This document shows positions 1 through 64,000 of a stretch of 64,000 nt of DNA, piece by piece. The notes under the pieces are model-generated. The model did not search any database and was not told where the DNA came from. It worked only from the letters and a program-made list of their open reading frames with translations. Within the stretch, counting starts at the first letter, position 1; every line of letters begins with the position of its first letter. The position numbers were made by a program, and so were the translations under genes. This DNA is from Bacteroidota bacterium. GTDB lineage: Bacteria; Bacteroidota; Bacteroidia; Chitinophagales; Chitinophagaceae. The stretch lies in assembly GCA_005798905.1 (NCBI GenBank), contig SYIK01000011.1:1-64000 (forward strand). Direction: 5' to 3'.

Positions 1-508
1 ACTCAGAGAACAATGTTGTGGTAAAAGTACCAAGTTCAAGAAAATAGACGACAGCATCCACAAAGAACATTATGATCGAATGCATCAAAAGCTTACAAAG
101 AATGAGAAATATGCCAAGAAGATGTCAAGAATACGAAGTAAAACAGTAGAACCTGTAATTGGAACCTTGGTCAACTTCACCAATATGAAACGAGTAAACA
201 CACGAGGTATCAAAAACGCAAACAAACATGTACTAATGGCAAGTTTAACCTACAACTTGAAGAAATACTTGCGTTTTAATATAAATAAAACATCCATTTT
301 AGCCCAAGTTATATCTCTGAAACAAGAGATATGCTTTGCTTTTTCAAAACGAGCCTTTTCAGCCTTCAAAAACTCAATTTTAAGCCCTCTAAAAATTAGA
401 ATTTTGAACTACAACAAAAAAATAAACCTCGCTTAAAAGTGCTTAAACGAGATTGAAATTTTATGTTTTTGAAAATGTTTTTTAAAAAAATGGTGGTTGT
501 GCAACAGT
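1..508 (+). mobile_element. Right end of an IS1182-like insertion sequence (boundary uncertain)
   Basis: This covers the transposase fragment plus about 70 bases of non-coding sequence. A candidate terminal inverted repeat is GGTGGTTGTGCAACAG around 492-507; short ends containing TTGTGCAAC are common for such elements, but the left end lies outside the window, so the match cannot be tested. The base composition becomes more GC-rich directly after it, consistent with a junction near 500-510. Confidence 0.4.
2..436 (+). CDS. IS1182-like transposase, C-terminal part (truncated by window edge)
   Basis: The frame is open from base 2 to a stop at 434-436 and gives 144 residues; the gene starts before the window. 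The segment with VEPVIGTL, followed by a Lys/Arg-rich stretch and ANKHVLMASLTYNLKKYL, is the typical C-terminal end of IS1182/IS5-group DDE transposases, where the Glu of VEPV is the likely third catalytic residue. The internal ATG at 80 is not a real start because the same frame carries coherent transposase sequence upstream. The basic, Asn/Lys-rich tail after residue 90 is variable in this family. Whether the element is intact cannot be judged from this end. Confidence 0.75.
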   Translation, partial: LREQCCGKSTKFKKIDDSIHKEHYDRMHQKLTKNEKYAKKMSRIRSKTVEPVIGTLVNFTNMKRVNTRGIKNANKHVLMASLTYNLKKYLRFNINKTSILAQVISLKQEICFAFSKRAFSAFKNSILSPLKIRILNYNKKINLA

Positions 509-862
509 TACTCGTGTTGGGCGCAGTGGCTCCGAAAATAGTTGTTTTTATTGGTGTCATTCTCCGATCCGTTGAACCGCATTAAGAAATACAAAGCTCC
601 GTTTCCTGCGGTGCGGTATTTCGTGGTAGCAGCCACAGTACCCATTCTGCATAGCAAACTCCGTTGGCTGCTGCCATTGCGGTTCAACATTTATTATCCG
701 AAACAAATCTATCAAAACCTTCGCTATTCATACCAAAATATGTTGGCTTAACGAAACTACAGGTTTCGCATAATTTTTTCTTTTCAATACTATTTTGCCA
801 TTGGTTGATTATTAGCTGTTTGTGTTCAATAAAACATTACCAAACTAATAACCGCTATTTCC
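509..862. other. Gene-free stretch between the insertion sequence and the typA promoter
   Basis: No credible gene is seen; the short open frames have no family features. The part from about 515 to 690 is more GC-rich than its surroundings. It carries a perfect 10-base inverted repeat, GTTGAACCGC at 571-580 and GCGGTTCAAC at 679-688, separated by 98 bases. It may be a remnant of the target DNA, part of the mobile element, or a structured RNA; nothing decides between these. Confidence 0.4.
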
Positions 863-893
863 TTTGTCAGCCCGCTTTATTGGCTTACCTTTG
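863..893 (+). promoter_or_regulatory. Bacteroidota-type promoter of typA
   Basis: TTTG at 863-866 and TACCTTTG at 886-893 match the Bacteroidota -33 (TTTG) and -7 (TAnnTTTG) elements with exactly 19 bases between them. It is the only fully bipartite match found in the window. It predicts a leader of roughly 65-70 bases before the typA start at 965. Confidence 0.65.
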
Positions 894-964
894 CGCCCCG
901 TTTAAAAATGGTTGTTTCAAAAAAGAAAATAAAACAACATTTATAAATGTAAAAAGATTTTATT

Positions 965-2776
965 ATGAATATTAGAAACATTGCAATTATTGCACACGTT
1001 GACCACGGAAAAACAACTTTGGTGGATAAGATTTTGTTGACAACAAAAGTTTTTCGCGATAACCAAGATGCGGGTGAATTAATAATGGATAGCAACGACC
1101 TGGAGCGCGAACGCGGCATTACCATTTTTTCTAAAAATGCATCTGTACAATATAAAGATGTAAAAATTAATGTGATTGATACACCGGGTCACTCTGATTT
1201 TGGTGGAGAAGTGGAAAGAGTTTTAAAAATGGCTGACGGTGTTTTGTTGTTAGTGGATGCTTTTGAAGGTCCGATGCCACAAACGCGTTTTGTTTTACAA
1301 AAAGCATTGCAGTTAAATTTAAAACCAATTGTAATTATCAATAAAGTAGATAAACCCAATTGTCGACCTGATGAAGTGCATGATGCTGTATTTGAACTAT
1401 TTTTTAGCTTGGATGCAACCGAAGAGCAATTGAATTTCCCTACTTTTTATGGTTCCGGAAAACATGGATGGTTTAACGATTCGTTGACACAAATCGATAA
1501 TATCAATCCATTGTTGGATGGTGTTATTAAATATGTTCCTGCGCCAAAAGTGAGCGAAGGAACATTGCAAATGCAAATTACTTCATTGGATTATTCCTCT
1601 TTCCTTGGAAGAATTGCCGTAGGAAAAGTAAACCGCGGAAGTATAAAAGAAGGCATGCAAGTAAGTTTAGTACAAGCCGACGATAAAGTAAAAAAACTGA
1701 AAGTAAAAGAGTTGTATGTTTTTGAGGGGATGGGCAAAAAGAAAGTAACAGAAGTATTTGCAGGCGATTTATGTGCAGTTGTAGGAATTGATGATTTTTC
1801 TATTGGCGACACACTTGCCGATTTCGAAAATCCGGAAGCATTGCCAACAATCAGTGTGGACGAACCAACAATGAACATGTTGTTCTCCGTTAATAATTCG
1901 CCATTCTTTGGCAAGGACGGAAAATTTGTAACAAGCCGTCATTTGCGCGATCGATTGATGAAAGAAACAGAAAAAAATCTTGCACTAAAAGTAGTGGATA
2001 GCGAAGAAGGCGATAGTATGGTCGTTCACGGTCGCGGTATTTTGCATCTTGGTATTTTAATAGAAACCATGCGCCGCGAAGGATACGAATTAACAGTTGG
2101 TCAACCGCAAGTAATCGTAAAAGAAATTAATGGAAAAAAACACGAACCATACGAAACATTGGTAGTGGATGTTCCGCAGGAATTTTCGAGTAAAGTAATT
2201 GATTTGGTAAGCCGCAAAAAAGGCGAAATGTTGGTAATGGAAACCAAGGGCGAAATGCAACATTTAGAATTTGATATTCCTTCTCGCGGGTTGATTGGTT
2301 TGCGTACACAAATGCTTACCGCTACAACCGGAGAAGCAGTAATGGCACATCGCTTTAGCGAATACAAACCTTGGAAAGGACCAATTCCCGGAAGAAACAA
2401 CGGCGTATTATTATCAAAAAATACAGAAAGAACTACAGGATATTCTATTGACAAATTGCAAGGCCGCGGCAGCTTTTTTGTAGATCCAGGAGAAGAAGTT
2501 TACATCGGACAAATTATTGCAGAAAACATTAAGCCGGGCGATTTAGTTGTAAATGCAACCGAAGCAAAAAAATTAACCAACCATCGTGCAAGTGGAAGTG
2601 ATGATGCAACACGCATCACTCCAAAAATATTACTAACTTTGGAAGAGTGCATGGAATATATTCAACAAGATGAGTGTATTGAGGTTACTCCCAATAATAT
2701 TAGAATGAGAAAAGTAATTCTCAATGAAGATGAGCGCAAAAAAATTCAAAAGAAGTTTGAAGCTGCGGCAGTGTAA
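965..2776 (+). CDS. typA: Ribosome-associated GTPase TypA/BipA
   Basis: 603 residues, the normal family length. This is a translational GTPase of the EF-G group that binds the 70S ribosome and helps late 50S assembly and stress or low-temperature growth. The GTPase motifs are all present: AHVDHGKTT (10-18), RGIT (50-53), DTPGH (72-76) and NKVD (126-129). They are followed by the EF-Tu domain II-like barrel, EF-G III/V-like domains and the TypA-specific C-terminus. The ATG at 965 gives the standard MNIRNIAIIAHVDHGK start. A clear promoter lies at 863-893. A small membrane protein and a glycosylase follow on the same strand within 25 bases, so they may be co-transcribed. Confidence 0.97.
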   Translation: MNIRNIAIIAHVDHGKTTLVDKILLTTKVFRDNQDAGELIMDSNDLERERGITIFSKNASVQYKDVKINVIDTPGHSDFGGEVERVLKMADGVLLLVDAFEGPMPQTRFVLQKALQLNLKPIVIINKVDKPNCRPDEVHDAVFELFFSLDATEEQLNFPTFYGSGKHGWFNDSLTQIDNINPLLDGVIKYVPAPKVSEGTLQMQITSLDYSSFLGRIAVGKVNRGSIKEGMQVSLVQADDKVKKLKVKELYVFEGMGKKKVTEVFAGDLCAVVGIDDFSIGDTLADFENPEALPTISVDEPTMNMLFSVNNSPFFGKDGKFVTSRHLRDRLMKETEKNLALKVVDSEEGDSMVVHGRGILHLGILIETMRREGYELTVGQPQVIVKEINGKKHEPYETLVVDVPQEFSSKVIDLVSRKKGEMLVMETKGEMQHLEFDIPSRGLIGLRTQMLTATTGEAVMAHRFSEYKPWKGPIPGRNNGVLLSKNTERTTGYSIDKLQGRGSFFVDPGEEVYIGQIIAENIKPGDLVVNATEAKKLTNHRASGSDDATRITPKILLTLEECMEYIQQDECIEVTPNNIRMRKVILNEDERKKIQKKFEAAAV

Positions 2777-2798
2777 TGTCTTTAACTTTAGATTTTTA

Positions 2799-3014
2799 AT
2801 GAAAAGGAAACTGCAAATAACCGCTTTTGTATTCTTACAAGTGATGCCTTTTCTTTCTTTTTCGCAATGCGCCATGTGTACAAAAACCGCACAACAATTG
2901 GGCGAAGGGCCTGCAAAAGGATTGAATGCAGGGATTATTTATCTTGCGCTGATTCCATTTATGGTTGCAGGCTATATTTTTTATCGATGGAAAAAATCGA
3001 ATCAACAAAATTAA
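2799..3014 (+). CDS. Small cysteine-pair membrane protein, 71 aa, unknown function
   Basis: The start is taken at ATG 2799, because the longer frame from 2724 would overlap typA. A hydrophobic signal-like N-terminus (about 5-21) is followed by QCAMCTKTA, a CxxC pair just after the predicted cleavage or exit point. A Gly/Pro-rich link follows, then one membrane helix (about 44-62) and a basic tail RWKKSNQQN. The layout is a periplasm-exposed CxxC next to a single anchor. Similar small proteins with QCxMC occur in Bacteroidota as far as I recall, but I know of no assigned function. A redox, metal or cytochrome-assembly role would be a guess. It lies 22 bases after typA and 4 bases before the glycosylase gene. 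Confidence 0.75.
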   Translation: MKRKLQITAFVFLQVMPFLSFSQCAMCTKTAQQLGEGPAKGLNAGIIYLALIPFMVAGYIFYRWKKSNQQN

Positions 3015-3018
3015 AACG

Positions 3019-3633
3019 ATGGATTTTGTAGCGCATTTATCCAAAGACAAAAAGCTGAAAAAAATAATTGCGCTGCAGGATATTTTGTGTTTGAAAAAAA
3101 AGAAAAATATTTGTCTTTATCTCTGTTACTCCATTATAAGCCAGCAATTATCTACAAAAGTTGCTAAAATTATTTCAAAACGATTTATTGATTTATTTAA
3201 TGGAAAAAACCCCAACGCACAACAAATTGTTACTATCTCTTTTGAAAAATTAAGAGGAATTGGAATGAGCAATGCAAAAGCAAATTATGTTCAAAATGTT
3301 GCTCGGTTTGAATTGGAGCACGGAATGGCCTTTAGCAAATTAAATAAAATGGATGACGAAGAAGTGATTGCATATTTAACGCAAATAAAGGGTGTGGGAC
3401 GATGGACTGTGGAAATGCTTTTAATGTTTGCATTGGGAAGAGAAAATGTTTTTGCTGCAGACGATTTGGGAATTCAAATAGCAATGACGAAAATTTATAA
3501 CTTAGACGCAACGAATAAAAAATTGTTGAAAGAAAACATGCAACAACTTTCAGCTAAATGGCATCCTTACAAAACCTTTGCCTGTCTTTATTTGTGGCGT
3601 TGGAAAGATGATGCTCCTGTTTCCAAAAAATAA
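3019..3633 (+). CDS. DNA-3-methyladenine glycosylase II family (AlkA-like HhH-GPD)
   Basis: 204 residues from ATG 3019; an upstream start would overlap the preceding gene. It removes alkylated bases from DNA in base excision repair. The helix-hairpin-helix LTQIKGVGRWTVEMLL and the following FAADDLGI, which supplies the catalytic Asp, form a clear HhH-GPD core. It lacks the extra N-terminal AlkA domain of the E. coli enzyme (282 residues), so it belongs to the short class common in Bacteroidota. The stop is 16 bases from the convergent end of the phosphoglycerol transferase gene. Confidence 0.88.
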   Translation: MDFVAHLSKDKKLKKIIALQDILCLKKKKNICLYLCYSIISQQLSTKVAKIISKRFIDLFNGKNPNAQQIVTISFEKLRGIGMSNAKANYVQNVARFELEHGMAFSKLNKMDDEEVIAYLTQIKGVGRWTVEMLLMFALGRENVFAADDLGIQIAMTKIYNLDATNKKLLKENMQQLSAKWHPYKTFACLYLWRWKDDAPVSKK

Positions 3634-3649
3634 TAATTTACAATTCTTG

Positions 3650-5536
3650 CTACTTGTTATTTGGCTGCATTTGATTTAAAATCATATCGCGATTGTAACG
3701 CTGTATAATTGCTTTTAATTTTTTTTCGTAAACACGACTTTCTTTTTTTAAAAATTGTAAAGAGTCGGGATTGTCTTTTTGCCGAATAAAAGTGTTGTAA
3801 ATATTTTTTACTTTTTCGTTTGAAAAACTTAGCAAATGATTTTTCGAAAAATAATAATACGAACCATCCAAATAAGTAATTGCTTCCGGCTCGGCATTTT
3901 CAAAATAGGATTTTCCGTAACAGTAAATTTCTTTTTCTACATTCAACAAATCCAACACAGTGGGCATAATATCTAATTGTTGAAAAATTCTTTTTTCTTT
4001 TCTCGGTGCAATCAATCCATTTGGATGATAAAATAAAATTGGAATTTTGTAAATCTCTGTTATTCTACTAAAAGTTGCGGAGTTGCTCGATGTGGTATGG
4101 TCTGCACACAGAACAAATAAAGTGTTTTGAAACCAAGGATGTTTTTTTGCTTCTTCAAAAAATTTACGCAAACTATAATCGCCATAGTTTAGCGATTCGC
4201 AAATTTTATCCGGTCCTTTTTTTAATTTTCCTTGTAAATGTTTTGGAATAAAATAAGGATGGTGAGAAGTGGCTGTAAAAAGTGTGGCAAAAAAAGGATT
4301 TTTAAAATTGCTCAATTGAAGTGCCGTCCAAGGATTAAAATATTCATCTAATATTCCCCAAGTACCATCAAAATGTTCATCGTTATTATATTCTGTTCTG
4401 CCAAAATAATTTAAAAAACCGGCTTGCGCTGCAAACGCATCAAACTTCATTGACCCGTTTGTACCCGCATGAAAAAATGCGGAATTGTATCCTTCGTCGG
4501 CAAGAATTTTTGGCAAAGCAGTGATGGAATTATTTCCATAAGGCGACGAAATATATGGATTGTCCAACAGCGACGGAATAGATGCAACCACCGCCGGCAC
4601 TGCTTCTATCGATTTTTTTCCGTTTGCAATGCCGTTGACAAAATACAAACTTTCTTTTGCAAGCGAATCGAGAAATGGTGTGAAAGAATTTTTTGCACCG
4701 GCAGCACCAATCCATTCGTTGCCAAAACTTTCTAAAATAATAATTACCACATTCGTATTTGACGGAAGAATATTTTGCGGTTTTGTTTTTACAATTGGAT
4801 TAAAAATTTGAAGCTCTTCTTTTTTATCAAAATAATTTTTTTCTTGCAGTAAAGATTTGTTGATGGATTTTAAAAATGTAAATGGTGTATTTAAAATGAG
4901 TGCGCAATTTTCTACTCGTGTAAATTTTGTAGCGTCCAAAGGACCAATTGGTTTCAATTGAAATCCGCCTCTTCCCAAAATTATTAATGCGAAAATTGTC
5001 AGAAAAAAAGTGACGATTTTTTCCCTTAAAGAAAAAATAAATGGTTGCAGCTGTTTTGTTTTGTTGTAAAAATAATTGGAAGCAATAATCAACAAAACAA
5101 GAATTAAAATTAAAAACCAAAAATCATGAACCAATGAAAAAATTTGTTGTTGTAAATCATTTGTTCCTTGTAAAATGGAAAACAATTCCATTCCTGAACG
5201 CTTGTTGGAATAATTATAATAAACGATATCCATCAGGTTCAACGCCAAAGCGGTTGTGTTTATAAAATGAAACAACAGCTGAAGAAATAGTTGATAGTAT
5301 TTATTGACAGTAAAACGAAAAGGCAATAAATAAAAAAAGCAAAACGGAATTGTAATTAAACAAATAGTAATAATATCAAACCAAAGTGCAGCAAAAAAAT
5401 CGGAAAGTGTAATGGTAGAAAAGCTGGCGCTATTAAATGTGTAAAATAAAATTCTGCTAAGTTGAAAACAACATAAAATAATTCCTAATTTTTTTAATAA
5501 TTGGAAAAACAAGAAATGCGAAATTTTATTTTTCAT
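3650..5536 (-). CDS. LtaS-type phosphoglycerol transferase (alkaline phosphatase/sulfatase fold)
   Basis: 628 residues. About five membrane helices fill residues 8-195, followed by an extracytoplasmic sulfatase-fold domain from about 260. IIILESFGNEW (metal-binding Glu269), GKKSIEAVP (likely nucleophile Ser309, where LtaS has Thr) and LCADHTTSS near the C-terminal third are the expected metal and active-site blocks. Known relatives move phosphoglycerol or phosphoethanolamine from phospholipid onto polymers or glycans. In a Gram-negative without lipoteichoic acid the acceptor is unknown. The gene starts 6 bases after the hydrolase gene upstream, so the two are probably co-transcribed. The exact transferred group cannot be read from sequence. 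Confidence 0.85.
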   Translation of the reverse strand: MKNKISHFLFFQLLKKLGIILCCFQLSRILFYTFNSASFSTITLSDFFAALWFDIITICLITIPFCFFYLLPFRFTVNKYYQLFLQLLFHFINTTALALNLMDIVYYNYSNKRSGMELFSILQGTNDLQQQIFSLVHDFWFLILILVLLIIASNYFYNKTKQLQPFIFSLREKIVTFFLTIFALIILGRGGFQLKPIGPLDATKFTRVENCALILNTPFTFLKSINKSLLQEKNYFDKKEELQIFNPIVKTKPQNILPSNTNVVIIILESFGNEWIGAAGAKNSFTPFLDSLAKESLYFVNGIANGKKSIEAVPAVVASIPSLLDNPYISSPYGNNSITALPKILADEGYNSAFFHAGTNGSMKFDAFAAQAGFLNYFGRTEYNNDEHFDGTWGILDEYFNPWTALQLSNFKNPFFATLFTATSHHPYFIPKHLQGKLKKGPDKICESLNYGDYSLRKFFEEAKKHPWFQNTLFVLCADHTTSSNSATFSRITEIYKIPILFYHPNGLIAPRKEKRIFQQLDIMPTVLDLLNVEKEIYCYGKSYFENAEPEAITYLDGSYYYFSKNHLLSFSNEKVKNIYNTFIRQKDNPDSLQFLKKESRVYEKKLKAIIQRYNRDMILNQMQPNNK

Positions 5537-5542
5537 TAGCAG

Positions 5543-6553
5543 TTAACGCAATTTCTTTTTAGCAAGAATTGAAAAATCAGCATCTTCCGCTACAATATTA
5601 TTTGTCAATTTACCCAAGCTTTCAATTTCCATTTCTACTACATCATTTGCTTGCAACCACTGTTCTTTGTATTCCGGGTTGTTAAATTTTCCGGTTCCGT
5701 TCAACTCTAAAAAGCAACCCGTTCCTACTGTTCCGCTACCAATTACATCTCCGGGATATAACTCAACACCATACGATGCACGTTCGATAATTTCTGCAAA
5801 AGTCCAATCCATATCACTCAAATTTCCCTCGCTTACTTTTATTCCATTTACACTACAAGTCATTTTTAAATCCCAACTTTTTCCAACATGATTTTGTTTC
5901 GCCGGCACAATAAATTTTTCAAGTTCATCCAACGTAATTAACCAAGGACCGATTGCAGTTGAAAAATCTTTTCCTTTTGCCGGACCAAGATTTAGCACCA
6001 TTTCTTCCATTTGCAATTTTCGCGCACTCATATCATTCATAATCATCAAACCGCCAATATATTTATCGGCATCTTCTGCTTTTATATTTCTTCCATGTTT
6101 GCAAATAACAATGGCGACTTCTAATTCAAAATCAAGTTTTTCAAAATGATCGGGCATACATTTTATTTCACCGGGGCCTTGAATGCTGTGGTGATTTGTA
6201 AAATAAAAAATAGGATATTGATCAAATTCCGAAATCATTTCAACTTTTCTATTTCTTCTTGCAGCAGCTACGTGTTGACGAAAAGCATATCCATCGCGAC
6301 AAGAAGTGGGATAAGGAACCGGTGCCAACAATTGAATTTTTTGTAAAGGAATTCCTGCATTACTTGTCCGCTCTCCATTGCGCAACATTAATTCACCTGC
6401 TTGTGCAATGGGAAATACATCCTCCCAATAATTTAAAAACAAACCCATACTTCCCGGAAGATCGGGATGTAAAACTTCCATATCAAATACAAGGTCGTTA
6501 ATTAAAACGCCCAATTGATCACTGCCATCTTTTAGATAAGAAAGTAGTTGCAT
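5543..6553 (-). CDS. Fumarylacetoacetate hydrolase family protein
   Basis: 336 residues. The FAH C-terminal fold carries the expected metal ligands: DFELEVAIV (Glu143 and Glu145) and NDMSAR (Asp174), with a candidate general-base His94 in AFRQHV. The N-terminal ~75 residues are the small beta domain of the family. It could be fumarylacetoacetase of tyrosine breakdown or a hydrolase or decarboxylase acting on a related diketo acid; no other tyrosine-degradation gene is adjacent, so the substrate stays open. A -7 motif lies about 20 bases upstream inside a short inverted repeat. Confidence 0.87.
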   Translation of the reverse strand: MQLLSYLKDGSDQLGVLINDLVFDMEVLHPDLPGSMGLFLNYWEDVFPIAQAGELMLRNGERTSNAGIPLQKIQLLAPVPYPTSCRDGYAFRQHVAAARRNRKVEMISEFDQYPIFYFTNHHSIQGPGEIKCMPDHFEKLDFELEVAIVICKHGRNIKAEDADKYIGGLMIMNDMSARKLQMEEMVLNLGPAKGKDFSTAIGPWLITLDELEKFIVPAKQNHVGKSWDLKMTCSVNGIKVSEGNLSDMDWTFAEIIERASYGVELYPGDVIGSGTVGTGCFLELNGTGKFNNPEYKEQWLQANDVVEMEIESLGKLTNNIVAEDADFSILAKKKLR

Positions 6554-6572
6554 AAATGTTAAACTTTGCTTT

Positions 6573-6580
6573 CAAAGTTA
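6573..6580 (-). promoter_or_regulatory. -7 promoter element of the FAH-family gene, within an inverted repeat
   Basis: On the minus strand the bases read TAACTTTG, a TAnnTTTG match 19 bases before the start codon at 6553. It overlaps the inverted repeat AACTTTG (6562-6568) / CAAAGTT (6573-6579) with a 4-base spacer, which could act as an operator. No -33 TTTG at the usual spacing was found. Confidence 0.45.
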
Positions 6581-6663
6581 ATCATTTCACTTTTTCTGAT
6601 TTATTCAATTTCGAAAGTTTAAATAGGAGATAAAGCAAGAGGGTTGATGATTGAAAAAAATAA

Positions 6664-6990
6664 TCACCAACTTTCTTCTTTGGGAATAAATCCCGTATTT
6701 CGATAAGCTTGTCGCGATTTTATTTTTTGTAATTGGCGCTCTATAACAAGAGATGCGATAATTTTTGCAGCATCTACTTGTTGATTTTCTTTTAAAAGTG
6801 ATTTCAATTTTTCTTCACTTATATCTATTCGGTAAAGAATAGTAGCTAATTGTGAAAAATTGAATTGAATAAGTTCGTTGATTGCTTCAATGAGTTTGGC
6901 TTTTAATTCTTCCAACGAAATCGATTCTTTCAAATCAAGATTCATTGTATGTTGCAAAGCAATAATGAGATTAGTGTTTTCACTTTCCAT
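6664..6990 (-). CDS. Conserved hypothetical protein, 108 aa
   Basis: A small acidic-to-neutral, mostly helical protein without signal peptide or membrane helix. It is rich in Leu, Ile, Glu and Lys with heptad-like stretches (LEELKAKLIEAINELI and IDISEEKLKSLLKENQ), and it ends in a basic segment RQLQKIKSRQAYR and a Trp. It lies 44 bases downstream of the metB-type gene on the same strand. I do not recognise a named family; comparable short helical proteins occur in Bacteroidota genomes. It is likely cytoplasmic and real, judging by its codon use, which matches its neighbours. Confidence 0.6.
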   Translation of the reverse strand: MESENTNLIIALQHTMNLDLKESISLEELKAKLIEAINELIQFNFSQLATILYRIDISEEKLKSLLKENQQVDAAKIIASLVIERQLQKIKSRQAYRNTGFIPKEESW

Positions 6991-7034
6991 TCGGATAATT
7001 TTTCAACTATTTCAAAATTAACTTAATGCAACGG

Positions 7035-8174
7035 TTAGCCAATTGCTTTGTTCAAATCGTCAATTAAATCATTGGCGTCCTCAATTCCAACACTTAAACG
7101 AATTAATGAATCGCTGAGTCCGTTTTTTATTCTTTCTTCTTTGGGAATACTGGCGTGTGTCATACTTGCTGGATGGTTTATTAACGATTCAACTCCGCCC
7201 AAACTTTCCGCCAATGAAAATAAATGGGTAGAGGATAAAACTCTTTTTATTTCTTCCGCACTATCATTTTTTAATTCAAAGCTGATCATTCCGCCAAAGC
7301 CGCGCATTTGTTTTTTTGCAATAGCATGATTTGGATGATCTTCAAAACCGGGCCAAAAAACTTTTGCAACTTTCGGATGTTGGCGAAGCCAGGTTGCAAT
7401 TTTTTCACCATTTTCACTGTGACGCTGCACACGAAGATGTAAAGTTTTAATGCCGCGCAATACTAAAAAACAATCCATCGGACCAGGGACCGCTCCGCTA
7501 CTTTTTTGGATAAGAAAAAGTTTATCTCTCAATTGCACATCATTTACAACCAAACAACCTTGGATGACATCACTATGTCCGCCAAGATATTTTGTTGAAG
7601 AATGCATTACAATATCTGCGCCCCAATCCAACGGGTTTTGTAAATAGGGAGACGCAAACGTATTATCAACTGCCAACAATAATTTGTATTCTTTCGCAAT
7701 AGAAGAAAGCGTTTCAATATCTGTAATATTCATCAATGGATTGGTGGGAGTTTCCGCCCAAATAAGTTTTGTATTTGCGTTAATAAACTTTTGAATAGTT
7801 GTCGCATCACGCATATCTACAAAATGAAATTTAATTCCAAATTTTTCAAACACTTTTGTAAACAAACGATAAGTTCCACCATACATATCGTTGCCTGCAA
7901 TTACTTCATCACCTGATTGTAAAAGCTTGATAACTGTATCTGTGGCTGCAACACCACTACTAAATGCAAGTGCAAATTTTCCATTTTCAATTTCAGCCAA
8001 TGCTTTTTCCAATGCTGTTCGTGTTGGGTTTTGACTTCTCGCATATTCGTATCCTTTATTTACACCGGGCGATTCCTGAACAAAAGTTGAGGTTTGAAAA
8101 ATGGGCGTCATAATAGCTCCTGTTGATGGATCGGGTTCTGCGCCAGCATGAACAAATTTTGTAGCTTCTTTCAT
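7035..8174 (-). CDS. metB: Cystathionine gamma-synthase / gamma-lyase family PLP enzyme
   Basis: 379 residues, full length for Cys/Met metabolism PLP-dependent enzymes. HSSTKYLGGHSDV contains the PLP-binding Lys195; YEYARSQNPTR binds the phosphate; Asp170 in LAVDNTF pairs with the pyridine nitrogen. The family includes cystathionine gamma-synthase (methionine synthesis from activated homoserine and cysteine), gamma-lyase and O-acetylhomoserine sulfhydrylase, which are hard to tell apart by eye; the length and the TPTNPLMNITDI segment fit metB/metC-type enzymes best. Its ATG directly abuts the stop of the upstream alpha/beta hydrolase gene, which indicates translational coupling. Confidence 0.85.
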   Translation of the reverse strand: MKEATKFVHAGAEPDPSTGAIMTPIFQTSTFVQESPGVNKGYEYARSQNPTRTALEKALAEIENGKFALAFSSGVAATDTVIKLLQSGDEVIAGNDMYGGTYRLFTKVFEKFGIKFHFVDMRDATTIQKFINANTKLIWAETPTNPLMNITDIETLSSIAKEYKLLLAVDNTFASPYLQNPLDWGADIVMHSSTKYLGGHSDVIQGCLVVNDVQLRDKLFLIQKSSGAVPGPMDCFLVLRGIKTLHLRVQRHSENGEKIATWLRQHPKVAKVFWPGFEDHPNHAIAKKQMRGFGGMISFELKNDSAEEIKRVLSSTHLFSLAESLGGVESLINHPASMTHASIPKEERIKNGLSDSLIRLSVGIEDANDLIDDLNKAIG

Positions 8175-9116
8175 TTAATTTTTATTTATAAAATTTACAA
8201 TCGATTTTGTAAGTAATTCATTTAATGGTTGAATTGGATCAACATAAGTTCTGCTTCCAAAATCTTTACAATCAGCAGAAGTATTTTTTAACGCATGCGT
8301 CATTAATGGAATAATTACTAATTCCGATTTTGGATTTGCTGCATGCAATGCATTCGCTTCTTCTTCTTTTACTTGCTTGTCGCAGGTTCCTTGTAAAATT
8401 AAAATTGGACAATTTAATTTTTTTATTTCTTCGGCAGGTTTGTATTTCAACCAAGAAATCATATAAGGTTGAACGCTTGGTCGAAAAAGACTGTATAAAT
8501 AAGAGGGAGCATTAGGAACAAGTTGTTCTTTTTTCAACGATGCTAAAATTTCACTGATTTTATTTTTTATTGAATCGGGGTAAAAACTTAATTGAGTTTT
8601 GAGTATTTCATCAATACTTTGCGCAACGCCGCTTATAGATATAAATCCTTTAATTGAAGTTTTTTCTGCAGCGATCATACCAATTGCAGAACCTTCGCTA
8701 TGCCCCGCATAAAAAATATTTTTATAACTAGAAGAATCTTTAAAATAATTGAAAAGCGTAACAACATCATTTATGTAATCATCAAATAATAAATTGTTTT
8801 CGTCAACATTTGAATAAGCACTTTCCCCGATTGCTCGTTTATCGTATCTAAAAGAAGCGATATTGTTTTGGTATAAATGTTGAGCTAAAAGTTTATAGCT
8901 ATTTCCTTTTACGCCTAACGAACTATTTCCATTTCTATCAGTTGGGCCCGAACCTGCGATAATAATTACTAATTTTTTTGCATTTTGGGGTGCCAATAAA
9001 CTTCCTTCCAGAAAAATATTTCCTGCTTTTATTTTTAGTATCTTATCTAACGAGTCTTGCGAATAAATTGCACAAGTGAATCCCAATAAAAAAATGGAAA
9101 CAATTGTTTTTTTCAT
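8175..9116 (-). CDS. Secreted alpha/beta hydrolase
   Basis: 313 residues with a signal peptide (MKKTIVSIFLLGFTCAIYSQ). The oxyanion region VIIAGSGPTDRNG is followed by the nucleophile elbow AGHSEGSA, then an Asp (LILQGTCDKQV) and a His (LMTHALK) that complete the triad. It resembles periplasmic esterases of the dienelactone hydrolase/serine aminopeptidase type. The stop codon is directly next to the start of the metB-type gene, so the two form an operon, although no shared pathway is obvious. The substrate is unknown. Confidence 0.82.
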   Translation of the reverse strand: MKKTIVSIFLLGFTCAIYSQDSLDKILKIKAGNIFLEGSLLAPQNAKKLVIIIAGSGPTDRNGNSSLGVKGNSYKLLAQHLYQNNIASFRYDKRAIGESAYSNVDENNLLFDDYINDVVTLFNYFKDSSSYKNIFYAGHSEGSAIGMIAAEKTSIKGFISISGVAQSIDEILKTQLSFYPDSIKNKISEILASLKKEQLVPNAPSYLYSLFRPSVQPYMISWLKYKPAEEIKKLNCPILILQGTCDKQVKEEEANALHAANPKSELVIIPLMTHALKNTSADCKDFGSRTYVDPIQPLNELLTKSIVNFINKN

Positions 9117-9196
9117 TTTTTAAAAAATGTTAGGTTTTTGCTATTAATAAAAATAGAGTTCGTTGGGAAAGATAAAGTTTTGAGTTTAAAAAAAAT

Positions 9197-9204
9197 TACT
9201 TTTG
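9197..9204 (+). promoter_or_regulatory. -7 promoter element of the deoxyhypusine-synthase-like gene
   Basis: TACTTTTG matches TAnnTTTG, ending 19 bases before the ATG at 9224. No TTTG at the standard distance was found upstream. Confidence 0.5.
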
Positions 9205-9223
9205 CCACTTCAAAGTATAAATT

Positions 9224-10198
9224 ATGAGCAAAGGTCCAGTTTCACAATTCATCGAACATCACTACCGTCATTTTAATGCTGCTGCTTTAATGGATGCAGC
9301 AAAAGGGTACGAAACCCATTTGCTCGAAGGTGGAAAAATGATGATCACGTTGGCGGGTGCAATGAGTACGGCCGAATTGGGAATTTCTTTGGCTGAAATG
9401 ATAAGAAAAGATAAAGTGCAAATTATTAGTTGTACGGGTGCAAATCTGGAAGAAGATGTAATGAATTTGGTTGCACATTCTCATTATAAGCGTGTTCCCA
9501 ATTACCGCGATCTTACTCCGAGAGACGAGTGGGATTTATTGGAAAAACATTACAACCGAGTTACGGATACTTGCATTCCTGAAGAAGAAGCATTTCGTCG
9601 TTTACAAAAACATTTGGTAAAACAATGGAAAGATGCAGAAAAAAAAGGCGAACGTTTTTTCCCACATGAGTTTTTATATAAAATTATTTTAAGTGGAGAA
9701 TTAAAACAATATTACGAAATAGATCCAAAAGACAGTTGGGTTGTTGCTGCTGCAGAAAAAAATATTCCAATTATTGTTCCGGGTTGGGAAGACAGTACCA
9801 CGGGAAATATTTTTGCAAGCTATGTTGTAAAACAAGAATTGAAAGCCACAACAGTAAAAAATGGAATTGAATACATGGTTTGGTTAACCGAATGGTATCG
9901 AAATAATTCCGAGGGAAAAGGAGTTGGATTTTTTCAAATTGGTGGTGGAATTGCCGGTGATTTTCCAATTTGTGTAGTACCAATGATGTACCAAGATTTA
10001 GAATGGCACGATGTTCCTTTTTGGAGTTACTTCTGTCAAATAAGCGATTCTACTACTTCTTACGGATCTTATTCCGGAGCTGTTCCCAACGAAAAAATCA
10101 CTTGGGGAAAATTAGCTATTCACACACCAAAATATATTATTGAAAGCGATGCCACGATTGTAGCGCCATTAATATTTGCTTGGTTGCTTGAATGGTAA
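9224..10198 (+). CDS. Deoxyhypusine synthase-like protein
   Basis: 324 residues matching the deoxyhypusine synthase fold over its length: an NAD-binding pattern IISCTGANLEEDVMNL near the N-terminus, a central GGGIAGDFPI, and SGAVPNEKITWGKL near the C-terminus, where Lys296 fits the lysine that forms the enzyme-butylimine intermediate in the eukaryotic enzyme. Eukaryotes and archaea use this enzyme on eIF5A, which bacteria lack. Bacterial members are thought to act on polyamines, for example as homospermidine synthase-like enzymes, but the reaction is not certain. It stands alone between divergent and convergent neighbours with its own -7 motif. Confidence 0.88.
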   Translation: MSKGPVSQFIEHHYRHFNAAALMDAAKGYETHLLEGGKMMITLAGAMSTAELGISLAEMIRKDKVQIISCTGANLEEDVMNLVAHSHYKRVPNYRDLTPRDEWDLLEKHYNRVTDTCIPEEEAFRRLQKHLVKQWKDAEKKGERFFPHEFLYKIILSGELKQYYEIDPKDSWVVAAAEKNIPIIVPGWEDSTTGNIFASYVVKQELKATTVKNGIEYMVWLTEWYRNNSEGKGVGFFQIGGGIAGDFPICVVPMMYQDLEWHDVPFWSYFCQISDSTTSYGSYSGAVPNEKITWGKLAIHTPKYIIESDATIVAPLIFAWLLEW

Positions 10199-10258
10199 AA
10201 CCAATTTTATGTTTCTAAAATGGGCCTGCAGTAAGTTACGAGTTGAAGTTACACTAAC

Positions 10259-10283
10259 TATTTTCAAAATGAAAATAATTTTT
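10259..10283 (+). terminator. Possible weak terminator after the DHS-like gene
   Basis: TATTTTC (10259-10265) and GAAAATA (10271-10277) form a 7-base stem with a 5-base loop, followed by ATTTTT. The stem is AT-rich, so the element is weak. It lies 60 bases after the stop. The remaining bases up to 10359 show no gene. Confidence 0.35.
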
Positions 10284-10359
10284 AGAAAGATGCCATTTAC
10301 CCAAAAGGTAAAACCATGTACAAGAGCAATTATTTCACTTACTACTTGAACCTATAAAA

Positions 10360-11871
10360 CTAAAGAGGCATATCGCGTTTTAGCATTTCATTGCGATTGG
10401 CAATTTCCCATGCGGTATGAAAAACCAACCGAACTCTTTTCTCCATTAAATTATAATTTATTTTATCTGGCGTGTCAGTTGGGCGGTGATAATCGGCATG
10501 AACGCCATTGAAGTAAAAAATAATAGGAACACCTTTTTCAGCAAAATTGTAATGATCGCTGCGATAATAAAACCGATTTGGATCTTTTGGGTCGTTGTAT
10601 TTTTTGTCGATTTTTATTTTTGAATATTTATCATTTACCATATCAGTAATTGGTGTAAGATCTGAACTCAATTTATTATCACCGATTACATAAACATAAT
10701 TGGTAGAATCTTTATCTTTCAAATACTCCTCTCCAATTCTTCCCACCATATCAATATTCAAATCCACCGATGTTTTTTCGATAGGATAAATTGGATTATT
10801 GCTATAATATTCAGAACCCCAAAGTCCATGCTCTTCACCACTTACCGTCATAAATAAAATACTACGACGAGGTCCGTTGCCTTCTGCTTTTGCTTTTGCA
10901 AATGCTTGTGCAAGTTCTAAAATACTTACTGTTCCACTTCCATCGTCGTCGGCACCATAAAATATTGTAGTATCATTTCTTTTTCCAACATGATCATAAT
11001 GAGCAGTAATAATCACGTACTCATCTTTTTTATCGGTTCCTTCTATCAATCCCAACACATTTGAAACCGATGTTGTGTTTGTTGTTTTAGAAATAATTAA
11101 ATCAATATTTGCATTATAATTTTTTGCAACAAGCGATTCATTTTTTAGTTTGTCAAAAATTCCCGAACCATCTTGTCCCATCAGCGCAACAGCAATTTTT
11201 TCTGATATAGTAAAATTGATTGGAGCGAAACTTGTTTTATACTTATTAAGTACCCAAGATGCGGAACCAACTCTTCTTGTTAAATTTTTACTGACAACCA
11301 ATACCGCAGCAGCCCCTTTTGCAGCAGCGGCATTTATCTTGTTCATATTAGATGCAGGATTTTGAAATCCTTGTTTTGTAGATTTAAAAGAAGTTGGCGC
11401 ACCTTCTAAAATGATAACCGCTTTTCCGCGAATGTCTAAATCTTTATAACTATTCAATGATTCGTCAACAATTCCATAACCACCAAAAACGATTTGTGAA
11501 AAAGACATAGAAGCAGCATAGTTATTCCCTGCTAGAAAATCTTTGTTCATTTCAAACGAAACACCATTAACAATAATGGATGTTATGTTTAAAACATCTT
11601 GGTAAAGTGGATAATATTGGCGATAACTTTCACCATTGCCGGGTTTTAAGCCAAGCGATTTAAAATGTTCTTCAATATATACGGCTGCTTTTTCAAGACC
11701 GGGAGATGGAGTGTCTCTTCCTTCCATTTCGGCACTGGCGACGATATATAAATGTTTTTTCAGATCGTCTGCAGTAATTGTTGCGGCAATCTTTTCAAGT
11801 GCACCTTTTTTCATTTGTGTATTTCCAAAAAATGGCGCACAAATAAATAACAGAAATAAAAATTTCTTCAT
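10360..11871 (-). CDS. M28 family zinc metallopeptidase with PA domain, secreted
   Basis: 503 residues with a signal peptide (MKKFLFLLFICAPFFGNTQ). A protease-associated insert lies around 130-250. The M28 core shows ITAHYDHVG (zinc His and Asp), YGADDDGSGT (bridging Asp), SGEEHGLWGS (catalytic Glu and zinc Glu), a later NIDMVGR with a zinc Asp, and the final YHRPTDTPDKI with a zinc His. All ligands of the co-catalytic two-zinc site appear intact, so it should be an active aminopeptidase working in the periplasm or outside the cell. It is monocistronic, with a -7 motif at 11893-11900. Confidence 0.92.
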   Translation of the reverse strand: MKKFLFLLFICAPFFGNTQMKKGALEKIAATITADDLKKHLYIVASAEMEGRDTPSPGLEKAAVYIEEHFKSLGLKPGNGESYRQYYPLYQDVLNITSIIVNGVSFEMNKDFLAGNNYAASMSFSQIVFGGYGIVDESLNSYKDLDIRGKAVIILEGAPTSFKSTKQGFQNPASNMNKINAAAAKGAAAVLVVSKNLTRRVGSASWVLNKYKTSFAPINFTISEKIAVALMGQDGSGIFDKLKNESLVAKNYNANIDLIISKTTNTTSVSNVLGLIEGTDKKDEYVIITAHYDHVGKRNDTTIFYGADDDGSGTVSILELAQAFAKAKAEGNGPRRSILFMTVSGEEHGLWGSEYYSNNPIYPIEKTSVDLNIDMVGRIGEEYLKDKDSTNYVYVIGDNKLSSDLTPITDMVNDKYSKIKIDKKYNDPKDPNRFYYRSDHYNFAEKGVPIIFYFNGVHADYHRPTDTPDKINYNLMEKRVRLVFHTAWEIANRNEMLKRDMPL

Positions 11872-11892
11872 TGTATTATTTTTTTAAGATTT

Positions 11893-11900
11893 CAAATCTA
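11893..11900 (-). promoter_or_regulatory. -7 promoter element of the M28 peptidase gene
   Basis: The minus strand reads TAGATTTG, matching TAnnTTTG, 21 bases upstream of the start codon at 11871. Confidence 0.45.
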
Positions 11901-11943
11901 CTAATCGAAATTATTGTGGAGTTGCTTAATTGATGAACGGCAA

Positions 11944-12402
11944 TTAGCAATTGTCGGAAATTTTTTCAACTCGTTTTTGATGACGACCACCTTCAAATTC
12001 GGTGGACATAAATAGTGCTACTATTTTTTCTGCATCACCTTCGCTCACAAACCTTGCAGGTATGCAAACAATGTTTGCGTCGTTATGTTCTCTCGAAAGT
12101 TTTGCCAACTCTTCTCCCCAGCAAAGTGCAGCACGAACACCCTTGTGTTTATTAGCAGTAATTGCAACACCATTAGCACTACCGCAAAGTAAAATGCCAA
12201 ATGCTGCATTTCCATTTTCTACCGCTTCGGAAACAGGGTGTGCAAAATCGGGATAATCAACCGAGTCGGTTGAATAGGTTCCAAAATCTTTATAGGGCAA
12301 TTCTTTCGCTTCTAAAAAAGAAATCAACTCTTCTTTATGATTGTAACCCGCATGATCGCTGCCGATGGCAATGGGTTTGCTGAGATCGAAAGGCGTTGAC
12401 AT
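11944..12402 (-). CDS. rpiB: Ribose 5-phosphate isomerase B
   Basis: 152 residues from the ATG at 12402. The longer frame up to 12438 is rejected because it would run into the -7 element at 12436-12443, and the family normally begins just before IAIGSDHAGY. It interconverts ribose 5-phosphate and ribulose 5-phosphate in the pentose phosphate pathway. GSDHAGY, YPDFAHPV and the catalytic Cys in GILLCGSANG are all present. CdsA-like C-terminal extensions are absent and the length is typical. Confidence 0.95.
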   Translation of the reverse strand: MSTPFDLSKPIAIGSDHAGYNHKEELISFLEAKELPYKDFGTYSTDSVDYPDFAHPVSEAVENGNAAFGILLCGSANGVAITANKHKGVRAALCWGEELAKLSREHNDANIVCIPARFVSEGDAEKIVALFMSTEFEGGRHQKRVEKISDNC

Positions 12403-12435
12403 GATTATTAAAATAAACTTTAAAAAGTAAAGGTA

Positions 12436-12443
12436 CAAATCTA
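12436..12443 (-). promoter_or_regulatory. -7 promoter element of rpiB
   Basis: TAGATTTG on the minus strand, 33 bases before the rpiB start at 12402. Its position decides against the longer reading frame. Confidence 0.45.
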
Positions 12444-12557
12444 TTGCGAAATGAGCAGTGTTTGGCGAAGTGTGAAATCGTAGCTGGTCAAGCCCTGAAC
12501 AAATGCTAATTGAAAAATTTTTGTTGATGTAAGTAAAATTGAATAACCTTCAGTTAA

Positions 12558-13172
12558 TTAAAATACACAGCCAGCTTTTAGTCCACCATGTATTGAACTC
12601 AAACTACTTCCATCATATTTTGAAAAACTTTTGCCTCCTAATCTTACACCCAAAAAAGTTGCTAAATATAATTTTCCGATTTGTTTCTGATATCCTAAAT
12701 TTAGAAATAGTCCTGTAGTGCCTTTTAAAGCTTCTTTTTCTATTTGATTTATTAAAGCAATTGGATTAGAAATTATATTTTGTTCAACTGCTATATAAGG
12801 GCAGGAAAAATTTAATATTGATTTTTCTTTTTTCTGTCTCCTTTTTAGTGTAAAATAATATCTGCCTTCGATAGCACTATACAAATGAAAACTGGTCTGA
12901 TTAGGGTTTGAAGAGCTTCCAAATTTTTTTACTTCCCCCCCAATTCCTAATTTGCCAACAAATGAAAATGTATTTTTAAATTGATGCTCATACATCCCCG
13001 AAATTATGATGGGTTCATTATCATGTGGAAACATTGGTTGAATTATATAGATACGGTAAATATTGCTTTGAATTATATTTAAGACTTTGTCTGTTGATTT
13101 TGTATTGTTTGATTGCCCAAATAGAATTATGGGAAAACTTATTATTGGTAATAATATTTTTAGTTGTTTCAT
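12558..13172 (-). CDS. Hypothetical secreted or outer-membrane beta protein, 204 aa
   Basis: A signal peptide (MKQLKILLPIISFPIILFGQ) is followed by a Ser/Thr/Asn-rich link and alternating hydrophobic strands with aromatic belts (IISGMYEHQFKNTFSFVGKL, FHLYSAIEGRYYFTLKRR, LYLATFLGVRLGG). The pattern suggests a small outer-membrane barrel of perhaps eight strands, ending with an aromatic residue (GCVF) as many barrels do. No family is recognised. It lies alone between rpiB and tatC, both on the same strand. It is plausibly lineage-specific. Confidence 0.65.
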   Translation of the reverse strand: MKQLKILLPIISFPIILFGQSNNTKSTDKVLNIIQSNIYRIYIIQPMFPHDNEPIIISGMYEHQFKNTFSFVGKLGIGGEVKKFGSSSNPNQTSFHLYSAIEGRYYFTLKRRQKKEKSILNFSCPYIAVEQNIISNPIALINQIEKEALKGTTGLFLNLGYQKQIGKLYLATFLGVRLGGKSFSKYDGSSLSSIHGGLKAGCVF

Positions 13173-13231
13173 TTATGTATTATTAAAAAAGGCACGGCAT
13201 AATGGACTTGCCAACAAAAATTTAATGCGAA

Positions 13232-14083
13232 TTAGCTCCACTCTTCTTGTTCTTCTTTTGCTTTTTTTCTTTCCACGCCGCGGGTAAGAAAAATACTTAT
13301 TTCGTAAAGCAACAAAAGAGGAAGTGTAACTATCATTTGACTTACAACATCCGGAGGAGTAATAATTGCTGCAATAATTACGATGATTAAAATAGCATAC
13401 TTGCGATTGTTGCGCAAAAATTTTGTATTTACAACATCAAGGTGTGCCAAAAAATAAATAACCAATGGAAGTTGAAAAGCCAAACCGGTTCCAAGCACCA
13501 GCGGCATTACCGTGCCGATATAACTTTTTATTGTCCAAATATTTTGAATTTTATCCGACAAAGAAAAGTTGGCTAAAAAATTAATACTAAATGGGATTAA
13601 GAAATAATATCCAAAAAGGATGCCGATGAAAAATAAAAATGAAACCCAAAAAATAACACCACTTGTTTTTGTCAATTCTTTTTTTGTAAGTGCAGGACGA
13701 ACAAATTGCCAAAATTGCCAAAAAACATAAGGGAAAGCTATTACGAAACCGGCAATAAATAGAACCGTAAAATACAAAGACAATTGGCCGGTTGTACTCG
13801 TATTCTGCATGTTGATATTGATTTTGTCAACACAAATACTTTTGTCAAAACCCAACTGTTGCCCCCATTCGCACAGTTTGCGAAAAGAAATAAAATCTTC
13901 GTGAAGCGGACCCAATACAATTTGATTGACAATAAAATCATTGTAAATGCCAGCAATCACCATTCCGATTGCAATGGCAACGGCGCTGCGAAAAAGGTAT
14001 TTGCGCAAATCGTCCAAATGGTCAACGAAAGACATTTCTGTATTTACTTTTTTCCGATTCTTGCCTAAAAAATTAAATGCCAT
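13232..14083 (-). CDS. tatC: Sec-independent protein translocase subunit TatC
   Basis: 283 residues with six membrane helices. It is the core receptor of the twin-arginine pathway, which exports folded proteins. The N-terminal MSFVDHLDDLRKYL motif, with the Glu or Asp and Arg residues that bind signal peptides, is preceded by a short basic tail. The segment around 60-85 with CEWGQQLGFDKS is an insertion often seen in Bacteroidota. tatA is not in this window. A -7 motif lies at 14104-14111, and the upstream intergenic region carries hairpins. Confidence 0.95.
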   Translation of the reverse strand: MAFNFLGKNRKKVNTEMSFVDHLDDLRKYLFRSAVAIAIGMVIAGIYNDFIVNQIVLGPLHEDFISFRKLCEWGQQLGFDKSICVDKININMQNTSTTGQLSLYFTVLFIAGFVIAFPYVFWQFWQFVRPALTKKELTKTSGVIFWVSFLFFIGILFGYYFLIPFSINFLANFSLSDKIQNIWTIKSYIGTVMPLVLGTGLAFQLPLVIYFLAHLDVVNTKFLRNNRKYAILIIVIIAAIITPPDVVSQMIVTLPLLLLYEISIFLTRGVERKKAKEEQEEWS

Positions 14084-14103
14084 TGTAGTTTTTAAAAAGT
14101 GAG

Positions 14104-14111
14104 CAAAGATA
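14104..14111 (-). promoter_or_regulatory. -7 promoter element of tatC
   Basis: TATCTTTG on the minus strand, 20 bases before the tatC start codon. Confidence 0.45.
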
Positions 14112-14135
14112 AGGTGCTGTGCCTTGAGCTAGAAT

Positions 14136-14215
14136 AAGTGCGAAATAGATTCGTGCACTTCGGGAACCTTAGCCAACTATTTCAGATTGTTCATTGAGGT
14201 TCTCGAAATGAACAA
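14136..14215. other. Paired hairpins between gmk and tatC
   Basis: Two stem-loops lie here. The first is AAGTGC (14136-14141) with GCACTT (14155-14160), extended by GAA/TTC across a bulge. The second is TTGTTCATT (14187-14195) with AATGAACAA (14207-14215), extended by GAG/CTC. In addition, GAACCT at 14164-14169 can pair with AGGTTC at 14197-14202 in the second loop, giving a possible pseudoknot or alternative fold. There is no T-run, so a simple terminator is unlikely. The region starts 5 bases after the gmk stop and could stabilise its 3' end or be a dispersed repeat. Confidence 0.45.
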
Positions 14216-14219
14216 GGAA

Positions 14220-14792
14220 TTAAGATTTTAAAAAATTACAAGCCAACTCCTCAGCTTCTTTGCAAGCAACTTCTAAATCATCATTTATAATTGAAACTGA
14301 AAACTGATTTTTATAAAGAATTTCATCTGCGGCTTTTGCAATGCGCACTTTTATACTTTCGGGCGTTTCCGTGCCTCTTGCTTCCAACCTTTTTTTTAAT
14401 TCGCCAATGGATGGCGGTTCAATAAAAACAGAAAGCGTTTGTTGCGGATATTGTTTTTGTACATTAATTGCACCTTGCACATCAATGTCCAAAATAGGCG
14501 TTTTATTTTCTTTCCAAATCCGCTCCAGTTCGCTTTTTAATGTTCCATAATATTTTCCTTCATACACCATTTCCCATTCTGCAAAAGCATTTTGTTTTAT
14601 TTTTTCTTTAAAGTCGTCTGCTTTTATGAAATAATAATCTTTTCCATCTATTTCATTATTTCTTTTTTGGCGCGTTGCACAAGAAATGGAAAAATCAAAT
14701 TTTTCGGGAAAGCGGTTTAATAAATGCCGAACAAGCGAAGTTTTTCCGGAACCGGACGCAGCAGTAAATATGATTATTTTTTGCAAAGACAT
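14220..14792 (-). CDS. gmk: Guanylate kinase
   Basis: 190 residues from ATG 14792; a TTG two codons upstream is a less likely start. It phosphorylates GMP to GDP with ATP. The P-loop ASGSGKTS, the GMP-binding SCATRQKRNNEIDGKDYYF and GKYYGTLKSEL, and LDIDVQGAINV are all present. It is the usual family length. The gene is last before the hairpin-rich gap ahead of tatC and follows the amino acid permease gene with a gap of about 60 bases. Confidence 0.96.
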   Translation of the reverse strand: MSLQKIIIFTAASGSGKTSLVRHLLNRFPEKFDFSISCATRQKRNNEIDGKDYYFIKADDFKEKIKQNAFAEWEMVYEGKYYGTLKSELERIWKENKTPILDIDVQGAINVQKQYPQQTLSVFIEPPSIGELKKRLEARGTETPESIKVRIAKAADEILYKNQFSVSIINDDLEVACKEAEELACNFLKS

Positions 14793-14853
14793 TTGCAAAG
14801 AAAAGAAGTTTTTTAAAACTAAGAAAGCGGTGCATTAAAATAATAAAATCCAA

Positions 14854-16119
14854 TCAGTGTTTACGCAAGGAAACAATTAAGAAAATAAGAAATCCAACGC
14901 TTGTTGCAATTGCTACATCTCTCAATTCATTTAGCTTAGCGCTTGATAGTAGCCAAATGGTTATTACTATTCCCAGTGCAGCAAAAATATTTCCAAATGG
15001 AAGTTTGAAGTAATTGGTTTGTTCAACATTTTTTTTTCGAAGCATTAAAAGCGAAAAACAAACTATTCCGTAAACTAACAAACGAATGATGGCGCTAATG
15101 GTTGCAGCATATAAAAAACTGTATGCAATAGAAATTAAAATAGTAATACTAGCAAAAAGTAACAACGACCAGGTTGGTGTTTTATGTTTTGGGTGAATGA
15201 AAGAAAAAATTTTGGGAAATTGTTTTTCTTCGCTAAATGCAAATGGCAAGCGCGAACCAACCAACATAATTGCATTGAGCGTTCCGGTTATTGAAAAAAG
15301 TGCGCCCAATCCAATTATTGTAACGCCGGTTTTCCCTAAAAATAAACCTGCTGCATCGGCAATTGGTTTTTGTGAATTGGCTAATGAAGACAAAGTTCCA
15401 ATACTAGTTATTTGAATTAGCAGATAAATTGTAGCAATGCAAATGGTGGCTATTAATAATGCAAAAGGGAGGTGTTGACGAGGATTTTTAAATTCTCCGG
15501 AATTTACAATTACTGATTCAAAACCGCCGAATGCAAAAACCCACAACAAAACGGTAGAGGAAAAAGCTGAAAAATCGGGAACTTGTTTTACTTCAAAATT
15601 TTCAGGTAAGAAAAAAAACAAACCAATGCCAACAAATAAAAGCATCGGTAAAAGTTTGGCAATCGTAAAAAAGTTGTTGGCCTTCGTTGAATTTTTTACA
15701 CCAATATGATTTACAAAAGCAAGTAAAATTGTTATTGCCAAAATTATAATTATTCGCGAACTCGGTAATTGAAACCAAGGAGAAAAAACGGAAAGATAAG
15801 TTACCAATAAATTGATTAGCGCAGCATAAGTAATAAATCGCGAAAGCAACAACAACCATCCAGTAAGAAAAGCTGGCAATGGCCCAAAAGCTGAAAACGC
15901 GTACAGGTAAGGCCCTCCGGTTTTTTCGAATCGGCTACTTACTTCCGCAAAACATAAAACAATTATAAAAACAGCTAATGTGCAAATCAGTAAAGCTGCA
16001 ATACTGTAAACGCCAGCTTGTTTGAAAACTTGCGATGGCAAACCAAAAATGCCGGCACCAATTACTCCGTTTATAAAAAGTAAAATCAGTTCCCATTTTT
16101 TTATTCCTCTTATTAGCAT
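14854..16119 (-). CDS. APC-superfamily amino acid permease
   Basis: 421 residues with about 12 membrane helices. The start of helix 1, INGVIGAGIFGLPSQV, carries the Gly-rich unwound substrate site typical of the amino acid-polyamine-organocation family. It likely imports or exchanges an amino acid across the inner membrane, and the substrate cannot be read. No partner decarboxylase is adjacent. It is similar in size to YjeH- and ArcD-like members. Confidence 0.88.
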   Translation of the reverse strand: MLIRGIKKWELILLFINGVIGAGIFGLPSQVFKQAGVYSIAALLICTLAVFIIVLCFAEVSSRFEKTGGPYLYAFSAFGPLPAFLTGWLLLLSRFITYAALINLLVTYLSVFSPWFQLPSSRIIIILAITILLAFVNHIGVKNSTKANNFFTIAKLLPMLLFVGIGLFFFLPENFEVKQVPDFSAFSSTVLLWVFAFGGFESVIVNSGEFKNPRQHLPFALLIATICIATIYLLIQITSIGTLSSLANSQKPIADAAGLFLGKTGVTIIGLGALFSITGTLNAIMLVGSRLPFAFSEEKQFPKIFSFIHPKHKTPTWSLLLFASITILISIAYSFLYAATISAIIRLLVYGIVCFSLLMLRKKNVEQTNYFKLPFGNIFAALGIVITIWLLSSAKLNELRDVAIATSVGFLIFLIVSLRKH

Positions 16120-16221
16120 GTGTTAAATTAAGGAAAAGATGTAATGAAGTTAAAAATGCTAAAAAAATAACTCAACCGACTTAAAAGAAAAAGCCAATCA
16201 ATCAAAAAGGTTTCAAAAAAA

Positions 16222-17532
16222 TCATTTATTAATTCTTACTATTTCAGCTCCCAGTTTTCTCAATCTTTCGTCAATAAATTGATAACCGCGGTCAATCTGT
16301 TCAATGTTTTGAATAATACTTTTTCCTTCGGCACTCAACGCTGCAATTAGCAATGCAACACCGGCGCGAATGTCGGGGCTGCTCATTGTTATTCCACGCA
16401 ATTTCTGTTCTCGTTCCAACCCAATTACAACAGCACGATGCGGATCGCATAAAATAATTTGTGCGCCCATGTCAATTAATTTGTCAACAAAAAACAAGCG
16501 ACTTTCGAACATTTTTTGGTGAATGAGTAAACTTCCTTTTGCTTGAATGGCAGTTACTAAAACAATACTCAATAAATCGGGAGTAAAACCCGGCCATGGG
16601 TGATCGTAAATGGTGAGTACGCTACTATCAAAGTAGCGACTTATTTCGTAAATTTTTTGCTCGGGAATATGAATATCATCTCCGTTGAAATTCATTTTTA
16701 TTCCCAACTGTTGAAACTTATCTGGAATAACACCGAGGTGTTCAATCCCTGCATTTTTTATTACAATATCACTTTGTGTCATTGCTGCCAACCCAATAAA
16801 AGAGCCAACTTCAATCATGTCGGGCAACATTCGATGCGTAGTTCCGCCGAGATAATTAACTCCGTCAATTACCAAAACATTACTTCCAATACCTGTAATT
16901 TTTGCACCCATCCGATTTAGCATTTTGCATAATTGCTGAATGTAAGGTTCGCAAGCTGCATTGTAAATTGTGGTGCAACCTGTCGCCATTGATGCAGCCA
17001 TTACAATGTTTGCTGTTCCGGTTACAGAAGGTTCGTCGAGTGTTAATACAGTTCCTTTTAAATTTTCTGCTATTAAATGATAGAATCTGTCTTCTTCGTG
17101 ATAAATAAAATTTGCACCAAGTTTTACAAATCCAGTAATATGTGTATCGAGCCTTCTTCTTCCAATTTTATCGCCACCGGGTTTTGGGATAAATGCTTTT
17201 CTAAATCGAGCAAGCATTGGACCGGTAAGCATTACAGCGCCGCGCAGTCGGCCACTTTTTATTTTAAATTGTTCGCTGTGTAAATAGTCAATGTTTACAT
17301 CATCGGCACAAAAAGTACAAGTATCGCGTTGTGGCCTTTCCACTTTTACATTCATTTCTTGCAGTAATTCTATTAATAGATTTACATCAAGAATATCAGG
17401 AATATTACTGACAGTAATTTTTTCTGGTGTGAGCAAAACAGCACTAATAATTTGTAATGCTTCGTTTTTTGCTCCTTGCGGAACAATTTCTCCTTTTAGC
17501 TTTTTGCCACCATTTACTTCAAAACTGTGCAT
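16222..17532 (-). CDS. murA: UDP-N-acetylglucosamine 1-carboxyvinyltransferase
   Basis: 436 residues, full length. It transfers enolpyruvate from PEP to UDP-GlcNAc, the first committed step of peptidoglycan synthesis. GAKNEALQI (Lys22), the active-site loop GGDKIGRRRLDTH and the C-terminal DIRAGVALLIAALSAEG are typical. In the loop, Asp121 occupies the place of E. coli Cys115, the residue that fosfomycin alkylates. The enzyme is expected to be active but insensitive to the drug, as in Mycobacterium and Chlamydia. It lies downstream of the DUF4290 gene, a pairing frequent in Bacteroidota, with terminator-like elements between the two. Confidence 0.97.
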   Translation of the reverse strand: MHSFEVNGGKKLKGEIVPQGAKNEALQIISAVLLTPEKITVSNIPDILDVNLLIELLQEMNVKVERPQRDTCTFCADDVNIDYLHSEQFKIKSGRLRGAVMLTGPMLARFRKAFIPKPGGDKIGRRRLDTHITGFVKLGANFIYHEEDRFYHLIAENLKGTVLTLDEPSVTGTANIVMAASMATGCTTIYNAACEPYIQQLCKMLNRMGAKITGIGSNVLVIDGVNYLGGTTHRMLPDMIEVGSFIGLAAMTQSDIVIKNAGIEHLGVIPDKFQQLGIKMNFNGDDIHIPEQKIYEISRYFDSSVLTIYDHPWPGFTPDLLSIVLVTAIQAKGSLLIHQKMFESRLFFVDKLIDMGAQIILCDPHRAVVIGLEREQKLRGITMSSPDIRAGVALLIAALSAEGKSIIQNIEQIDRGYQFIDERLRKLGAEIVRINK

Positions 17533-17555
17533 TTGTGCGGATAAAAAATTTGTAT

Positions 17556-17576
17556 AATAAAAACTTGCTGCAAGTT
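17556..17576 (-). promoter_or_regulatory. Palindrome upstream of murA
   Basis: AACTTGCTGCAAGTT at 17562-17576 is a perfect palindrome around a central base, 30 bases before the murA start. Read on the minus strand it is a 6-base stem with a CAG loop followed by TTTTTATT, so it may be a second short terminator rather than an operator. Both readings are possible. Confidence 0.4.
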
Positions 17577-17582
17577 AAAAAT

Positions 17583-17609
17583 AAAAAAAGTCGATTTTAC
17601 AATCAACTT
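17583..17609 (-). terminator. Terminator after the DUF4290 gene
   Basis: On the minus strand AAGTTGAT and ATCGACTT form an 8-base stem with one G-U pair around TGTAAA, followed by a run of six or seven T. It starts 18 bases after the DUF4290 stop and separates that gene from murA. Confidence 0.6.
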
Positions 17610-17626
17610 TTATTTATTAGTAAATT

Positions 17627-18283
17627 TTAATAACGCTTCTTTTTAAATCCACCACCACCACGAGGGTCATTTCTTCTTCCGCCACCTCGTTGTTGAAATC
17701 TTCCACGCTGGTTTCCATATCCACCAGGCCGCTCCTGCTGCGGGCGATAAGTTTTTACAAATGGTGTGTTGGTAAACTCAAGCTGTCCGTTAGTAATATT
17801 AGAAAGTTCGGTTTGAATAATATCGTCTTGCACTTCTTCTTTATGCCAGTTGTTATATGTCAACTTCATATAATAAGCGATCGCATTTGAAAATCCTTGG
17901 CGTTTTTCTACATCTTGTTCATCCAATGCTTTTTTAATTACCGTTTCCAAATTTTTTCCTAAGTGTGCATATTTTGGATAACGTTTTGGATAAGGCAAAA
18001 CTTTTGGTTTGCTTTTTAATGTTTCGCGTGTGGGAATAGGATAAGGAGATTTAACATCCAATTTAAAATCTGAAATCAAAAAAAGATGATCCCATAATTT
18101 ATGTCGAAAATCTTCAACATTTTTTAAATGCGGGTTGAAAAATCCCATTAATTCAATAACTGCTTTTGCATTCGTTTGTCTTCTTTCGGGATCTTCAATG
18201 CTCAACAAATGGTCAATCATTTTTTGCACATGGCGTCCATATTCTCGGATAGCCAATGTGTTTCGAGTGGTATTGTATTCCAT
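17627..18283 (-). CDS. DUF4290 family protein with RGG-rich tail
   Basis: 218 residues. The first ~175 residues are helical, starting MEYNTTRNTLAIREYGRHVQKM, and match the DUF4290 family that often precedes murA in Bacteroidota. From about residue 180 the protein changes to a low-complexity tail rich in Arg, Gly and Gln (RPGGYGNQRGRFQQRGGG and then FKKKRY), like the RGG boxes of RNA-binding proteins. The function is unknown; the tail suggests nucleic-acid or ribosome contact. A -7 element lies at 18304-18311. Confidence 0.85.
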   Translation of the reverse strand: MEYNTTRNTLAIREYGRHVQKMIDHLLSIEDPERRQTNAKAVIELMGFFNPHLKNVEDFRHKLWDHLFLISDFKLDVKSPYPIPTRETLKSKPKVLPYPKRYPKYAHLGKNLETVIKKALDEQDVEKRQGFSNAIAYYMKLTYNNWHKEEVQDDIIQTELSNITNGQLEFTNTPFVKTYRPQQERPGGYGNQRGRFQQRGGGRRNDPRGGGGFKKKRY

Positions 18284-18303
18284 AAATCTAATTGGTGGAA
18301 AGG

Positions 18304-18311
18304 CAAATGTA
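18304..18311 (-). promoter_or_regulatory. -7 promoter element of the DUF4290 gene
   Basis: TACATTTG on the minus strand, 20 bases before the start codon at 18283. Confidence 0.45.
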
Positions 18312-18396
18312 GCAAAGAGTTTGAAAACAATGCCAATTGTTCGTTTTTAGAAAAAATGTTTAAAATAGAAATTTAGCAATAAGAGGATGCTGCTAT

Positions 18397-18404
18397 TAAC
18401 TTTG
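18397..18404 (+). promoter_or_regulatory. -7 element very close to a glycosyltransferase start
   Basis: TAACTTTG ends 7 bases before the ATG at 18412, so the transcript would have a leader of only a few bases. Confidence 0.45.
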
Positions 18405-18411
18405 TTGCAAG

Positions 18412-19458
18412 ATGAATATTGCAATTGATGCCACCGAAAATGCAGTTGATTTTATAAATTCAAACAATTCTTTTTTGTTTGAAGCACTTAAGTTGATGGT
18501 AAATGAACAGCCGGCAAATCAATTTATTTTAATAAGTAATACAAAAAATGATTTGCAGCAATTGCCCAATTTGATTTTTGAAAACATAAAACCGAAACCG
18601 GCTTTTTTTCAAAAGAGTTGGTTGACGCTAAAATTATCTTCCATTTTGAAAAAACACAAAGTGGACTTGTTGGTTTCTTTCAATAAATCAAGGTTACTTT
18701 TTTCTTCTATTCCCCAGTGTTTGATTGTGACAGATACTGCAAAAGTGAAAACAAGTTGTTTGCGAAAAGCAAAAACAATTATTGTGTTTTCAGTTTTTGT
18801 AAAAAATATGATTTTGAAACAACTCAAAAAAGATACTAATAAAATTGAAGTTGTACCTGCAGCAATTGCGACGCAATTTGGAAAAATTGGTGTGCGGCGC
18901 AAAAACGAAGTTAAAGAAAAATACAGCGACGGAAAAGAGTTTTTTTTATTTGTTGGCGCTATTCAAACTGAGAAAGAGTTGATTTTTTTGTTAAAATCTT
19001 TTTCGCAATTTAAAAAAAGACAACAAAGCAATTTGCAACTTTTGATTGTTGGCGGCAAAAATCAAAAGTTTGATAAAAATTTAGAATCGTATAAATACCG
19101 AAAAGAAGTGAAGTGGATTTCGGACATTGACGAAAATGAACTTGCCTCCATTACAATTGCTGCATATGCAGCACTGCAACCTTTCGGAGCATCTTATTTG
19201 CCTGCATTGCAAGCAATGCAATCTGCCGTTCCCGTAATTGCAATAGCAAAAAGCGTTGTACAAGAAATTGCAAAAGAAGCTGCACTTTTCATCGATGCAG
19301 AAACATCGGCAGCGCTTGCCGAGAAAATGATGTTGATTTATACAAATGAAAACCTTCGAATGCAATTGGTAGAAAAAGGAAAAATTATTGCGGCTGAATT
19401 TAATATCGAACAAACGGCGACTCAATTAGCACATTCAATAATAAAAGCAGTTAATTGA
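18412..19458 (+). CDS. Glycosyltransferase, GT4-like (GT-B fold)
   Basis: 348 residues. The C-terminal half is a typical Glycos_transf_1 domain: FFLFVGAIQTEKELIFLLKSF, LLIVGGK, a strand with AAYAALQPFGASYLPALQAMQ and VPVIAIAKSVVQEIA, where the E-x7-E motif of many GT4 enzymes is weak or replaced. The N-terminal half is shorter and divergent. It probably adds a sugar to a lipid-linked or surface glycan. No other polysaccharide genes are nearby. It is followed by gldC after 38 bases that include a separate -7 motif. Confidence 0.82.
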   Translation: MNIAIDATENAVDFINSNNSFLFEALKLMVNEQPANQFILISNTKNDLQQLPNLIFENIKPKPAFFQKSWLTLKLSSILKKHKVDLLVSFNKSRLLFSSIPQCLIVTDTAKVKTSCLRKAKTIIVFSVFVKNMILKQLKKDTNKIEVVPAAIATQFGKIGVRRKNEVKEKYSDGKEFFLFVGAIQTEKELIFLLKSFSQFKKRQQSNLQLLIVGGKNQKFDKNLESYKYRKEVKWISDIDENELASITIAAYAALQPFGASYLPALQAMQSAVPVIAIAKSVVQEIAKEAALFIDAETSAALAEKMMLIYTNENLRMQLVEKGKIIAAEFNIEQTATQLAHSIIKAVN

Positions 19459-19465
19459 TTTGAAT

Positions 19466-19473
19466 TACTTTTG
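19466..19473 (+). promoter_or_regulatory. -7 promoter element of gldC
   Basis: TACTTTTG ends 23 bases before the gldC ATG. Confidence 0.45.
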
Positions 19474-19496
19474 CGGCTTATTTTATCATTAAAATT

Positions 19497-19844
19497 ATGA
19501 GCAAGTCAAAAATTACAATCGAAGTAGAATTGAACGAAAATAAAATTCCGGAAGCAATTTTTTGGAATGCATCCGATAGCACAATAGAACAACAACAAAA
19601 AGCAAAAGCCATGTTGTTAGCATTTTGGGATAGTGCCGACAAAACTTCGCTGCGCATGGATTTGTGGACAAAAGATATGATGGTGGATGAAATGGCAGAT
19701 TTTTTTTACCAAACATTTATGTCAATGGCAGACACTTACGGAAGAGCAACACAACATAAAGAAGGGGTTGAAAACATGAAAAAATTTGCAAAAGAATTTT
19801 ATCAAGGATTTCGAGAAAAACAATTGAAAGAAAATAAAGCATAA
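19497..19844 (+). CDS. gldC: Gliding motility protein GldC
   Basis: 115 residues, the usual GldC length. It is a small soluble protein starting MSKSKITIEVELNENKIPE, with the conserved block LRMDLWTKDMMVDEMADFF. GldC is needed for, or improves, gliding in Flavobacterium johnsoniae but is widespread in non-gliding Bacteroidota, and its molecular role is not settled. No other core gliding or type IX secretion gene except gldH is in the window. It is 10 bases upstream of the yqeY gene and probably shares its transcript. Confidence 0.92.
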   Translation: MSKSKITIEVELNENKIPEAIFWNASDSTIEQQQKAKAMLLAFWDSADKTSLRMDLWTKDMMVDEMADFFYQTFMSMADTYGRATQHKEGVENMKKFAKEFYQGFREKQLKENKA

Positions 19845-19854
19845 AAAATTAGCT

Positions 19855-20307
19855 ATGAGTTTAGAACAAAAAATAATGGTGGATTTAAAAACAGCCATGT
19901 TGGCCAAAGATGAAGTTGGGCTGCGAAGTCTTCGCGCAATTAAAGCCGCCATTTTGCTGGCAAAAACCGCCGAAGGGGTTGGTGGTGAATTGAAAGAAGA
20001 AGACGAAATAAAGTTGTTGCAAAAATTGGTGAAGCAACGAAAAGATTCGTTGGAGATATTTCAACAACAAAACCGGAACGACCTTGCCATAAAAGAAGAA
20101 GAAGAAATTGCTGTGATAGAAAAATTTTTGCCGCAACAACTTTCCGAAACAGAATTAAGAACAGCATTGCAGCAAATCGTTTCTGAATTGGGTGCTGTTT
20201 CTATCAGTGATTTGGGAAAAGTGATGGGCACTGCTTCCAAAAAATTTGCGGGAAAAGCAGATGGAAAAACAATTTCAACAATTGTAAAAGAAATTCTTTC
20301 GAAATAA
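19855..20307 (+). CDS. yqeY: GatB/YqeY domain protein
   Basis: 150 residues, full length for YqeY. The N-terminal helical part MSLEQKIMVDLKTAMLAKDE and the C-terminal LGKVMGTASKKFAGKADG, which resembles the tail domain of the GatB amidotransferase, define the family. The tail domain binds tRNA in GatB; the stand-alone protein's role is unclear. It lies 10 bases after gldC. Confidence 0.93.
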   Translation: MSLEQKIMVDLKTAMLAKDEVGLRSLRAIKAAILLAKTAEGVGGELKEEDEIKLLQKLVKQRKDSLEIFQQQNRNDLAIKEEEEIAVIEKFLPQQLSETELRTALQQIVSELGAVSISDLGKVMGTASKKFAGKADGKTISTIVKEILSK

Positions 20308-20338
20308 TTTCAACTAATCAATTTCATTTTCAAACACC

Positions 20339-20884
20339 ATGTTTATTGATATTGTTTTCGCCCTCATTTTATTAATGGCAATAATCAAAGGTTATCGGAA
20401 TGGTTTATTGCTTGGCGTGTTTTCTGTAGTGGCATTCATAGTTGGCCTTGCGGCAGCTATGAAATTATCTGCAGTTGTTGCTGGACATATTGGGAAAGCT
20501 ACAAATATTTCCAGTCAATGGTTGCCGGTACTTTCATTTATTGCAGTGTTTATTGTGGTGGTATTGTTGATAAAATGGGGCGCAATGCTATTGCAAAAAG
20601 CAGTGGAGTTTTCCATGTTGGGGTGGGTAAATAAGTTAGCGGGTATTTTACTTTTTGCTTTCATTTATCTTTTAATTTATAGCATACTTATTTTTTATGT
20701 TGATCAACTTCATTTATTAAAAGAACCAACAAAAACAGCTTCGATTACTTACAATACTATTCAACCATTGGGGCAAAAAGTAATGGACAATATTGGAAAA
20801 GCCATCCCCTTTTTTGAAAATATGTTTACCGATTTGAAATATTTTTTCGAATCAATTTCTAAAAAATTACCTGCAACCAGTTGA
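20339..20884 (+). CDS. CvpA family membrane protein
   Basis: 181 residues with four predicted membrane helices. The N-terminal FIDIVFALILLMAIIKGYRN and the RNGLLLGVFSVVAFIVGLAAA stretch are typical of CvpA (colicin V production) proteins. Its role in envelope homeostasis is poorly defined. It starts 31 bases after yqeY. The 150 bases that follow hold no gene. Confidence 0.88.
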   Translation: MFIDIVFALILLMAIIKGYRNGLLLGVFSVVAFIVGLAAAMKLSAVVAGHIGKATNISSQWLPVLSFIAVFIVVVLLIKWGAMLLQKAVEFSMLGWVNKLAGILLFAFIYLLIYSILIFYVDQLHLLKEPTKTASITYNTIQPLGQKVMDNIGKAIPFFENMFTDLKYFFESISKKLPATS

Positions 20885-21033
20885 GAACAGTTTAACAATG
20901 TTTTTACGAGTTTAAAAAAGTAAAACAGCTTCTCAAAAATGAATTCTGTCAATTAATCTGTATTTTCCATAAGTAATAGTTTTAATACTTGAAATCAATT
21001 ACTTTCGCTGAAACATTTTTTTAATAAAATACA

Positions 21034-21804
21034 ATGGAGTACGAAATAAAAAAGCACGAAGATTTCAGCTTTATTGAGGAGGGGGATGGAGAGCCATTGG
21101 TGCTTTTACATGGTTTGTTTGGTTCGTTAAGTAATTTTTCCGGCATTATTGACTATTATAAAAAATACAACAAAGTTGTCGTTCCTAAACTTCCGCTTCT
21201 CGATTTGGATTTGCTTCATTCAACGGTTGGTGGCCTTTCTAAATTTTTAAAAGAATTTTTGAATACCAGAAATTATACCAATGTGCATTTACTCGGTAAT
21301 TCATTGGGTGGGCATGTTGCGTTGGACTATGTTTTAAAACATTCCGAAAGAGTAAAATCATTAATACTTACAGGTAGTTCTGGATTGTATGAATCAGGTA
21401 TGGGTGACAGTTATCCCAAACGTGGCGATTACGAATTCATAAAAACAACTACAGAACGCACTTTTTTCAAACCTGAAACGGCAACGAAAGAATTGGTTGA
21501 TGAAGTTTTTGGAATCGTCAATAATCGATTAAAAGTCATTAAAATTATTTCGCTTGCAAAAAGTGCTATTCGAACTCATATTGGTAGCGAATTGCATAAA
21601 ATAAAACAACCCACTTTATTAATTTGGGGAAACAACGATGTCATAACTCCTCCTTTTGTTGGGCAAGAATTTAATAAACTGATTTCAAATAGTGAACTTC
21701 AATTTATAGATAAATGTGGGCACGCTCCCATGATGGAAGTTCCGGATGAGTTCAATCGTATTATGCATAATTTTTTAAAAAAATTGAACGGCGAAGCAAC
21801 ATAG
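21034..21804 (+). CDS. Alpha/beta hydrolase, cytoplasmic
   Basis: 256 residues without a signal peptide. LVLLHGLFGS supplies the oxyanion hole, LLGNSLGGHVALDY the nucleophile Ser, ITPPF is near the acid, and DKCGHAPMMEVP the His. It is close to MhpC/BioH-like hydrolases. The substrate is unknown. It is followed 41 bases later by the CBS protein and NAD kinase genes. Confidence 0.88.
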   Translation: MEYEIKKHEDFSFIEEGDGEPLVLLHGLFGSLSNFSGIIDYYKKYNKVVVPKLPLLDLDLLHSTVGGLSKFLKEFLNTRNYTNVHLLGNSLGGHVALDYVLKHSERVKSLILTGSSGLYESGMGDSYPKRGDYEFIKTTTERTFFKPETATKELVDEVFGIVNNRLKVIKIISLAKSAIRTHIGSELHKIKQPTLLIWGNNDVITPPFVGQEFNKLISNSELQFIDKCGHAPMMEVPDEFNRIMHNFLKKLNGEAT

Positions 21805-21845
21805 CTGTAAACGATTTCGTTTATTTTAATATCAAATGCTATTAC

Positions 21846-22508
21846 ATGTTAGTTAAAGAATTGATAGCTGATTCTGTTCCAGCGCTTCATTTGCACGATA
21901 CCATCTTTAATTCAATTCAATTGATGAATGATTGCCAAGTTTTGCACCTTCCGTTGGAAGGAGATGGAAAGTTTATTGGACTTGTAAGCGAAGAACTTCT
22001 TTTACAAACAGCTGATGAAACAAAGGAGATTCATTCGCTACTTGAAAGCATCCCTTTTTTTGCAGTAAAACAAAGTGACCACTTTTTGACAGCCTTACAA
22101 CTTGGGATTGAATTAAAACTAAGTATAATACCTATTATTGATGAAGAAAATAGTTTGACTGGAGTTATTAATTATTCCGACTTGTTAAAATATGCTTCCG
22201 AATATTTGAATGTAACAACCCCTGGCGGAATTATTGTTTTGGAAATGGAACATACGAAATATTCCATTGGTGAAATTTGTAGGTTAGTGGAAACAAACAA
22301 TGCACAAGTGATGCAATTAAATACAGCATTCAATTCTCAAACAGGATTTTTGCAAGTAAACATTAAATTAAATAAAACAGAAGTGGCAGAAGTAGTTGCA
22401 GCTTTTCAACGATACGATTACCAAGTGAAATATTATTTTGGAGATGAATTGTTTGAAAACGAATTGCGCAGCAACTACGAAAATTTAATGAACTATTTAA
22501 AGATTTGA
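21846..22508 (+). CDS. CBS-domain pair protein
   Basis: 220 residues. Two CBS motifs occupy roughly 1-130 (LVKELIADSVPALHLHDTIF and LTGVINYSDLLKYA), followed by an ACT-like C-terminal region with IVLEMEHTKYSIGEICRLVE. Such proteins sense adenine nucleotides. It is placed 10 bases before nadK and may link nucleotide sensing to NADP synthesis, which is inference from the neighbourhood only. Confidence 0.88.
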   Translation: MLVKELIADSVPALHLHDTIFNSIQLMNDCQVLHLPLEGDGKFIGLVSEELLLQTADETKEIHSLLESIPFFAVKQSDHFLTALQLGIELKLSIIPIIDEENSLTGVINYSDLLKYASEYLNVTTPGGIIVLEMEHTKYSIGEICRLVETNNAQVMQLNTAFNSQTGFLQVNIKLNKTEVAEVVAAFQRYDYQVKYYFGDELFENELRSNYENLMNYLKI

Positions 22509-22518
22509 TTTTTCAATT

Positions 22519-23397
22519 ATGAAAATAGCCGTTTACAGCAGGGTTTTGGAAGAAGAAAAAAGAGGCGATGTGCAACTTTTTTTTGACGAGTTGGAAAAAC
22601 ACAATATCAAAGCAGTTGTATTCCTCCCTTATTTAGAACAAATAAAAGACCGCATTCGACTTCCTGAATCTGTAACAAGCTTTTATTTGTCGGAAGATTT
22701 GAACAACGACATTGACCATGTAGTTAGTTTGGGTGGCGATGGAACATTGTTGGATACGGTAACTTTAGTAAAAGACAAAAGCATTCCAATTGTCGGAATC
22801 AATTTTGGAAGACTTGGATTTTTGGCAGGAATTGGACAAGACCAATTAAAAGAAGCAGTAAAGTCAATTGCTAATCAAACTTTTATCATTGATAAAAGAA
22901 CGCTAATTCATCTTGATGCTAATATTTCATTGTTTGACCATACTCCATTTGCCCTAAATGAATTTGCAATTCATAAAAGAGATACTGATTCAATGATAAA
23001 AATTCACACGTATTTGAATGGAGAATTTTTAAATACTTATTGGGCCGATGGGGTGATTGTTTCTACTCCTACAGGATCAACTGGTTATTCTTTGAGTTGT
23101 AATGGGCCAATTTTATTTCCCGATTCTGGAAGCTTTGTTATTACACCTGTTGCGCCGCATCACTTAAATGTTCGCTCTTTGGTTGTACCAGATACGCATA
23201 TTATTTCTTTTGAAGTGGAAAGCCGTTCCGATGAAATTATTTGTACACTTGATAGTCGAAAAGAGCGTGTAAGTAAAAATGTTCAGATTGCTTTAAAAAA
23301 AGAAAATTTTTCAATAAATCTACTTCGATTGAAAGAAAATAGTTTTTTTCAATCCCTTCATAATAAATTAACTTGGGGTGTTGACAAAAGAAATTAG
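22519..23397 (+). CDS. nadK: NAD kinase
   Basis: 292 residues. It phosphorylates NAD to NADP. The diacylglycerol-kinase-like GGDGTLLDTV, the NFGRLGFLA strand, the NE of ALNEFAIHKRD, and TPTGSTGYSLSCNGP are all present and intact. The start at 22519 gives MKIAVYSRV, normal for Bacteroidota. It is followed by a DUF6089 gene, as in many relatives. Confidence 0.96.
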   Translation: MKIAVYSRVLEEEKRGDVQLFFDELEKHNIKAVVFLPYLEQIKDRIRLPESVTSFYLSEDLNNDIDHVVSLGGDGTLLDTVTLVKDKSIPIVGINFGRLGFLAGIGQDQLKEAVKSIANQTFIIDKRTLIHLDANISLFDHTPFALNEFAIHKRDTDSMIKIHTYLNGEFLNTYWADGVIVSTPTGSTGYSLSCNGPILFPDSGSFVITPVAPHHLNVRSLVVPDTHIISFEVESRSDEIICTLDSRKERVSKNVQIALKKENFSINLLRLKENSFFQSLHNKLTWGVDKRN

Positions 23398-23459
23398 CAT
23401 CGTTAACAAAAGAAAAACATTTTTTTTCGTTTAAGAAACCTAAACCGTATTTTGCAATT

Positions 23460-24314
23460 ATGTTTAAAGGAATTTTATTACAAATTGTACTTATTGTAAG
23501 TCCATTTGTTTTTTTCGCACAGTCAAACGCAATCGTTCAGGAGGGTGAATTTGGAATTGGCTTTGGTAGTAGTCAGTATTTTGGCGATCTAAATACAAGG
23601 GCAAGATTTAATACACCAAAAATAGCCGCGACAGCTTTTTTTCGTAAAAATTTTGGAAATTATATTGCAGTCAGAGTCGGAGCAGGTTTTGCACAGTTGG
23701 GTTACTCGGATATTTATAATACTCACAATGATTTTATGCAAAAACGAAATCTGAGTTTCAACGGAAACATTTGGGAAATTGCATTGCAGGGCGATTTTAA
23801 TTTTTTTAGATATATCCCTGGCGAGCCGGGTTACAATTTTACACCTTATATAACTTTTGGAATTGGCGCATTTAACTTCGATCCGTTCGCAATTCTTAAT
23901 GGACAAAAATATTATTTAAGAACCCTTGGAACGGAAGGGCAAGGAAATGCACTTTATCCCGATCGAAAAACCTATAAATCAACAACCTATAGTATTCCGT
24001 TTGGTGCGGGGTTAAAATATGCAATAAATGAAAAAATAAGTATTGGTGCCGAAATTGTTCATCGGTTTACCGGAACGGATTATTTGGACGATGTAAGTAC
24101 AACTTATGTAGATCCGAGTATTTTCTTAGATCCTGCAGGATTATTACCCCCCAAGCCAGCTTATTATTTATACGACCGCTCTTACGAAACAGGCGAACCT
24201 ATTGGAACTATCGGAATGCAACGCGGAATAAGTACACAGAAAGACCAATTTGCCACAATGATGGTTTACCTAACTTTCAATTTGCAGCGATACCGTTGCC
24301 CAACGGCGAGATAA
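23460..24314 (+). CDS. DUF6089 family outer-membrane protein
   Basis: 284 residues with a signal peptide (cleavage after about FFAQ, residue 21). The start EGEFGIGFGSSQYFGDLNT and repeated amphipathic strands with YITFGIGAFNF and IPFGAGLKYAINEKISIG show a small beta-barrel. The family sits between nadK and uppS in many Bacteroidota and looks envelope-related, but its function is unknown. Confidence 0.85.
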   Translation: MFKGILLQIVLIVSPFVFFAQSNAIVQEGEFGIGFGSSQYFGDLNTRARFNTPKIAATAFFRKNFGNYIAVRVGAGFAQLGYSDIYNTHNDFMQKRNLSFNGNIWEIALQGDFNFFRYIPGEPGYNFTPYITFGIGAFNFDPFAILNGQKYYLRTLGTEGQGNALYPDRKTYKSTTYSIPFGAGLKYAINEKISIGAEIVHRFTGTDYLDDVSTTYVDPSIFLDPAGLLPPKPAYYLYDRSYETGEPIGTIGMQRGISTQKDQFATMMVYLTFNLQRYRCPTAR

Positions 24315-24380
24315 AAATCAGCCAATTAGTTTCGTATTGGGAAGCTATCGTTGAAAGATAGCATTGTAGCGAGATGTGAT

Positions 24381-24388
24381 TATATTTG
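24381..24388 (+). promoter_or_regulatory. -7 promoter element of uppS
   Basis: TATATTTG ends 26 bases before the uppS ATG. A 6-base hairpin, GCTATC/GATAGC, lies just upstream at 24344-24362 without a T-run. Confidence 0.45.
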
Positions 24389-24414
24389 CACTCCAAAATT
24401 TTTGAACAAAACGA

Positions 24415-25161
24415 ATGTTGCCACAAATTGATAAAAATTGTTTACCACGGCATATTGCCATCATTATGGATGGGAATGGTCGATGGGCAAACGAGCAAGG
24501 CAAGGATCGTCTTTTTGGGCATTACAAAGGTGTGGAAAGTGTGCGTAATACATTAGAAGCTTGTGCAGAATTAGGAATTGGCTTTTTAACCCTGTATGCT
24601 TTTTCTACCGAAAATTGGAATCGACCGGATGAAGAAGTTGCCGGATTGATGGAATTGTTGGTTAGCACCATTCGTGCAGAAGTAGAATCGCTTCATAAAA
24701 ACAACATTAAACTTTCCGTAATTGGCGAAATAGATAAACTGCCAACCAATGCTCGCAAGGAATTAGAAGAAGCTTTTGAAGTAACTAAAAACAATTCTGG
24801 TCTTAATTTAATAATGGCACTGAGTTATGGCGGACGATGGGAATTGGTAAATGCGATGAAAAAAATCGCAACAAAAGTAAAATCGAACGAAATTGGGTTG
24901 GATGAAATTGACAACGATTTATTGCAATCCAATCTTGAAACTGCTGGTGTTCCCGACCCCGAATTGATGATAAGAACTGGCGGCGAATATCGAATCAGCA
25001 ATTTTTTACTTTACCAATTAGCGTATTCTGAGTTGTATTTTGCCGATATTCATTGGCCACAATTTAACAAAGAACATTTATTTGCGGCTATTGCAGAATA
25101 TCAAAAACGTGAACGTAGATTTGGGAAAACGGGTCTGCAAGTAAACCAATTGATCGATTAA
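24415..25161 (+). CDS. uppS: Undecaprenyl diphosphate synthase (isoprenyl transferase)
   Basis: 248 residues. It condenses isopentenyl diphosphate units with cis geometry into the C55 lipid carrier for peptidoglycan and other glycans. IAIIMDGNGRWA (Asp19 binds magnesium), FLTLYAFSTENWNRP, and PDPELMIRTGGEYRISNFL are the diagnostic regions. It precedes bamA by about 115 bases, the common Bacteroidota order. Confidence 0.97.
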   Translation: MLPQIDKNCLPRHIAIIMDGNGRWANEQGKDRLFGHYKGVESVRNTLEACAELGIGFLTLYAFSTENWNRPDEEVAGLMELLVSTIRAEVESLHKNNIKLSVIGEIDKLPTNARKELEEAFEVTKNNSGLNLIMALSYGGRWELVNAMKKIATKVKSNEIGLDEIDNDLLQSNLETAGVPDPELMIRTGGEYRISNFLLYQLAYSELYFADIHWPQFNKEHLFAAIAEYQKRERRFGKTGLQVNQLID

Positions 25162-25277
25162 TAAAAATAATAAACAAGATTTCTTTAACAAACTCTTCAA
25201 ATATTTACCGTTATTTTGCCCCCTACAAAATAAAAAGGGGTTTCAGTATCTTATTTGTTTGATTTGAATTTTATAAA

Positions 25278-28004
25278 ATGCAACAATTATTATTACGCTT
25301 TTGTCTGATTTTTGGTTCTGTTTTTTCCACTTTTGTTGTGGCAAATGCACAAGTTCCAACTTCCGTTGACCCAAATTTGCTTGCTTGGCAAAACGCGTCG
25401 CGTCCCAAAGAATACACAATTACAAATATTAAAACCTCGGGGATACATTTTTTGGATTCTGCTATTGTTATTTCCATATCGGGTTTACAAGTGGGCGACA
25501 AAGTATTGCACCCAACCGGCGATGAATTTTCAAATGCCATTCAAAAACTTTGGAAACAAAAATTGTTTTCAAACATTCAAATTTTTGTAACTAAAGTTCA
25601 AGAAGACAATATTGAAATTGAAATCAGTGTAATGGAACTTCCTCGTTTGGGAAATTTTTTCTTTAAAGGAGTTCGTAAAACAGAGCAGGAAGAATTGCTT
25701 ACCAAACTTGCATTGGTTAAGCAAACTATCGTTACAGAAAACACAAGAAGAAATACCGATGAAGTAATTCGAAAATATTATTCCGAAAAAGGTTTTCGTA
25801 ATGTTCAAGTAAACATTACTGAAAATCCGGACACAACTTATATCAACACAATCACGCTAACTTTTAATATTGAAAAAGGAGCAAAAGTAAAAATCAATAA
25901 TATCAATTTCTTTGGCAACGAAACAGTAGATGAACTTAAATTGAAAAAGAAATTAAAAGGCACAAAAGAGTTGAGCCGATTTACGTTGTTTGCTAAAGAA
26001 GACTCAACCATATTTGGTAACAATCCGCGTACAACATTTAAAGATTATCTAAAAAACAAAGGATATTTTTCTTTCACAAAAACAAAAAATTATTTAGACC
26101 CTTGGTTCCGTTTCAACTTATTTAGCTCTGCAAAATTTGACGATAAAAAATTTGAAGAAGACAAAGAAAAACTACTCGAATATTTTAATTCCGTTGGTTT
26201 TCGTGATGCGGCAATTGAAGAAGTGAAACAGATTTCTTTACCGAATGGAAATCTAAATATTGATTTTAAAATAAACGAAGGAAGAAAATATTTCTTTGGC
26301 AACACTGTTTGGAAAGGAAATACAAAATATCCCGACTCAGTTTTGAATTCCATTTTAGGAATTCGTAAAGGGGATGTTTATAATAACGAAACATTAAATT
26401 TAAGATTGGGAAAACAACTTACTCCAGAAGGTGGCGATATTAGCGGACTTTACATGGATGATGGATATCTTTTCTTTCGTGCAGAACCGATTGAAGTTGC
26501 GGTTTATAACGATACAATTGACCACGAAATAAGAATTATTGAAGGCCCGCAAGCAAGAATTAAAAATGTAAAAATTGCCGGCAACGATAAAACGAAAGAA
26601 TATGTAATTCGTCGTGAGTTGAGAACAGTACCCGGTGAACTTTTCAGTCGTGCTGATTTAATTCGTTCGAATCGTGAATTGGGCCAATTGAACTTTTTTA
26701 ATCAAGAAACGATTGCCATCGATCCAAGACCAAATCCTGAAGACGGCACGGTGGATATGCATATAAAAGTAGAAGAAAAATCATCCGATCAAGTAGAACT
26801 TTCTGCAGGTTGGGGCGGTGGCATCGGAGGATTAACGGGTACACTTGGATTTACTTTCAACAATTTTTCGCTTAACAATATTTTCAATAAAAAATATTGG
26901 GATCCATTGCCAACAGGCGATGGGCAAAAATTAAGTGTGCGCGTCCAAACCAACGGTAAAATTTACAGCTCGTACAATTTTTCATTTACCGAACCTTGGT
27001 TGGGCGGTAAAAAAAGAAATTCATTTACTACAAGTTTTTATAGCAGCAAGTTTACGAATGGCTTTGATTATATGACGCAACGCTTTGTTCGCGAAAAAGC
27101 AGATTCAAGCTATTTGAAAACCATGGGAGCAAGTATTTCACTGGGTAAACAATTAAAATGGCCGGATGATTATTTCAACTTGGTGTATTCGTTAAATTTT
27201 ACTCAATACAAATTAAACAACTATCCAATTTTTGCAGGTCTTGACAGTGGCAACTCCACAAACTTTAGTTTCAAAATAGCATTGAACAGAAATTCTGCCG
27301 GACCAAATCCTATTTTCCCAGTTAGTGGTTCCAATTTTTTAGCAAGCTTGCAACTTACATTGCCGTATTCTTTATTGAATAGTTCTTTGGCAAAAGACAA
27401 TTCTTTCAAACACCCAGAATATCATAAATGGCGGTTTAATGCAGAATGGTTTGTGCCATTGGGCCGTCCGATGGGTGCTGAAAAGAATAGGCAATTCATT
27501 TTGAAAATTGCTGCAAAATACGGCTTTATGGGTCGCTACAATAGCAAATTAGATTATTCACCTTTTGAAAGATTTCAATTGGGAGATGCGGGCATGTCCA
27601 ATAATTACAACATGATGGGATATGATATTGTTGCGCATCGTGGCTATCCAATTTATGAATCGTCGAAGCCAAGTGTAAATCCAAGTGAAGATGTTTCTCA
27701 AGCAAGAAATTTTTTCACGATGTTCAACAAATATCAATTAGAACTTCGCTATCCTTTTACAACAAGCCCGAGCAGTACAATTTTTGGACTGGTGTTTTTT
27801 GAAGCAGCAAATGGATGGTACAACTTCAAAGAATACAATCCGTTTCATCTTCGTAGAAGTGTGGGAGCTGGAATGCGTTTCTTTTTACCAATGTTTGGCT
27901 TATTAGGATTTGATTATGGAATTGGAATAGATAGACTTCAACCAGGTGCGGGACTAAAATCGGCGGCTAAGTTTACATTTATGTTGGGTTACGAACCTGA
28001 ATAA
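25278..28004 (+). CDS. bamA: Outer membrane protein assembly factor BamA
   Basis: 908 residues. A signal peptide ends near residue 25. Several POTRA repeats lie between about 45 and 510 (for example VKINNINFFGNETVDELKLK and ARIKNVKIAGNDKTKEYVIR), followed by a 16-strand barrel with the closing strand FTFMLGYEPE. It inserts barrel proteins into the outer membrane. It is longer than the E. coli protein (810), which is usual in Bacteroidota. Two Skp-type chaperone genes follow immediately. A TTATTTTG sequence about 65 bases upstream resembles a promoter but is one base short. Confidence 0.96.
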   Translation: MQQLLLRFCLIFGSVFSTFVVANAQVPTSVDPNLLAWQNASRPKEYTITNIKTSGIHFLDSAIVISISGLQVGDKVLHPTGDEFSNAIQKLWKQKLFSNIQIFVTKVQEDNIEIEISVMELPRLGNFFFKGVRKTEQEELLTKLALVKQTIVTENTRRNTDEVIRKYYSEKGFRNVQVNITENPDTTYINTITLTFNIEKGAKVKINNINFFGNETVDELKLKKKLKGTKELSRFTLFAKEDSTIFGNNPRTTFKDYLKNKGYFSFTKTKNYLDPWFRFNLFSSAKFDDKKFEEDKEKLLEYFNSVGFRDAAIEEVKQISLPNGNLNIDFKINEGRKYFFGNTVWKGNTKYPDSVLNSILGIRKGDVYNNETLNLRLGKQLTPEGGDISGLYMDDGYLFFRAEPIEVAVYNDTIDHEIRIIEGPQARIKNVKIAGNDKTKEYVIRRELRTVPGELFSRADLIRSNRELGQLNFFNQETIAIDPRPNPEDGTVDMHIKVEEKSSDQVELSAGWGGGIGGLTGTLGFTFNNFSLNNIFNKKYWDPLPTGDGQKLSVRVQTNGKIYSSYNFSFTEPWLGGKKRNSFTTSFYSSKFTNGFDYMTQRFVREKADSSYLKTMGASISLGKQLKWPDDYFNLVYSLNFTQYKLNNYPIFAGLDSGNSTNFSFKIALNRNSAGPNPIFPVSGSNFLASLQLTLPYSLLNSSLAKDNSFKHPEYHKWRFNAEWFVPLGRPMGAEKNRQFILKIAAKYGFMGRYNSKLDYSPFERFQLGDAGMSNNYNMMGYDIVAHRGYPIYESSKPSVNPSEDVSQARNFFTMFNKYQLELRYPFTTSPSSTIFGLVFFEAANGWYNFKEYNPFHLRRSVGAGMRFFLPMFGLLGFDYGIGIDRLQPGAGLKSAAKFTFMLGYEPE

Positions 28005-28029
28005 AAATTTAAATGTTAAATCAACAGTC

Positions 28030-28542
28030 ATGAAAAAAATACTTTTTATTCTTTGTATGCTGTTCACTGCTTCGTTTGTTGCGCAAGCGCAGAAATATGC
28101 AGTTATCGACACAAAATATATTTTGGACAAAATGCCGGAATATAAATTAGCTCAATTGCGCTTGGATGAATTAGCAATAGAATGGCAAAGGGAGCTCGAT
28201 AATCAACAAGCAGAATTGGATAAAATGTACCGCGATTTTGATGCGGAACAAATAATGCTGAGCAATGAATTAAAGAAAAAAAGAGAAGATCAACTTTTTG
28301 CAAAAGAAAAACAGTTTCGCGATTTGCAACGCAAACGATTTGGTTTCGAAGGGGATTTATTTAAAAAGCGCCAAGAGTTTGTAAAACCCGTTCAAGACAA
28401 AGTATACAATGCCGTTCAAAAGCTTGCAATTCAGCGCGGATATGATTTTATTTTGGATAAAAGTGAAGGAATTACCATTATATTTGCCGACCCAAAACTC
28501 GAAAAAAGCGAAGATGTTTTGCGCGAATTGGGAATAAAATAA
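28030..28542 (+). CDS. OmpH/Skp-like periplasmic chaperone (first copy)
   Basis: 170 residues with a signal peptide ending in VAQAQ, residues 17-21. It has the Skp layout: a strand KYAVIDTKYILDKMPEY, then a long charged coiled coil (about 45-120), then returning strands (VQKLAIQRGYDFILDK). It should bind unfolded outer-membrane proteins on their way to BamA. It starts 25 bases after bamA and shares its operon. Confidence 0.93.
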   Translation: MKKILFILCMLFTASFVAQAQKYAVIDTKYILDKMPEYKLAQLRLDELAIEWQRELDNQQAELDKMYRDFDAEQIMLSNELKKKREDQLFAKEKQFRDLQRKRFGFEGDLFKKRQEFVKPVQDKVYNAVQKLAIQRGYDFILDKSEGITIIFADPKLEKSEDVLRELGIK

Positions 28543-28575
28543 ACAAAGTCTTTAACTCTAAATTAATAATACAAA

Positions 28576-29124
28576 ATGAAAAAAATTATTATCGTATTTG
28601 TTGCCGTTTTTAGTTTGTGTGCTTCGGTAAATGCACAAAAAATTGGTTATATCCGTGTAGATGATGTAGTGGGTATGATGCCGGAAGTTCAAAAAGTAAA
28701 TATGGATACCATTGGTCAAAAATTTATTACTGATTCTATTTTACCGCGTTACAATTACATTCAAACAGAATATCAAAGAAAATTATCTGACTTAAACGAT
28801 ACAACGAAGCCAGCTGCAATTCGTGCAGAAATTCTTAAATCTTTACAAGAAGATAAAGCCGAATTGGACAATGCACAAACTGTAATTCAGCAAGCACAAC
28901 AATATAAGCAAAATGAATTTTTGCAACCTTTTTACCAAAAAGCACAAAAAGCAATTGATGCAATTGCAAAAGAAAAAGGTTATGCGTATGTTTTGTCAAA
29001 AGATGTTTTTGTAGTAGCTCCGGAAGGAGATGATTTAACCCTTGCAGTTTTGGCAAAATTAAATATCAAGTTGCCGAACCAAGCAGCAGCTGCTCCAGCT
29101 ACAAAGCCCGCAGTTAAAAACTAA
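28576..29124 (+). CDS. OmpH/Skp-like periplasmic chaperone (second copy)
   Basis: 182 residues with a signal peptide ending at NAQ (19-21) and the same strand-coil-strand plan as the preceding gene (KIGYIRVDDVVGMMPEVQKV then a charged helix). Low identity to the first copy suggests specialisation. It carries a low-complexity Ala/Pro/Lys tail. A strong terminator begins 21 bases after the stop, closing the bamA unit. Confidence 0.92.
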   Translation: MKKIIIVFVAVFSLCASVNAQKIGYIRVDDVVGMMPEVQKVNMDTIGQKFITDSILPRYNYIQTEYQRKLSDLNDTTKPAAIRAEILKSLQEDKAELDNAQTVIQQAQQYKQNEFLQPFYQKAQKAIDAIAKEKGYAYVLSKDVFVVAPEGDDLTLAVLAKLNIKLPNQAAAAPATKPAVKN

Positions 29125-29145
29125 GTTAATAAAATAATTATTCGG

Positions 29146-29177
29146 GGCTATCGTAATCAAATACGATAGCCTTTTTT
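29146..29177 (+). terminator. Rho-independent terminator closing the bamA-ompH unit
   Basis: GGCTATCGTA (29146-29155) pairs perfectly with TACGATAGCC (29162-29171) around ATCAAA, followed by six T. It is one of the two clearest terminators in the window. Its T-run continues into the -7 motif of murI. Confidence 0.85.
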
Positions 29178-29184
29178 ATTTTTG
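29177..29184 (+). promoter_or_regulatory. -7 element of murI fused to a terminator T-run
   Basis: TATTTTTG matches TAnnTTTG, begins on the last T of the terminator and ends 3 bases before the murI ATG at 29188. The -33 position would fall inside the terminator and lacks TTTG. Confidence 0.4.
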
Positions 29185-29187
29185 CTT

Positions 29188-30018
29188 ATGCAGCACAAAA
29201 AAGCAATTGGTGTTTTTGATTCAGGTTATGGTGGATTAACTGTATTGAAGGAAATGGTGAAACTACTTCCGCAATACAACTTCATTTATCTCGGCGACAA
29301 TTCTCGTGCACCTTACGGCAATCGTTCTTTTGATACGGTTTATCGCTACACGTTGCAATGTGCAAATTGGTTTTTCGAACAAAATTGTTCTTTAGTTATT
29401 TTGGCTTGCAATACAGCTTCTGCAAAAGCGTTAAGAAGTATTCAACAAAATGACCTTCCAAAAATAGGAGGCAACAAACGAATACTTGGCGTTATTCGAC
29501 CAACCACCAAACTTATTGGTAATTATTCCACTTCAAAACATCTTGGCATTTTGGCAACAAACGGAACCGTTACTTCCAATTCTTATCCAATTGAAATTGA
29601 AAAATTTTTTCCGTATGTAAAAGTATTTCAGCAAAGTTGTCCACTTTGGGTTCCGCTTGTTGAAAATGCTGAAATGAATAATACGGGTTCAGATTTTTTC
29701 ATAAAAAAATATATCGATCAACTGTTGGCTCAATCATCTCTTATCGATGTAATTCTTTTGGCTTGTACGCATTATCCTTTGCTTTACGATAAAATAAGAA
29801 AGTACACTCCAGAAAATATTCAAATAGTTTCTCAAGGAGAAATTATTGCCAAAAGCTTGGCGGACTACCTTCAGCGCCATCCGGAAATAGAAAATAATTG
29901 CGATAAAAATGGAGAACGCTTGTTTTTTACAACAGATTCTTCGGCCGATTTTGATAAACATGCACAATTATTTTACGGCGAAGCGGTAAAATCAAGTTCA
30001 ATTTGTTTGCAATCGTAA
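29188..30018 (+). CDS. murI: Glutamate racemase
   Basis: 276 residues from ATG 29188; a TTG at 29182 is out because it sits in the -7 motif. It makes D-glutamate for peptidoglycan. FDSGYGG (Asp11), YLGDNSRAPYG, the first catalytic Cys74 in LACNTASAKAL and the second in LLACTHYPLL are all present. Its position directly after the Bam/Skp unit is typical of Bacteroidota, but here a terminator separates them. Confidence 0.95.
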   Translation: MQHKKAIGVFDSGYGGLTVLKEMVKLLPQYNFIYLGDNSRAPYGNRSFDTVYRYTLQCANWFFEQNCSLVILACNTASAKALRSIQQNDLPKIGGNKRILGVIRPTTKLIGNYSTSKHLGILATNGTVTSNSYPIEIEKFFPYVKVFQQSCPLWVPLVENAEMNNTGSDFFIKKYIDQLLAQSSLIDVILLACTHYPLLYDKIRKYTPENIQIVSQGEIIAKSLADYLQRHPEIENNCDKNGERLFFTTDSSADFDKHAQLFYGEAVKSSSICLQS

Positions 30019-30091
30019 GGCAAAATCGATTTTTTATCAATTTTCGGTTTATTTTTTTATGCTTAATCTTCAAGGATTGGCACGCTTCCCT

Positions 30092-30099
30092 TACCTTTG
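30092..30099 (+). promoter_or_regulatory. -7 promoter element of rpmH
   Basis: TACCTTTG, about 95 bases before the rpmH ATG. The predicted leader holds a perfect small hairpin, TCTGTT (30153-30158) / AACAGA (30163-30168). Confidence 0.5.
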
Positions 30100-30195
30100 C
30101 CGTCCTTTCACGGACAATGGGAAGTGGTGTTCTCATTGAGTAGTAAGTAAAATCTGTTTTTCAACAGAAATTTGTTAAAGGAAAAAATATAAAAA

Positions 30196-30360
30196 ATGCC
30201 AGGTAAAAAAAGAACCTATCAACCACATAAGCGTCGTCGTAAATCTGTACACGGATTTCGTCAGCGTATGCAAACTGCCAATGGCCGTAAAGTATTGGCA
30301 AGCCGCAGAAAAAAAGGCCGTAAAAAATTGACAGTTTCCGACGAAAGAAAACCAAAATAG
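30196..30360 (+). CDS. rpmH: 50S ribosomal protein L34
   Basis: 54 residues. The translation begins [20 protein letters not shown] and continues with [20 protein letters not shown], the L34 signature of the large ribosomal subunit. It is too short to be picked up by ordinary length cutoffs. The C-terminal extension SDERKPK is slightly longer than in E. coli and usual for the phylum. It precedes rnpA, the conserved order, with a terminator in between. Confidence 0.97.
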
Positions 30361-30405
30361 AATTGGTTTTTCTCTTTGAGAAATTTTAAAGATTCTAATA
30401 ATTGA

Positions 30406-30436
30406 ATAGCTCTGAAGTAATTTCAGAGCTATTTTT
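30406..30436 (+). terminator. Terminator between rpmH and rnpA
   Basis: ATAGCTCTGAA (30406-30416) pairs with TTCAGAGCTAT (30422-30432), followed by a run of T to 30436. The stem is 11 perfect pairs with a 5-base loop. It begins 46 bases after the rpmH stop. Confidence 0.8.
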
Positions 30437-30437
30437 G
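30430..30437 (+). promoter_or_regulatory. -7 element of rnpA fused to the terminator
   Basis: TATTTTTG matches TAnnTTTG; its T and A are the last two stem bases but one, and its T-run is the terminator T-run. It ends 12 bases before the TTG at 30450. Confidence 0.4.
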
Positions 30438-30449
30438 TTTAAAGATGTA

Positions 30450-30869
30450 TTGCAATTGACAAAACAATTTACACTTGGAAAAACCGAGCGGCTGAAAAGC
30501 AGAAAGCAGATTGACCTTTTATTCAGTAATGGGCGTAAACTCGCCGTTCCACAATTTCAAATTTATTTTAGTGTAATTCATTCAATGCCTGCAAGTTCAT
30601 CGCCACTTCAGTTTGGAGTTGCTGTTTCTTCAAAAAAGTTTAAAAAAGCAGTGGATAGAAATCGCATAAAAAGATTGGTGCGCGAAGGGTGGCGATTACA
30701 AAAAAATGAATTGAAAGAAAAACTGATTGCAAACAATCTGCAACTGACTATTTTTTTTATTTACAACGATAAAATTCTTCCTGAATTTTTGGCTGTTAAA
30801 AAATCAGTTTCCAATGTTGTAAAAAAGCTTTTAACAATTACGGATGAAAACAATTCTTCAAATTCTTAG
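30450..30869 (+). CDS. rnpA: Ribonuclease P protein component
   Basis: 139 residues if TTG 30450 is the start (TTG 30456 is equally possible); no in-frame ATG precedes the conserved [20 protein letters not shown] region. The open frame continues upstream to 30402 but that part lies inside the terminator. It is the protein partner of the RNase P ribozyme, trimming tRNA 5' ends. The RNR motif [14 protein letters not shown] and the basic N-terminal strand are intact. Its last 26 bases overlap the yidD start. Confidence 0.93.
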
Positions 30870-31074
30870 TCTGCCTTTTATTGCCGCAATAAAAATTTAT
30901 CAGTGGGTTATTTCTCCCATACTTGGTCCAAAATGTCGTTATACGCCCAGCTGCTCTCACTATTCGCTTGGCGCTATAAAAAAATACGGAATCGTAAAAG
31001 GGTTTTGGCTTTCGTTAAAAAGAATTTCTAAATGCCATCCTTGGGGTGGTAGCGGTTACGATCCTGTTCCTTAA
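30844..31074 (+). CDS. yidD: Membrane protein insertion efficiency factor YidD
   Basis: 76 residues. The diagnostic [18 protein letters not shown] and [13 protein letters not shown] are intact. It is a small membrane-associated protein that assists YidC insertion. It overlaps rnpA by 26 bases, the usual arrangement, and implies translational coupling. The convergent superoxide dismutase gene ends 10 bases after it. Confidence 0.95.
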
Positions 31075-31084
31075 ATGAATGCGA

Positions 31085-31684
31085 TTATTCTGCAAACCGT
31101 GCAGCAACTTTTTTCCAATCTACAACATTCCAAAAAGCAGAAAGGTATTCAGCACGACGGTTTTGGTATTTTAAATAATAGGCATGTTCCCAAACATCAA
31201 CTCCCAAAATTGGTTTCCCTTTTACATCTGCAACATCCATCAACGGATTGTCTTGATTTGGAGTAGAACAAATTTCTAATTTTCCATTTTTTACAATCAG
31301 CCAAGCCCATCCACTTCCGAAACGAGTCATACCTGCATTGGCAAATTTTTCTTTAAAGGTTTCAAAATTTCCGAAAGCTTCGTGAATAGCTTCCGATAAT
31401 TTTCCCGAAGGGATATCACCACCAGAATCATCTAAACTTTCCCAAAAAAAAGTATGGTTCCAATGCCCGCCACCATTATTGCGAACAGCAGGAGAAATTT
31501 TTCCTGCGTCGAAAATTAATTCTGCAAGCGTTTTGTTTTCGTGTTCCGTACCGGCAATTGCTTTATTGAGGTTATCAACATAAGCTTGATGATGTTTGCC
31601 GTGATGAATTTGCATTGTTGTTGTATCAATATGTGGTTCCAACGCATCGTATGCATAAGGAAGCGGAGCTAAAGTAAATGCCAT
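31085..31684 (-). CDS. Superoxide dismutase, Fe/Mn type
   Basis: 199 residues without a signal peptide. Metal ligands His27 or His28 in MQIHHGKHH, His77 in GHWNHTFFW, Asp163 and His167 in [10 protein letters not shown] are present. GGGH before the WNH and the NQDNPL segment lean towards manganese or cambialistic use, but metal choice cannot be read safely. It removes superoxide in the cytoplasm. A -7 motif lies 62 bases upstream. Confidence 0.95.
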
Positions 31685-31745
31685 AAGTTTTGTTTTATAA
31701 ATTTTTCAGTTGATGAAATAAATTAAATAATGTAAATGTTTGGTA

Positions 31746-31753
31746 CAAAATTA
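31746..31753 (-). promoter_or_regulatory. -7 promoter element of the superoxide dismutase gene
   Basis: TAATTTTG on the minus strand, leaving a leader of roughly 58 bases before the start at 31684. Confidence 0.4.
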
Positions 31754-31798
31754 CCGCCTCTTTTTCTATAAATTCATAATTGTTTCTAAATTCGAAAA

Positions 31799-32236
31799 TT
31801 ATCGTTTTTGTTTAAAGAATTCTTTCATCAATGCTGCTGCTTCTTCTTTTTGAACGCCGCTGATCAATTCGCATTTTGGGTGAAAAGCCCAATTGCTTCC
31901 CGCAATTTTTTTATAACCGTTTTTTTCATCACTTGCTCCATAAATAATTTTTCCGAGCTTGCTCCAATAAATAGCGCCGGCGCACATCAAGCAGGGTTCA
32001 ACGGTTACATACAAAGTTGCTTCGGGCAAATATTTGCTTCCTAAAAAATTAAATGCAGCGGTAAGTGCAATCATTTCGGCATGTGCTGTTGGGTCTTGTA
32101 ACTGTTCTACCATATTAAATCCGCGAGAAATAATTTTCTCGTTAAGTACAACAATTGCTCCAACAGGAACTTCGTCTTTATCAAATGCTTTTCGTGCTTC
32201 TTTCAAAGCTTGTGTCATAAAATAATCGTGCGTCAT
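31799..32236 (-). CDS. tadA: tRNA-specific adenosine deaminase TadA-type
   Basis: 145 residues. The zinc site is HAE (His52, Glu54) and PCLMC (Cys82, Cys85). TVEPCLMCAGAIYWSKLGKIIYGASDEKNG is the tRNA-type active site block rather than that of cytosine deaminases. It converts A34 to inosine in tRNA-Arg. A guanine deaminase role is possible for this length, but the C-terminal part fits TadA better. It is divergent from the aldehyde dehydrogenase gene across 42 bases. Confidence 0.85.
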   Translation of the reverse strand: MTHDYFMTQALKEARKAFDKDEVPVGAIVVLNEKIISRGFNMVEQLQDPTAHAEMIALTAAFNFLGSKYLPEATLYVTVEPCLMCAGAIYWSKLGKIIYGASDEKNGYKKIAGSNWAFHPKCELISGVQKEEAAALMKEFFKQKR

Positions 32237-32278
32237 GAATTAAAGGTAAAAAACTTATCTTGACTGCAAATTGATAAA

Positions 32279-33658
32279 ATGACAAATAACTTTTTGCCCT
32301 TGTTGGAAGAAAATAGAAATTTTTATGAAACAGGTGCAACTCGGCCGTATGCATTTCGAAAAGCGCAACTGTTATTGTTGAAGCAAGCATTATTGGATCA
32401 CGAACAAGAAATTTACAACGCACTTTATTCAGATTTGAAAAAAAATAGAGAAGAAGCTTATGCAACAGAATTAGGGCTTGTATTAGCGGAAATTAATTTC
32501 TTTTTAAAAAATTTAAAAAAGTGGATAGAACCCAAAAAAGTATTTGTTGATTTGGTAAATCTTCCATCGTCAAGCAAAATTTATCGCGATCCACTTGGCG
32601 TTGTTTTGGTAATTGGACCTTGGAATTATCCATTTCAACTTTCTTTTATTCCGCTCATTGGCGCCATTGCCGGCGGAAATTGTGTAGTAGTAAAACCATC
32701 AGAACTTGCATCGGAAACAGATAAAATTGTTGCCAAAATAATTACAAAAATATTTGCACCAAACTTTGTTCGTGTTATAAGTGGAGAAGGAGCAACCGTA
32801 CTTCCTCCAATATTACAAGCATTTCGTTTCGATCATATTTTTTACACCGGCGGAACCGTTGTTGGAAAAATTATTTACAAAATGGCGGCTGAAAAATTAA
32901 CACCAGTCACATTGGAATTGGGCGGCAAAAGCCCGTGCATTGTGGAAGCAGATGCTTCTATAAAAACAGCAGCGAAAAGAATTGTGTTGGGAAGGTTTAT
33001 TAATTCTGGGCAAACATGCATTGCACCCGATTATATTTTAGTGCACGATTCCATAAAACATGCGTTGGTGGAAGAAATGAAAAAAGCAATTTTGAAATTT
33101 TATGGTACTGATAGTGGAAATAGTGATGAGTACGGAAAAATAATTAACACTAAGCGTTTTGATAAATTGGTTGAATATCTTTCTCAAGGGAATATTTTAT
33201 TTGGCGGACGGCACGATAGAAATAAAACTTGGATAGAACCAACGCTGATTGAGAATGTATCGTTGGATGCGCCGATAATGACGGAGGAGATTTTCGGACC
33301 AATTTTACCAATAATTAGTTTTGAAAATAGCGAAGAAGCAATGCAAGTTGTACAACGAAATCCCAATCCATTGTCTTTTTATATTTTTACAGAAAGCAAA
33401 AAGAAAGAACAGCAATGGGTTGATAAATTTGCTTTTGGTGGCGGATGTATCAATAATACCGCTTGGCATTTTGCCAATAAAAAATTTCCTTTTGGCGGAG
33501 TAGGAAATAGTGGAATGGGATATTATCACGGAAAATATGGGTTTGAAACATTTACCCGATTAAAAGCAGTAATGAAAACGCCAACTTGGATTGACCCTTC
33601 CATGAAATATCCACCATTTGCAGGGAAATTGAAATTGCTGAAAATGATTATTAAGTAA
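32279..33658 (+). CDS. Aldehyde dehydrogenase (class 3-like)
   Basis: 459 residues, the length of class 3 (fatty aldehyde) dehydrogenases rather than the ~480-500 of others. ELGGKSP (Glu213 general base) and NSGQTCIAPDY (Cys247) are the catalytic parts; PWNYPFQLSF binds the cofactor. It oxidises aldehydes with NAD(P). The C-terminus lacks the membrane tail of eukaryotic forms. It precedes the glutathione peroxidase gene by 13 bases, so an operon for aldehyde and peroxide clearance is plausible. Confidence 0.92.
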   Translation: MTNNFLPLLEENRNFYETGATRPYAFRKAQLLLLKQALLDHEQEIYNALYSDLKKNREEAYATELGLVLAEINFFLKNLKKWIEPKKVFVDLVNLPSSSKIYRDPLGVVLVIGPWNYPFQLSFIPLIGAIAGGNCVVVKPSELASETDKIVAKIITKIFAPNFVRVISGEGATVLPPILQAFRFDHIFYTGGTVVGKIIYKMAAEKLTPVTLELGGKSPCIVEADASIKTAAKRIVLGRFINSGQTCIAPDYILVHDSIKHALVEEMKKAILKFYGTDSGNSDEYGKIINTKRFDKLVEYLSQGNILFGGRHDRNKTWIEPTLIENVSLDAPIMTEEIFGPILPIISFENSEEAMQVVQRNPNPLSFYIFTESKKKEQQWVDKFAFGGGCINNTAWHFANKKFPFGGVGNSGMGYYHGKYGFETFTRLKAVMKTPTWIDPSMKYPPFAGKLKLLKMIIK

Positions 33659-33671
33659 AAATACAATTGGC

Positions 33672-34358
33672 ATGATTCGAGTGCTTAAACATACATTTCT
33701 CATTGTATTGTTATTACTAATTTCTATTTGTGGCTATATTGCAGTTGTAAATGTTAATTCAAAAAGTATGACAGTTCGACAAATGGTTTTAAAAGCAACC
33801 TATCCCGTGTTAATGTGGTTGTCAAAATCAAAAAAAATAAATACGCAAACACTTTCAAACACGAATAAAAAATTCATCACTTCTTTTTTTTCATTGAAAG
33901 GAGTATTAAATACTGGAGAAGAAATTCATTTTTCTACCTTTAAAGGGAAAAAAATAATGTTGGTGAATACAGCATCTGATTGTGGATACACCAAGCAGTA
34001 CGAAGAGTTACAAAAATTATATTTGAAATACAACGGCGACTTGGTGTTGATGGCATTTCCCGCAAATAATTTTAAAGAACAAGAAAAAGGAACAGATGCC
34101 GACATTGCAAATTTTTGCAAACTGAATTATGGAGTCACTTTTCCGATTATGAAAAAATCGAATGTGATAAAAGGTGTTGAACAAAACGAAATTTATAAAT
34201 GGCTTACGAATGCCTCTCAAAACGGGTGGAATGATAAAGCACCTTCTTGGAATTTTTGCAAATACATTGTTGACGAAAATGGAGAACTAACACATTTTTT
34301 TGGAGCTTCTATTACGCCTATGAGCGATGAAGTGAAAAATGCAATTGAAAAAAAATAA
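33672..34358 (+). CDS. Glutathione peroxidase family, membrane-anchored, Cys type
   Basis: 228 residues. An N-terminal hydrophobic helix (about 7-26) and a 50-residue linker precede a GPx domain beginning near 73. The peroxidatic Cys104 is in NTASDCGYTKQY; the Trp-Asn pair of PSWNFCKYIV is intact. The usual PCNQF of the family is here PANNF, so a Cys there is absent. It most likely uses thioredoxin, not glutathione, and is probably on the periplasmic side. It ends 2 bases before the convergent dusB stop. Confidence 0.88.
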   Translation: MIRVLKHTFLIVLLLLISICGYIAVVNVNSKSMTVRQMVLKATYPVLMWLSKSKKINTQTLSNTNKKFITSFFSLKGVLNTGEEIHFSTFKGKKIMLVNTASDCGYTKQYEELQKLYLKYNGDLVLMAFPANNFKEQEKGTDADIANFCKLNYGVTFPIMKKSNVIKGVEQNEIYKWLTNASQNGWNDKAPSWNFCKYIVDENGELTHFFGASITPMSDEVKNAIEKK

Positions 34359-34360
34359 TG

Positions 34361-35398
34361 CTACACCGCGCATTTTTCGTGGTAATTAATTAATTCAATC
34401 GGAGATCTTTCAAAAATAAATCCGGCGTACACTTTATTAATTTCTGTCAGCACTTCGTCAATTTCTTCAACTGTTTTTAGTGTGACTAATTTGTAGCGGT
34501 ATTCTTTTATGTTGGGCAATCCTTTTAAATAGTTGGTGTAATGGCGGCGCATTTCATTTATTCCCACTACTTCGTTTTTCCATTCTACACTTTTGTGTAA
34601 ATGTTTTCTACAAACCGCAATTCGGTCTTTGATTGTTGGCGATGGTAAATAGTTTCCTGTTTTTAAAAAATATTTAATCTCGTTAAAAATCCACGGATAA
34701 CCAATTGCTGCACGACCAATCATAATTCCATCAACGCCATAACGGTTTTTATATTCCAATGCTTTTTCGGGACTGTCAATATCGCCATTGCCAAATATTG
34801 GAATTTGAATGCGCGAATTGTTTTTCACTTTTGCAATCAGTTCCCAATCTGCTTCGCCTTTATACATTTGCGTTCTTGTTCTTCCGTGAATGGTCAATGC
34901 TTTTATTCCCACATCCTGAAGTCGTTCTGCAACCTCTTCAATATTTTTTGTTTGTTCGTCCCATCCCAATCTTGTTTTTACGGTTACTGGTAACGAAGTG
35001 GATTTAACAACTGCGGATGTTAAACGAACCATTAAATCAATATCTTTTAAAACGCCAGCGCCAGCACCTCTTAACGCAACTTTTTTTACAGGGCAACCAA
35101 AATTTATATCTACCAAATCCGGATGTACTGCTTCGCAAATTTTTGTACTTAATGAAAGTGCTTCTTCATCGCCACCAAAAATTTGAATTCCAAAAGGTCG
35201 TTCTTCTTCACTGAAATCTAATTTCATTTTGCTTTTAATGGCATCTCGTATTAATCCTTCGCTTGAAATAAATTCGCTGTACATCAAATCGGCACCTTTG
35301 TCTTTGCAAACCGCACGAAAAGGCGGATCGCTCACATCTTCCATTGGCGCTAATAAAAGCGGAAAATCAGGAAGCGAGATGTTGCCAATTTTGACCAT
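34361..35398 (-). CDS. dusB: tRNA-dihydrouridine synthase B
   Basis: 345 residues. The FMN barrel starts PLLLAPMEDVSDPPFR, with NFGCPVKKV (catalytic Cys102), KTRLGWDE and HGRTRTQMYKGEADW as further signatures; the C-terminal helical domain is complete. It reduces uridines in the tRNA D-loop. Its promoter region is shared with the divergent CPBP gene. Confidence 0.95.
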   Translation of the reverse strand: MVKIGNISLPDFPLLLAPMEDVSDPPFRAVCKDKGADLMYSEFISSEGLIRDAIKSKMKLDFSEEERPFGIQIFGGDEEALSLSTKICEAVHPDLVDINFGCPVKKVALRGAGAGVLKDIDLMVRLTSAVVKSTSLPVTVKTRLGWDEQTKNIEEVAERLQDVGIKALTIHGRTRTQMYKGEADWELIAKVKNNSRIQIPIFGNGDIDSPEKALEYKNRYGVDGIMIGRAAIGYPWIFNEIKYFLKTGNYLPSPTIKDRIAVCRKHLHKSVEWKNEVVGINEMRRHYTNYLKGLPNIKEYRYKLVTLKTVEEIDEVLTEINKVYAGFIFERSPIELINYHEKCAV

Positions 35399-35415
35399 AT
35401 AAAATATTCAATGAT

Positions 35416-35423
35416 TATATTTG
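35416..35423 (+). promoter_or_regulatory. -7 promoter element of the CPBP-cdsA-psd unit
   Basis: TATATTTG, 35 bases before the ATG at 35459. A TTTG lies 22 bases upstream at 35390-35393, slightly farther than the usual 19. Confidence 0.5.
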
Positions 35424-35458
35424 AACCTGCAAATTTACATGTAAAAAAATAAAAAGTT

Positions 35459-36466
35459 ATGGCTTATCCGGCTTTGAAACGCTACAGTTATTTTGGGCAG
35501 TTTGGAACTTTAATTGGATTTATTGGTGTGGGAATTATTGTGGCAGCAATTATTCAAGCGATTCCAATACTATTAAATCCAGAATTAAGCAATACGCTAA
35601 TTGGCGCTTCGAAAGAAGAGATAATGAAAAAATTGTTGGTTCCCGAAAATGCAACCATGCTTCGCATCTTGCAATTTTTAAGTACGTTATTTATGTTTTT
35701 TCTTCCACCGGTTTTTTATGCAATGGTTTGCCATAAAAAAACATTTACACATTTGGGATTTTCAAAACCGGTTAATTGGCAACAGCTCTATTTTGTTGTT
35801 TTAATCATGTTTGCATGTTTGCCGTTAGTTAGTTTGCTTGGTCAATTTACCGAAGCGCTTCCTTTTTCTGAAGCCACAATGAATAAATTTAAACTTGCAG
35901 AAAAAGAGTACGAGCAACAAATAGAAGCGATTGGAAGAATGAATAATTTTTCCGATTATTTACTTTCACTTTTTATGATTGCAATTTTACCATCGATTTT
36001 TGAAGAAACATTTTTTCGTGGCGGATTACAAAATCTTTTCTCTCGTTGGTTTAAAGCACCGATTGTAGCAATTGTTATTACCTCTCTTATTTTTAGTGCT
36101 GTTCATTTTTCTTATATCGGATTTTTAAGCAGAGTAGTTTTGGGAATGGTGTTGGGTTGGATGTATTACCGAACAGGAAATCTTTGGCTGAGTATTATTG
36201 GCCATGTTGTAAACAATGGAGTTGGAATGACCGTGCTTTACTTAATGAAACTAAATAACCCCGGATTTAAAATGAGTGATGCTGGCGGTGATTTCCCTGT
36301 ATGGGTCGGAATAATTAGCACTGCATTTTTAGTGTTGTTGCTTTTTCGGTTTGAAAAAATTAACAAACACCAAAAAGATAAGCCTGGCGAAGAAGAATTA
36401 ATGGTTGTAGAAAATAGTAGCAATCCAAGTTGGCTTAACGAACAGCCAAATAACCAAACGCAATAA
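35459..36466 (+). CDS. CPBP-family intramembrane glutamic endopeptidase
   Basis: 335 residues with about eight membrane helices. The CPBP/Abi motifs are present: EETFFRGGLQ, a second helix with SAVHFSYIGF, and a third with IGHVVNNGVG; these carry the catalytic Glu and the His and Asn or His residues. Related enzymes cut prenylated or membrane proteins; the substrate is unknown. The TAA overlaps the cdsA ATG by one base, showing tight coupling. Confidence 0.9.
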   Translation: MAYPALKRYSYFGQFGTLIGFIGVGIIVAAIIQAIPILLNPELSNTLIGASKEEIMKKLLVPENATMLRILQFLSTLFMFFLPPVFYAMVCHKKTFTHLGFSKPVNWQQLYFVVLIMFACLPLVSLLGQFTEALPFSEATMNKFKLAEKEYEQQIEAIGRMNNFSDYLLSLFMIAILPSIFEETFFRGGLQNLFSRWFKAPIVAIVITSLIFSAVHFSYIGFLSRVVLGMVLGWMYYRTGNLWLSIIGHVVNNGVGMTVLYLMKLNNPGFKMSDAGGDFPVWVGIISTAFLVLLLFRFEKINKHQKDKPGEEELMVVENSSNPSWLNEQPNNQTQ

Positions 36467-37317
36467 TGGCATTCGATAAAAAAACATTTCAAAAAAGAAG
36501 TTTAACGGCAATTGTTTTTGCAGCAATAATGCTTACGGGATTGCTTTGGAATAAGTGGAGTTTTTTTCTGCTGTTTACAATAATAAATTTTGGTTGTTTG
36601 TGGGAATATGTAAAACTGATCAATAAAATTTATCAAGTTGAATTAAATAAAAAAGCAGTAATTGGTTTAATGTTGGTTGGGCTTTCGTTCTTATATCTTC
36701 CACCTTCACTTCTATTGTTTCCAATTCATTTTGATTCTGTAAAATTTGAGTTAAATTTTGTTGGTATAATTGGAATTGTTCTGTTTTCTAATGGTTTTTA
36801 TCAAAGTAAAAATTTTAAAAGCAAGCTGCTAATTCCTTTTACTCTGAGTTGGGTTTATGTTTCATTTAGTTTGATGATGATGATAGATTTATTTATCAGA
36901 AGTAAGATTGAATTTTTTGGAAACCCATTACCGATTTTAATTATTATTTCTATTTGGTTGAATGATTCATTTGCTTATCTTATTGGTTCTTGGATTGGAA
37001 AAAATCCACTTTCTAAAATTTCGCCAAAGAAAACATGGGAAGGAACTATCGGCGGAATTTTACTTACTGTGTTCATTTTTGTTGTTGCAGGATATTATAA
37101 ATTAATAGATTCAAGTATTCACATAATTGCAATTGTAGCACTTACTACAATTAGCGGAACTTTTGGTGATTTGTTCGAGTCTAAATTAAAACGAATGGCG
37201 AATGTAAAAGACAGTGGTTCATTTATGCCTGGCCACGGCGGATTTTTAGATAGGTTTGATTCACTTCTTTTTGCAATACCAACTGTTTGGCTTTATTGTA
37301 AAATTTTTCTAAAGTAA
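36466..37317 (+). CDS. cdsA: Phosphatidate cytidylyltransferase
   Basis: 283 residues with about seven membrane helices. The C-terminal signature block NVKDSGSFMPGHGGFLDRFDS and the upstream DSFAYLIGSWIGKNPL with SPKKTWEG are the full CdsA pattern. It makes CDP-diacylglycerol from phosphatidic acid and CTP, the entry to phosphatidylethanolamine synthesis. The start overlaps the preceding stop by one base; psd follows after about 45 bases. Confidence 0.96.
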   Translation: MAFDKKTFQKRSLTAIVFAAIMLTGLLWNKWSFFLLFTIINFGCLWEYVKLINKIYQVELNKKAVIGLMLVGLSFLYLPPSLLLFPIHFDSVKFELNFVGIIGIVLFSNGFYQSKNFKSKLLIPFTLSWVYVSFSLMMMIDLFIRSKIEFFGNPLPILIIISIWLNDSFAYLIGSWIGKNPLSKISPKKTWEGTIGGILLTVFIFVVAGYYKLIDSSIHIIAIVALTTISGTFGDLFESKLKRMANVKDSGSFMPGHGGFLDRFDSLLFAIPTVWLYCKIFLK

Positions 37318-37336
37318 GCAGCGCAGCTCAATTTAC

Positions 37337-37344
37337 TATCTTTG
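37337..37344 (+). promoter_or_regulatory. -7 promoter element of psd
   Basis: TATCTTTG, ending 18 bases before ATG 37363. Because a TTG at 37342 lies within it, the longer frame from that codon is unlikely. Confidence 0.5.
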
Positions 37345-37362
37345 CAAATCAATTTTAAAACA

Positions 37363-38019
37363 ATGACAATTCATAAAGAAGGGAATAGAAGTATAGCAAT
37401 TAGTGTTCTGTTATTTTGTGCAATTAATCTGCTGTCGTTTTATTGTTTCAGTTTTAAAACACCTATGTTGAGTTGGATTATTTTCATAGCAACACTTGGT
37501 TTATTACTTTTTGTCATTTCGTTTTTTCGAATTCCAAATAGAATATTAACAGAAGGCGAAGATGCAATCATTGCGCCTGCCGATGGAACTGTTGTGGCTA
37601 TCGAAGAAGTGCAAGCTGATGAATATTTTACTGATCGTCGGTTGCAACTTTCTATTTTTATGAGTCCGTTGAATGTGCATGTAAATAGAAACCCAGTGAG
37701 TGGGAATGTAACTTATAACCAGTATCATCCTGGGAAATATCTTGTAGCATGGCATCCAAAATCTTCTACAGAAAACGAGAGACATTCAGTTGCTTATAAT
37801 AATAATGGACGCGAAATATTAGTAAAACAAATCGCTGGTGCAGTTGCTAAGCGAATTGTTAACTATTTGCAAGTTGGTCAAAAAGTACAACAAGGCAAGG
37901 AAATGGGATTTATTAAATTCGGATCGCGTGTTGACCTTTTACTACCACTAGATGTAAAAATTCAAGTAAAAATTGGGGATAAACCGCAAGGCGGAGTTAC
38001 CGTTCTTGCAAAATGGTAG
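37363..38019 (+). CDS. psd: Phosphatidylserine decarboxylase proenzyme
   Basis: 218 residues, the short class of the family. It decarboxylates phosphatidylserine to phosphatidylethanolamine. The self-cleavage site is FGSRVD with the break between Gly187 and Ser188, where the pyruvoyl group forms on the small chain. An N-terminal membrane stretch (about 10-45) and ADGTVVAIEEVQADEYF and FMSPLNVHVNR are intact. The pairing with cdsA completes the CDP-diacylglycerol to phosphatidylethanolamine arm except for the phosphatidylserine synthase, which is not in the window. Confidence 0.95.
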   Translation: MTIHKEGNRSIAISVLLFCAINLLSFYCFSFKTPMLSWIIFIATLGLLLFVISFFRIPNRILTEGEDAIIAPADGTVVAIEEVQADEYFTDRRLQLSIFMSPLNVHVNRNPVSGNVTYNQYHPGKYLVAWHPKSSTENERHSVAYNNNGREILVKQIAGAVAKRIVNYLQVGQKVQQGKEMGFIKFGSRVDLLLPLDVKIQVKIGDKPQGGVTVLAKW

Positions 38020-38031
38020 GATTAAAAAAGT

Positions 38032-38727
38032 TTAAAAAATAGCTTCCAATTCTTTTAAGGAATAAATAGTGAAAGTCGGCTTAGCCGGAGTTTCTATTTT
38101 ATCGTAATTAATAAAAACTTGATCCATTCCCGCATTCATTGCGCCCAAAATATCAACTTCAATATTGTCGCCAAGCATAATGCTTTCATGTGGCAACGCC
38201 GCAGCTTTATTAAAAGCAAATTCAAAAATTTCTTTTTTAGGTTTTATGCTATTGCTACTTTCTGAAGTAATTATTTCTTTAAAAAAAGGAGTTAATCCCG
38301 AATGTTCCAATTTACAGAGTTGAACTTTTTCAAAACCATTTGTAATAAGATGAAGGCAATAATTTTTGTTTTGCAAATAGCTGAGAATTTCTTTTGTGTA
38401 AGGGAATAAAATAGTTCGTGTCGGCAATAAGTCTAAAAATTGACAATTCATTTCCATCGCCAATTTTTTATCTGCTATTTTAAATTCTAGCAAGGCAAGC
38501 CACATGCGTTTAAAACGCAAATCGTTTTGGCTAATGGTTCCTTTTCTGTATTGCTCCCAAAGTTTTTCATTAAGCAAAAGATAATTATTATAAAAGCGGT
38601 CAAAGTCATCAATGCCCTTTTCTTTTAAATTAAGTGAATGAAAAAGTTCTTGCATTGTTAATTTGGCATTTGCTTCAAAATCCCATAAAGTATGATCGAG
38701 GTCAAAAAACAGATGTTTGTATTTCAT
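38032..38727 (-). CDS. HAD hydrolase, YjjG/5'-nucleotidase type
   Basis: 231 residues. FFDLDHTLWDFEAN holds the two HAD aspartates (Asp9 and Asp11), LITNGFEKVQ the Thr of motif II, SIKPKKEIFE the Lys of motif III, and MLGDNIEVDILGA motif IV. It matches the YjjG-like pyrimidine nucleotidase group, which cleans non-canonical nucleotides. The stop is 12 bases from the convergent psd stop. Confidence 0.88.
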   Translation of the reverse strand: MKYKHLFFDLDHTLWDFEANAKLTMQELFHSLNLKEKGIDDFDRFYNNYLLLNEKLWEQYRKGTISQNDLRFKRMWLALLEFKIADKKLAMEMNCQFLDLLPTRTILFPYTKEILSYLQNKNYCLHLITNGFEKVQLCKLEHSGLTPFFKEIITSESSNSIKPKKEIFEFAFNKAAALPHESIMLGDNIEVDILGAMNAGMDQVFINYDKIETPAKPTFTIYSLKELEAIF

Positions 38728-38770
38728 AAATGCAATTTACGGAACAGGATGTAACGCGTAATGTTTAACT

Positions 38771-38778
38771 TAGATTTG
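38771..38778 (+). promoter_or_regulatory. -7 promoter element of the SDR gene
   Basis: TAGATTTG, ending 17 bases before the ATG at 38796. Confidence 0.45.
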
Positions 38779-38795
38779 TGTAAATTATTTATGCT

Positions 38796-39494
38796 ATGTA
38801 TGTTGTAATAACTGGTGCGTCACGCGGAATTGGAAAATCGATTGCTGAAATTTTTGCATCGAATGGATATAATTTACTGTTAACATCCAGAAATGAGTTT
38901 CAATTATATAAAACAGTGGAAGCGCTTCAAACTCAATTTTCACCTGTAGTTATAAAAGCAAAACCTTTTGATTTAAGCGATAAAATACAAGCAAAAGAAT
39001 TTGGTAGTTGGTGTTTGCAAACCGCTGTGCCAGACATTCTCATCAATAATGCAGGCGCATTTGAACCAGGAGAAATTCAAAACGAGCCTGATGAGTTATT
39101 AGAATCACAGTTGCAAATTAATTTAGAAGGGTCGTATCATTTGACAAGAGTGCTGCTTCACAAAATGATAGAAAATAAAAAGGGACATATTTTTAATGTA
39201 TGTTCTATTGCTGGCTTAAAAGCATATAAAAAGGGAGGTGCTTATAGTATTAGCAAGTTTGCATTACATGGCTTCAGTAAAAATTTAAGAGAGGAGTTAA
39301 AAGAACATCACATAAAAGTTACAACCGTTTTTCCTGGTGCAGTGCTTACCGATTCATGGGGAGATTTTGATAATTCTTCCAACCGAATTTTAGAACCAAA
39401 CGATGTAGCTAAAATGATTTTTGCAGCGAGTCAATTATCTGTAGGAGCTTGTGTGGAAGACATCGTAATAAGGCCTCAACTAGGCGATCTTTAA
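38796..39494 (+). CDS. Short-chain dehydrogenase/reductase
   Basis: 232 residues, classical SDR. TGASRGIGKSIAE binds NAD(P), NNAG is at about 85-88, and the catalytic set is Ser in NVCSIAG, then YSISK (Tyr and Lys). The substrate is unknown; it is similar to sepiapterin-reductase-like and 3-ketoacyl reductases. Its stop is 4 bases from the convergent response regulator stop. Confidence 0.9.
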   Translation: MYVVITGASRGIGKSIAEIFASNGYNLLLTSRNEFQLYKTVEALQTQFSPVVIKAKPFDLSDKIQAKEFGSWCLQTAVPDILINNAGAFEPGEIQNEPDELLESQLQINLEGSYHLTRVLLHKMIENKKGHIFNVCSIAGLKAYKKGGAYSISKFALHGFSKNLREELKEHHIKVTTVFPGAVLTDSWGDFDNSSNRILEPNDVAKMIFAASQLSVGACVEDIVIRPQLGDL

Positions 39495-39498
39495 ATAC

Positions 39499-40209
39499 TT
39501 ATATGCTAAATTTGTAACCGACTCCATGTACTGAAAGAATATATTTTGGATCACGACTATCTTTTTCAAAATACTTACGAAGATTAAGAATGAAATTGTC
39601 AATTGTTCTTGTAGTTGGATAAACATTATAACCCCAAACTGCTTGCAAAATTTTTTCTCGAGGAACAACTTCGTTTTTATTTTCAATTAATAATTTTAGC
39701 AACATCGATTCTTTTTTACTCAATTGAATTTTTTCATTCAAAAAAGTAGTTGCTTCTTGCGCTTTAAAGTCGATAGTGTTTTTTCCAAAACTATAAGTAT
39801 CGCCAAAAGCTCCTTTATCCTGTAATTTCTTATTCTTTTCAATTAGTTTTTGAATACGTAATAAAAGTTCTTCCAAGTTAAACGGTTTTGTAAGATAGTC
39901 ATCAGCACCTTTTTTCAACCCAAGGACCCTGTCGGCACTGCTATTTTTTGCGCTTAAAATTAAAATGGGAACTTCAATATTTTTTAATCTAATAAACTCT
40001 GTCAGATTTATTCCATCAATTTCCGGAAGCATAATATCTAAAATGATTAAATCGAAATATTCGCTTTCAAAAATAGTAATCGCAGTAGCACCGTCAAATG
40101 CAGAAGAAACTGAATAACCTTCTAATTCTAAATTCAACTTCAATGCTTCGTGAAGATTCTCTTCGTCTTCTACCAACAATATCGATAATTTTTTATTTTT
40201 TGGACTCAT
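39499..40209 (-). CDS. OmpR-family response regulator
   Basis: 236 residues. The receiver domain has Asp58 in LIILDIMLPEIDG, acidic DE at 15-16, and Lys in TKPF. The C-terminal winged helix (about 135-236) ends HGVGYKFSI. It is the last gene of the unit yicC - gldH - kinase - regulator. It resembles the RprY group of Bacteroidota. Gap of 3 bases to the kinase gene. Confidence 0.93.
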   Translation of the reverse strand: MSPKNKKLSILLVEDEENLHEALKLNLELEGYSVSSAFDGATAITIFESEYFDLIILDIMLPEIDGINLTEFIRLKNIEVPILILSAKNSSADRVLGLKKGADDYLTKPFNLEELLLRIQKLIEKNKKLQDKGAFGDTYSFGKNTIDFKAQEATTFLNEKIQLSKKESMLLKLLIENKNEVVPREKILQAVWGYNVYPTTRTIDNFILNLRKYFEKDSRDPKYILSVHGVGYKFSI

Positions 40210-40212
40210 AAA

Positions 40213-41202
40213 TTAAGTATGAAAACTGACCGCGAAATTACTACCTGTGGGTTTGTTGTTTGTCAAAAAAATATCGGCATTGTGATTGGTGGCAATTTTC
40301 AAACACAGATAAAGCCCCAATCCCGTACCCTGCGTTTTTCTGGTTTCTTCGTTACCTATTCTGTAAAATTTACCAAATATTTTCTTTTTCTCTTCTGTGG
40401 GTATTCCGGTTCCTTCATCAATAATATTTAATATCGCCTTTTTATTTTCAGCTTTTAATTGGCAAAAAATCGGTTTTTCTTTTGGCGAATATTGTACGGC
40501 ATTTTCCAAAAAATTGTTTATCATTAACTGCAATAAAAAAGGATCTCCATCTATTTCAATTTCTGGTTCAATTTTTTCGTTAAAAATTCTTTCAGGATAT
40601 CGATCTTGAAAATTTTGAATACAATCTTTTAAAAGATGTGAAAAGTTAAGTTCTTCTTTTGATATTTTATATGCACTGTTTTCTATCTGAGATGAAATAA
40701 GAATATTATTCGTTAGCGTATTTAATCGTGCAATTTCTTGCAGTGTTGTTTGAATAAGTCGGTGTTTTTTTTCATTATCAAGGGAATATTTTTGTAAAGT
40801 TTCTAAATTAAGTTTTGCTATAGAAATGGGTGTTTTAAATTCGTGAGTTACAGCCATCATAAAATTTTGTTGTTGAATTTGCGCCATAAGCTGTCGACGA
40901 ACAGAACGATAAACAAAACCCGCGCCCATTAAAATGAATAGAAGAAAAGCAATTCCTTCTCCAACATATTTTATTGTGTTCTTTTTTGCATTTTCTTCTA
41001 TTGTTGAAATTTCATTTTGAAATTGAATTATTGGTAATGAAGGGTTTTTATTTTCAATTGCAGTTTTATACAATTGAGTCATTTTTTTATTCTGATTTTC
41101 CAAAGAAATTAACCACCACAATAAAGCAGCAACCATATAAACGAGGAGTAGCCAGAAAATTGAATTGGCTAAACGAATTCTTTTTTGTGATAAATGAGAC
41201 AT
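40213..41202 (-). CDS. Sensor histidine kinase (RprX-like)
   Basis: 329 residues with two membrane helices (about 12-34 and 79-98) framing a short ~45-residue periplasmic sensor. The H-box is MMAVTHEFKTPIS with His120; the ATPase part has FLENAVQYS, DEGTGIPTEE and GTGLGLYLCLKIA. There is no HAMP domain. The very small sensor suggests membrane or partner-protein sensing. It is 3 bases from gldH, so the gliding lipoprotein and this two-component system are co-transcribed. Confidence 0.93.
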   Translation of the reverse strand: MSHLSQKRIRLANSIFWLLLVYMVAALLWWLISLENQNKKMTQLYKTAIENKNPSLPIIQFQNEISTIEENAKKNTIKYVGEGIAFLLFILMGAGFVYRSVRRQLMAQIQQQNFMMAVTHEFKTPISIAKLNLETLQKYSLDNEKKHRLIQTTLQEIARLNTLTNNILISSQIENSAYKISKEELNFSHLLKDCIQNFQDRYPERIFNEKIEPEIEIDGDPFLLQLMINNFLENAVQYSPKEKPIFCQLKAENKKAILNIIDEGTGIPTEEKKKIFGKFYRIGNEETRKTQGTGLGLYLCLKIATNHNADIFLTNNKPTGSNFAVSFHT

Positions 41203-41205
41203 CTC

Positions 41206-41682
41206 TTATTTGTTTTTTTCAACTCGCAACCCAACACTTAATATATTATGTAAAGGATCTTCGCGCATAATTTGTTCAATTACAACTTTGTAGTTTCCTG
41301 ATTGTTGAATTTTTAAGTTTGGCAAAATAATAGGGATTCGATGTTCGTAAATACTATTGAAACCTGTGGCCAGCCACCCGTTTTTGTTTGTAGAAAGTAT
41401 TTTTTCAAGTTGAAATGTTTGAACACTATCTTCTGGCAGTTTGATAGAAATCTTAAACCAAATGTTATTGAAATCATATTCTTCGTGGTGTCTCACCACA
41501 AAAAATAAAGAATAAGAGGCAGTGGTGTCGCTTATAGTAAAAGTAAATTCAGGTTTTTGTGCATTTGCCCAGTCTGCTTTGGAAAAAATTATTGTTTTTT
41601 CATAAATGTCAATAGATGTACAAGATGTAACTAATAGCAACAGCGCAAAAAAAATTAAAAAATTAAGTTTAATGTGTTTCAT
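41206..41682 (-). CDS. gldH: Gliding motility lipoprotein GldH
   Basis: 158 residues. The lipobox LLLLVTSC, Cys21, marks a lipoprotein. The mature chain begins TSIDIYEKTIIFSKADWAN and holds VVRHHEEYDFNNIWFKISIK, GldH family signatures. GldH is essential for gliding in Flavobacterium but common in non-gliding Bacteroidota, where its role is likely in envelope handling. Its neighbours here are yicC and a two-component system, rather than other gld genes. Confidence 0.9.
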   Translation of the reverse strand: MKHIKLNFLIFFALLLLVTSCTSIDIYEKTIIFSKADWANAQKPEFTFTISDTTASYSLFFVVRHHEEYDFNNIWFKISIKLPEDSVQTFQLEKILSTNKNGWLATGFNSIYEHRIPIILPNLKIQQSGNYKVVIEQIMREDPLHNILSVGLRVEKNK

Positions 41683-41703
41683 TTTAATGAAAATCTTCCA
41701 TGA

Positions 41704-42579
41704 TTAAAGCACATTTAAAATTTGCTCTTTTGCTTTTTCCAGTTCATCTTTCATCATTACAACTATTTTCTGAATTTCTGCATCATAGGATTTGGACCCA
41801 GTTGTATTTATCTCTCTTCCTATTTCTTGTAAAATAAACGATAGTTTTTTCCCTTTCGTTTCTTCATTTTCTAAAAGTACCGATTTAAAATATTTGCAAT
41901 GATTCACCAATCTTGCTTGTTCTTCGCTCACATCAATTTTTTCGATATAATAAATTAATTCTTGTTCCAAACGATTGTTGTCATAATTATCTTTTCCAAT
42001 TTGTTCTTCCAATAGTTTCGTAATTTTTTCTCTAATTGCTTTTTGTCGCAATGGTTCTAAAATGATAATTTTTTGTTGCAATTTCAAAATTGCATCAATG
42101 CGAAATAGCAATTCTTTTTCCAACATACCGCCCTCATCGGTTCGATGTTTGTTCAAATTATTTATTGCACCAACAATTATTTCTTCAAATGCTTCCCATT
42201 CTGAACTCGTTAATGTTTCGCTGGTTGGCGTTATCACTTCTGGCAATTTTACAAGCGTGCTGAGTATGTGGGAAGAATCCAGATTGAGTGAGGTTGATAG
42301 CTCAGATAGTGACTGGTAGTAGCTTTTAGCTAGATCCATATTGATACTTACTGGCTTTGCGTTGCCGGTTTCCTTTAAGCTAATGACGCAGTCAATACTT
42401 CCTCTGTTTAATTTTGTTGACAATAAACGCCGGATGTCAAACTCGTAAGATTTTAAAAAAAAGGGTAGTCTAAGTTGTAATTCAAATTGTTTTCCGTTCA
42501 ACGATTTTATATCAACTAAAAATGTTTTATCGCCAACCGATTGTTCTACTCTTCCAAACCCCGTCATTGATTTTAACAT
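41704..42579 (-). CDS. yicC: YicC family endoribonuclease
   Basis: 291 residues, full length. MLKSMTGFGR at the start and the DUF1732 end with SFILQEIGREINTTGSKS are diagnostic. YicC proteins are RNases acting on small RNAs and mRNAs. It is the first gene of a unit with gldH 21 bases downstream. No perfect -7 motif was found upstream; TAACTTTA at about 42604 is one base off. Confidence 0.93.
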   Translation of the reverse strand: MLKSMTGFGRVEQSVGDKTFLVDIKSLNGKQFELQLRLPFFLKSYEFDIRRLLSTKLNRGSIDCVISLKETGNAKPVSINMDLAKSYYQSLSELSTSLNLDSSHILSTLVKLPEVITPTSETLTSSEWEAFEEIIVGAINNLNKHRTDEGGMLEKELLFRIDAILKLQQKIIILEPLRQKAIREKITKLLEEQIGKDNYDNNRLEQELIYYIEKIDVSEEQARLVNHCKYFKSVLLENEETKGKKLSFILQEIGREINTTGSKSYDAEIQKIVVMMKDELEKAKEQILNVL

Positions 42580-42645
42580 GAAAAATTAATTTAATGATAG
42601 GTAAAGTTATTCAACGTAGTTGGTAGTTGTAAAATCTTTTTTTGT

Positions 42646-42672
42646 AAAAAAAACCTCCCGTTTTATCGGGAG
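42646..42672 (-). terminator. Terminator after the epimerase gene, before yicC
   Basis: On the minus strand CTCCCG and CGGGAG (plus strand 42655-42660 and 42667-42672) enclose ATAAAA and are followed by eight T. It ends the pheS - hydroxyacyl-CoA dehydrogenase - epimerase unit. The rest of the 299-base gap (42580-42878) is AT-rich and shows no gene. Confidence 0.8.
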
Positions 42673-42878
42673 ATTTAATATGTAGATGGGTTAGTAAGTA
42701 CAGGAAACGAATTTCCTTACACAATATTAGTAACAATTTATTTCACAGAATAATATTCGCATCTTTTTTATTAACATTTTTTTTATTCGTGTGGATAATG
42801 ATTTAAAATGAAAAAGGTGTTGTTGATTTAAAAAAACTTTTATAAAAAACAATAACACTGAAACTATAAAAACATTAA

Positions 42879-43895
42879 TTATTTTTCTAAACAACTATTA
42901 GGTTCATTTTTTTTATTAGTTGAAGCTAGATATTTTTTACAAGCGTTCTCAATTGTTTTTTCCATCGTCGTAAATGAAAATTCTGGTAATGCAGCAAGTA
43001 ATTTTTTGTTTTCAAAATAGGTTTTACTGTGTGCAATTTTTGCGCTTTCTTTTGTTAATAGAGAACGTTGGCCAGTAATAAATGATTTTATTGCTTCCAA
43101 TCGCCATGCAATTCCACTAATAAATTTAGGAGCTTTAATTGAAGGTGGTTTTTTACCGAAATGAGCAGCCATTGTGCTGAATATTTTTTTAAAAGGCCAG
43201 TTGTCTCCATTGATAATAAATCGTTGTTCCGAAATATCGCTTTTCATCAGGGCTACTGTGGCTTTCGCTACATCTTCTACATCTACAAAACCGTTAACGC
43301 CATCCGTAAACCAAGGGAAACTGTTGTATGCATTTTTAAAAATAAAACAGCTGCCCGAATTCCAGTTTCCAAAACCTAAAATTGTACTCGGATTTAAAAT
43401 AACCGCATTCAATCCTTCGCCCATTCCACGCCAAACTTCTAATTCGGATTTGTATTTTGTGATTGCATAATGCGTATTCAATTTATTTTCAACCCATTTC
43501 TTTTCTTCGTTAACAAAATCGCCACTTTCTGTTCTTCCCAACGCAGCAATCGAACTTATGTGAACGAATTTTTTAATATTGTTTTCAATCGAAAGATTTA
43601 TCATGTTTGCAGTGCCATCAATATTTACACTATACATTTTTTTTCTTTCACTTTTTACAAAAGAAACAACAGCAGCAGAGTGAATAACTTGTGTAACACC
43701 TTTAAACGCTTCGGCCAAAGAAACAACATCTAACATATCTGCATCAACCCATTCTACTTTTGCTAAAATTTTATAATCTATAAAATTTGGGATTTGATTG
43801 CTGCGACGAATTGCTCTAATGCTGTAACCATTTTCAACAAGTTCTTTTATTATGTATGCGCCAAGAAACCCTGTTCCTCCGGTTACAAGTATCAT
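42879..43895 (-). CDS. NAD-dependent epimerase/dehydratase (extended SDR)
   Basis: 338 residues. The Rossmann start ILVTGGTGFLGAYIIKEL, the DVV stretch at about 50-57 and VIHSAAVVSF fit the family. The catalytic Tyr and Lys are in HYAITKYKSE. It resembles 3-beta-hydroxysteroid dehydrogenase/dihydroflavonol reductase-like proteins rather than UDP-sugar epimerases; the product is unknown. It is last in its unit and is followed by a strong terminator. Confidence 0.85.
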   Translation of the reverse strand: MILVTGGTGFLGAYIIKELVENGYSIRAIRRSNQIPNFIDYKILAKVEWVDADMLDVVSLAEAFKGVTQVIHSAAVVSFVKSERKKMYSVNIDGTANMINLSIENNIKKFVHISSIAALGRTESGDFVNEEKKWVENKLNTHYAITKYKSELEVWRGMGEGLNAVILNPSTILGFGNWNSGSCFIFKNAYNSFPWFTDGVNGFVDVEDVAKATVALMKSDISEQRFIINGDNWPFKKIFSTMAAHFGKKPPSIKAPKFISGIAWRLEAIKSFITGQRSLLTKESAKIAHSKTYFENKKLLAALPEFSFTTMEKTIENACKKYLASTNKKNEPNSCLEK

Positions 43896-43926
43896 AACTT
43901 AATTATTAAATGAAAAAATAATATTG

Positions 43927-44772
43927 TCAATCATATTGGTAATATCCCCTTTTTGTTTTTTTACCCAACTCTCCATTTGCTACTTTTTCTTTTTGAATAA
44001 ATGAAGGTTTCAGTCGTTCGGGATTATGTAATTGTTGATAAACAGAACAACTCACCGCATAGTTGATATCGTTGCCAATCAAATCCATTAATTTAAAAGG
44101 CCCCATTCGAAATCCCGAGGCTTCCATAATGGAATCAATGGTAAAAATTGAAGCAGAATTTTCTTCAAGCATACGCAGCGACTCAATATAAAATGGTCGA
44201 GCAACACGATTTACAATGAAGCCTGGAGCGTCTTTGCACAGCACTGGTGTTTTGTTCATTTGTTTCGAAAAATCAATAACAAGTTGCAAAGTTTGTGGAT
44301 TGGTAAAATCTGTTGCAACTACTTCAACCAATTTCATCAAGGTTGCCGGATTAAAAAAATGCATTCCAACCACCCGTTCTGGATTTTTAACAGCTGTTGC
44401 AATTTGTGTAACGGAAATGGAAGAAGTGTTCGTTGCAAAAACTGTTTCGCTGTGATTGATTTCAGCTAACTGATTAATGAGCGCAATTTTTTTTGGAGCA
44501 TCTTCAACAATTGCTTCAATAACTACATTGGCAAGACAATCGTATAAATCGTTTGTGAAATGCAAGTTGTTTAATGTGGCAGCTTTGTCTGTTTCTGAAA
44601 TTTTATTTTTTTCAACAAGCGTTTGTAATTTTTTTTCAATTGTAGTTTTTGCTTTATCTAAAACGGATTCGTTGAGTTCGAAAAGAATGGTGTAAAATCC
44701 AGCAGCGGCGGAAGTTTGTGCAATTCCACTTCCCATTGTACCAGCACCACAAACGCAAACGGTTTGAATCAT
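43927..44772 (-). CDS. 3-hydroxyacyl-CoA dehydrogenase (3-hydroxybutyryl-CoA type)
   Basis: 281 residues, the short single-function form. VCGAGTMGSGIAQ binds NAD; the catalytic His-Glu pair lies in GMHFFNPATLMKLVEVV; the C-terminal dimerisation domain has GFIVNRVARPFYIESLRM. It oxidises L-3-hydroxyacyl-CoA in fatty acid or butyrate metabolism. It overlaps pheS by one base (TAATG), an odd functional pairing. Confidence 0.93.
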   Translation of the reverse strand: MIQTVCVCGAGTMGSGIAQTSAAAGFYTILFELNESVLDKAKTTIEKKLQTLVEKNKISETDKAATLNNLHFTNDLYDCLANVVIEAIVEDAPKKIALINQLAEINHSETVFATNTSSISVTQIATAVKNPERVVGMHFFNPATLMKLVEVVATDFTNPQTLQLVIDFSKQMNKTPVLCKDAPGFIVNRVARPFYIESLRMLEENSASIFTIDSIMEASGFRMGPFKLMDLIGNDINYAVSCSVYQQLHNPERLKPSFIQKEKVANGELGKKTKRGYYQYD

Positions 44773-45803
44773 TAGATTGCAGAAGTAAATTGTTTTAAAA
44801 AGCGTACATCGTTTTCGCTAAAAAGTCGAATATCGTTAATTCCGTATTTTAATAAAGCAGGTCTTTCCACTCCCATTCCAAATGCAAATCCGGTGTATTT
44901 ATTGGAGTCAATTCCACAATTTTCTAAAACATGTGGATGGACCATTCCACACCCTAAAATTTCGAGCCACCCTGTTTTTTTACAAACGCTGCAACCCGCA
45001 CTATTACACAAAGTACAGCTGATATCCATTTCTGCACTTGGTTCTGTAAATGGAAAATAGGAAGGCCGGAAACGAATTTTTACATCTTGACCATACATCT
45101 CTTTTGCAAAAAAATAAAGTGTTTGTTTCAGATCTGCAAATGATACATGTTCATCAATGTACAATCCTTCCACTTGATGAAAAAAACAATGGCTTCTTGC
45201 ACTGATGGTTTCATTGCGGTAAACACGTCCTGGACAAATAACGCGAATGGGAGGTTTGTTTTTTTGCATTTCCCGAATTTGCGTATTACTTGTGTGTGTG
45301 CGCAAAAGCCAATCGGGATTTTGTTGTACATAAAAAGTGTCCTGCATATCACGGGCAGGATGGTGAGCTGGTAAATTAAGTGCGGTAAAATTGTGCCAAT
45401 CGTCTTCAATTTCGGGTCCTTCGGCAACTGCAAATCCCAAGCGCTGAAAAATAGTGATGATTTTATTTTTCATCAAACTAATTGGGTGTCTGCTACCCAG
45501 CGGCATTGGATCTCCAGGAAGTGAAAGATCAATCCGAGAATCAGAAATTGTAACTGCTTCAATAGTTTTCAGTTTTATAGTTTCATATTTTGATTCCGCT
45601 ATTTGTTTGAATTCATTTAGAATTTGTCCGAATTCTTTTTTTCTTTCCATCGCAACATTTTTCATTTCTCCCATCAGCTCTTTCACTACTCCTTTGGTTC
45701 CCAAATATTTTATGCGAAAAGCTTCAACAGCTTGTGTGTCGTTCGTTTCAAAAAGTTCAATTTCTTTTATTAAAGATTGTATTTGTTGCAATAATTTCTC
45801 CAT
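44772..45803 (-). CDS. pheS: Phenylalanine-tRNA ligase alpha subunit
   Basis: 343 residues from ATG 45803; the longer frame to 45845 would cross the -7 motif. It activates phenylalanine as part of the alpha2-beta2 enzyme. The N-terminal coiled coil, motif 2 RTHTSNTQIREM, ICPGRVYRNE and motif 3 FGMGVERPALLKYGI are intact. pheT is not adjacent. A -7 motif lies 4 bases upstream of the ATG. A divergent arginase-like gene begins 74 bases away. Confidence 0.95.
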   Translation of the reverse strand: MEKLLQQIQSLIKEIELFETNDTQAVEAFRIKYLGTKGVVKELMGEMKNVAMERKKEFGQILNEFKQIAESKYETIKLKTIEAVTISDSRIDLSLPGDPMPLGSRHPISLMKNKIITIFQRLGFAVAEGPEIEDDWHNFTALNLPAHHPARDMQDTFYVQQNPDWLLRTHTSNTQIREMQKNKPPIRVICPGRVYRNETISARSHCFFHQVEGLYIDEHVSFADLKQTLYFFAKEMYGQDVKIRFRPSYFPFTEPSAEMDISCTLCNSAGCSVCKKTGWLEILGCGMVHPHVLENCGIDSNKYTGFAFGMGVERPALLKYGINDIRLFSENDVRFLKQFTSAI

Positions 45804-45807
45804 TGCA

Positions 45808-45815
45808 CAAATATA
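45808..45815 (-). promoter_or_regulatory. -7 element almost touching the pheS start
   Basis: TATATTTG on the minus strand with 4 bases to ATG 45803, suggesting a leaderless or near-leaderless transcript. Confidence 0.45.
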
Positions 45816-45876
45816 CAGAACACTAACAGATGCTACTTGTATCAAATCTTTGTCGTTCTTTCTTATCTTGCGGCAA

Positions 45877-47016
45877 ATGACAGATTATTTAAAAATATCC
45901 GACTTTCTTTCACCTGTTAGCAAATCCGAAATTTCTTTAGATCAAGGATTTAAAGATGGCCAAATTGGGAAAGTAATAGATGTATTTGATGAAGATGGAC
46001 TGCCAAATATTGAGAATGCTGATATTATTTTTATTGGATGTGGAGAACAGCGTGGTAGCGGTTTTCAAATGAATTACGGAAACGGTCCGGATGCAATTCG
46101 AAAAGAATTTTATTCGCTTTATTTCTGGCACCAAGATATTCGACTTGCCGATTTGGGCAATCTTCGTCAAGGAGAAGATTTGAAAGATACTTATGCTGCC
46201 TTAAAAACGGTTATTGGCGAATTATTGAATGTAAACAAATTAGTTGTGTTGCTTGGAGGTTCGCACGATCTTAGTTTAGCGACCTATTATGCATTTGAAG
46301 AAAAAAAATCGTTTATCGAAGTTTCCAATATTGACGCACTTATTGATATTAATATGGATTCGGATTACCGAAGCGATAATTTTTTGATGGAAATGTTAAC
46401 CAAAGAACCAAATTTTGTTCGTCATTATAATCACATCGGTTTTCAAAGCTATTATGTGCATCCACGCATGTTGGAAACCATGGACAAGCTGCGCTTTGAT
46501 TGTTTTCGTTTAGGGACTATAAAAGAAAATATTGAAGAGATGGAACCCGTTTTGCGCGGTTCGCATCTTTTGAGTTTTGACATTTCGGCGTTGGCTTTTT
46601 CTTGTGCGCCAATAAATACAAATTCTCCCAATGGATTTAATGGAGAAGAAGCTTGTGCGTTGATGCGTTATGCAGGCATGAGTCCGAATATGGGAGCAAT
46701 TGGAATTTATGGTTATAATCCGGAAAAAGACCAACACAATCTTACTGCTAAAGAAATAAGCCAAATGATTTGGTATTTGTTGGATGGACGTAGCCGTGGA
46801 AGAAAGGAAGTTGACTTGAATGAGAAAACATCTTTTAACGAATATCAAATTGCATTTGCAGAAGTAAATACTATTTTTTTACAAAGCAAAAAAACGGGAC
46901 GATGGTGGATGCAACTTCCCGATAAAAAATTTATTGCTTGTAGTTATAAAGATTATTTTCAAGCAAGCCACAACGAAATTCCTGAACGTTGGTTACGCGC
47001 ACAAGAACGTAGCTAA
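45877..47016 (+). CDS. Arginase-fold protein with altered metal site
   Basis: 379 residues from ATG 45877; the longer open frame upstream is antisense to pheS. It has the ureohydrolase fold (arginase, agmatinase, formimidoylglutamase). By eye, GGSHDLS (127-133) keeps His130, DINMD (157-161) keeps both Asp but has Asn159 in place of the His of DAHxD, and SFDISALAFS keeps Asp235 but has Ser237 in place of the second Asp of SxDxDxxDP. So two of six manganese ligands are changed. A C-terminal block GRWWMQLPDKKFIACSY and NEIPERWLRAQER looks strongly conserved and is not part of arginase. It may be a non-enzymatic or one-metal member. Database labels of formimidoylglutamase would be doubtful. Confidence 0.8.
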   Translation: MTDYLKISDFLSPVSKSEISLDQGFKDGQIGKVIDVFDEDGLPNIENADIIFIGCGEQRGSGFQMNYGNGPDAIRKEFYSLYFWHQDIRLADLGNLRQGEDLKDTYAALKTVIGELLNVNKLVVLLGGSHDLSLATYYAFEEKKSFIEVSNIDALIDINMDSDYRSDNFLMEMLTKEPNFVRHYNHIGFQSYYVHPRMLETMDKLRFDCFRLGTIKENIEEMEPVLRGSHLLSFDISALAFSCAPINTNSPNGFNGEEACALMRYAGMSPNMGAIGIYGYNPEKDQHNLTAKEISQMIWYLLDGRSRGRKEVDLNEKTSFNEYQIAFAEVNTIFLQSKKTGRWWMQLPDKKFIACSYKDYFQASHNEIPERWLRAQERS

Positions 47017-47070
47017 TGTGTTTAAGGTTCAATTTTATAAAATTAGTTTACTTTTTTAAGCAATACATAA

Positions 47071-47799
47071 ATGGAAATAAAACCAACACTTCATACTTCA
47101 CTTTCTCCTTCCTTGCTAAATCTTTATGATGCGAGCAATAGTATTGTAGTAATTATTGATGTATTGCGAGCCACTTCTACTATTGCTACTGCATTACACA
47201 ATGGAGCTAAATGTGTTATTCCTGTTAACAGTGTAAGTCGATGTATTGAATTAGGGAATCAAATAAGTGCCATTACGGCCGGAGAAAGAGATGGTAAAAT
47301 TGCAGAAGGACTTTTTTATGGCAATTCACCGTTTGAATATCCACGAGAATTTATTGAAGGACAAACTTTGGTGCTAACAACAACGAACGGAACCAAATTG
47401 TTGCAACAAGCATTGGAAAAGGGTGCGAAAGAAATCATCACAGGTTCGTTTCCAAATTTTTCTGCTGTTTGTAATTATTTAATAGCGCGAAAAAAAAATG
47501 TAATACTTGGCTGCGCGGCTTGGAAAGACAGATTGAATATAGAAGATACACTTTTTGCAGGGGCAGTTGTTGATAAAATTAAAGATCATTTTTCCATCAA
47601 TTGCGATTCGTCAAATATGGCAGAAATGCTTTTTCAAACTGCAAAAAATGATTTGTATTCATTCATGAAAAATAAAAACGCATCACATTATCATCGCTTA
47701 AGTGGCTACGGATTAGAGAAAGATATTCGTTTTTGTTTAACGTACGATATTTCCAATGTACTTCCAGAATATGAAGACGGCAAGCTGATTCTGCGATAA
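47071..47799 (+). CDS. comB: 2-phosphosulfolactate phosphatase family (ComB)
   Basis: 242 residues. IIDVLRATSTIATALHNGA is the ComB signature; TAGERDGKIAEG and LTTTNGTKLL follow. In methanogens it makes sulfolactate for coenzyme M; in bacteria it is thought to act in sulfolactate or related sulfonate metabolism, but no comA or sulfonate gene is adjacent here. A true bacterial role is uncertain. It lies 54 bases after the arginase-like gene. Confidence 0.9.
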   Translation: MEIKPTLHTSLSPSLLNLYDASNSIVVIIDVLRATSTIATALHNGAKCVIPVNSVSRCIELGNQISAITAGERDGKIAEGLFYGNSPFEYPREFIEGQTLVLTTTNGTKLLQQALEKGAKEIITGSFPNFSAVCNYLIARKKNVILGCAAWKDRLNIEDTLFAGAVVDKIKDHFSINCDSSNMAEMLFQTAKNDLYSFMKNKNASHYHRLSGYGLEKDIRFCLTYDISNVLPEYEDGKLILR

Positions 47800-47898
47800 A
47801 AAAACATACAAAGATAGTTCGTTTTTTCCTAATTAAATAAAGTTGGAAACGATATTATTTTTTATTCTTATTTGAATAAAACCAACCCTGCATTCCTT

Positions 47899-47906
47899 TA
47901 TTTTTG
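47899..47906 (+). promoter_or_regulatory. -7 promoter element of the SNF2 helicase gene
   Basis: TATTTTTG, about 55 bases before the TTG start at 47961. The nearest TTTG lies 24 bases further upstream, which is outside the usual spacing. Confidence 0.4.
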
Positions 47907-47960
47907 ACGATTACCCAATTTGAAATTGGACGAAATATTAAACTGTAAATCGCAAATTAA

Positions 47961-50900
47961 TTGGCATTACCTTTTCTTATAAAACACGTTTACACGCATG
48001 GCACCGAAGAAGTTATTCGACGTGCAAAAAGAATTCACGCATTTGGATATGTAGAGTTGGTGGAATACGATAATTTTTTCAGTGCTGCTATTTTTCGAGT
48101 TAAAGATGATAATTATACAACTTTTTATAAAGTTCATATTGAAAAAATCAATGACCCATTACACGTGTCCCTTCGTTGTACTTGTCCGTATAATTTGGGA
48201 GAAATTTGTCGACACGAAGCTGCTGCTTTATTTCAATTGCAGGACATGTTTGACAAAGGGCAATTAAAAGCCGACGAAAAAAAATATGATCAGCGACATA
48301 CAGTTGCAAAAATGAAACAGATCGATGCAAAATCTATTCGGCATCTTTCTTCCCAAGCAACTTATCTTGCAGCAGAAAAATTTTTACGCACACAACGAGC
48401 AGTTATTGAAAAAGTAAAAGATGAAACGATTAAAGCAACCGTTAAAATTGATGAGAAAGAATTTAGTGTACTCATTAAAAGAAATGAAGAAAGACAGTTT
48501 GATACCAGCTCTAATTTCATTGAAGAAAACCATCCACTTTGTTTGCCAAAAGTTATTGTTTTCTTACAATTACTGCATTCATTTGGACCTCACTATTTCG
48601 ACACTATTCGTAATTGGGACAAAGAGAAAAAGAAATTATTAGATGCTTACGGTTATTCGCTGAAAGATGATTTGACAGGAAAGTTTGAATTTTCTTATAA
48701 AGAAGGAAAACCGTTTTTACGCGTTTTAGATAGTGCTATAAAGCGAACTAGTTATAAAACTCTATCTGAATCTTTTGTTCAAGAATTAGAAACAGAACCG
48801 TACGATAAATTAATAGAATCACCACTCGTTGTAAATGAAAAGAGCCGACGATTGGGTATTGTAATAAATTTTAATAAAAAACAGTATCCTTATTTTATTA
48901 TTGATATTGTTGGTGGTGAAGCATCGGAAGAATCGAATGAATTTATTGGTAAAGTTGAAAAATTAGATTTAACAAAATATGTTGACAGTGAAAACTTTTC
49001 CGATAATGACAAACAACTTTTAGCAATTGTAAAAAAACTGCAGGAGCAAGAATTGCACAAATACATCGGAAGAAATTCCCCTTTTTCTGGAATGTGGGAA
49101 AACATTGTTCATCACGAAAACGATGATGTGTCTGACGATACAAAAGTGCTGGTTAGAGAATTTCTGTTTCCTAAGCTAAAAAAGTTATTTTCAGATTTTC
49201 ATGATAATTTCATTTTTCAATTACCGCAAGGCAAGTCGTTTACAACTTCTAATTTAACACAGCTTCACATAGAAGCAGAAGAGCTAACACCGTCTTTTGA
49301 AATTGCACGAAACAATGATTTTTTTGAAGTAGGCGTGAAAATAAATGCACGAGGAATTCCATACGGGCTTGAAGACAATGAATCGGAAAATTCATTTTTC
49401 TTTATTTATAATCACCAATTGTTTTTATGGAAAAACAAAATGATTGTTGAACAAATAGAACAATTTTTACCAACCGGGAAGAAAAAAATTGAAGCATCGG
49501 ATTGGGAAAAAACTTTGAAAGAAGAAATTCTTGCGCTAACGGTCGATTATACAATCCAATTTGATAAATCAATTTTGGAAAAAACAATCAAAGGAAAACC
49601 AACCGTTAGTTTGTACATGAAAGAGAAAGATGATTACCTCGTTTTTCAACCATCGTTCAACTATGAAGGATTTGAAATTGTTGCAAATACAAGAAACGAA
49701 ATAATTATTCCCGTTGGTGAAAAAGTGATGTTGGTTCAACGCAATCAATTGGAAGAAAAATTATTTATTGATAAATTACAAAATTTACACAACAGTTTTA
49801 TTTTTCAAAACGATACAAACTCTCTGGCATTGCGGGGTTCGGAAGTGTTGAAAAATAATTGGTTTTATTTGTTTGTAGATGCGATGAAAGAATTGAAAGT
49901 TCCTGTTTTTGGTTTTGAAGCATTGAAAAGTTTTCGATTTAATACAGCGCGACCATCAACCAATATTATTATTAGCAGCAACACAGATTGGTTTGATGCA
50001 AAAGTGAATATTCTTTTTGGAGACATGCATGTAAGTATAGCCGAAGTAAAACGTGCAGTTGCCAATAAGCAACAGTTTGTCCAACTTAACGATGGAACAT
50101 TGGGTGTCCTTCCGGAAGAATGGCTGAAAAAATATTCTTTACTTTTTAGAATGGGCGAAGGAAAAGGAAATCAATTAAAATTAAGCCGATATCATTTAAG
50201 CGTAATTGATGAGTTGTATGAAAACAGAGATGAAAGTGAATTAATGATTGAATTAGAAGAGAAGCATGAAAACTTAAAAACAATAAGTGAAATTAAAAAA
50301 ATTGATCCGCCAAATGGATTGCAAAGTGTATTACGGCCGTATCAGATTTCGGGATATCAATGGCTCAATTATTTGCAAGAAGTAAAGTGGGGCGGCATTT
50401 TGGCCGATGATATGGGATTGGGAAAAACATTGCAAGCGCTTTGTTATTTACAAGAGTATAAAAATATAAATGGAAAAATACAAGCGCTTGTTGTCTGTCC
50501 CACATCGCTAATTTATAATTGGGGCAATGAAATAAAAAAGTTTACACCCGAACTTAGTTTTCAAATTCATCATGGAGGAGCACGAATAAAAAAAGTAGAA
50601 AAGTGGGAAAGTGCTGACGTTGTAATTACAACTTATGGAACATTGAGAAGCGACATTAAACTAATGATGTCATTAAAATTTGATTATATTATTTTAGATG
50701 AAAGCCAAGCGATAAAAAATCCGAGCAGTAAAGTAACCAAAGCTGCTTCGTTGTTAAATGCAAAAAACCGATTATGTATGAGCGGAACTCCTTTGCAGAA
50801 CAACACATTTGATATTTATGCGCAAATGAATTTTTTAAATCCGGGAATGCTCGGAAGCATGGATTTTTTTAGACAAGAGTTTGCCATTCCAATTGATAAG

Positions 50901-51719
50901 CTCGGCGAAAAAGATACCAAAGAACATTTGAAAAAAATATTATACCCATTTATTCTTCGAAGAACAAAAGAGCAAGTTGCAAAAGATCTTCCGGAAAAAA
51001 CAGAAACTGTATTGTTTTGCGAAATGGGAAATGAACAACGAAGAGTTTACGATGCATATCGAAATGATTTTCGATCGAAAATATTGGGAATAATTGAAGA
51101 GCAAGGCGTACAAAAATCGCAACTAAATATTTTGCAAGGATTAATGAAGCTTCGACAAATATGCGATTCGCCAGCAATACTCAACGAACAGGAAAAATTT
51201 GAAAATCACTCTATAAAACTCGACGAACTCTCGAGAGAAATAGCCGAAAATATTAGCAATCACAAAGCATTAATTTTTTCTCAATTTTTAGGAATGCTTT
51301 CGCTCATTCAAGAACGGTTGACTCATTTAGGTGTAAAGTTTACATATTTCGATGGAAGTACATCGGCAAGTGATAGAGAAAAAGCAATACAAAGTTTTCA
51401 GAATGATGACGAAGTGAGAGTGTTTTTAATTTCATTAAAAGCCGGAGGAGTGGGATTGAATCTTACTGCAGCCGATTATGTTTACATCGTTGATCCTTGG
51501 TGGAATCCTGCGGTGGAACAACAAGCAATTGACCGAACGCATCGCATTGGCCAAGAAAAATGTGTTTTTGCTTATCGAATGATTTGTAAGAATACCATTG
51601 AAGATAAAATAATACAGTTGCAAGAGCGAAAAAGAACATTGGCAAAAGAATTAATTGCCGATGATACGGCTTTTGTAAAATCTCTTTCAAGGGAAGATGT
51701 TGAATACTTATTTAGTTAA
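47961..51719 (+). CDS. SWIM-domain SNF2 family helicase-like ATPase
   Basis: 1252 residues. The start is a TTG at 47961; a stop codon (TAA) sits directly in front, and no ATG is in frame nearby. A SWIM zinc finger lies at 73-85 (CTC then CRH). The middle ~600 residues are a DUF-like spacer of mixed structure. The C-terminal ~450 residues carry the SNF2 motor: DDMGLGKTLQ (Walker A), DESQAIKN (DExx), SGTPLQNN, and GGVGLNLTAADYVYIVDPWW with RTHRIGQ. It translocates on DNA and may remodel protein-DNA complexes; SWIM fingers bind DNA or proteins. No restriction or defence genes are nearby. Confidence 0.95.
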   Translation: MALPFLIKHVYTHGTEEVIRRAKRIHAFGYVELVEYDNFFSAAIFRVKDDNYTTFYKVHIEKINDPLHVSLRCTCPYNLGEICRHEAAALFQLQDMFDKGQLKADEKKYDQRHTVAKMKQIDAKSIRHLSSQATYLAAEKFLRTQRAVIEKVKDETIKATVKIDEKEFSVLIKRNEERQFDTSSNFIEENHPLCLPKVIVFLQLLHSFGPHYFDTIRNWDKEKKKLLDAYGYSLKDDLTGKFEFSYKEGKPFLRVLDSAIKRTSYKTLSESFVQELETEPYDKLIESPLVVNEKSRRLGIVINFNKKQYPYFIIDIVGGEASEESNEFIGKVEKLDLTKYVDSENFSDNDKQLLAIVKKLQEQELHKYIGRNSPFSGMWENIVHHENDDVSDDTKVLVREFLFPKLKKLFSDFHDNFIFQLPQGKSFTTSNLTQLHIEAEELTPSFEIARNNDFFEVGVKINARGIPYGLEDNESENSFFFIYNHQLFLWKNKMIVEQIEQFLPTGKKKIEASDWEKTLKEEILALTVDYTIQFDKSILEKTIKGKPTVSLYMKEKDDYLVFQPSFNYEGFEIVANTRNEIIIPVGEKVMLVQRNQLEEKLFIDKLQNLHNSFIFQNDTNSLALRGSEVLKNNWFYLFVDAMKELKVPVFGFEALKSFRFNTARPSTNIIISSNTDWFDAKVNILFGDMHVSIAEVKRAVANKQQFVQLNDGTLGVLPEEWLKKYSLLFRMGEGKGNQLKLSRYHLSVIDELYENRDESELMIELEEKHENLKTISEIKKIDPPNGLQSVLRPYQISGYQWLNYLQEVKWGGILADDMGLGKTLQALCYLQEYKNINGKIQALVVCPTSLIYNWGNEIKKFTPELSFQIHHGGARIKKVEKWESADVVITTYGTLRSDIKLMMSLKFDYIILDESQAIKNPSSKVTKAASLLNAKNRLCMSGTPLQNNTFDIYAQMNFLNPGMLGSMDFFRQEFAIPIDKLGEKDTKEHLKKILYPFILRRTKEQVAKDLPEKTETVLFCEMGNEQRRVYDAYRNDFRSKILGIIEEQGVQKSQLNILQGLMKLRQICDSPAILNEQEKFENHSIKLDELSREIAENISNHKALIFSQFLGMLSLIQERLTHLGVKFTYFDGSTSASDREKAIQSFQNDDEVRVFLISLKAGGVGLNLTAADYVYIVDPWWNPAVEQQAIDRTHRIGQEKCVFAYRMICKNTIEDKIIQLQERKRTLAKELIADDTAFVKSLSREDVEYLFS

Positions 51720-51835
51720 ATAGGGTTTTAACATTTCGCTAAACAAATAAAACCAATTTTCACATTCGATTAAGATAGGAGTTAGCTTCAATTTGCCGTT
51801 TGTCATTAAACCTATCGTAATATCGAAACCATTTT

Positions 51836-51843
51836 TAACTTTG
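51836..51843 (+). promoter_or_regulatory. -7 promoter element of the receptor gene
   Basis: TAACTTTG, ending 17 bases before the ATG at 51861. Confidence 0.5.
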
Positions 51844-51860
51844 CAATTCAATAAAATTCT

Positions 51861-54734
51861 ATGAAAAAATTTGCTTTGTCGATGTTGTTTATTGTTTCTG
51901 TAATTGCTGCAAATGCGCAAAACGGAGGAACAATAAAAGGGGTAATAGCTGATACAGCAGCTAAACAAAAATTAACAACCGCTACTATTTCCGTAATGAT
52001 TGCTAAAGATTCTTCGTTGGTTAGCTATGGTGTTTCTGAAAAAAATGGTGTGTTCCAAATTACCAATCTTGAAGCGAATGATTATTTAGTGATGGTTTCT
52101 TTCAACGGGTATGAAAATTTTTCAAAAACAATATCAATTACTGCCGATAAAAAAATTATTGATTTTGGAGAAATTGCTTTGCAAAAGAAATTCAAAGAAA
52201 TGGAAGGAGTAACAATTTCTGATGCTGCGCCAGTACGCGTAAATGGAGATACGATTCAATTTAAGATGGATGCATTTAAGTCGAAACCAAATGCAACCGT
52301 GGAAGACGCATTGAAAAAATTGCCGGGAGTTCAAGTTCAAAAAGACGGAACGGTAAGTGCGATGGGCGAAAATGTTCAAAAAATATATGTGGATGGGAAA
52401 GAGTTTTTTGGAAACGATCCCAAATTAGCGATGAAGAATATTACTGCCGAAATGGTTGATCAAATTCAAGTGTTCGACGATATGAGCGATCAAGCAAAAT
52501 TTACAAAAATGGATGATGGCAGTCGTGCAAAAACAATTAATATCAAATTAAAAAAAGATAAAAACAAAGGAGATTTTGGAAAGATAACTGCAGGTGCTGG
52601 AACGGACAGTCGCTACGAAGGGAATTTATCTTTCAATCATTTTAGAGGCGATCAACGAATTTCTATTTTAGCTGCAGCCAACAATACAAATAAGCAAGGA
52701 TTTTCATTCAATGATATTATTTCTTCTCAAGGAGGAATGGCACAATTTAGTCGTGGCGGCGGTGGAGGATTTGGTGGTGGAGGTTTTGGCGGCGGCAGTT
52801 TTGGTGGTGGAGGTTTTGGCGGCGGCAGTTTTGGAGGAAACAACAGCGGAGTTACTGCAGCAAAATCTGCCGGACTAAATTACAATGATAAATTTAACCC
52901 GAAAATTGATTTTAGAAGCAGTTACTTTTTCTCTCAAAGCGACAATGCGTTGACACAAAGCAGCTTGCGACAAAACTATTTTACAAACGATTCTTCTTCC
53001 AAAGTTTCCACAGAAAGCCAATCGGAAAATACAAATATCAATCACCGATTTAATGTGAGAAGCGAATATGCAATTGATTCGATGAACTCAATTTTATACA
53101 CAGCCAATTTAAATATTCAAGAATCAAACGGACTTTATTCGGATATTTCATCTACTTATTCTAGTGCAACAAAAAATTACTTAGCAGTTACCGGAACCAC
53201 TTATAATGAAACAGAAAGGAATGGTATGAATTATAGTGGAGAGTTAATGTATCGTAGAAAATTAAGTAAAGTTGGTAGAACTTTTACACTCGGTTGGAGG
53301 AATGGAACTAACAACAGTGATGCAGAAAGTAAAAATATTTCTCCAAATTATTTTTATAATTCGGATGGTAATTTATTGTTTGCTCGTAACCAAAATCAAA
53401 AAGGAACGCAAGCAACAAAATCAACCAACAATATGGTAACTACTTCGTACACCGAACCAGTTGGGCACAATAAAATTGTGGAGTTGAATTATGCTTATTC
53501 CGACAACCAATCTACTTCAGATAAAAAAACTTACGACTACAATAATATCTCTGGCAAATACGATGCAATGAATTTGATTCAAACTAATTTTTTTAAAAAT
53601 TCAAATATTTCCAACCGTATTGGAATTAACTATCGTTTACAAGAAAAAAAATATAATTATCAAATTGGAATGGGGGTGCAGTTTACAGAATTGGCAAGCA
53701 AAAGTTTAAGAGCTATTACCGGATTAGATACAACCATTAAGCAGCGATTTACAAATTATTTTCCAACAGCTAGTTTTAATTATAGTGTGAACAGAACTAA
53801 AAATTTCAGAGCGAACTATCGTGGAAGAACAAATGCGCCAAGTGTATCTCAGTTGCAGGATGTTCCGGATGTAAGTAATCCGATGCAAATAAAAATGGGT
53901 AATCCTTCATTGAAACAAGAATTCATCAACAATTTTAGTATCAATTACAATAATTTCAATATGGCTACTTCGCGGTTTTTTGCCACAAACTTGAGTGTAA
54001 ATACAACTAAAAACAAAATTGTAAATAGCATTGATACTTTTAATAGAGCAACAACAATTACAAAACCTATCAACTTAAATGGTGCGTACAATGGATGGGG
54101 AATGATAACTGTTGGGTTTCCTATTAAAAGTTTGAAAGGAAGTAATTTAAATTTTAGTACGATGTCTAATTATAATAGAGATGTGAGTATGATTAACAAG
54201 CAGGAAAATATTACAAAGAGAATGTCGCTTACACAATCATTTGGAATTAATTACAACAAAGATAAATTTGACATGGGTATAAATGGAAACATTGGCTATA
54301 ACAAAGCAACCTATTCCTTACAAAAAAATCTAAACACCTCTTATTTATCTCAAACTTATTCTGCCGATTTTAGCTATACATTCAAGAAAGGATTTATTCT
54401 TTCAACAGACATTGATTATTATATTAATTCCGGTCGTTCGGAAGGGTACAATCAATCAATTCCAATGTTGAATGGAGGACTTTCAAAGCAAATGTTTAAA
54501 AACAAAGCAGGTGAATTAAAATTGATGTTTTACGATTTGTTGAATCAAAATAAAAGTGTAAACAGAAATGTGGGCGATAACTATTTTGAAGACACAAGAG
54601 TAAATGTAGTTCGGCAATATGCGATGCTAAGTTTTACTTACAACATAAATAAAATGGCAGGAAATCAAATGCCACAACAAATGATGCAAATGATAGAAAG
54701 AGGCGGAAAGCAAATTCGCATCATACAACATTAA
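51861..54734 (+). CDS. TonB-dependent-receptor-like outer membrane protein with CarboxypepD_reg domain
   Basis: 957 residues. A signal peptide ends near ANAQ (16-20). A carboxypeptidase-regulatory-like domain follows (about 22-105), then a plug-like domain (DALKKLPGVQVQKDGTVS and IYVDGKEFFGNDPKLAM) and a large beta-barrel. Residues about 298-330 are a Gly/Phe/Ser low-complexity loop (GGGGFGGGSFGG) encoded by a tandem DNA repeat. The end MMQMIERGGKQIRIIQH is odd, without a typical aromatic last residue. No SusD partner is adjacent. The cargo is unknown; many such proteins have lost transport ability. Confidence 0.88.
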   Translation: MKKFALSMLFIVSVIAANAQNGGTIKGVIADTAAKQKLTTATISVMIAKDSSLVSYGVSEKNGVFQITNLEANDYLVMVSFNGYENFSKTISITADKKIIDFGEIALQKKFKEMEGVTISDAAPVRVNGDTIQFKMDAFKSKPNATVEDALKKLPGVQVQKDGTVSAMGENVQKIYVDGKEFFGNDPKLAMKNITAEMVDQIQVFDDMSDQAKFTKMDDGSRAKTINIKLKKDKNKGDFGKITAGAGTDSRYEGNLSFNHFRGDQRISILAAANNTNKQGFSFNDIISSQGGMAQFSRGGGGGFGGGGFGGGSFGGGGFGGGSFGGNNSGVTAAKSAGLNYNDKFNPKIDFRSSYFFSQSDNALTQSSLRQNYFTNDSSSKVSTESQSENTNINHRFNVRSEYAIDSMNSILYTANLNIQESNGLYSDISSTYSSATKNYLAVTGTTYNETERNGMNYSGELMYRRKLSKVGRTFTLGWRNGTNNSDAESKNISPNYFYNSDGNLLFARNQNQKGTQATKSTNNMVTTSYTEPVGHNKIVELNYAYSDNQSTSDKKTYDYNNISGKYDAMNLIQTNFFKNSNISNRIGINYRLQEKKYNYQIGMGVQFTELASKSLRAITGLDTTIKQRFTNYFPTASFNYSVNRTKNFRANYRGRTNAPSVSQLQDVPDVSNPMQIKMGNPSLKQEFINNFSINYNNFNMATSRFFATNLSVNTTKNKIVNSIDTFNRATTITKPINLNGAYNGWGMITVGFPIKSLKGSNLNFSTMSNYNRDVSMINKQENITKRMSLTQSFGINYNKDKFDMGINGNIGYNKATYSLQKNLNTSYLSQTYSADFSYTFKKGFILSTDIDYYINSGRSEGYNQSIPMLNGGLSKQMFKNKAGELKLMFYDLLNQNKSVNRNVGDNYFEDTRVNVVRQYAMLSFTYNINKMAGNQMPQQMMQMIERGGKQIRIIQH
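52771..52830 (+). repeat. Exact 30-base tandem repeat, two copies
   Basis: Bases 52771-52800 and 52801-52830 are identical. They encode FGGGGFGGGS twice, in frame, in the Gly-rich loop. A partial further copy follows. In-frame repeat units of this kind can grow or shrink by slippage without breaking the gene. Confidence 0.95.
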
Positions 54735-54750
54735 TCGAATTACAAATAGT

Positions 54751-55050
54751 TTAGGAATTAGTTAATTCCTTTTTTAATAAACGATCGAAGAAAAAAGTTC
54801 CGGCAGGAATGATGGAAGCTGCAAATGCAATTGCAAACCATTTAAAGTTTTTATTACGTTCGGATTTTACTTCCCATGCAATAGAACTAAATGCGATAAA
54901 TAAAATTCCGTGGAGCCATCCCACAATTTTTACAGCAAGTGGTTGGTTGAAATAATATTTCAATGGCATTGCAATTAATAATAAAACGAGAAAGGAAACA
55001 CCTTCCGCAATTCCTATTTTGCGTAACAGAAAAACTTTGTTTTGCATCAT
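54751..55050 (-). CDS. DUF3817 integral membrane protein
   Basis: 99 residues if ATG 55050 is used (55047 is equally possible); an upstream frame to 55104 would overlap mqnC. It has three membrane helices (about 10-30, 43-60 and 70-90), with GIAEGVSFLVLLLIAMPLKY as the family start. The function is unknown. Its start lies 5 bases after the mqnC stop, so it follows mqnC in one transcript. Confidence 0.83.
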   Translation of the reverse strand: MMQNKVFLLRKIGIAEGVSFLVLLLIAMPLKYYFNQPLAVKIVGWLHGILFIAFSSIAWEVKSERNKNFKWFAIAFAASIIPAGTFFFDRLLKKELTNS

Positions 55051-55055
55051 TCGAT

Positions 55056-56180
55056 TTAATAATTTATTTGTTGTTCTTCGATAAGTTCCGGCAATTCTCG
55101 CCACTCGTATTGTTGCGTGCGAAGCTGTGGTTCAAATCCTGCATTTCTAATAGAATCTTGAATTGTTTTGTATGTAAATCGGTGTGGTGCACCTGCTGCG
55201 CTTACTACATTTTCTTCAAGCATTATACTTCCAAAATCATTTGCGCCGGCATGCAAACAAAGTTGTGCAACTTGTTTACCCACGGTAAGCCAACTTGCTT
55301 GAATGTTTTTAATATTCGGTAACATAATGCGACTAATTGCAATCATACGAATGTACTCTTCAGTCGTTGTGAGATTATGAACACCACGAATTTTTGCAAG
55401 CAATGTATCTACATCTTGAAATGTCCAAGGGATGAATGCTAAAAATCCTTTTGCATTTTCTGGTTTTCGACTTTGTACGTCTCTTATTTTAATTAAATGT
55501 TCAAAACGTTCTTCAATTGTTTCTACATGGCCAAACATCATTGTTGCCGATGTAGTAATATTAAGTTGGTGTGCTTCATGCATAATATCCAACCATTCTT
55601 TCGCACCGCATTTTCCTTTGCTTATTAATCTTCTTACACGATCAATTAATATTTCTGCGCCAGCGCCAGGCAAACTATCCAATCCTGCTTCTTTAAGTGC
55701 AAGCAAAATTTCACGATGTGTAGATTTTTCAAGTTTGGTGATGTGTGCAATTTCGGGAGGACCAAGTGCGTGTAGTTTTATTGTTGGATATTCTTTTTTT
55801 ATTTGTCGAAAAGTATCAATATAAAATTGCAATCCAAGTTCGGGATGATGGCCTCCTTGTAGTAATAATTGATCGCCGCCAAATTGTAGTGTCTCTTCAA
55901 TTTTTTTTCTATAAGTGGATATATCTGTAATGTAGGAATCAGTATGGCCAGGAATTCGATAGAAATTACAAAACTTGCAATTGGCAATACACACATTTGT
56001 TGTGTTTACGTTTCTATCAATTTGCCAAGTTACTTTCCCATGAGGTACTTGTATTTTTCGAAGCTCGTCGGCTACAAACATTAATTCGGAAAGCGGTGCT
56101 TTTTGAAAAAGAAAAATTCCTTCTTCATTGCTTAGAAATGCGAAAGACATTGCTTTTTGAAATAAATTTTGCAGTTGCAT
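55056..56180 (-). CDS. mqnC: Cyclic dehypoxanthine futalosine synthase MqnC
   Basis: 374 residues, radical SAM. The CxxxCxxC of NVCIANCKFCNFYR binds the iron-sulfur cluster; LDSLPGAGAEIL, MMFGHVETIEER and IPWTF are MqnC traits rather than those of the related MqnE. It forms the cyclic intermediate in the futalosine route to menaquinone. mqnA, mqnD and mqnE are not in the window. A -7 motif is at 56205-56212. Confidence 0.93.
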   Translation of the reverse strand: MQLQNLFQKAMSFAFLSNEEGIFLFQKAPLSELMFVADELRKIQVPHGKVTWQIDRNVNTTNVCIANCKFCNFYRIPGHTDSYITDISTYRKKIEETLQFGGDQLLLQGGHHPELGLQFYIDTFRQIKKEYPTIKLHALGPPEIAHITKLEKSTHREILLALKEAGLDSLPGAGAEILIDRVRRLISKGKCGAKEWLDIMHEAHQLNITTSATMMFGHVETIEERFEHLIKIRDVQSRKPENAKGFLAFIPWTFQDVDTLLAKIRGVHNLTTTEEYIRMIAISRIMLPNIKNIQASWLTVGKQVAQLCLHAGANDFGSIMLEENVVSAAGAPHRFTYKTIQDSIRNAGFEPQLRTQQYEWRELPELIEEQQINY

Positions 56181-56204
56181 TATCAGTATAATTTACAGAA
56201 AGAA

Positions 56205-56212
56205 CAAAAGTA
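56205..56212 (-). promoter_or_regulatory. -7 promoter element of mqnC
   Basis: TACTTTTG on the minus strand, 24 bases before the ATG at 56180. Confidence 0.45.
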
Positions 56213-56308
56213 AGGCAACAAAATTTTATTGAATTACTTATTTGAAAAAAAATAAATGTGAGAATAAAATCGTAAATTCAAGTAGAAAAAAATTACAACG
56301 TAAAATTT

Positions 56309-57508
56309 GTGAAGCAAGTAGTAAAAATAGTATGGATACTATGTTTTCAGTTAGTAATATTTATTTATTCAAATGCTCAAGAAGGATCGTTCGATCAAAT
56401 TGCAAAAAAAATAACTTCATTCAATTTTAAGCAATTAGCTGGAGGTGTTATTTTACTAAAAGCACAGTTTTCGGATTTTGCTGATTCGCTAAATTTTATT
56501 TTAGACACAGGAAGCGGAGGGGTTTCCTTAGATTCCACTACACTTTCAAAGTTTAACATTACCCCTATTGGTTCGGAGCAGACAATTGTCGGAATTGGAG
56601 GTATTCGAAAAGTATCTTTTGTAAATAATAAAAGATTGGTATTACCTGGATTGTCAATTGACAGCCTTAATTTTCATATAAACGATTATGAAATTTTAAG
56701 TAATTTTTACGGAGAAAAAATCGATGGCATTATTGGTTATTCTGTATTGAGCCGTTACATTTTTCAAATAAATTTTGATAGTACATGTATTCATATTTAT
56801 ACAAAAGGAAAAATAAAATATCCAAAAGGAGGCTGGCTTTACAATCCAATTTTGTACAAAATTCCTATACAGGAAGCAAAAATATACGATGCAACAATAG
56901 TTGAAGCTAGATTTTTATTTGATATTGGTGCGGGGCTTTCGCTAATGTTAAATAAAGCATTTGTGAATGAAAATAAATTTATAAAAATAAAAAAAGAACT
57001 CTTTGCGCACTCTGTAGTTGGTATTGGAGGTGCCGTTGATTTGCAACTAACGGTAATAAAACGACTGCAAATAGGCCCCTATAAATTTAATAACATCCCC
57101 ACATTGATTTTTGAAGATTCTTACAATGTTACTTCGTATCCGTATTTGTTTGGAATTATTGGCAACGATTTATTACGTCGTTTCAATCTTACATTGAATT
57201 ATGCAAACCGAGAGTTTTATTTTATACCGAATACACACTACAACGATTTTTTTGATTATGCCTATTCTGGCGCGGAATTATATTTACTCGGCAATAAAAT
57301 TGTGATAAGCAACGTAGCAAAGAATTCGCCTGCAGAAAAGGCTGGATTGAAAGAAGGAGATATAATTATTAGTGTTAATAATTTTATGAATCAAAATTTG
57401 CAAGCATATAAACAGCTTTTACAAGCTACCGGAGATAAAATAAAAATGATTGTTCAGCGAGATTATTCGTTGCATCAATTTGAATTTAAGATTAAAAGTA
57501 TTCTTTAA
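56309..57508 (+). CDS. Two-lobed retropepsin-like aspartic protease with C-terminal PDZ
   Basis: 399 residues from a GTG at 56309, chosen because it starts a signal-like segment (KIVWILCFQLVIFIYSNAQ). The first aspartic motif is FILDTGSGGVSLD and the second is FLFDIGAGLSLML, each in a lobe of roughly 130 residues, as in a single-chain retropepsin pair. A PDZ domain (about 318-395) ends with GDKIKMIVQRD. It is likely a secreted or periplasmic protease with PDZ-guided substrate choice. The family (Asp_protease_2 plus PDZ) is common in Bacteroidota but little studied. Confidence 0.83.
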   Translation: MKQVVKIVWILCFQLVIFIYSNAQEGSFDQIAKKITSFNFKQLAGGVILLKAQFSDFADSLNFILDTGSGGVSLDSTTLSKFNITPIGSEQTIVGIGGIRKVSFVNNKRLVLPGLSIDSLNFHINDYEILSNFYGEKIDGIIGYSVLSRYIFQINFDSTCIHIYTKGKIKYPKGGWLYNPILYKIPIQEAKIYDATIVEARFLFDIGAGLSLMLNKAFVNENKFIKIKKELFAHSVVGIGGAVDLQLTVIKRLQIGPYKFNNIPTLIFEDSYNVTSYPYLFGIIGNDLLRRFNLTLNYANREFYFIPNTHYNDFFDYAYSGAELYLLGNKIVISNVAKNSPAEKAGLKEGDIIISVNNFMNQNLQAYKQLLQATGDKIKMIVQRDYSLHQFEFKIKSIL

Positions 57509-57582
57509 GATTTTCTCACAAGCCCACTGTTTTCTTTCGCTTATTTTTACAAACATATTTTTAGAAAGGTTTATTTTTTTTT

Positions 57583-58821
57583 ATGATTCAATTTGAAAAG
57601 TTTTTATTACCGAACGGATTAAGACTGTTGGTGCATCAAGATAAATCTACACCAATGGCGGTTGTAAATATTATGTACGATGTTGGCGCACGAGATGAAA
57701 ATCCTGAACAAACAGGGTTTGCGCATTTGTTTGAACATTTAATGTTTGGTGGAAGTGTTCATATCCCAAGCTACGACGAACCTTTGCAAAGAGCCGGTGG
57801 AGAAAACAATGCTTACACTACACACGACCTTACGAATTATTACATTCAGTTGCCATCCGAAAATTTGGAAATAGCATTTTGGTTGGAAAGTGATAGAATG
57901 TTATCGTTAGCATTTAATAAAAAAAGTTTGGAAGTGCAGCGCAAAGTGGTTTGCGAAGAATTTAAAGAACATTATATAAATAAACCGTACGGTGATGTTT
58001 GGCATAAAATGAGAGAACTGGCTTACACATCGCATCCTTATCGTTGGATGACAATCGGAAAAGAATTAGCACATATTGAAAATGCAAAGTTGAATGATGT
58101 AAAAAAATTCTTTTCAAAACATTATTGTCCAACCAATGCAATTCTTGTTGTGGCAGGAAATGTAAGTTTTGAAAATGTAAAACAATTAGCAGAAAAATGG
58201 TTTGGTGATATTCCTTCGGGAGAAAAATATATTCGTCAAATTTCAATTGAACCAATTCAGCAAGAAGCAAGAAGTTTAACCGTAACTGCCGACGTGCCGC
58301 TTGATGCATTTTACAAGTGTTGGCATATTTATCCGCGGTTGGATAAACGCTATTATATTGTTGATTTAATTACTGAAGTATTAAGTGGTGGCGGATCTTC
58401 GCGTTTGTATCAAAAATTAGTAAAGGAGAAAAAATTATTTAGCAACATTGGTTGTTATCATACGGGAAGCATCGATGCTGGATTATTAGTTATTGAAGGA
58501 AAATTAATAAAAGGAATAAAAATGGAAGATGCGCTTTCGGCAGTTGAACAAGAAATACAAATAATTTGCAACGAACTAATTTCTGAAACTGAATTACAAA
58601 AAGTTAAAAATAAAACCGAAAGCATGATTGCATTTGAAGACATGAGTGTAATGAGTCGCGCAAATAGTCTTGCTTTTTACGAATTGCTTGGCGATGCAAA
58701 TTGGATGAATGACGAATTAGAAAAATACAATGCAGTTACACGCGAAGCAATTCAACAAGAGTGTAAAAAAATATTTAAAGACACAAACAGCAACACGCTT
58801 TTTTATTATTCGAAGAATTGA
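57583..58821 (+). CDS. M16 zinc peptidase, catalytic partner
   Basis: 412 residues without a clear signal peptide. The inverted zinc motif HLFEH (48-52) and the following ENNAYTTHD and VCEEFKEH (zinc Glu) mark an active pitrilysin-type half. The next gene, 14 bases downstream, is an M16 half lacking this motif. The pair probably forms a heterodimeric chamber, as in mitochondrial processing peptidase or PqqF-type systems. Confidence 0.93.
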   Translation: MIQFEKFLLPNGLRLLVHQDKSTPMAVVNIMYDVGARDENPEQTGFAHLFEHLMFGGSVHIPSYDEPLQRAGGENNAYTTHDLTNYYIQLPSENLEIAFWLESDRMLSLAFNKKSLEVQRKVVCEEFKEHYINKPYGDVWHKMRELAYTSHPYRWMTIGKELAHIENAKLNDVKKFFSKHYCPTNAILVVAGNVSFENVKQLAEKWFGDIPSGEKYIRQISIEPIQQEARSLTVTADVPLDAFYKCWHIYPRLDKRYYIVDLITEVLSGGGSSRLYQKLVKEKKLFSNIGCYHTGSIDAGLLVIEGKLIKGIKMEDALSAVEQEIQIICNELISETELQKVKNKTESMIAFEDMSVMSRANSLAFYELLGDANWMNDELEKYNAVTREAIQQECKKIFKDTNSNTLFYYSKN

Positions 58822-58835
58822 AATAAAAATAATCC

Positions 58836-60122
58836 ATGAACTTGAACAGAAATATTGCTCCCGAAATAGTTGAAGGCATTAATTTTAATTTGAAATTAAA
58901 ACCATTTGAAAAATTTACACTCGATAATGGCGTTCCGGTTTATACAATTAATGCCGGCGAAGAAGAAGTGATGAAAGTTGAATTTGTATTTTTTGCAGGT
59001 AATTGTTTCGAAGATCAAAATTTGGTAGCGGCAACTACAAACTATCTTTTTAAAAATGGCACGTCTAAAAAAACAGCATTTCAGATAAATGAACATTTTG
59101 AATATTACGGTTCATATATTAATAGTGCTTGCTATAACGAAACGGCAACAGTTACGTTGCACACCATCAGCAAACATATTCATGAATTGTTGCCTGTAAT
59201 GCGGGAAATGATTGAAGATGCTGTGTTTCCCGAAGATGAGCTTGCTATTTACAAACAAAATATGAAGCAAGGATTAAGTGTGAATTTGAAAAAATCTGAT
59301 TTTGTTGCGGGACGATTGATTGACACTTACCTATTTGGAAAAGAGCATCCGTATGGGAAATACTCTAGTTATCAAGAGTTTGATGTCTTGTCGCGAGAAA
59401 AACTTTTTTCTTTTTATAAAAAATATTATCAAAAAGGAAATTGCATGTTGTTTGTTACAGGTAAACTTCCTGTAGGTATTGAGAACTTGCTCAATAAATG
59501 TTTTGGAAAAATTCCATTTGGAACTAAGTTCGTCATTCCACAAAATGAAATTACTTCAACTGAAAAAGTAGGAGAAAAATTTCATGTCACAAATGATGTA
59601 AATGGTGTTCAAGCATCTATTCGTATTGCGCGACTTTTTCCCAATCGACATCATCCCGATTTTCAAAAATGTAATTTGTTGAATAATATTTTCGGTGGTT
59701 ATTTTGGATCTCGGCTAATGAAAAATATTCGAGAAGATAAAGGCTACACTTATGGTATTCATAGTTTTCTTCAAAATCATATTCAACAAAGCGCTTGGGT
59801 AATAAGTACGGATGCGGGAAAAGATGTTTGCACAGCAACGATTGAAGAAGTGTATAAAGAAATGAAAATTTTAAGAGAAGAATTAGTGAATGCGGATGAA
59901 CTGCGATTGGTACAAAATTATATAATGGGATCAATTCTTGGCGATTTAGACGGGCCGTTTCAAATTATGGCAAGATGGAAAAACTATATTTTAAATAATG
60001 TTGATGAAAAATATTTTTACGATTCAATTCAAGCCATAAAAACAATTACACCAAAAGAATTACAAGAAATGGCGCAAAAATATTTGAATCCAGAAGCGTT
60101 TTATGAATTGGTTGTTGTGTAG
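58836..60122 (+). CDS. M16-family peptidase, non-catalytic partner
   Basis: 428 residues. The region aligned with HxxEH reads VAATTNYLFKNGTS, so zinc cannot be bound there. The C-terminal half keeps the R/Y-type segment (KNIREDKGYTYGIHSFL) that helps position substrate in the partner. It most likely completes the active enzyme of the upstream gene. Ends 57 bases before the E1 gene. Confidence 0.92.
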   Translation: MNLNRNIAPEIVEGINFNLKLKPFEKFTLDNGVPVYTINAGEEEVMKVEFVFFAGNCFEDQNLVAATTNYLFKNGTSKKTAFQINEHFEYYGSYINSACYNETATVTLHTISKHIHELLPVMREMIEDAVFPEDELAIYKQNMKQGLSVNLKKSDFVAGRLIDTYLFGKEHPYGKYSSYQEFDVLSREKLFSFYKKYYQKGNCMLFVTGKLPVGIENLLNKCFGKIPFGTKFVIPQNEITSTEKVGEKFHVTNDVNGVQASIRIARLFPNRHHPDFQKCNLLNNIFGGYFGSRLMKNIREDKGYTYGIHSFLQNHIQQSAWVISTDAGKDVCTATIEEVYKEMKILREELVNADELRLVQNYIMGSILGDLDGPFQIMARWKNYILNNVDEKYFYDSIQAIKTITPKELQEMAQKYLNPEAFYELVVV

Positions 60123-60144
60123 AAAAATCTAACTCAACCTATCC

Positions 60145-60152
60145 TAACTTTG
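60145..60152 (+). promoter_or_regulatory. -7 promoter element of the E1 dehydrogenase gene
   Basis: TAACTTTG, ending 27 bases before ATG 60180. Confidence 0.45.
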
Positions 60153-60179
60153 GAACATTAATTTTCAATTTTGGCAATT

Positions 60180-62195
60180 ATGGTTTTCGATAGAAAAAAT
60201 ATTTCCGATCAAGAACTTCAGCATTTTTATCGTTCCATTTTATGGCCAAGAATGATTGAAGAAAAAATGTTGCTTTTATTGCGACAAGGAAAAATTTCTA
60301 AATGGTTTAGTGGGATTGGACAAGAAGCCATTTCAGTTGGCGCCACACTTGCATTGCAAGTCGACGAATGGGTTATGCCACTACACAGAAATTTGGGAGT
60401 TTTTACAACGCGCAATATACCACTGCACAAATTGTTTATGCAATGGCAAGGTGCACAAGAAAGTTACAGCAAAGGAAGAGAACGGAGTTTTCATTTTGGA
60501 ACAAGTGAGCACCGTATTTGTGGAATGATTTCACATTTGGGTCCGCAGTTAGCAATTGCAGATGGAGTTGCACTTGCACATAAATTGAGTAAAGAAAATA
60601 AAGTTTCACTTGCATTTACTGGCGATGGCGGAACAAGTGAAGGAGATTTTCACGAAGCGCTAAATGTAGCTGCTGTGTGGGATTTGCCCGTAATTTTTAT
60701 TATTGAAAATAACGGATATGGATTAAGCACGCCGGTGAATGAACAATATCGATGCAACAGTTTGGTAGATAGGGCAAAGGGTTACGGAATGGAAGGAGTG
60801 ATGATAGATGGAAATAATTTGTTAGAAGTTTTTAATACAATAAAGACAGCGCGAGAATATTGTATTAAAAATCAAAAACCATATTTAGTTGAATGCATTA
60901 CTTTTCGCATGCGCGGACACGAAGAAGCAAGTGGAACAAAATATGTGCCAAAAGAATTATTCAAAATTTGGGAACAAAAAGATCCGGTAAAAAATTACGA
61001 ACAGTTTTTAGTAGAAAAAAAATGTTTAACTGATATTCAGATTGAAGAAATAAAAAAAGAATTTAAAAATAAAATTGAATCCGAATTAACTATTGGGTTT
61101 AATCATCAGCCAATTGAAGTAAACACAAATGTGGAGTTGGCAGATGTTTATGCCGAAAGAAAAATAACGGCGACAGAGCAAGCCGCGATTATTGATAATT
61201 CACAAATTGATAGCGAGATAAAATTAGCGATGCACGAAACAAGATTCGTGAATGCAATTAGCGAAGGATTAAAACAAAGTTTGCAAAAGCATCCGAAATT
61301 AATTTTGATGGGGCAAGATATTGCAGGTTATGGTGGTGCATTTAAAATTACGGAAGGCTTTGTTGATGATTTTGGAAAAGATAGAATTAGAAACACGCCG
61401 CTTTGCGAAAGTGCCATTATAGGAGCTGCGCTGGGGCTGAGTCTGGAAGGATTTAAAAGTGTAGTAGAAATGCAGTTTGCCGATTTTGTAACTGTTGCGT
61501 TTAATCAGATTGTAAATAATTTGGCGAAGCTGCATTATCGTTGGGGGCAAAATGCGGATGTGGTAATTCGTATGCCAACAGGTGGTGGTGTGGGTGCAGG
61601 ACCATTTCATTCGCAAAGCAATGAAGCCTGGTTTACAAAAGTGCCGGGACTAAAAGTGGTGTATCCATCTTCTGCAATTGATGCAAAAGGATTATTGATA
61701 GCTGCAATCAATGATCCGAATCCTGTATTATTTTTTGAACACAAAGCATTGTATCGTTCTATTTCCGAAAAAATTCCCGATACATATTATGAAATCGAAA
61801 TTGGGAAAGCCAAACATGTAAAAGAAGGAACAGAAATTTCAATCATAACTTATGGAAGTGGTGTGCATTGGGCGCTTGAATATGCTTCCGAACACAAGGA
61901 TATTTCGATAGATATTTTAGACTTACGTACATTGTTGCCGCTTGATTATACAGCAATCGAAGCTGCTGTTAAGCGCACTGGTCGAGTTTTGATTTTACAC
62001 GAAGACACACTTAGCGGCGGAGTTGGTGGTGAGATTTCTGCATGGATTTCAGAAAATTGTTTTCATCTTTTGGACGCGCCAGTTGTTCGATGTGGTTCGT
62101 TGGATACGCCAATTCCATTTAATGTTGAATTGGAAAAAAATTTTATGGCAAAAGCCAGATTAGATCAATCTATAAAACAATTGTGTAGTTATTAA
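60180..62195 (+). CDS. Fused alpha/beta E1 component of a 2-oxo acid dehydrogenase (branched-chain type)
   Basis: 671 residues from ATG 60180 (a TTG at 60171 is three codons further upstream). Residues about 15-330 are an E1-alpha half with the thiamine motif GDGGTSEGDFHEALNVA ending in ENN; residues about 355-671 are an E1-beta half (GGAFKITEGFVDDFG and GGVGAGPFHSQS). Most bacteria keep these as two genes. It decarboxylates a 2-oxo acid, probably branched-chain derived, and passes the acyl group to E2 lipoyl groups. E2 and E3 are not in the window. Confidence 0.92.
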   Translation: MVFDRKNISDQELQHFYRSILWPRMIEEKMLLLLRQGKISKWFSGIGQEAISVGATLALQVDEWVMPLHRNLGVFTTRNIPLHKLFMQWQGAQESYSKGRERSFHFGTSEHRICGMISHLGPQLAIADGVALAHKLSKENKVSLAFTGDGGTSEGDFHEALNVAAVWDLPVIFIIENNGYGLSTPVNEQYRCNSLVDRAKGYGMEGVMIDGNNLLEVFNTIKTAREYCIKNQKPYLVECITFRMRGHEEASGTKYVPKELFKIWEQKDPVKNYEQFLVEKKCLTDIQIEEIKKEFKNKIESELTIGFNHQPIEVNTNVELADVYAERKITATEQAAIIDNSQIDSEIKLAMHETRFVNAISEGLKQSLQKHPKLILMGQDIAGYGGAFKITEGFVDDFGKDRIRNTPLCESAIIGAALGLSLEGFKSVVEMQFADFVTVAFNQIVNNLAKLHYRWGQNADVVIRMPTGGGVGAGPFHSQSNEAWFTKVPGLKVVYPSSAIDAKGLLIAAINDPNPVLFFEHKALYRSISEKIPDTYYEIEIGKAKHVKEGTEISIITYGSGVHWALEYASEHKDISIDILDLRTLLPLDYTAIEAAVKRTGRVLILHEDTLSGGVGGEISAWISENCFHLLDAPVVRCGSLDTPIPFNVELEKNFMAKARLDQSIKQLCSY

Positions 62196-62246
62196 CTTTA
62201 TTTCTGAGTGTTGGATTTTTATTACAACAAGCGATCAATTAAAAAT

Positions 62247-62290
62247 TAATTAAAGTAATATGTACTTACATGGCTTTAATTATATTTTTG
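62247..62290 (+). terminator. Possible terminator after the E1 gene
   Basis: TAATTAAAG (62247-62255) pairs with CTTTAATTA (62274-62282), 9 perfect pairs, with an 18-base loop followed by TATATTTTT. The long loop and AT content make it weak. It lies about 50 bases after the stop. Confidence 0.35.
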
Positions 62291-62348
62291 GGCAGGCCAT
62301 TTAATTTTTTGATATTGGTAAATGAAGTGATAAACAGTTCTTGAATAA

Positions 62349-63632
62349 TTAATTATTCATTGCCTGATAAGTTAATGCTCTAAATTTCTCAACTACATCT
62401 CCGTGGGTGCTGCTTTGTAATTGACGATAAAAAAGTAAAACCATTTTTTCTTTTGGGTCTACCCAGTACGAAGTTGCAAATGCGCCGCCCCAACTAAAAG
62501 TGCCTGCCTGCGCAGGTGTTCGCGCACTTCCTTTTTCTGATACAATTAAAAATCCCAGACCAAATTTATCATCATTACTAAAAGGGATATCACCAATTTG
62601 ATTCATTGTCATTAAGCGAACGGTGTTTTTCCCCAACAATCTTTTTCCGTCATAAATTCCTCCATTCAATAACATTTGTAAAAAAATAGCATAATCGTAA
62701 ATGGTGGATGACAAACCCGCACCGCCCGAATAATACTCACTTTTGTATAATGGATAATTGGATGAAATTGTTTTTCCATTCAACATATTGCTTTGTGATT
62801 TAATCAGTTTGCCCAACGAATCTTCTTTGTATAAATTCACCAATCGTGTTGCTTTGTTTTCAGGAATTTGAAAATAAGTGTCCTGCATATTTAGCGGCTC
62901 AAAAATTCTTTTTACAAAAAAGTCATTCAAGCTCATTCCAGAAATAACTTCTACCAAACAACCCAATAAATCTGAGTTCAATCCGTAAGTCCATCTTTCG
63001 CCGGGTTGATGCAATAATGGAAGTTTACCTAATCGTGACATTGCACTTAATAAAGATTCGCTTGTTACGCCAATACCCGCAGTGAGATTGCTTTTTGCAT
63101 AAAGTGCATTTGCTTCTTTGCTTCCAATTTGTGCATAGCCAATGCCCGAAGTATGCGTAAGTAATTCGCGAATTGTAACTTCTTTTTTAGCAGGAATCAC
63201 CGTGTAAGTTGTATCCAAAAGATTGAATTTGTCGATAACAGATTGTTTTTTGAAAGACGGAATGTATTTTGAAACTGGATCATCCAATAATAATTTTCCT
63301 TCTTCGAAAAGCATCATAACGGCAACACTTGTAATTGCTTTTGTTTGCGATGCAATTCTAAAAATGTTATCTTTTTTTAAAATTGATTTTGAGTCTAAAT
63401 CATTAAACCCTGCTGCTTTGTGGTAAACAATTTTCCCATCTCGAATAATCAATGCCACACCGCCATTCATCCATCCTTTGTCGGTCCAATCTTTCATCGC
63501 ATTGTCAATTCTTAAAAGTCGCTCACTCGAGAAACCAGCCGATTCCGGATTAGTAGCTTGTTCAATTTTTTGTGCAGAAATAATTGAAATCTGCAAAAAA
63601 GTAAAAGCGAAGAGTAGAAATTGTTTTTTCAT
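62349..63632 (-). CDS. Class C beta-lactamase-fold serine hydrolase, secreted
   Basis: 427 residues with a signal peptide (MKKQFLLFAFTFLQISIISAQ). The catalytic SxxK is in IASQTKAITS, the YxN-like motif is YGLNSDLL (Tyr-Gly-Leu-Asn) and a later GGAF region may replace the KTG triad. Such proteins include esterases and D-amino-acid peptidases; beta-lactamase activity is not implied. The CDGSH gene upstream is 27 bases away and shares the strand. Confidence 0.88.
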   Translation of the reverse strand: MKKQFLLFAFTFLQISIISAQKIEQATNPESAGFSSERLLRIDNAMKDWTDKGWMNGGVALIIRDGKIVYHKAAGFNDLDSKSILKKDNIFRIASQTKAITSVAVMMLFEEGKLLLDDPVSKYIPSFKKQSVIDKFNLLDTTYTVIPAKKEVTIRELLTHTSGIGYAQIGSKEANALYAKSNLTAGIGVTSESLLSAMSRLGKLPLLHQPGERWTYGLNSDLLGCLVEVISGMSLNDFFVKRIFEPLNMQDTYFQIPENKATRLVNLYKEDSLGKLIKSQSNMLNGKTISSNYPLYKSEYYSGGAGLSSTIYDYAIFLQMLLNGGIYDGKRLLGKNTVRLMTMNQIGDIPFSNDDKFGLGFLIVSEKGSARTPAQAGTFSWGGAFATSYWVDPKEKMVLLFYRQLQSSTHGDVVEKFRALTYQAMNN

Positions 63633-63659
63633 AAATCTTAATTTGATGATAAAAGGAGA

Positions 63660-63941
63660 TTACTTATTATTTTCTTTTATTGAACGATGCGAGCCATCAC
63701 AAAACGGTGGCGTTTTACTGTGCTTGCATTGGCAAAAAGCAATTTCTGTTTCTTTTTCAAATTGTACTTTCATACTTCTGTATGGCATTCCTTCTATTTT
63801 TTTATGCGAGCCATCGCAAAAAGGTTGTTTTTCGCTTAATCCACAAGTGCACCAAGAATATATTTTTCCAGCTTCTACTTTAATTGTTTTGGGATTGCAA
63901 GCAGCAATTATCGGAAAATTTTCGTTTGGAATTAACTCCAT
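63660..63941 (-). CDS. Double CDGSH iron-sulfur protein
   Basis: 93 residues with two CDGSH motifs: CTCGLSEKQPFCDGSH and CQCKHSKTPPFCDGSH. Each holds three Cys and one His for a [2Fe-2S] cluster. It should be a small electron-transfer or cluster-transfer protein of the mitoNEET-like group. A signal peptide is absent, so it is cytoplasmic. It precedes the serine hydrolase gene on the same strand. The window ends 59 bases upstream of its start. Confidence 0.92.
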   Translation of the reverse strand: MELIPNENFPIIAACNPKTIKVEAGKIYSWCTCGLSEKQPFCDGSHKKIEGMPYRSMKVQFEKETEIAFCQCKHSKTPPFCDGSHRSIKENNK

Positions 63942-64000
63942 AATTATTCAAATTTTTTCATGTAAACATACAACTGAAATTCATTTTTTATCATCAAGGA

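Follow-up and report, generated by a model that had tools for sequence, protein, structure and literature searches.

A probable pseudo-ureohydrolase carried by almost every sampled Bacteroidia genome, with a plausible accessory role in type IX secretion

The window, which is the whole 64,000-nucleotide stretch of DNA that was analysed (contig SYIK01000011.1 of assembly GCA_005798905.1, Chitinophagaceae), carries an open frame for a ureohydrolase-fold protein of 379 amino acids plus stop (Table 1). Upstream lies a divergent pheS-like gene, named by reading; downstream is a gene for a 2-phosphosulfolactate phosphatase family protein, whose best match (188 bits) stays below the curated cut-offs. 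A longer mechanical open reading frame, starting at a GTG at 45454, was rejected because the alignments of close homologues begin at residue 1 and the added stretch overlaps with pheS, which lies on the opposite strand. Inspection by eye shows no export signal on the protein, which is therefore probably cytoplasmic. The host genome (1.86 Mb in 19 contigs) encodes two further arginase-family genes, both with all six metal ligands; the best models for these two intact paralogues are arginase and agmatinase, at scores below the respective cut-offs.

Table 1. Coordinates of the gene and of the features of its product, in window positions.
Feature	Coordinates	Strand	Basis
Putative pseudo-ureohydrolase gene	45877..47016	+	Open frame, Pfam Arginase match, Bacteroidia-wide matches
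Ureohydrolase-fold core, residues about 17-314	45925..46818	+	Model against formiminoglutamases, agmatinases and arginases: Z 28-36 among the 50 matches listed
H130, matching the first metal ligand, kept	46264..46266	+	H in 78/80 close loci
D153-A154-L155-I156-D157, degenerate DAHxD, Leu155 replacing the ligand His	46333..46347	+	Alignment
D235-I-S237, degenerate DxD, Ser237 replacing the second Asp	46579..46587	+	Alignment
G279, where intact ureohydrolases have Glu	46711..46713	+	Alignment
C-terminal domain, residues 312-379; conserved motifs RWWM, C-x3-DY and P-x-RW	46810..47013	+	Conservation, profile reach, prediction

The original prediction regarded the ureohydrolase fold as clear, and profile and structural model agree. 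The Pfam Arginase profile matches residues 49-301 of the window protein at 72.4 bits, against a cut-off of 22. An AlphaFold2 model of the protein, built from a 50-row alignment (mean pLDDT 93.9), superposes over residues 25-309 on the formiminoglutamase of T. cruzi with Z 35.7 and rmsd 2.1 across 276 residues, at 18% identity (VIA-align). Profile match and fold, with Z up to 35.7, together place the protein in the arginase superfamily.

How much of the ureohydrolase metal centre does this protein retain? We aligned 112 rows, made up of 60 family rows and 52 intact relatives from the same phylum; family rows shorter than 300 residues were excluded, as was one further family member (L141). The intact relatives comprise the two host-genome paralogues, picked by their DAHxD pattern, 30 loci from the top-scoring PF00491 matches in 32 genomes, and 20 regions hand-chosen among profile matches. 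All six ligands are found in 0/60 family rows and in 48/52 intact relatives, a set in which choosing by best Pfam score favours intact motifs; the other four relatives have five. In the window protein the six columns read H130, D153, L155, D157, D235 and S237, and the alignment thus leaves four of the six in place, H130, D153, D157 and D235, the number originally predicted. The reading of Ser237 as the replacement of the second Asp also stands: Asp occupies this column in 52/52 intact relatives, in 1/60 family rows and in none of 80 close loci (titles mostly Chitinophagaceae or unnamed Bacteroidetes). The lost His of DAHxD had been assigned to the wrong residue, Asn159, and is Leu155 in the 112-row alignment; His is present there in 52/52 intact relatives, 4/60 family rows and 1/80 close loci. 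A phmmer alignment to 1xfk leans toward Asn159, a candidate that we rejected, as 3m1r and the 112-row alignment both give Leu155.

Other positions of the old active site vary as well. Residue 130, which we take to be the equivalent of arginase His101, is His in 11/60 family rows and Gln in 34/60, and its state (His or not) requires at least seven changes on the tree. Glu at position 279, presumably the substrate-side Glu of ureohydrolases, is found in 52/52 intact relatives, in 28/60 family rows and in none of the 80 close loci, all of which have Gly or Asn. With Gln at 130 in more than half of the family rows, and with so few rows keeping His155 or Asp237, it is unlikely on these alignments that the family as a whole depends on a two-metal centre. 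Two relatives from outside the Bacteroidia (L234 and L238) have Asn for the first His ligand, and the enzyme of T. cruzi may naturally have Asn there too, since PDB entry 4myn is titled as its N114H variant.

We take positions 155 and 237 to correspond to arginase His126 and Asp234, which bind the second metal only, and the four kept residues to be the ligands of the first metal. These four occur together in 76/80 close loci, so one metal could still bind there, and the Chitinophagaceae proteins could conceivably be single-metal enzymes of changed chemistry, with H130, D153, D157 and D235 holding one ion at the first site. We consider this improbable, however, since the four residues coincide in only 11/60 family rows, with Gln the commoner residue at 130, and since the Glu at 279 is replaced in every close locus. 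Given that 11/60 count, a function common to the whole family would not need metal.

Does the protein nevertheless deserve an enzyme name? The best NCBIfam model for the window protein is hutG (TIGR01227) and its closest fold is formiminoglutamase, as would be expected of an ordinary formimidoylglutamase whose ligands had been missed. That possibility is nonetheless highly improbable, because the lost His and the lost Asp are each present in every intact relative and because the hutG score is 73 bits against a cut-off of 229.15, while eight intact relatives from the neighbouring part of the tree, for all of which hutG is the best NCBIfam model, score 183 to 272 bits, two of them above the cut-off. 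A score below the cut-off is by itself a weak argument, as six of these eight intact relatives also fall below it; the family member in L147 reaches 103.5 bits. A formimidoylglutamase identity of the window protein is not supported. With two of the metal-holding residues absent and the protein kept almost throughout the class, an enzyme label is probably wrong, and the original warning that such labels may mislead was borne out as far as the hutG profile tests it. Because a protein in nearly all sampled Bacteroidia scores nearest to formimidoylglutamase and yet is short of the metal ligands for that chemistry, histidine-degradation annotations that rest on it would be unsafe.

An active ureohydrolase is expected to have six metal ligands, and Leu155 and Ser237 take the place of two of them here. 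Judging from alignment and model, the window protein is very probably not a working ureohydrolase; ligand loss combined with purifying selection on the gene (below) makes it a pseudo-ureohydrolase as we use the term. Such a protein could be the inactive partner of an active ureohydrolase within a mixed hexamer, for which PMC11271267 provides a precedent in MetCb, the dead subunit of metformin hydrolase and an arginase-family pseudoenzyme without a metal centre. Candidate partners exist, in that the host genome has its two other arginase-family genes and another PF00491 match is present in 30/32 genomes. Two genomes (G149 and G251), however, have the family member as their only PF00491 match, and 28 neighbourhoods each show one family-profile gene although the profile also contained two intact paralogues, which leaves the mixed hexamer a slim chance.

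The protein continues beyond the ureohydrolase core into a C-terminal domain, in agreement with the original description of about 60 extra conserved residues. Across 50 rows F334, W344, C355 and Y360 never vary, and the same holds for F334, W343, W344, C355 and Y360 across 45 rows. Predicted alone, residues 312-379 fold with a pLDDT of 89.5 into four strands and two helices. In a profile search over 148 genomes of the phylum, the match extended into the C-terminal part in 37/37 Bacteroidia, reaching at least position 378 of 389, and in 0/111 other genomes, where no match passed position 318; these totals include 53 genomes without a profile match, 33 of which were unlisted and counted as non-Bacteroidia from row order. 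Relatives of the domain were found neither in Pfam (best match among 45 members, E 0.015) nor among PDB sequences (best match, E 0.19); Foldseek returned no matches at E ≤ 0.001, and VIA-align no fold relative (best Z 3.9). The domain may have a known fold.

How widespread is the family, and does it have a single origin? A P0001 match at E ≤ 1e-5 was found in 276/295 Bacteroidia genomes, the host genome included, and in 240/253 good genomes (completeness at least 90%, contamination at most 5%). The matches in G061, G096 and G098 are weak (between 1e-10 and 1e-6), and that in G057 is in pieces. For the 19 Bacteroidia genomes without a P0001 match, a profile search returned nothing in 13, and the other six gave no more than weak, partial matches (E 4e-5 to 0.003) that do not extend beyond position 312. 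The disrupted gene of G057, a one-contig genome, contains an in-frame stop (L138), perhaps a sequencing error. G061 harbours a strongly eroded relative, which the family profile matches only from position 171 onward (L141); G130 and G161, which like G061 belong to family f52, gave no match.

In a maximum-likelihood tree built with a quick method from 94 rows, after 18 near-duplicates of the 112 had been dropped and with the ligand columns kept, the 50 family rows form one clade (SH-aLRT 100) whose neighbours are non-Bacteroidia rows (support 84). The family is under strong purifying selection, as seen in the closest 25 of 238 pairs: dN/dS (Nei-Gojobori) ranges from 0 to 0.04 for 24 of these and is undefined for the remaining one. 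One clade, no full ligand set and low dN/dS match the original proposal of a branch that had dropped or changed catalysis while remaining under selection, the loss of catalysis itself being probable on sequence and model.

Where does the gene lie in other genomes? We examined 58 loci from other Bacteroidia (L085-L142), comprising the 29 best P0001 matches and loci of hand-chosen genomes, with flanks of up to about 1.5 kb. A topA gene is adjacent in 25 of them and porP in 27; both are present in 24, with the family gene between them. Among 20 wider, hand-chosen regions, eight (L147, L148, L150, L151, L152, L154, L158 and L160) show the gene, topA and type IX secretion genes in a single run of like orientation, some of these runs ending at contig ends; the run in L150 stops after PorP, and that in L154 is without PorP. 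In L147 the neighbours score above the cut-offs of the NCBIfam models of type I topoisomerase, PorP, GldK, GldL, GldM and GldN. Two adjacent GldN-cluster genes end one of the type IX secretion runs (L152:945-2861). The order topA-gene-porP is found in the early-branching loci L133 and L128, and is thus plausibly ancestral; L135, which branches beside them, lacks a porP neighbour.

The arrangement around the window gene is different. Genomes of the Chitinophagaceae type have the gene away from topA and the type IX genes, and topA, PorP, GldK and GldM are near it in none of the 80 close loci, 69 of which extend for 1.5 kb or more to each side. These loci have pheS within 600 bp in 51 cases and dacB in 27; the phosphatase gene downstream in the window recurs in none. 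SprA and GldM are present in the host genome, where GldK, GldL, GldM and GldN lie together on another contig.

Is the gene inherited together with type IX secretion? Of the 253 good genomes, 237 carry the gene together with SprA, three carry the gene only, eight SprA only and five neither (Fisher p 8e-6, in a test that ignores kinship and for two traits that are both near ceiling). The eight genomes with SprA and without the gene are G017, G107, G130, G170, G199, G226, G242 and G290, seven of which have GldM, a marker that was checked in 25 genomes only. The three converse cases differ from one another: G256, at 99% completeness, has an uninterrupted gene and no SprA, no GldM and no GldK above the cut-off; G040 has GldM and GldK, with SprA not found; and in G059 the gene lies near a contig end, so that the absence of SprA may be an assembly gap. 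The type IX arrangement of G040 is itself unusual, with gldL-gldM and gldN-gldK in opposite directions (L184). Strict co-inheritance with type IX secretion was rejected on these 3 + 8 exceptions. Since there are genomes with SprA only, and since G256 has the gene alone, the protein does not look strictly necessary for type IX secretion, nor does its use look confined to it.

These exceptions would also fit a pseudoenzyme that serves a housekeeping function outside type IX secretion, its gene order being no more than an inherited neighbourhood. The separation of the gene from type IX genes in 80/80 close loci fits such a role, as does topA, which is no secretion gene and is as constant a neighbour as porP. 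We nevertheless judge this alternative rather unlikely, because topA-gene-porP recurs in rows whose identity to the window protein is 26 to 42% and reaches back into the early branches L133 and L128.

Our main reading, to which we assign a probability of roughly 50%, is that the family is a class-wide pseudo-ureohydrolase that acts as a binding or scaffold protein, plausibly as an accessory of type IX secretion; the odds that the job of the window protein itself concerns type IX secretion are about even. The core would have derived from a formimidoylglutamase-like enzyme. The metal-centre ligands were apparently lost, and the small C-terminal domain of four predicted strands and two predicted helices apparently gained, before the family radiated. 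Read from the tree, the original neighbourhood was plausibly topA - gene - porP - gldK - gldL - gldM - gldN, and given this ancestral order beside porP-gldKLMN the likeliest job would be that of an accessory in building or regulating type IX secretion, with the C-terminal domain and the face of the old active site as possible contact surfaces. In its most specific form, a dead enzyme recruited once at the origin of the Bacteroidia as a dedicated cytoplasmic accessory of type IX secretion and gliding with its own new C-terminal domain, we hold the proposal tentatively, at somewhat less than even odds. If the secretion link holds, the protein would be an overlooked cytoplasmic accessory of type IX secretion.

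How does the family compare with known systems? HutG (T. cruzi 4myn/4mxr, B. subtilis 3m1r, V. cholerae 1xfk) shares its fold over residues 25-309 (Z 30-36), and the nearest tree relatives of the window protein have hutG as their best model; the window protein, in contrast, is without the His and the second Asp of the metal centre and has an extra C-terminal domain. Pseudo-ureohydrolases are already known, MetCb being an example: like the window protein it is an arginase-family pseudoenzyme, but its partner is an active subunit encoded by a paired gene (PMC11271267), whereas the 28 neighbourhoods drawn here show no adjacent partner. We found no class-wide pseudo-ureohydrolase with an extra domain among secretion genes in the open-access literature, most subscription papers lying outside that scope. 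The arginase-like protein of T. brucei, which going by a paper title reportedly lacks a binuclear manganese cluster, is a further point of comparison, but it is eukaryotic, and we know of no C-terminal domain in it like that of the window protein. The envelope proteins PorP and GldKLMN form the type IX core with which the family gene shares one run in several lineages; the family protein differs from them in having an enzyme-derived fold and in not being strictly co-inherited.
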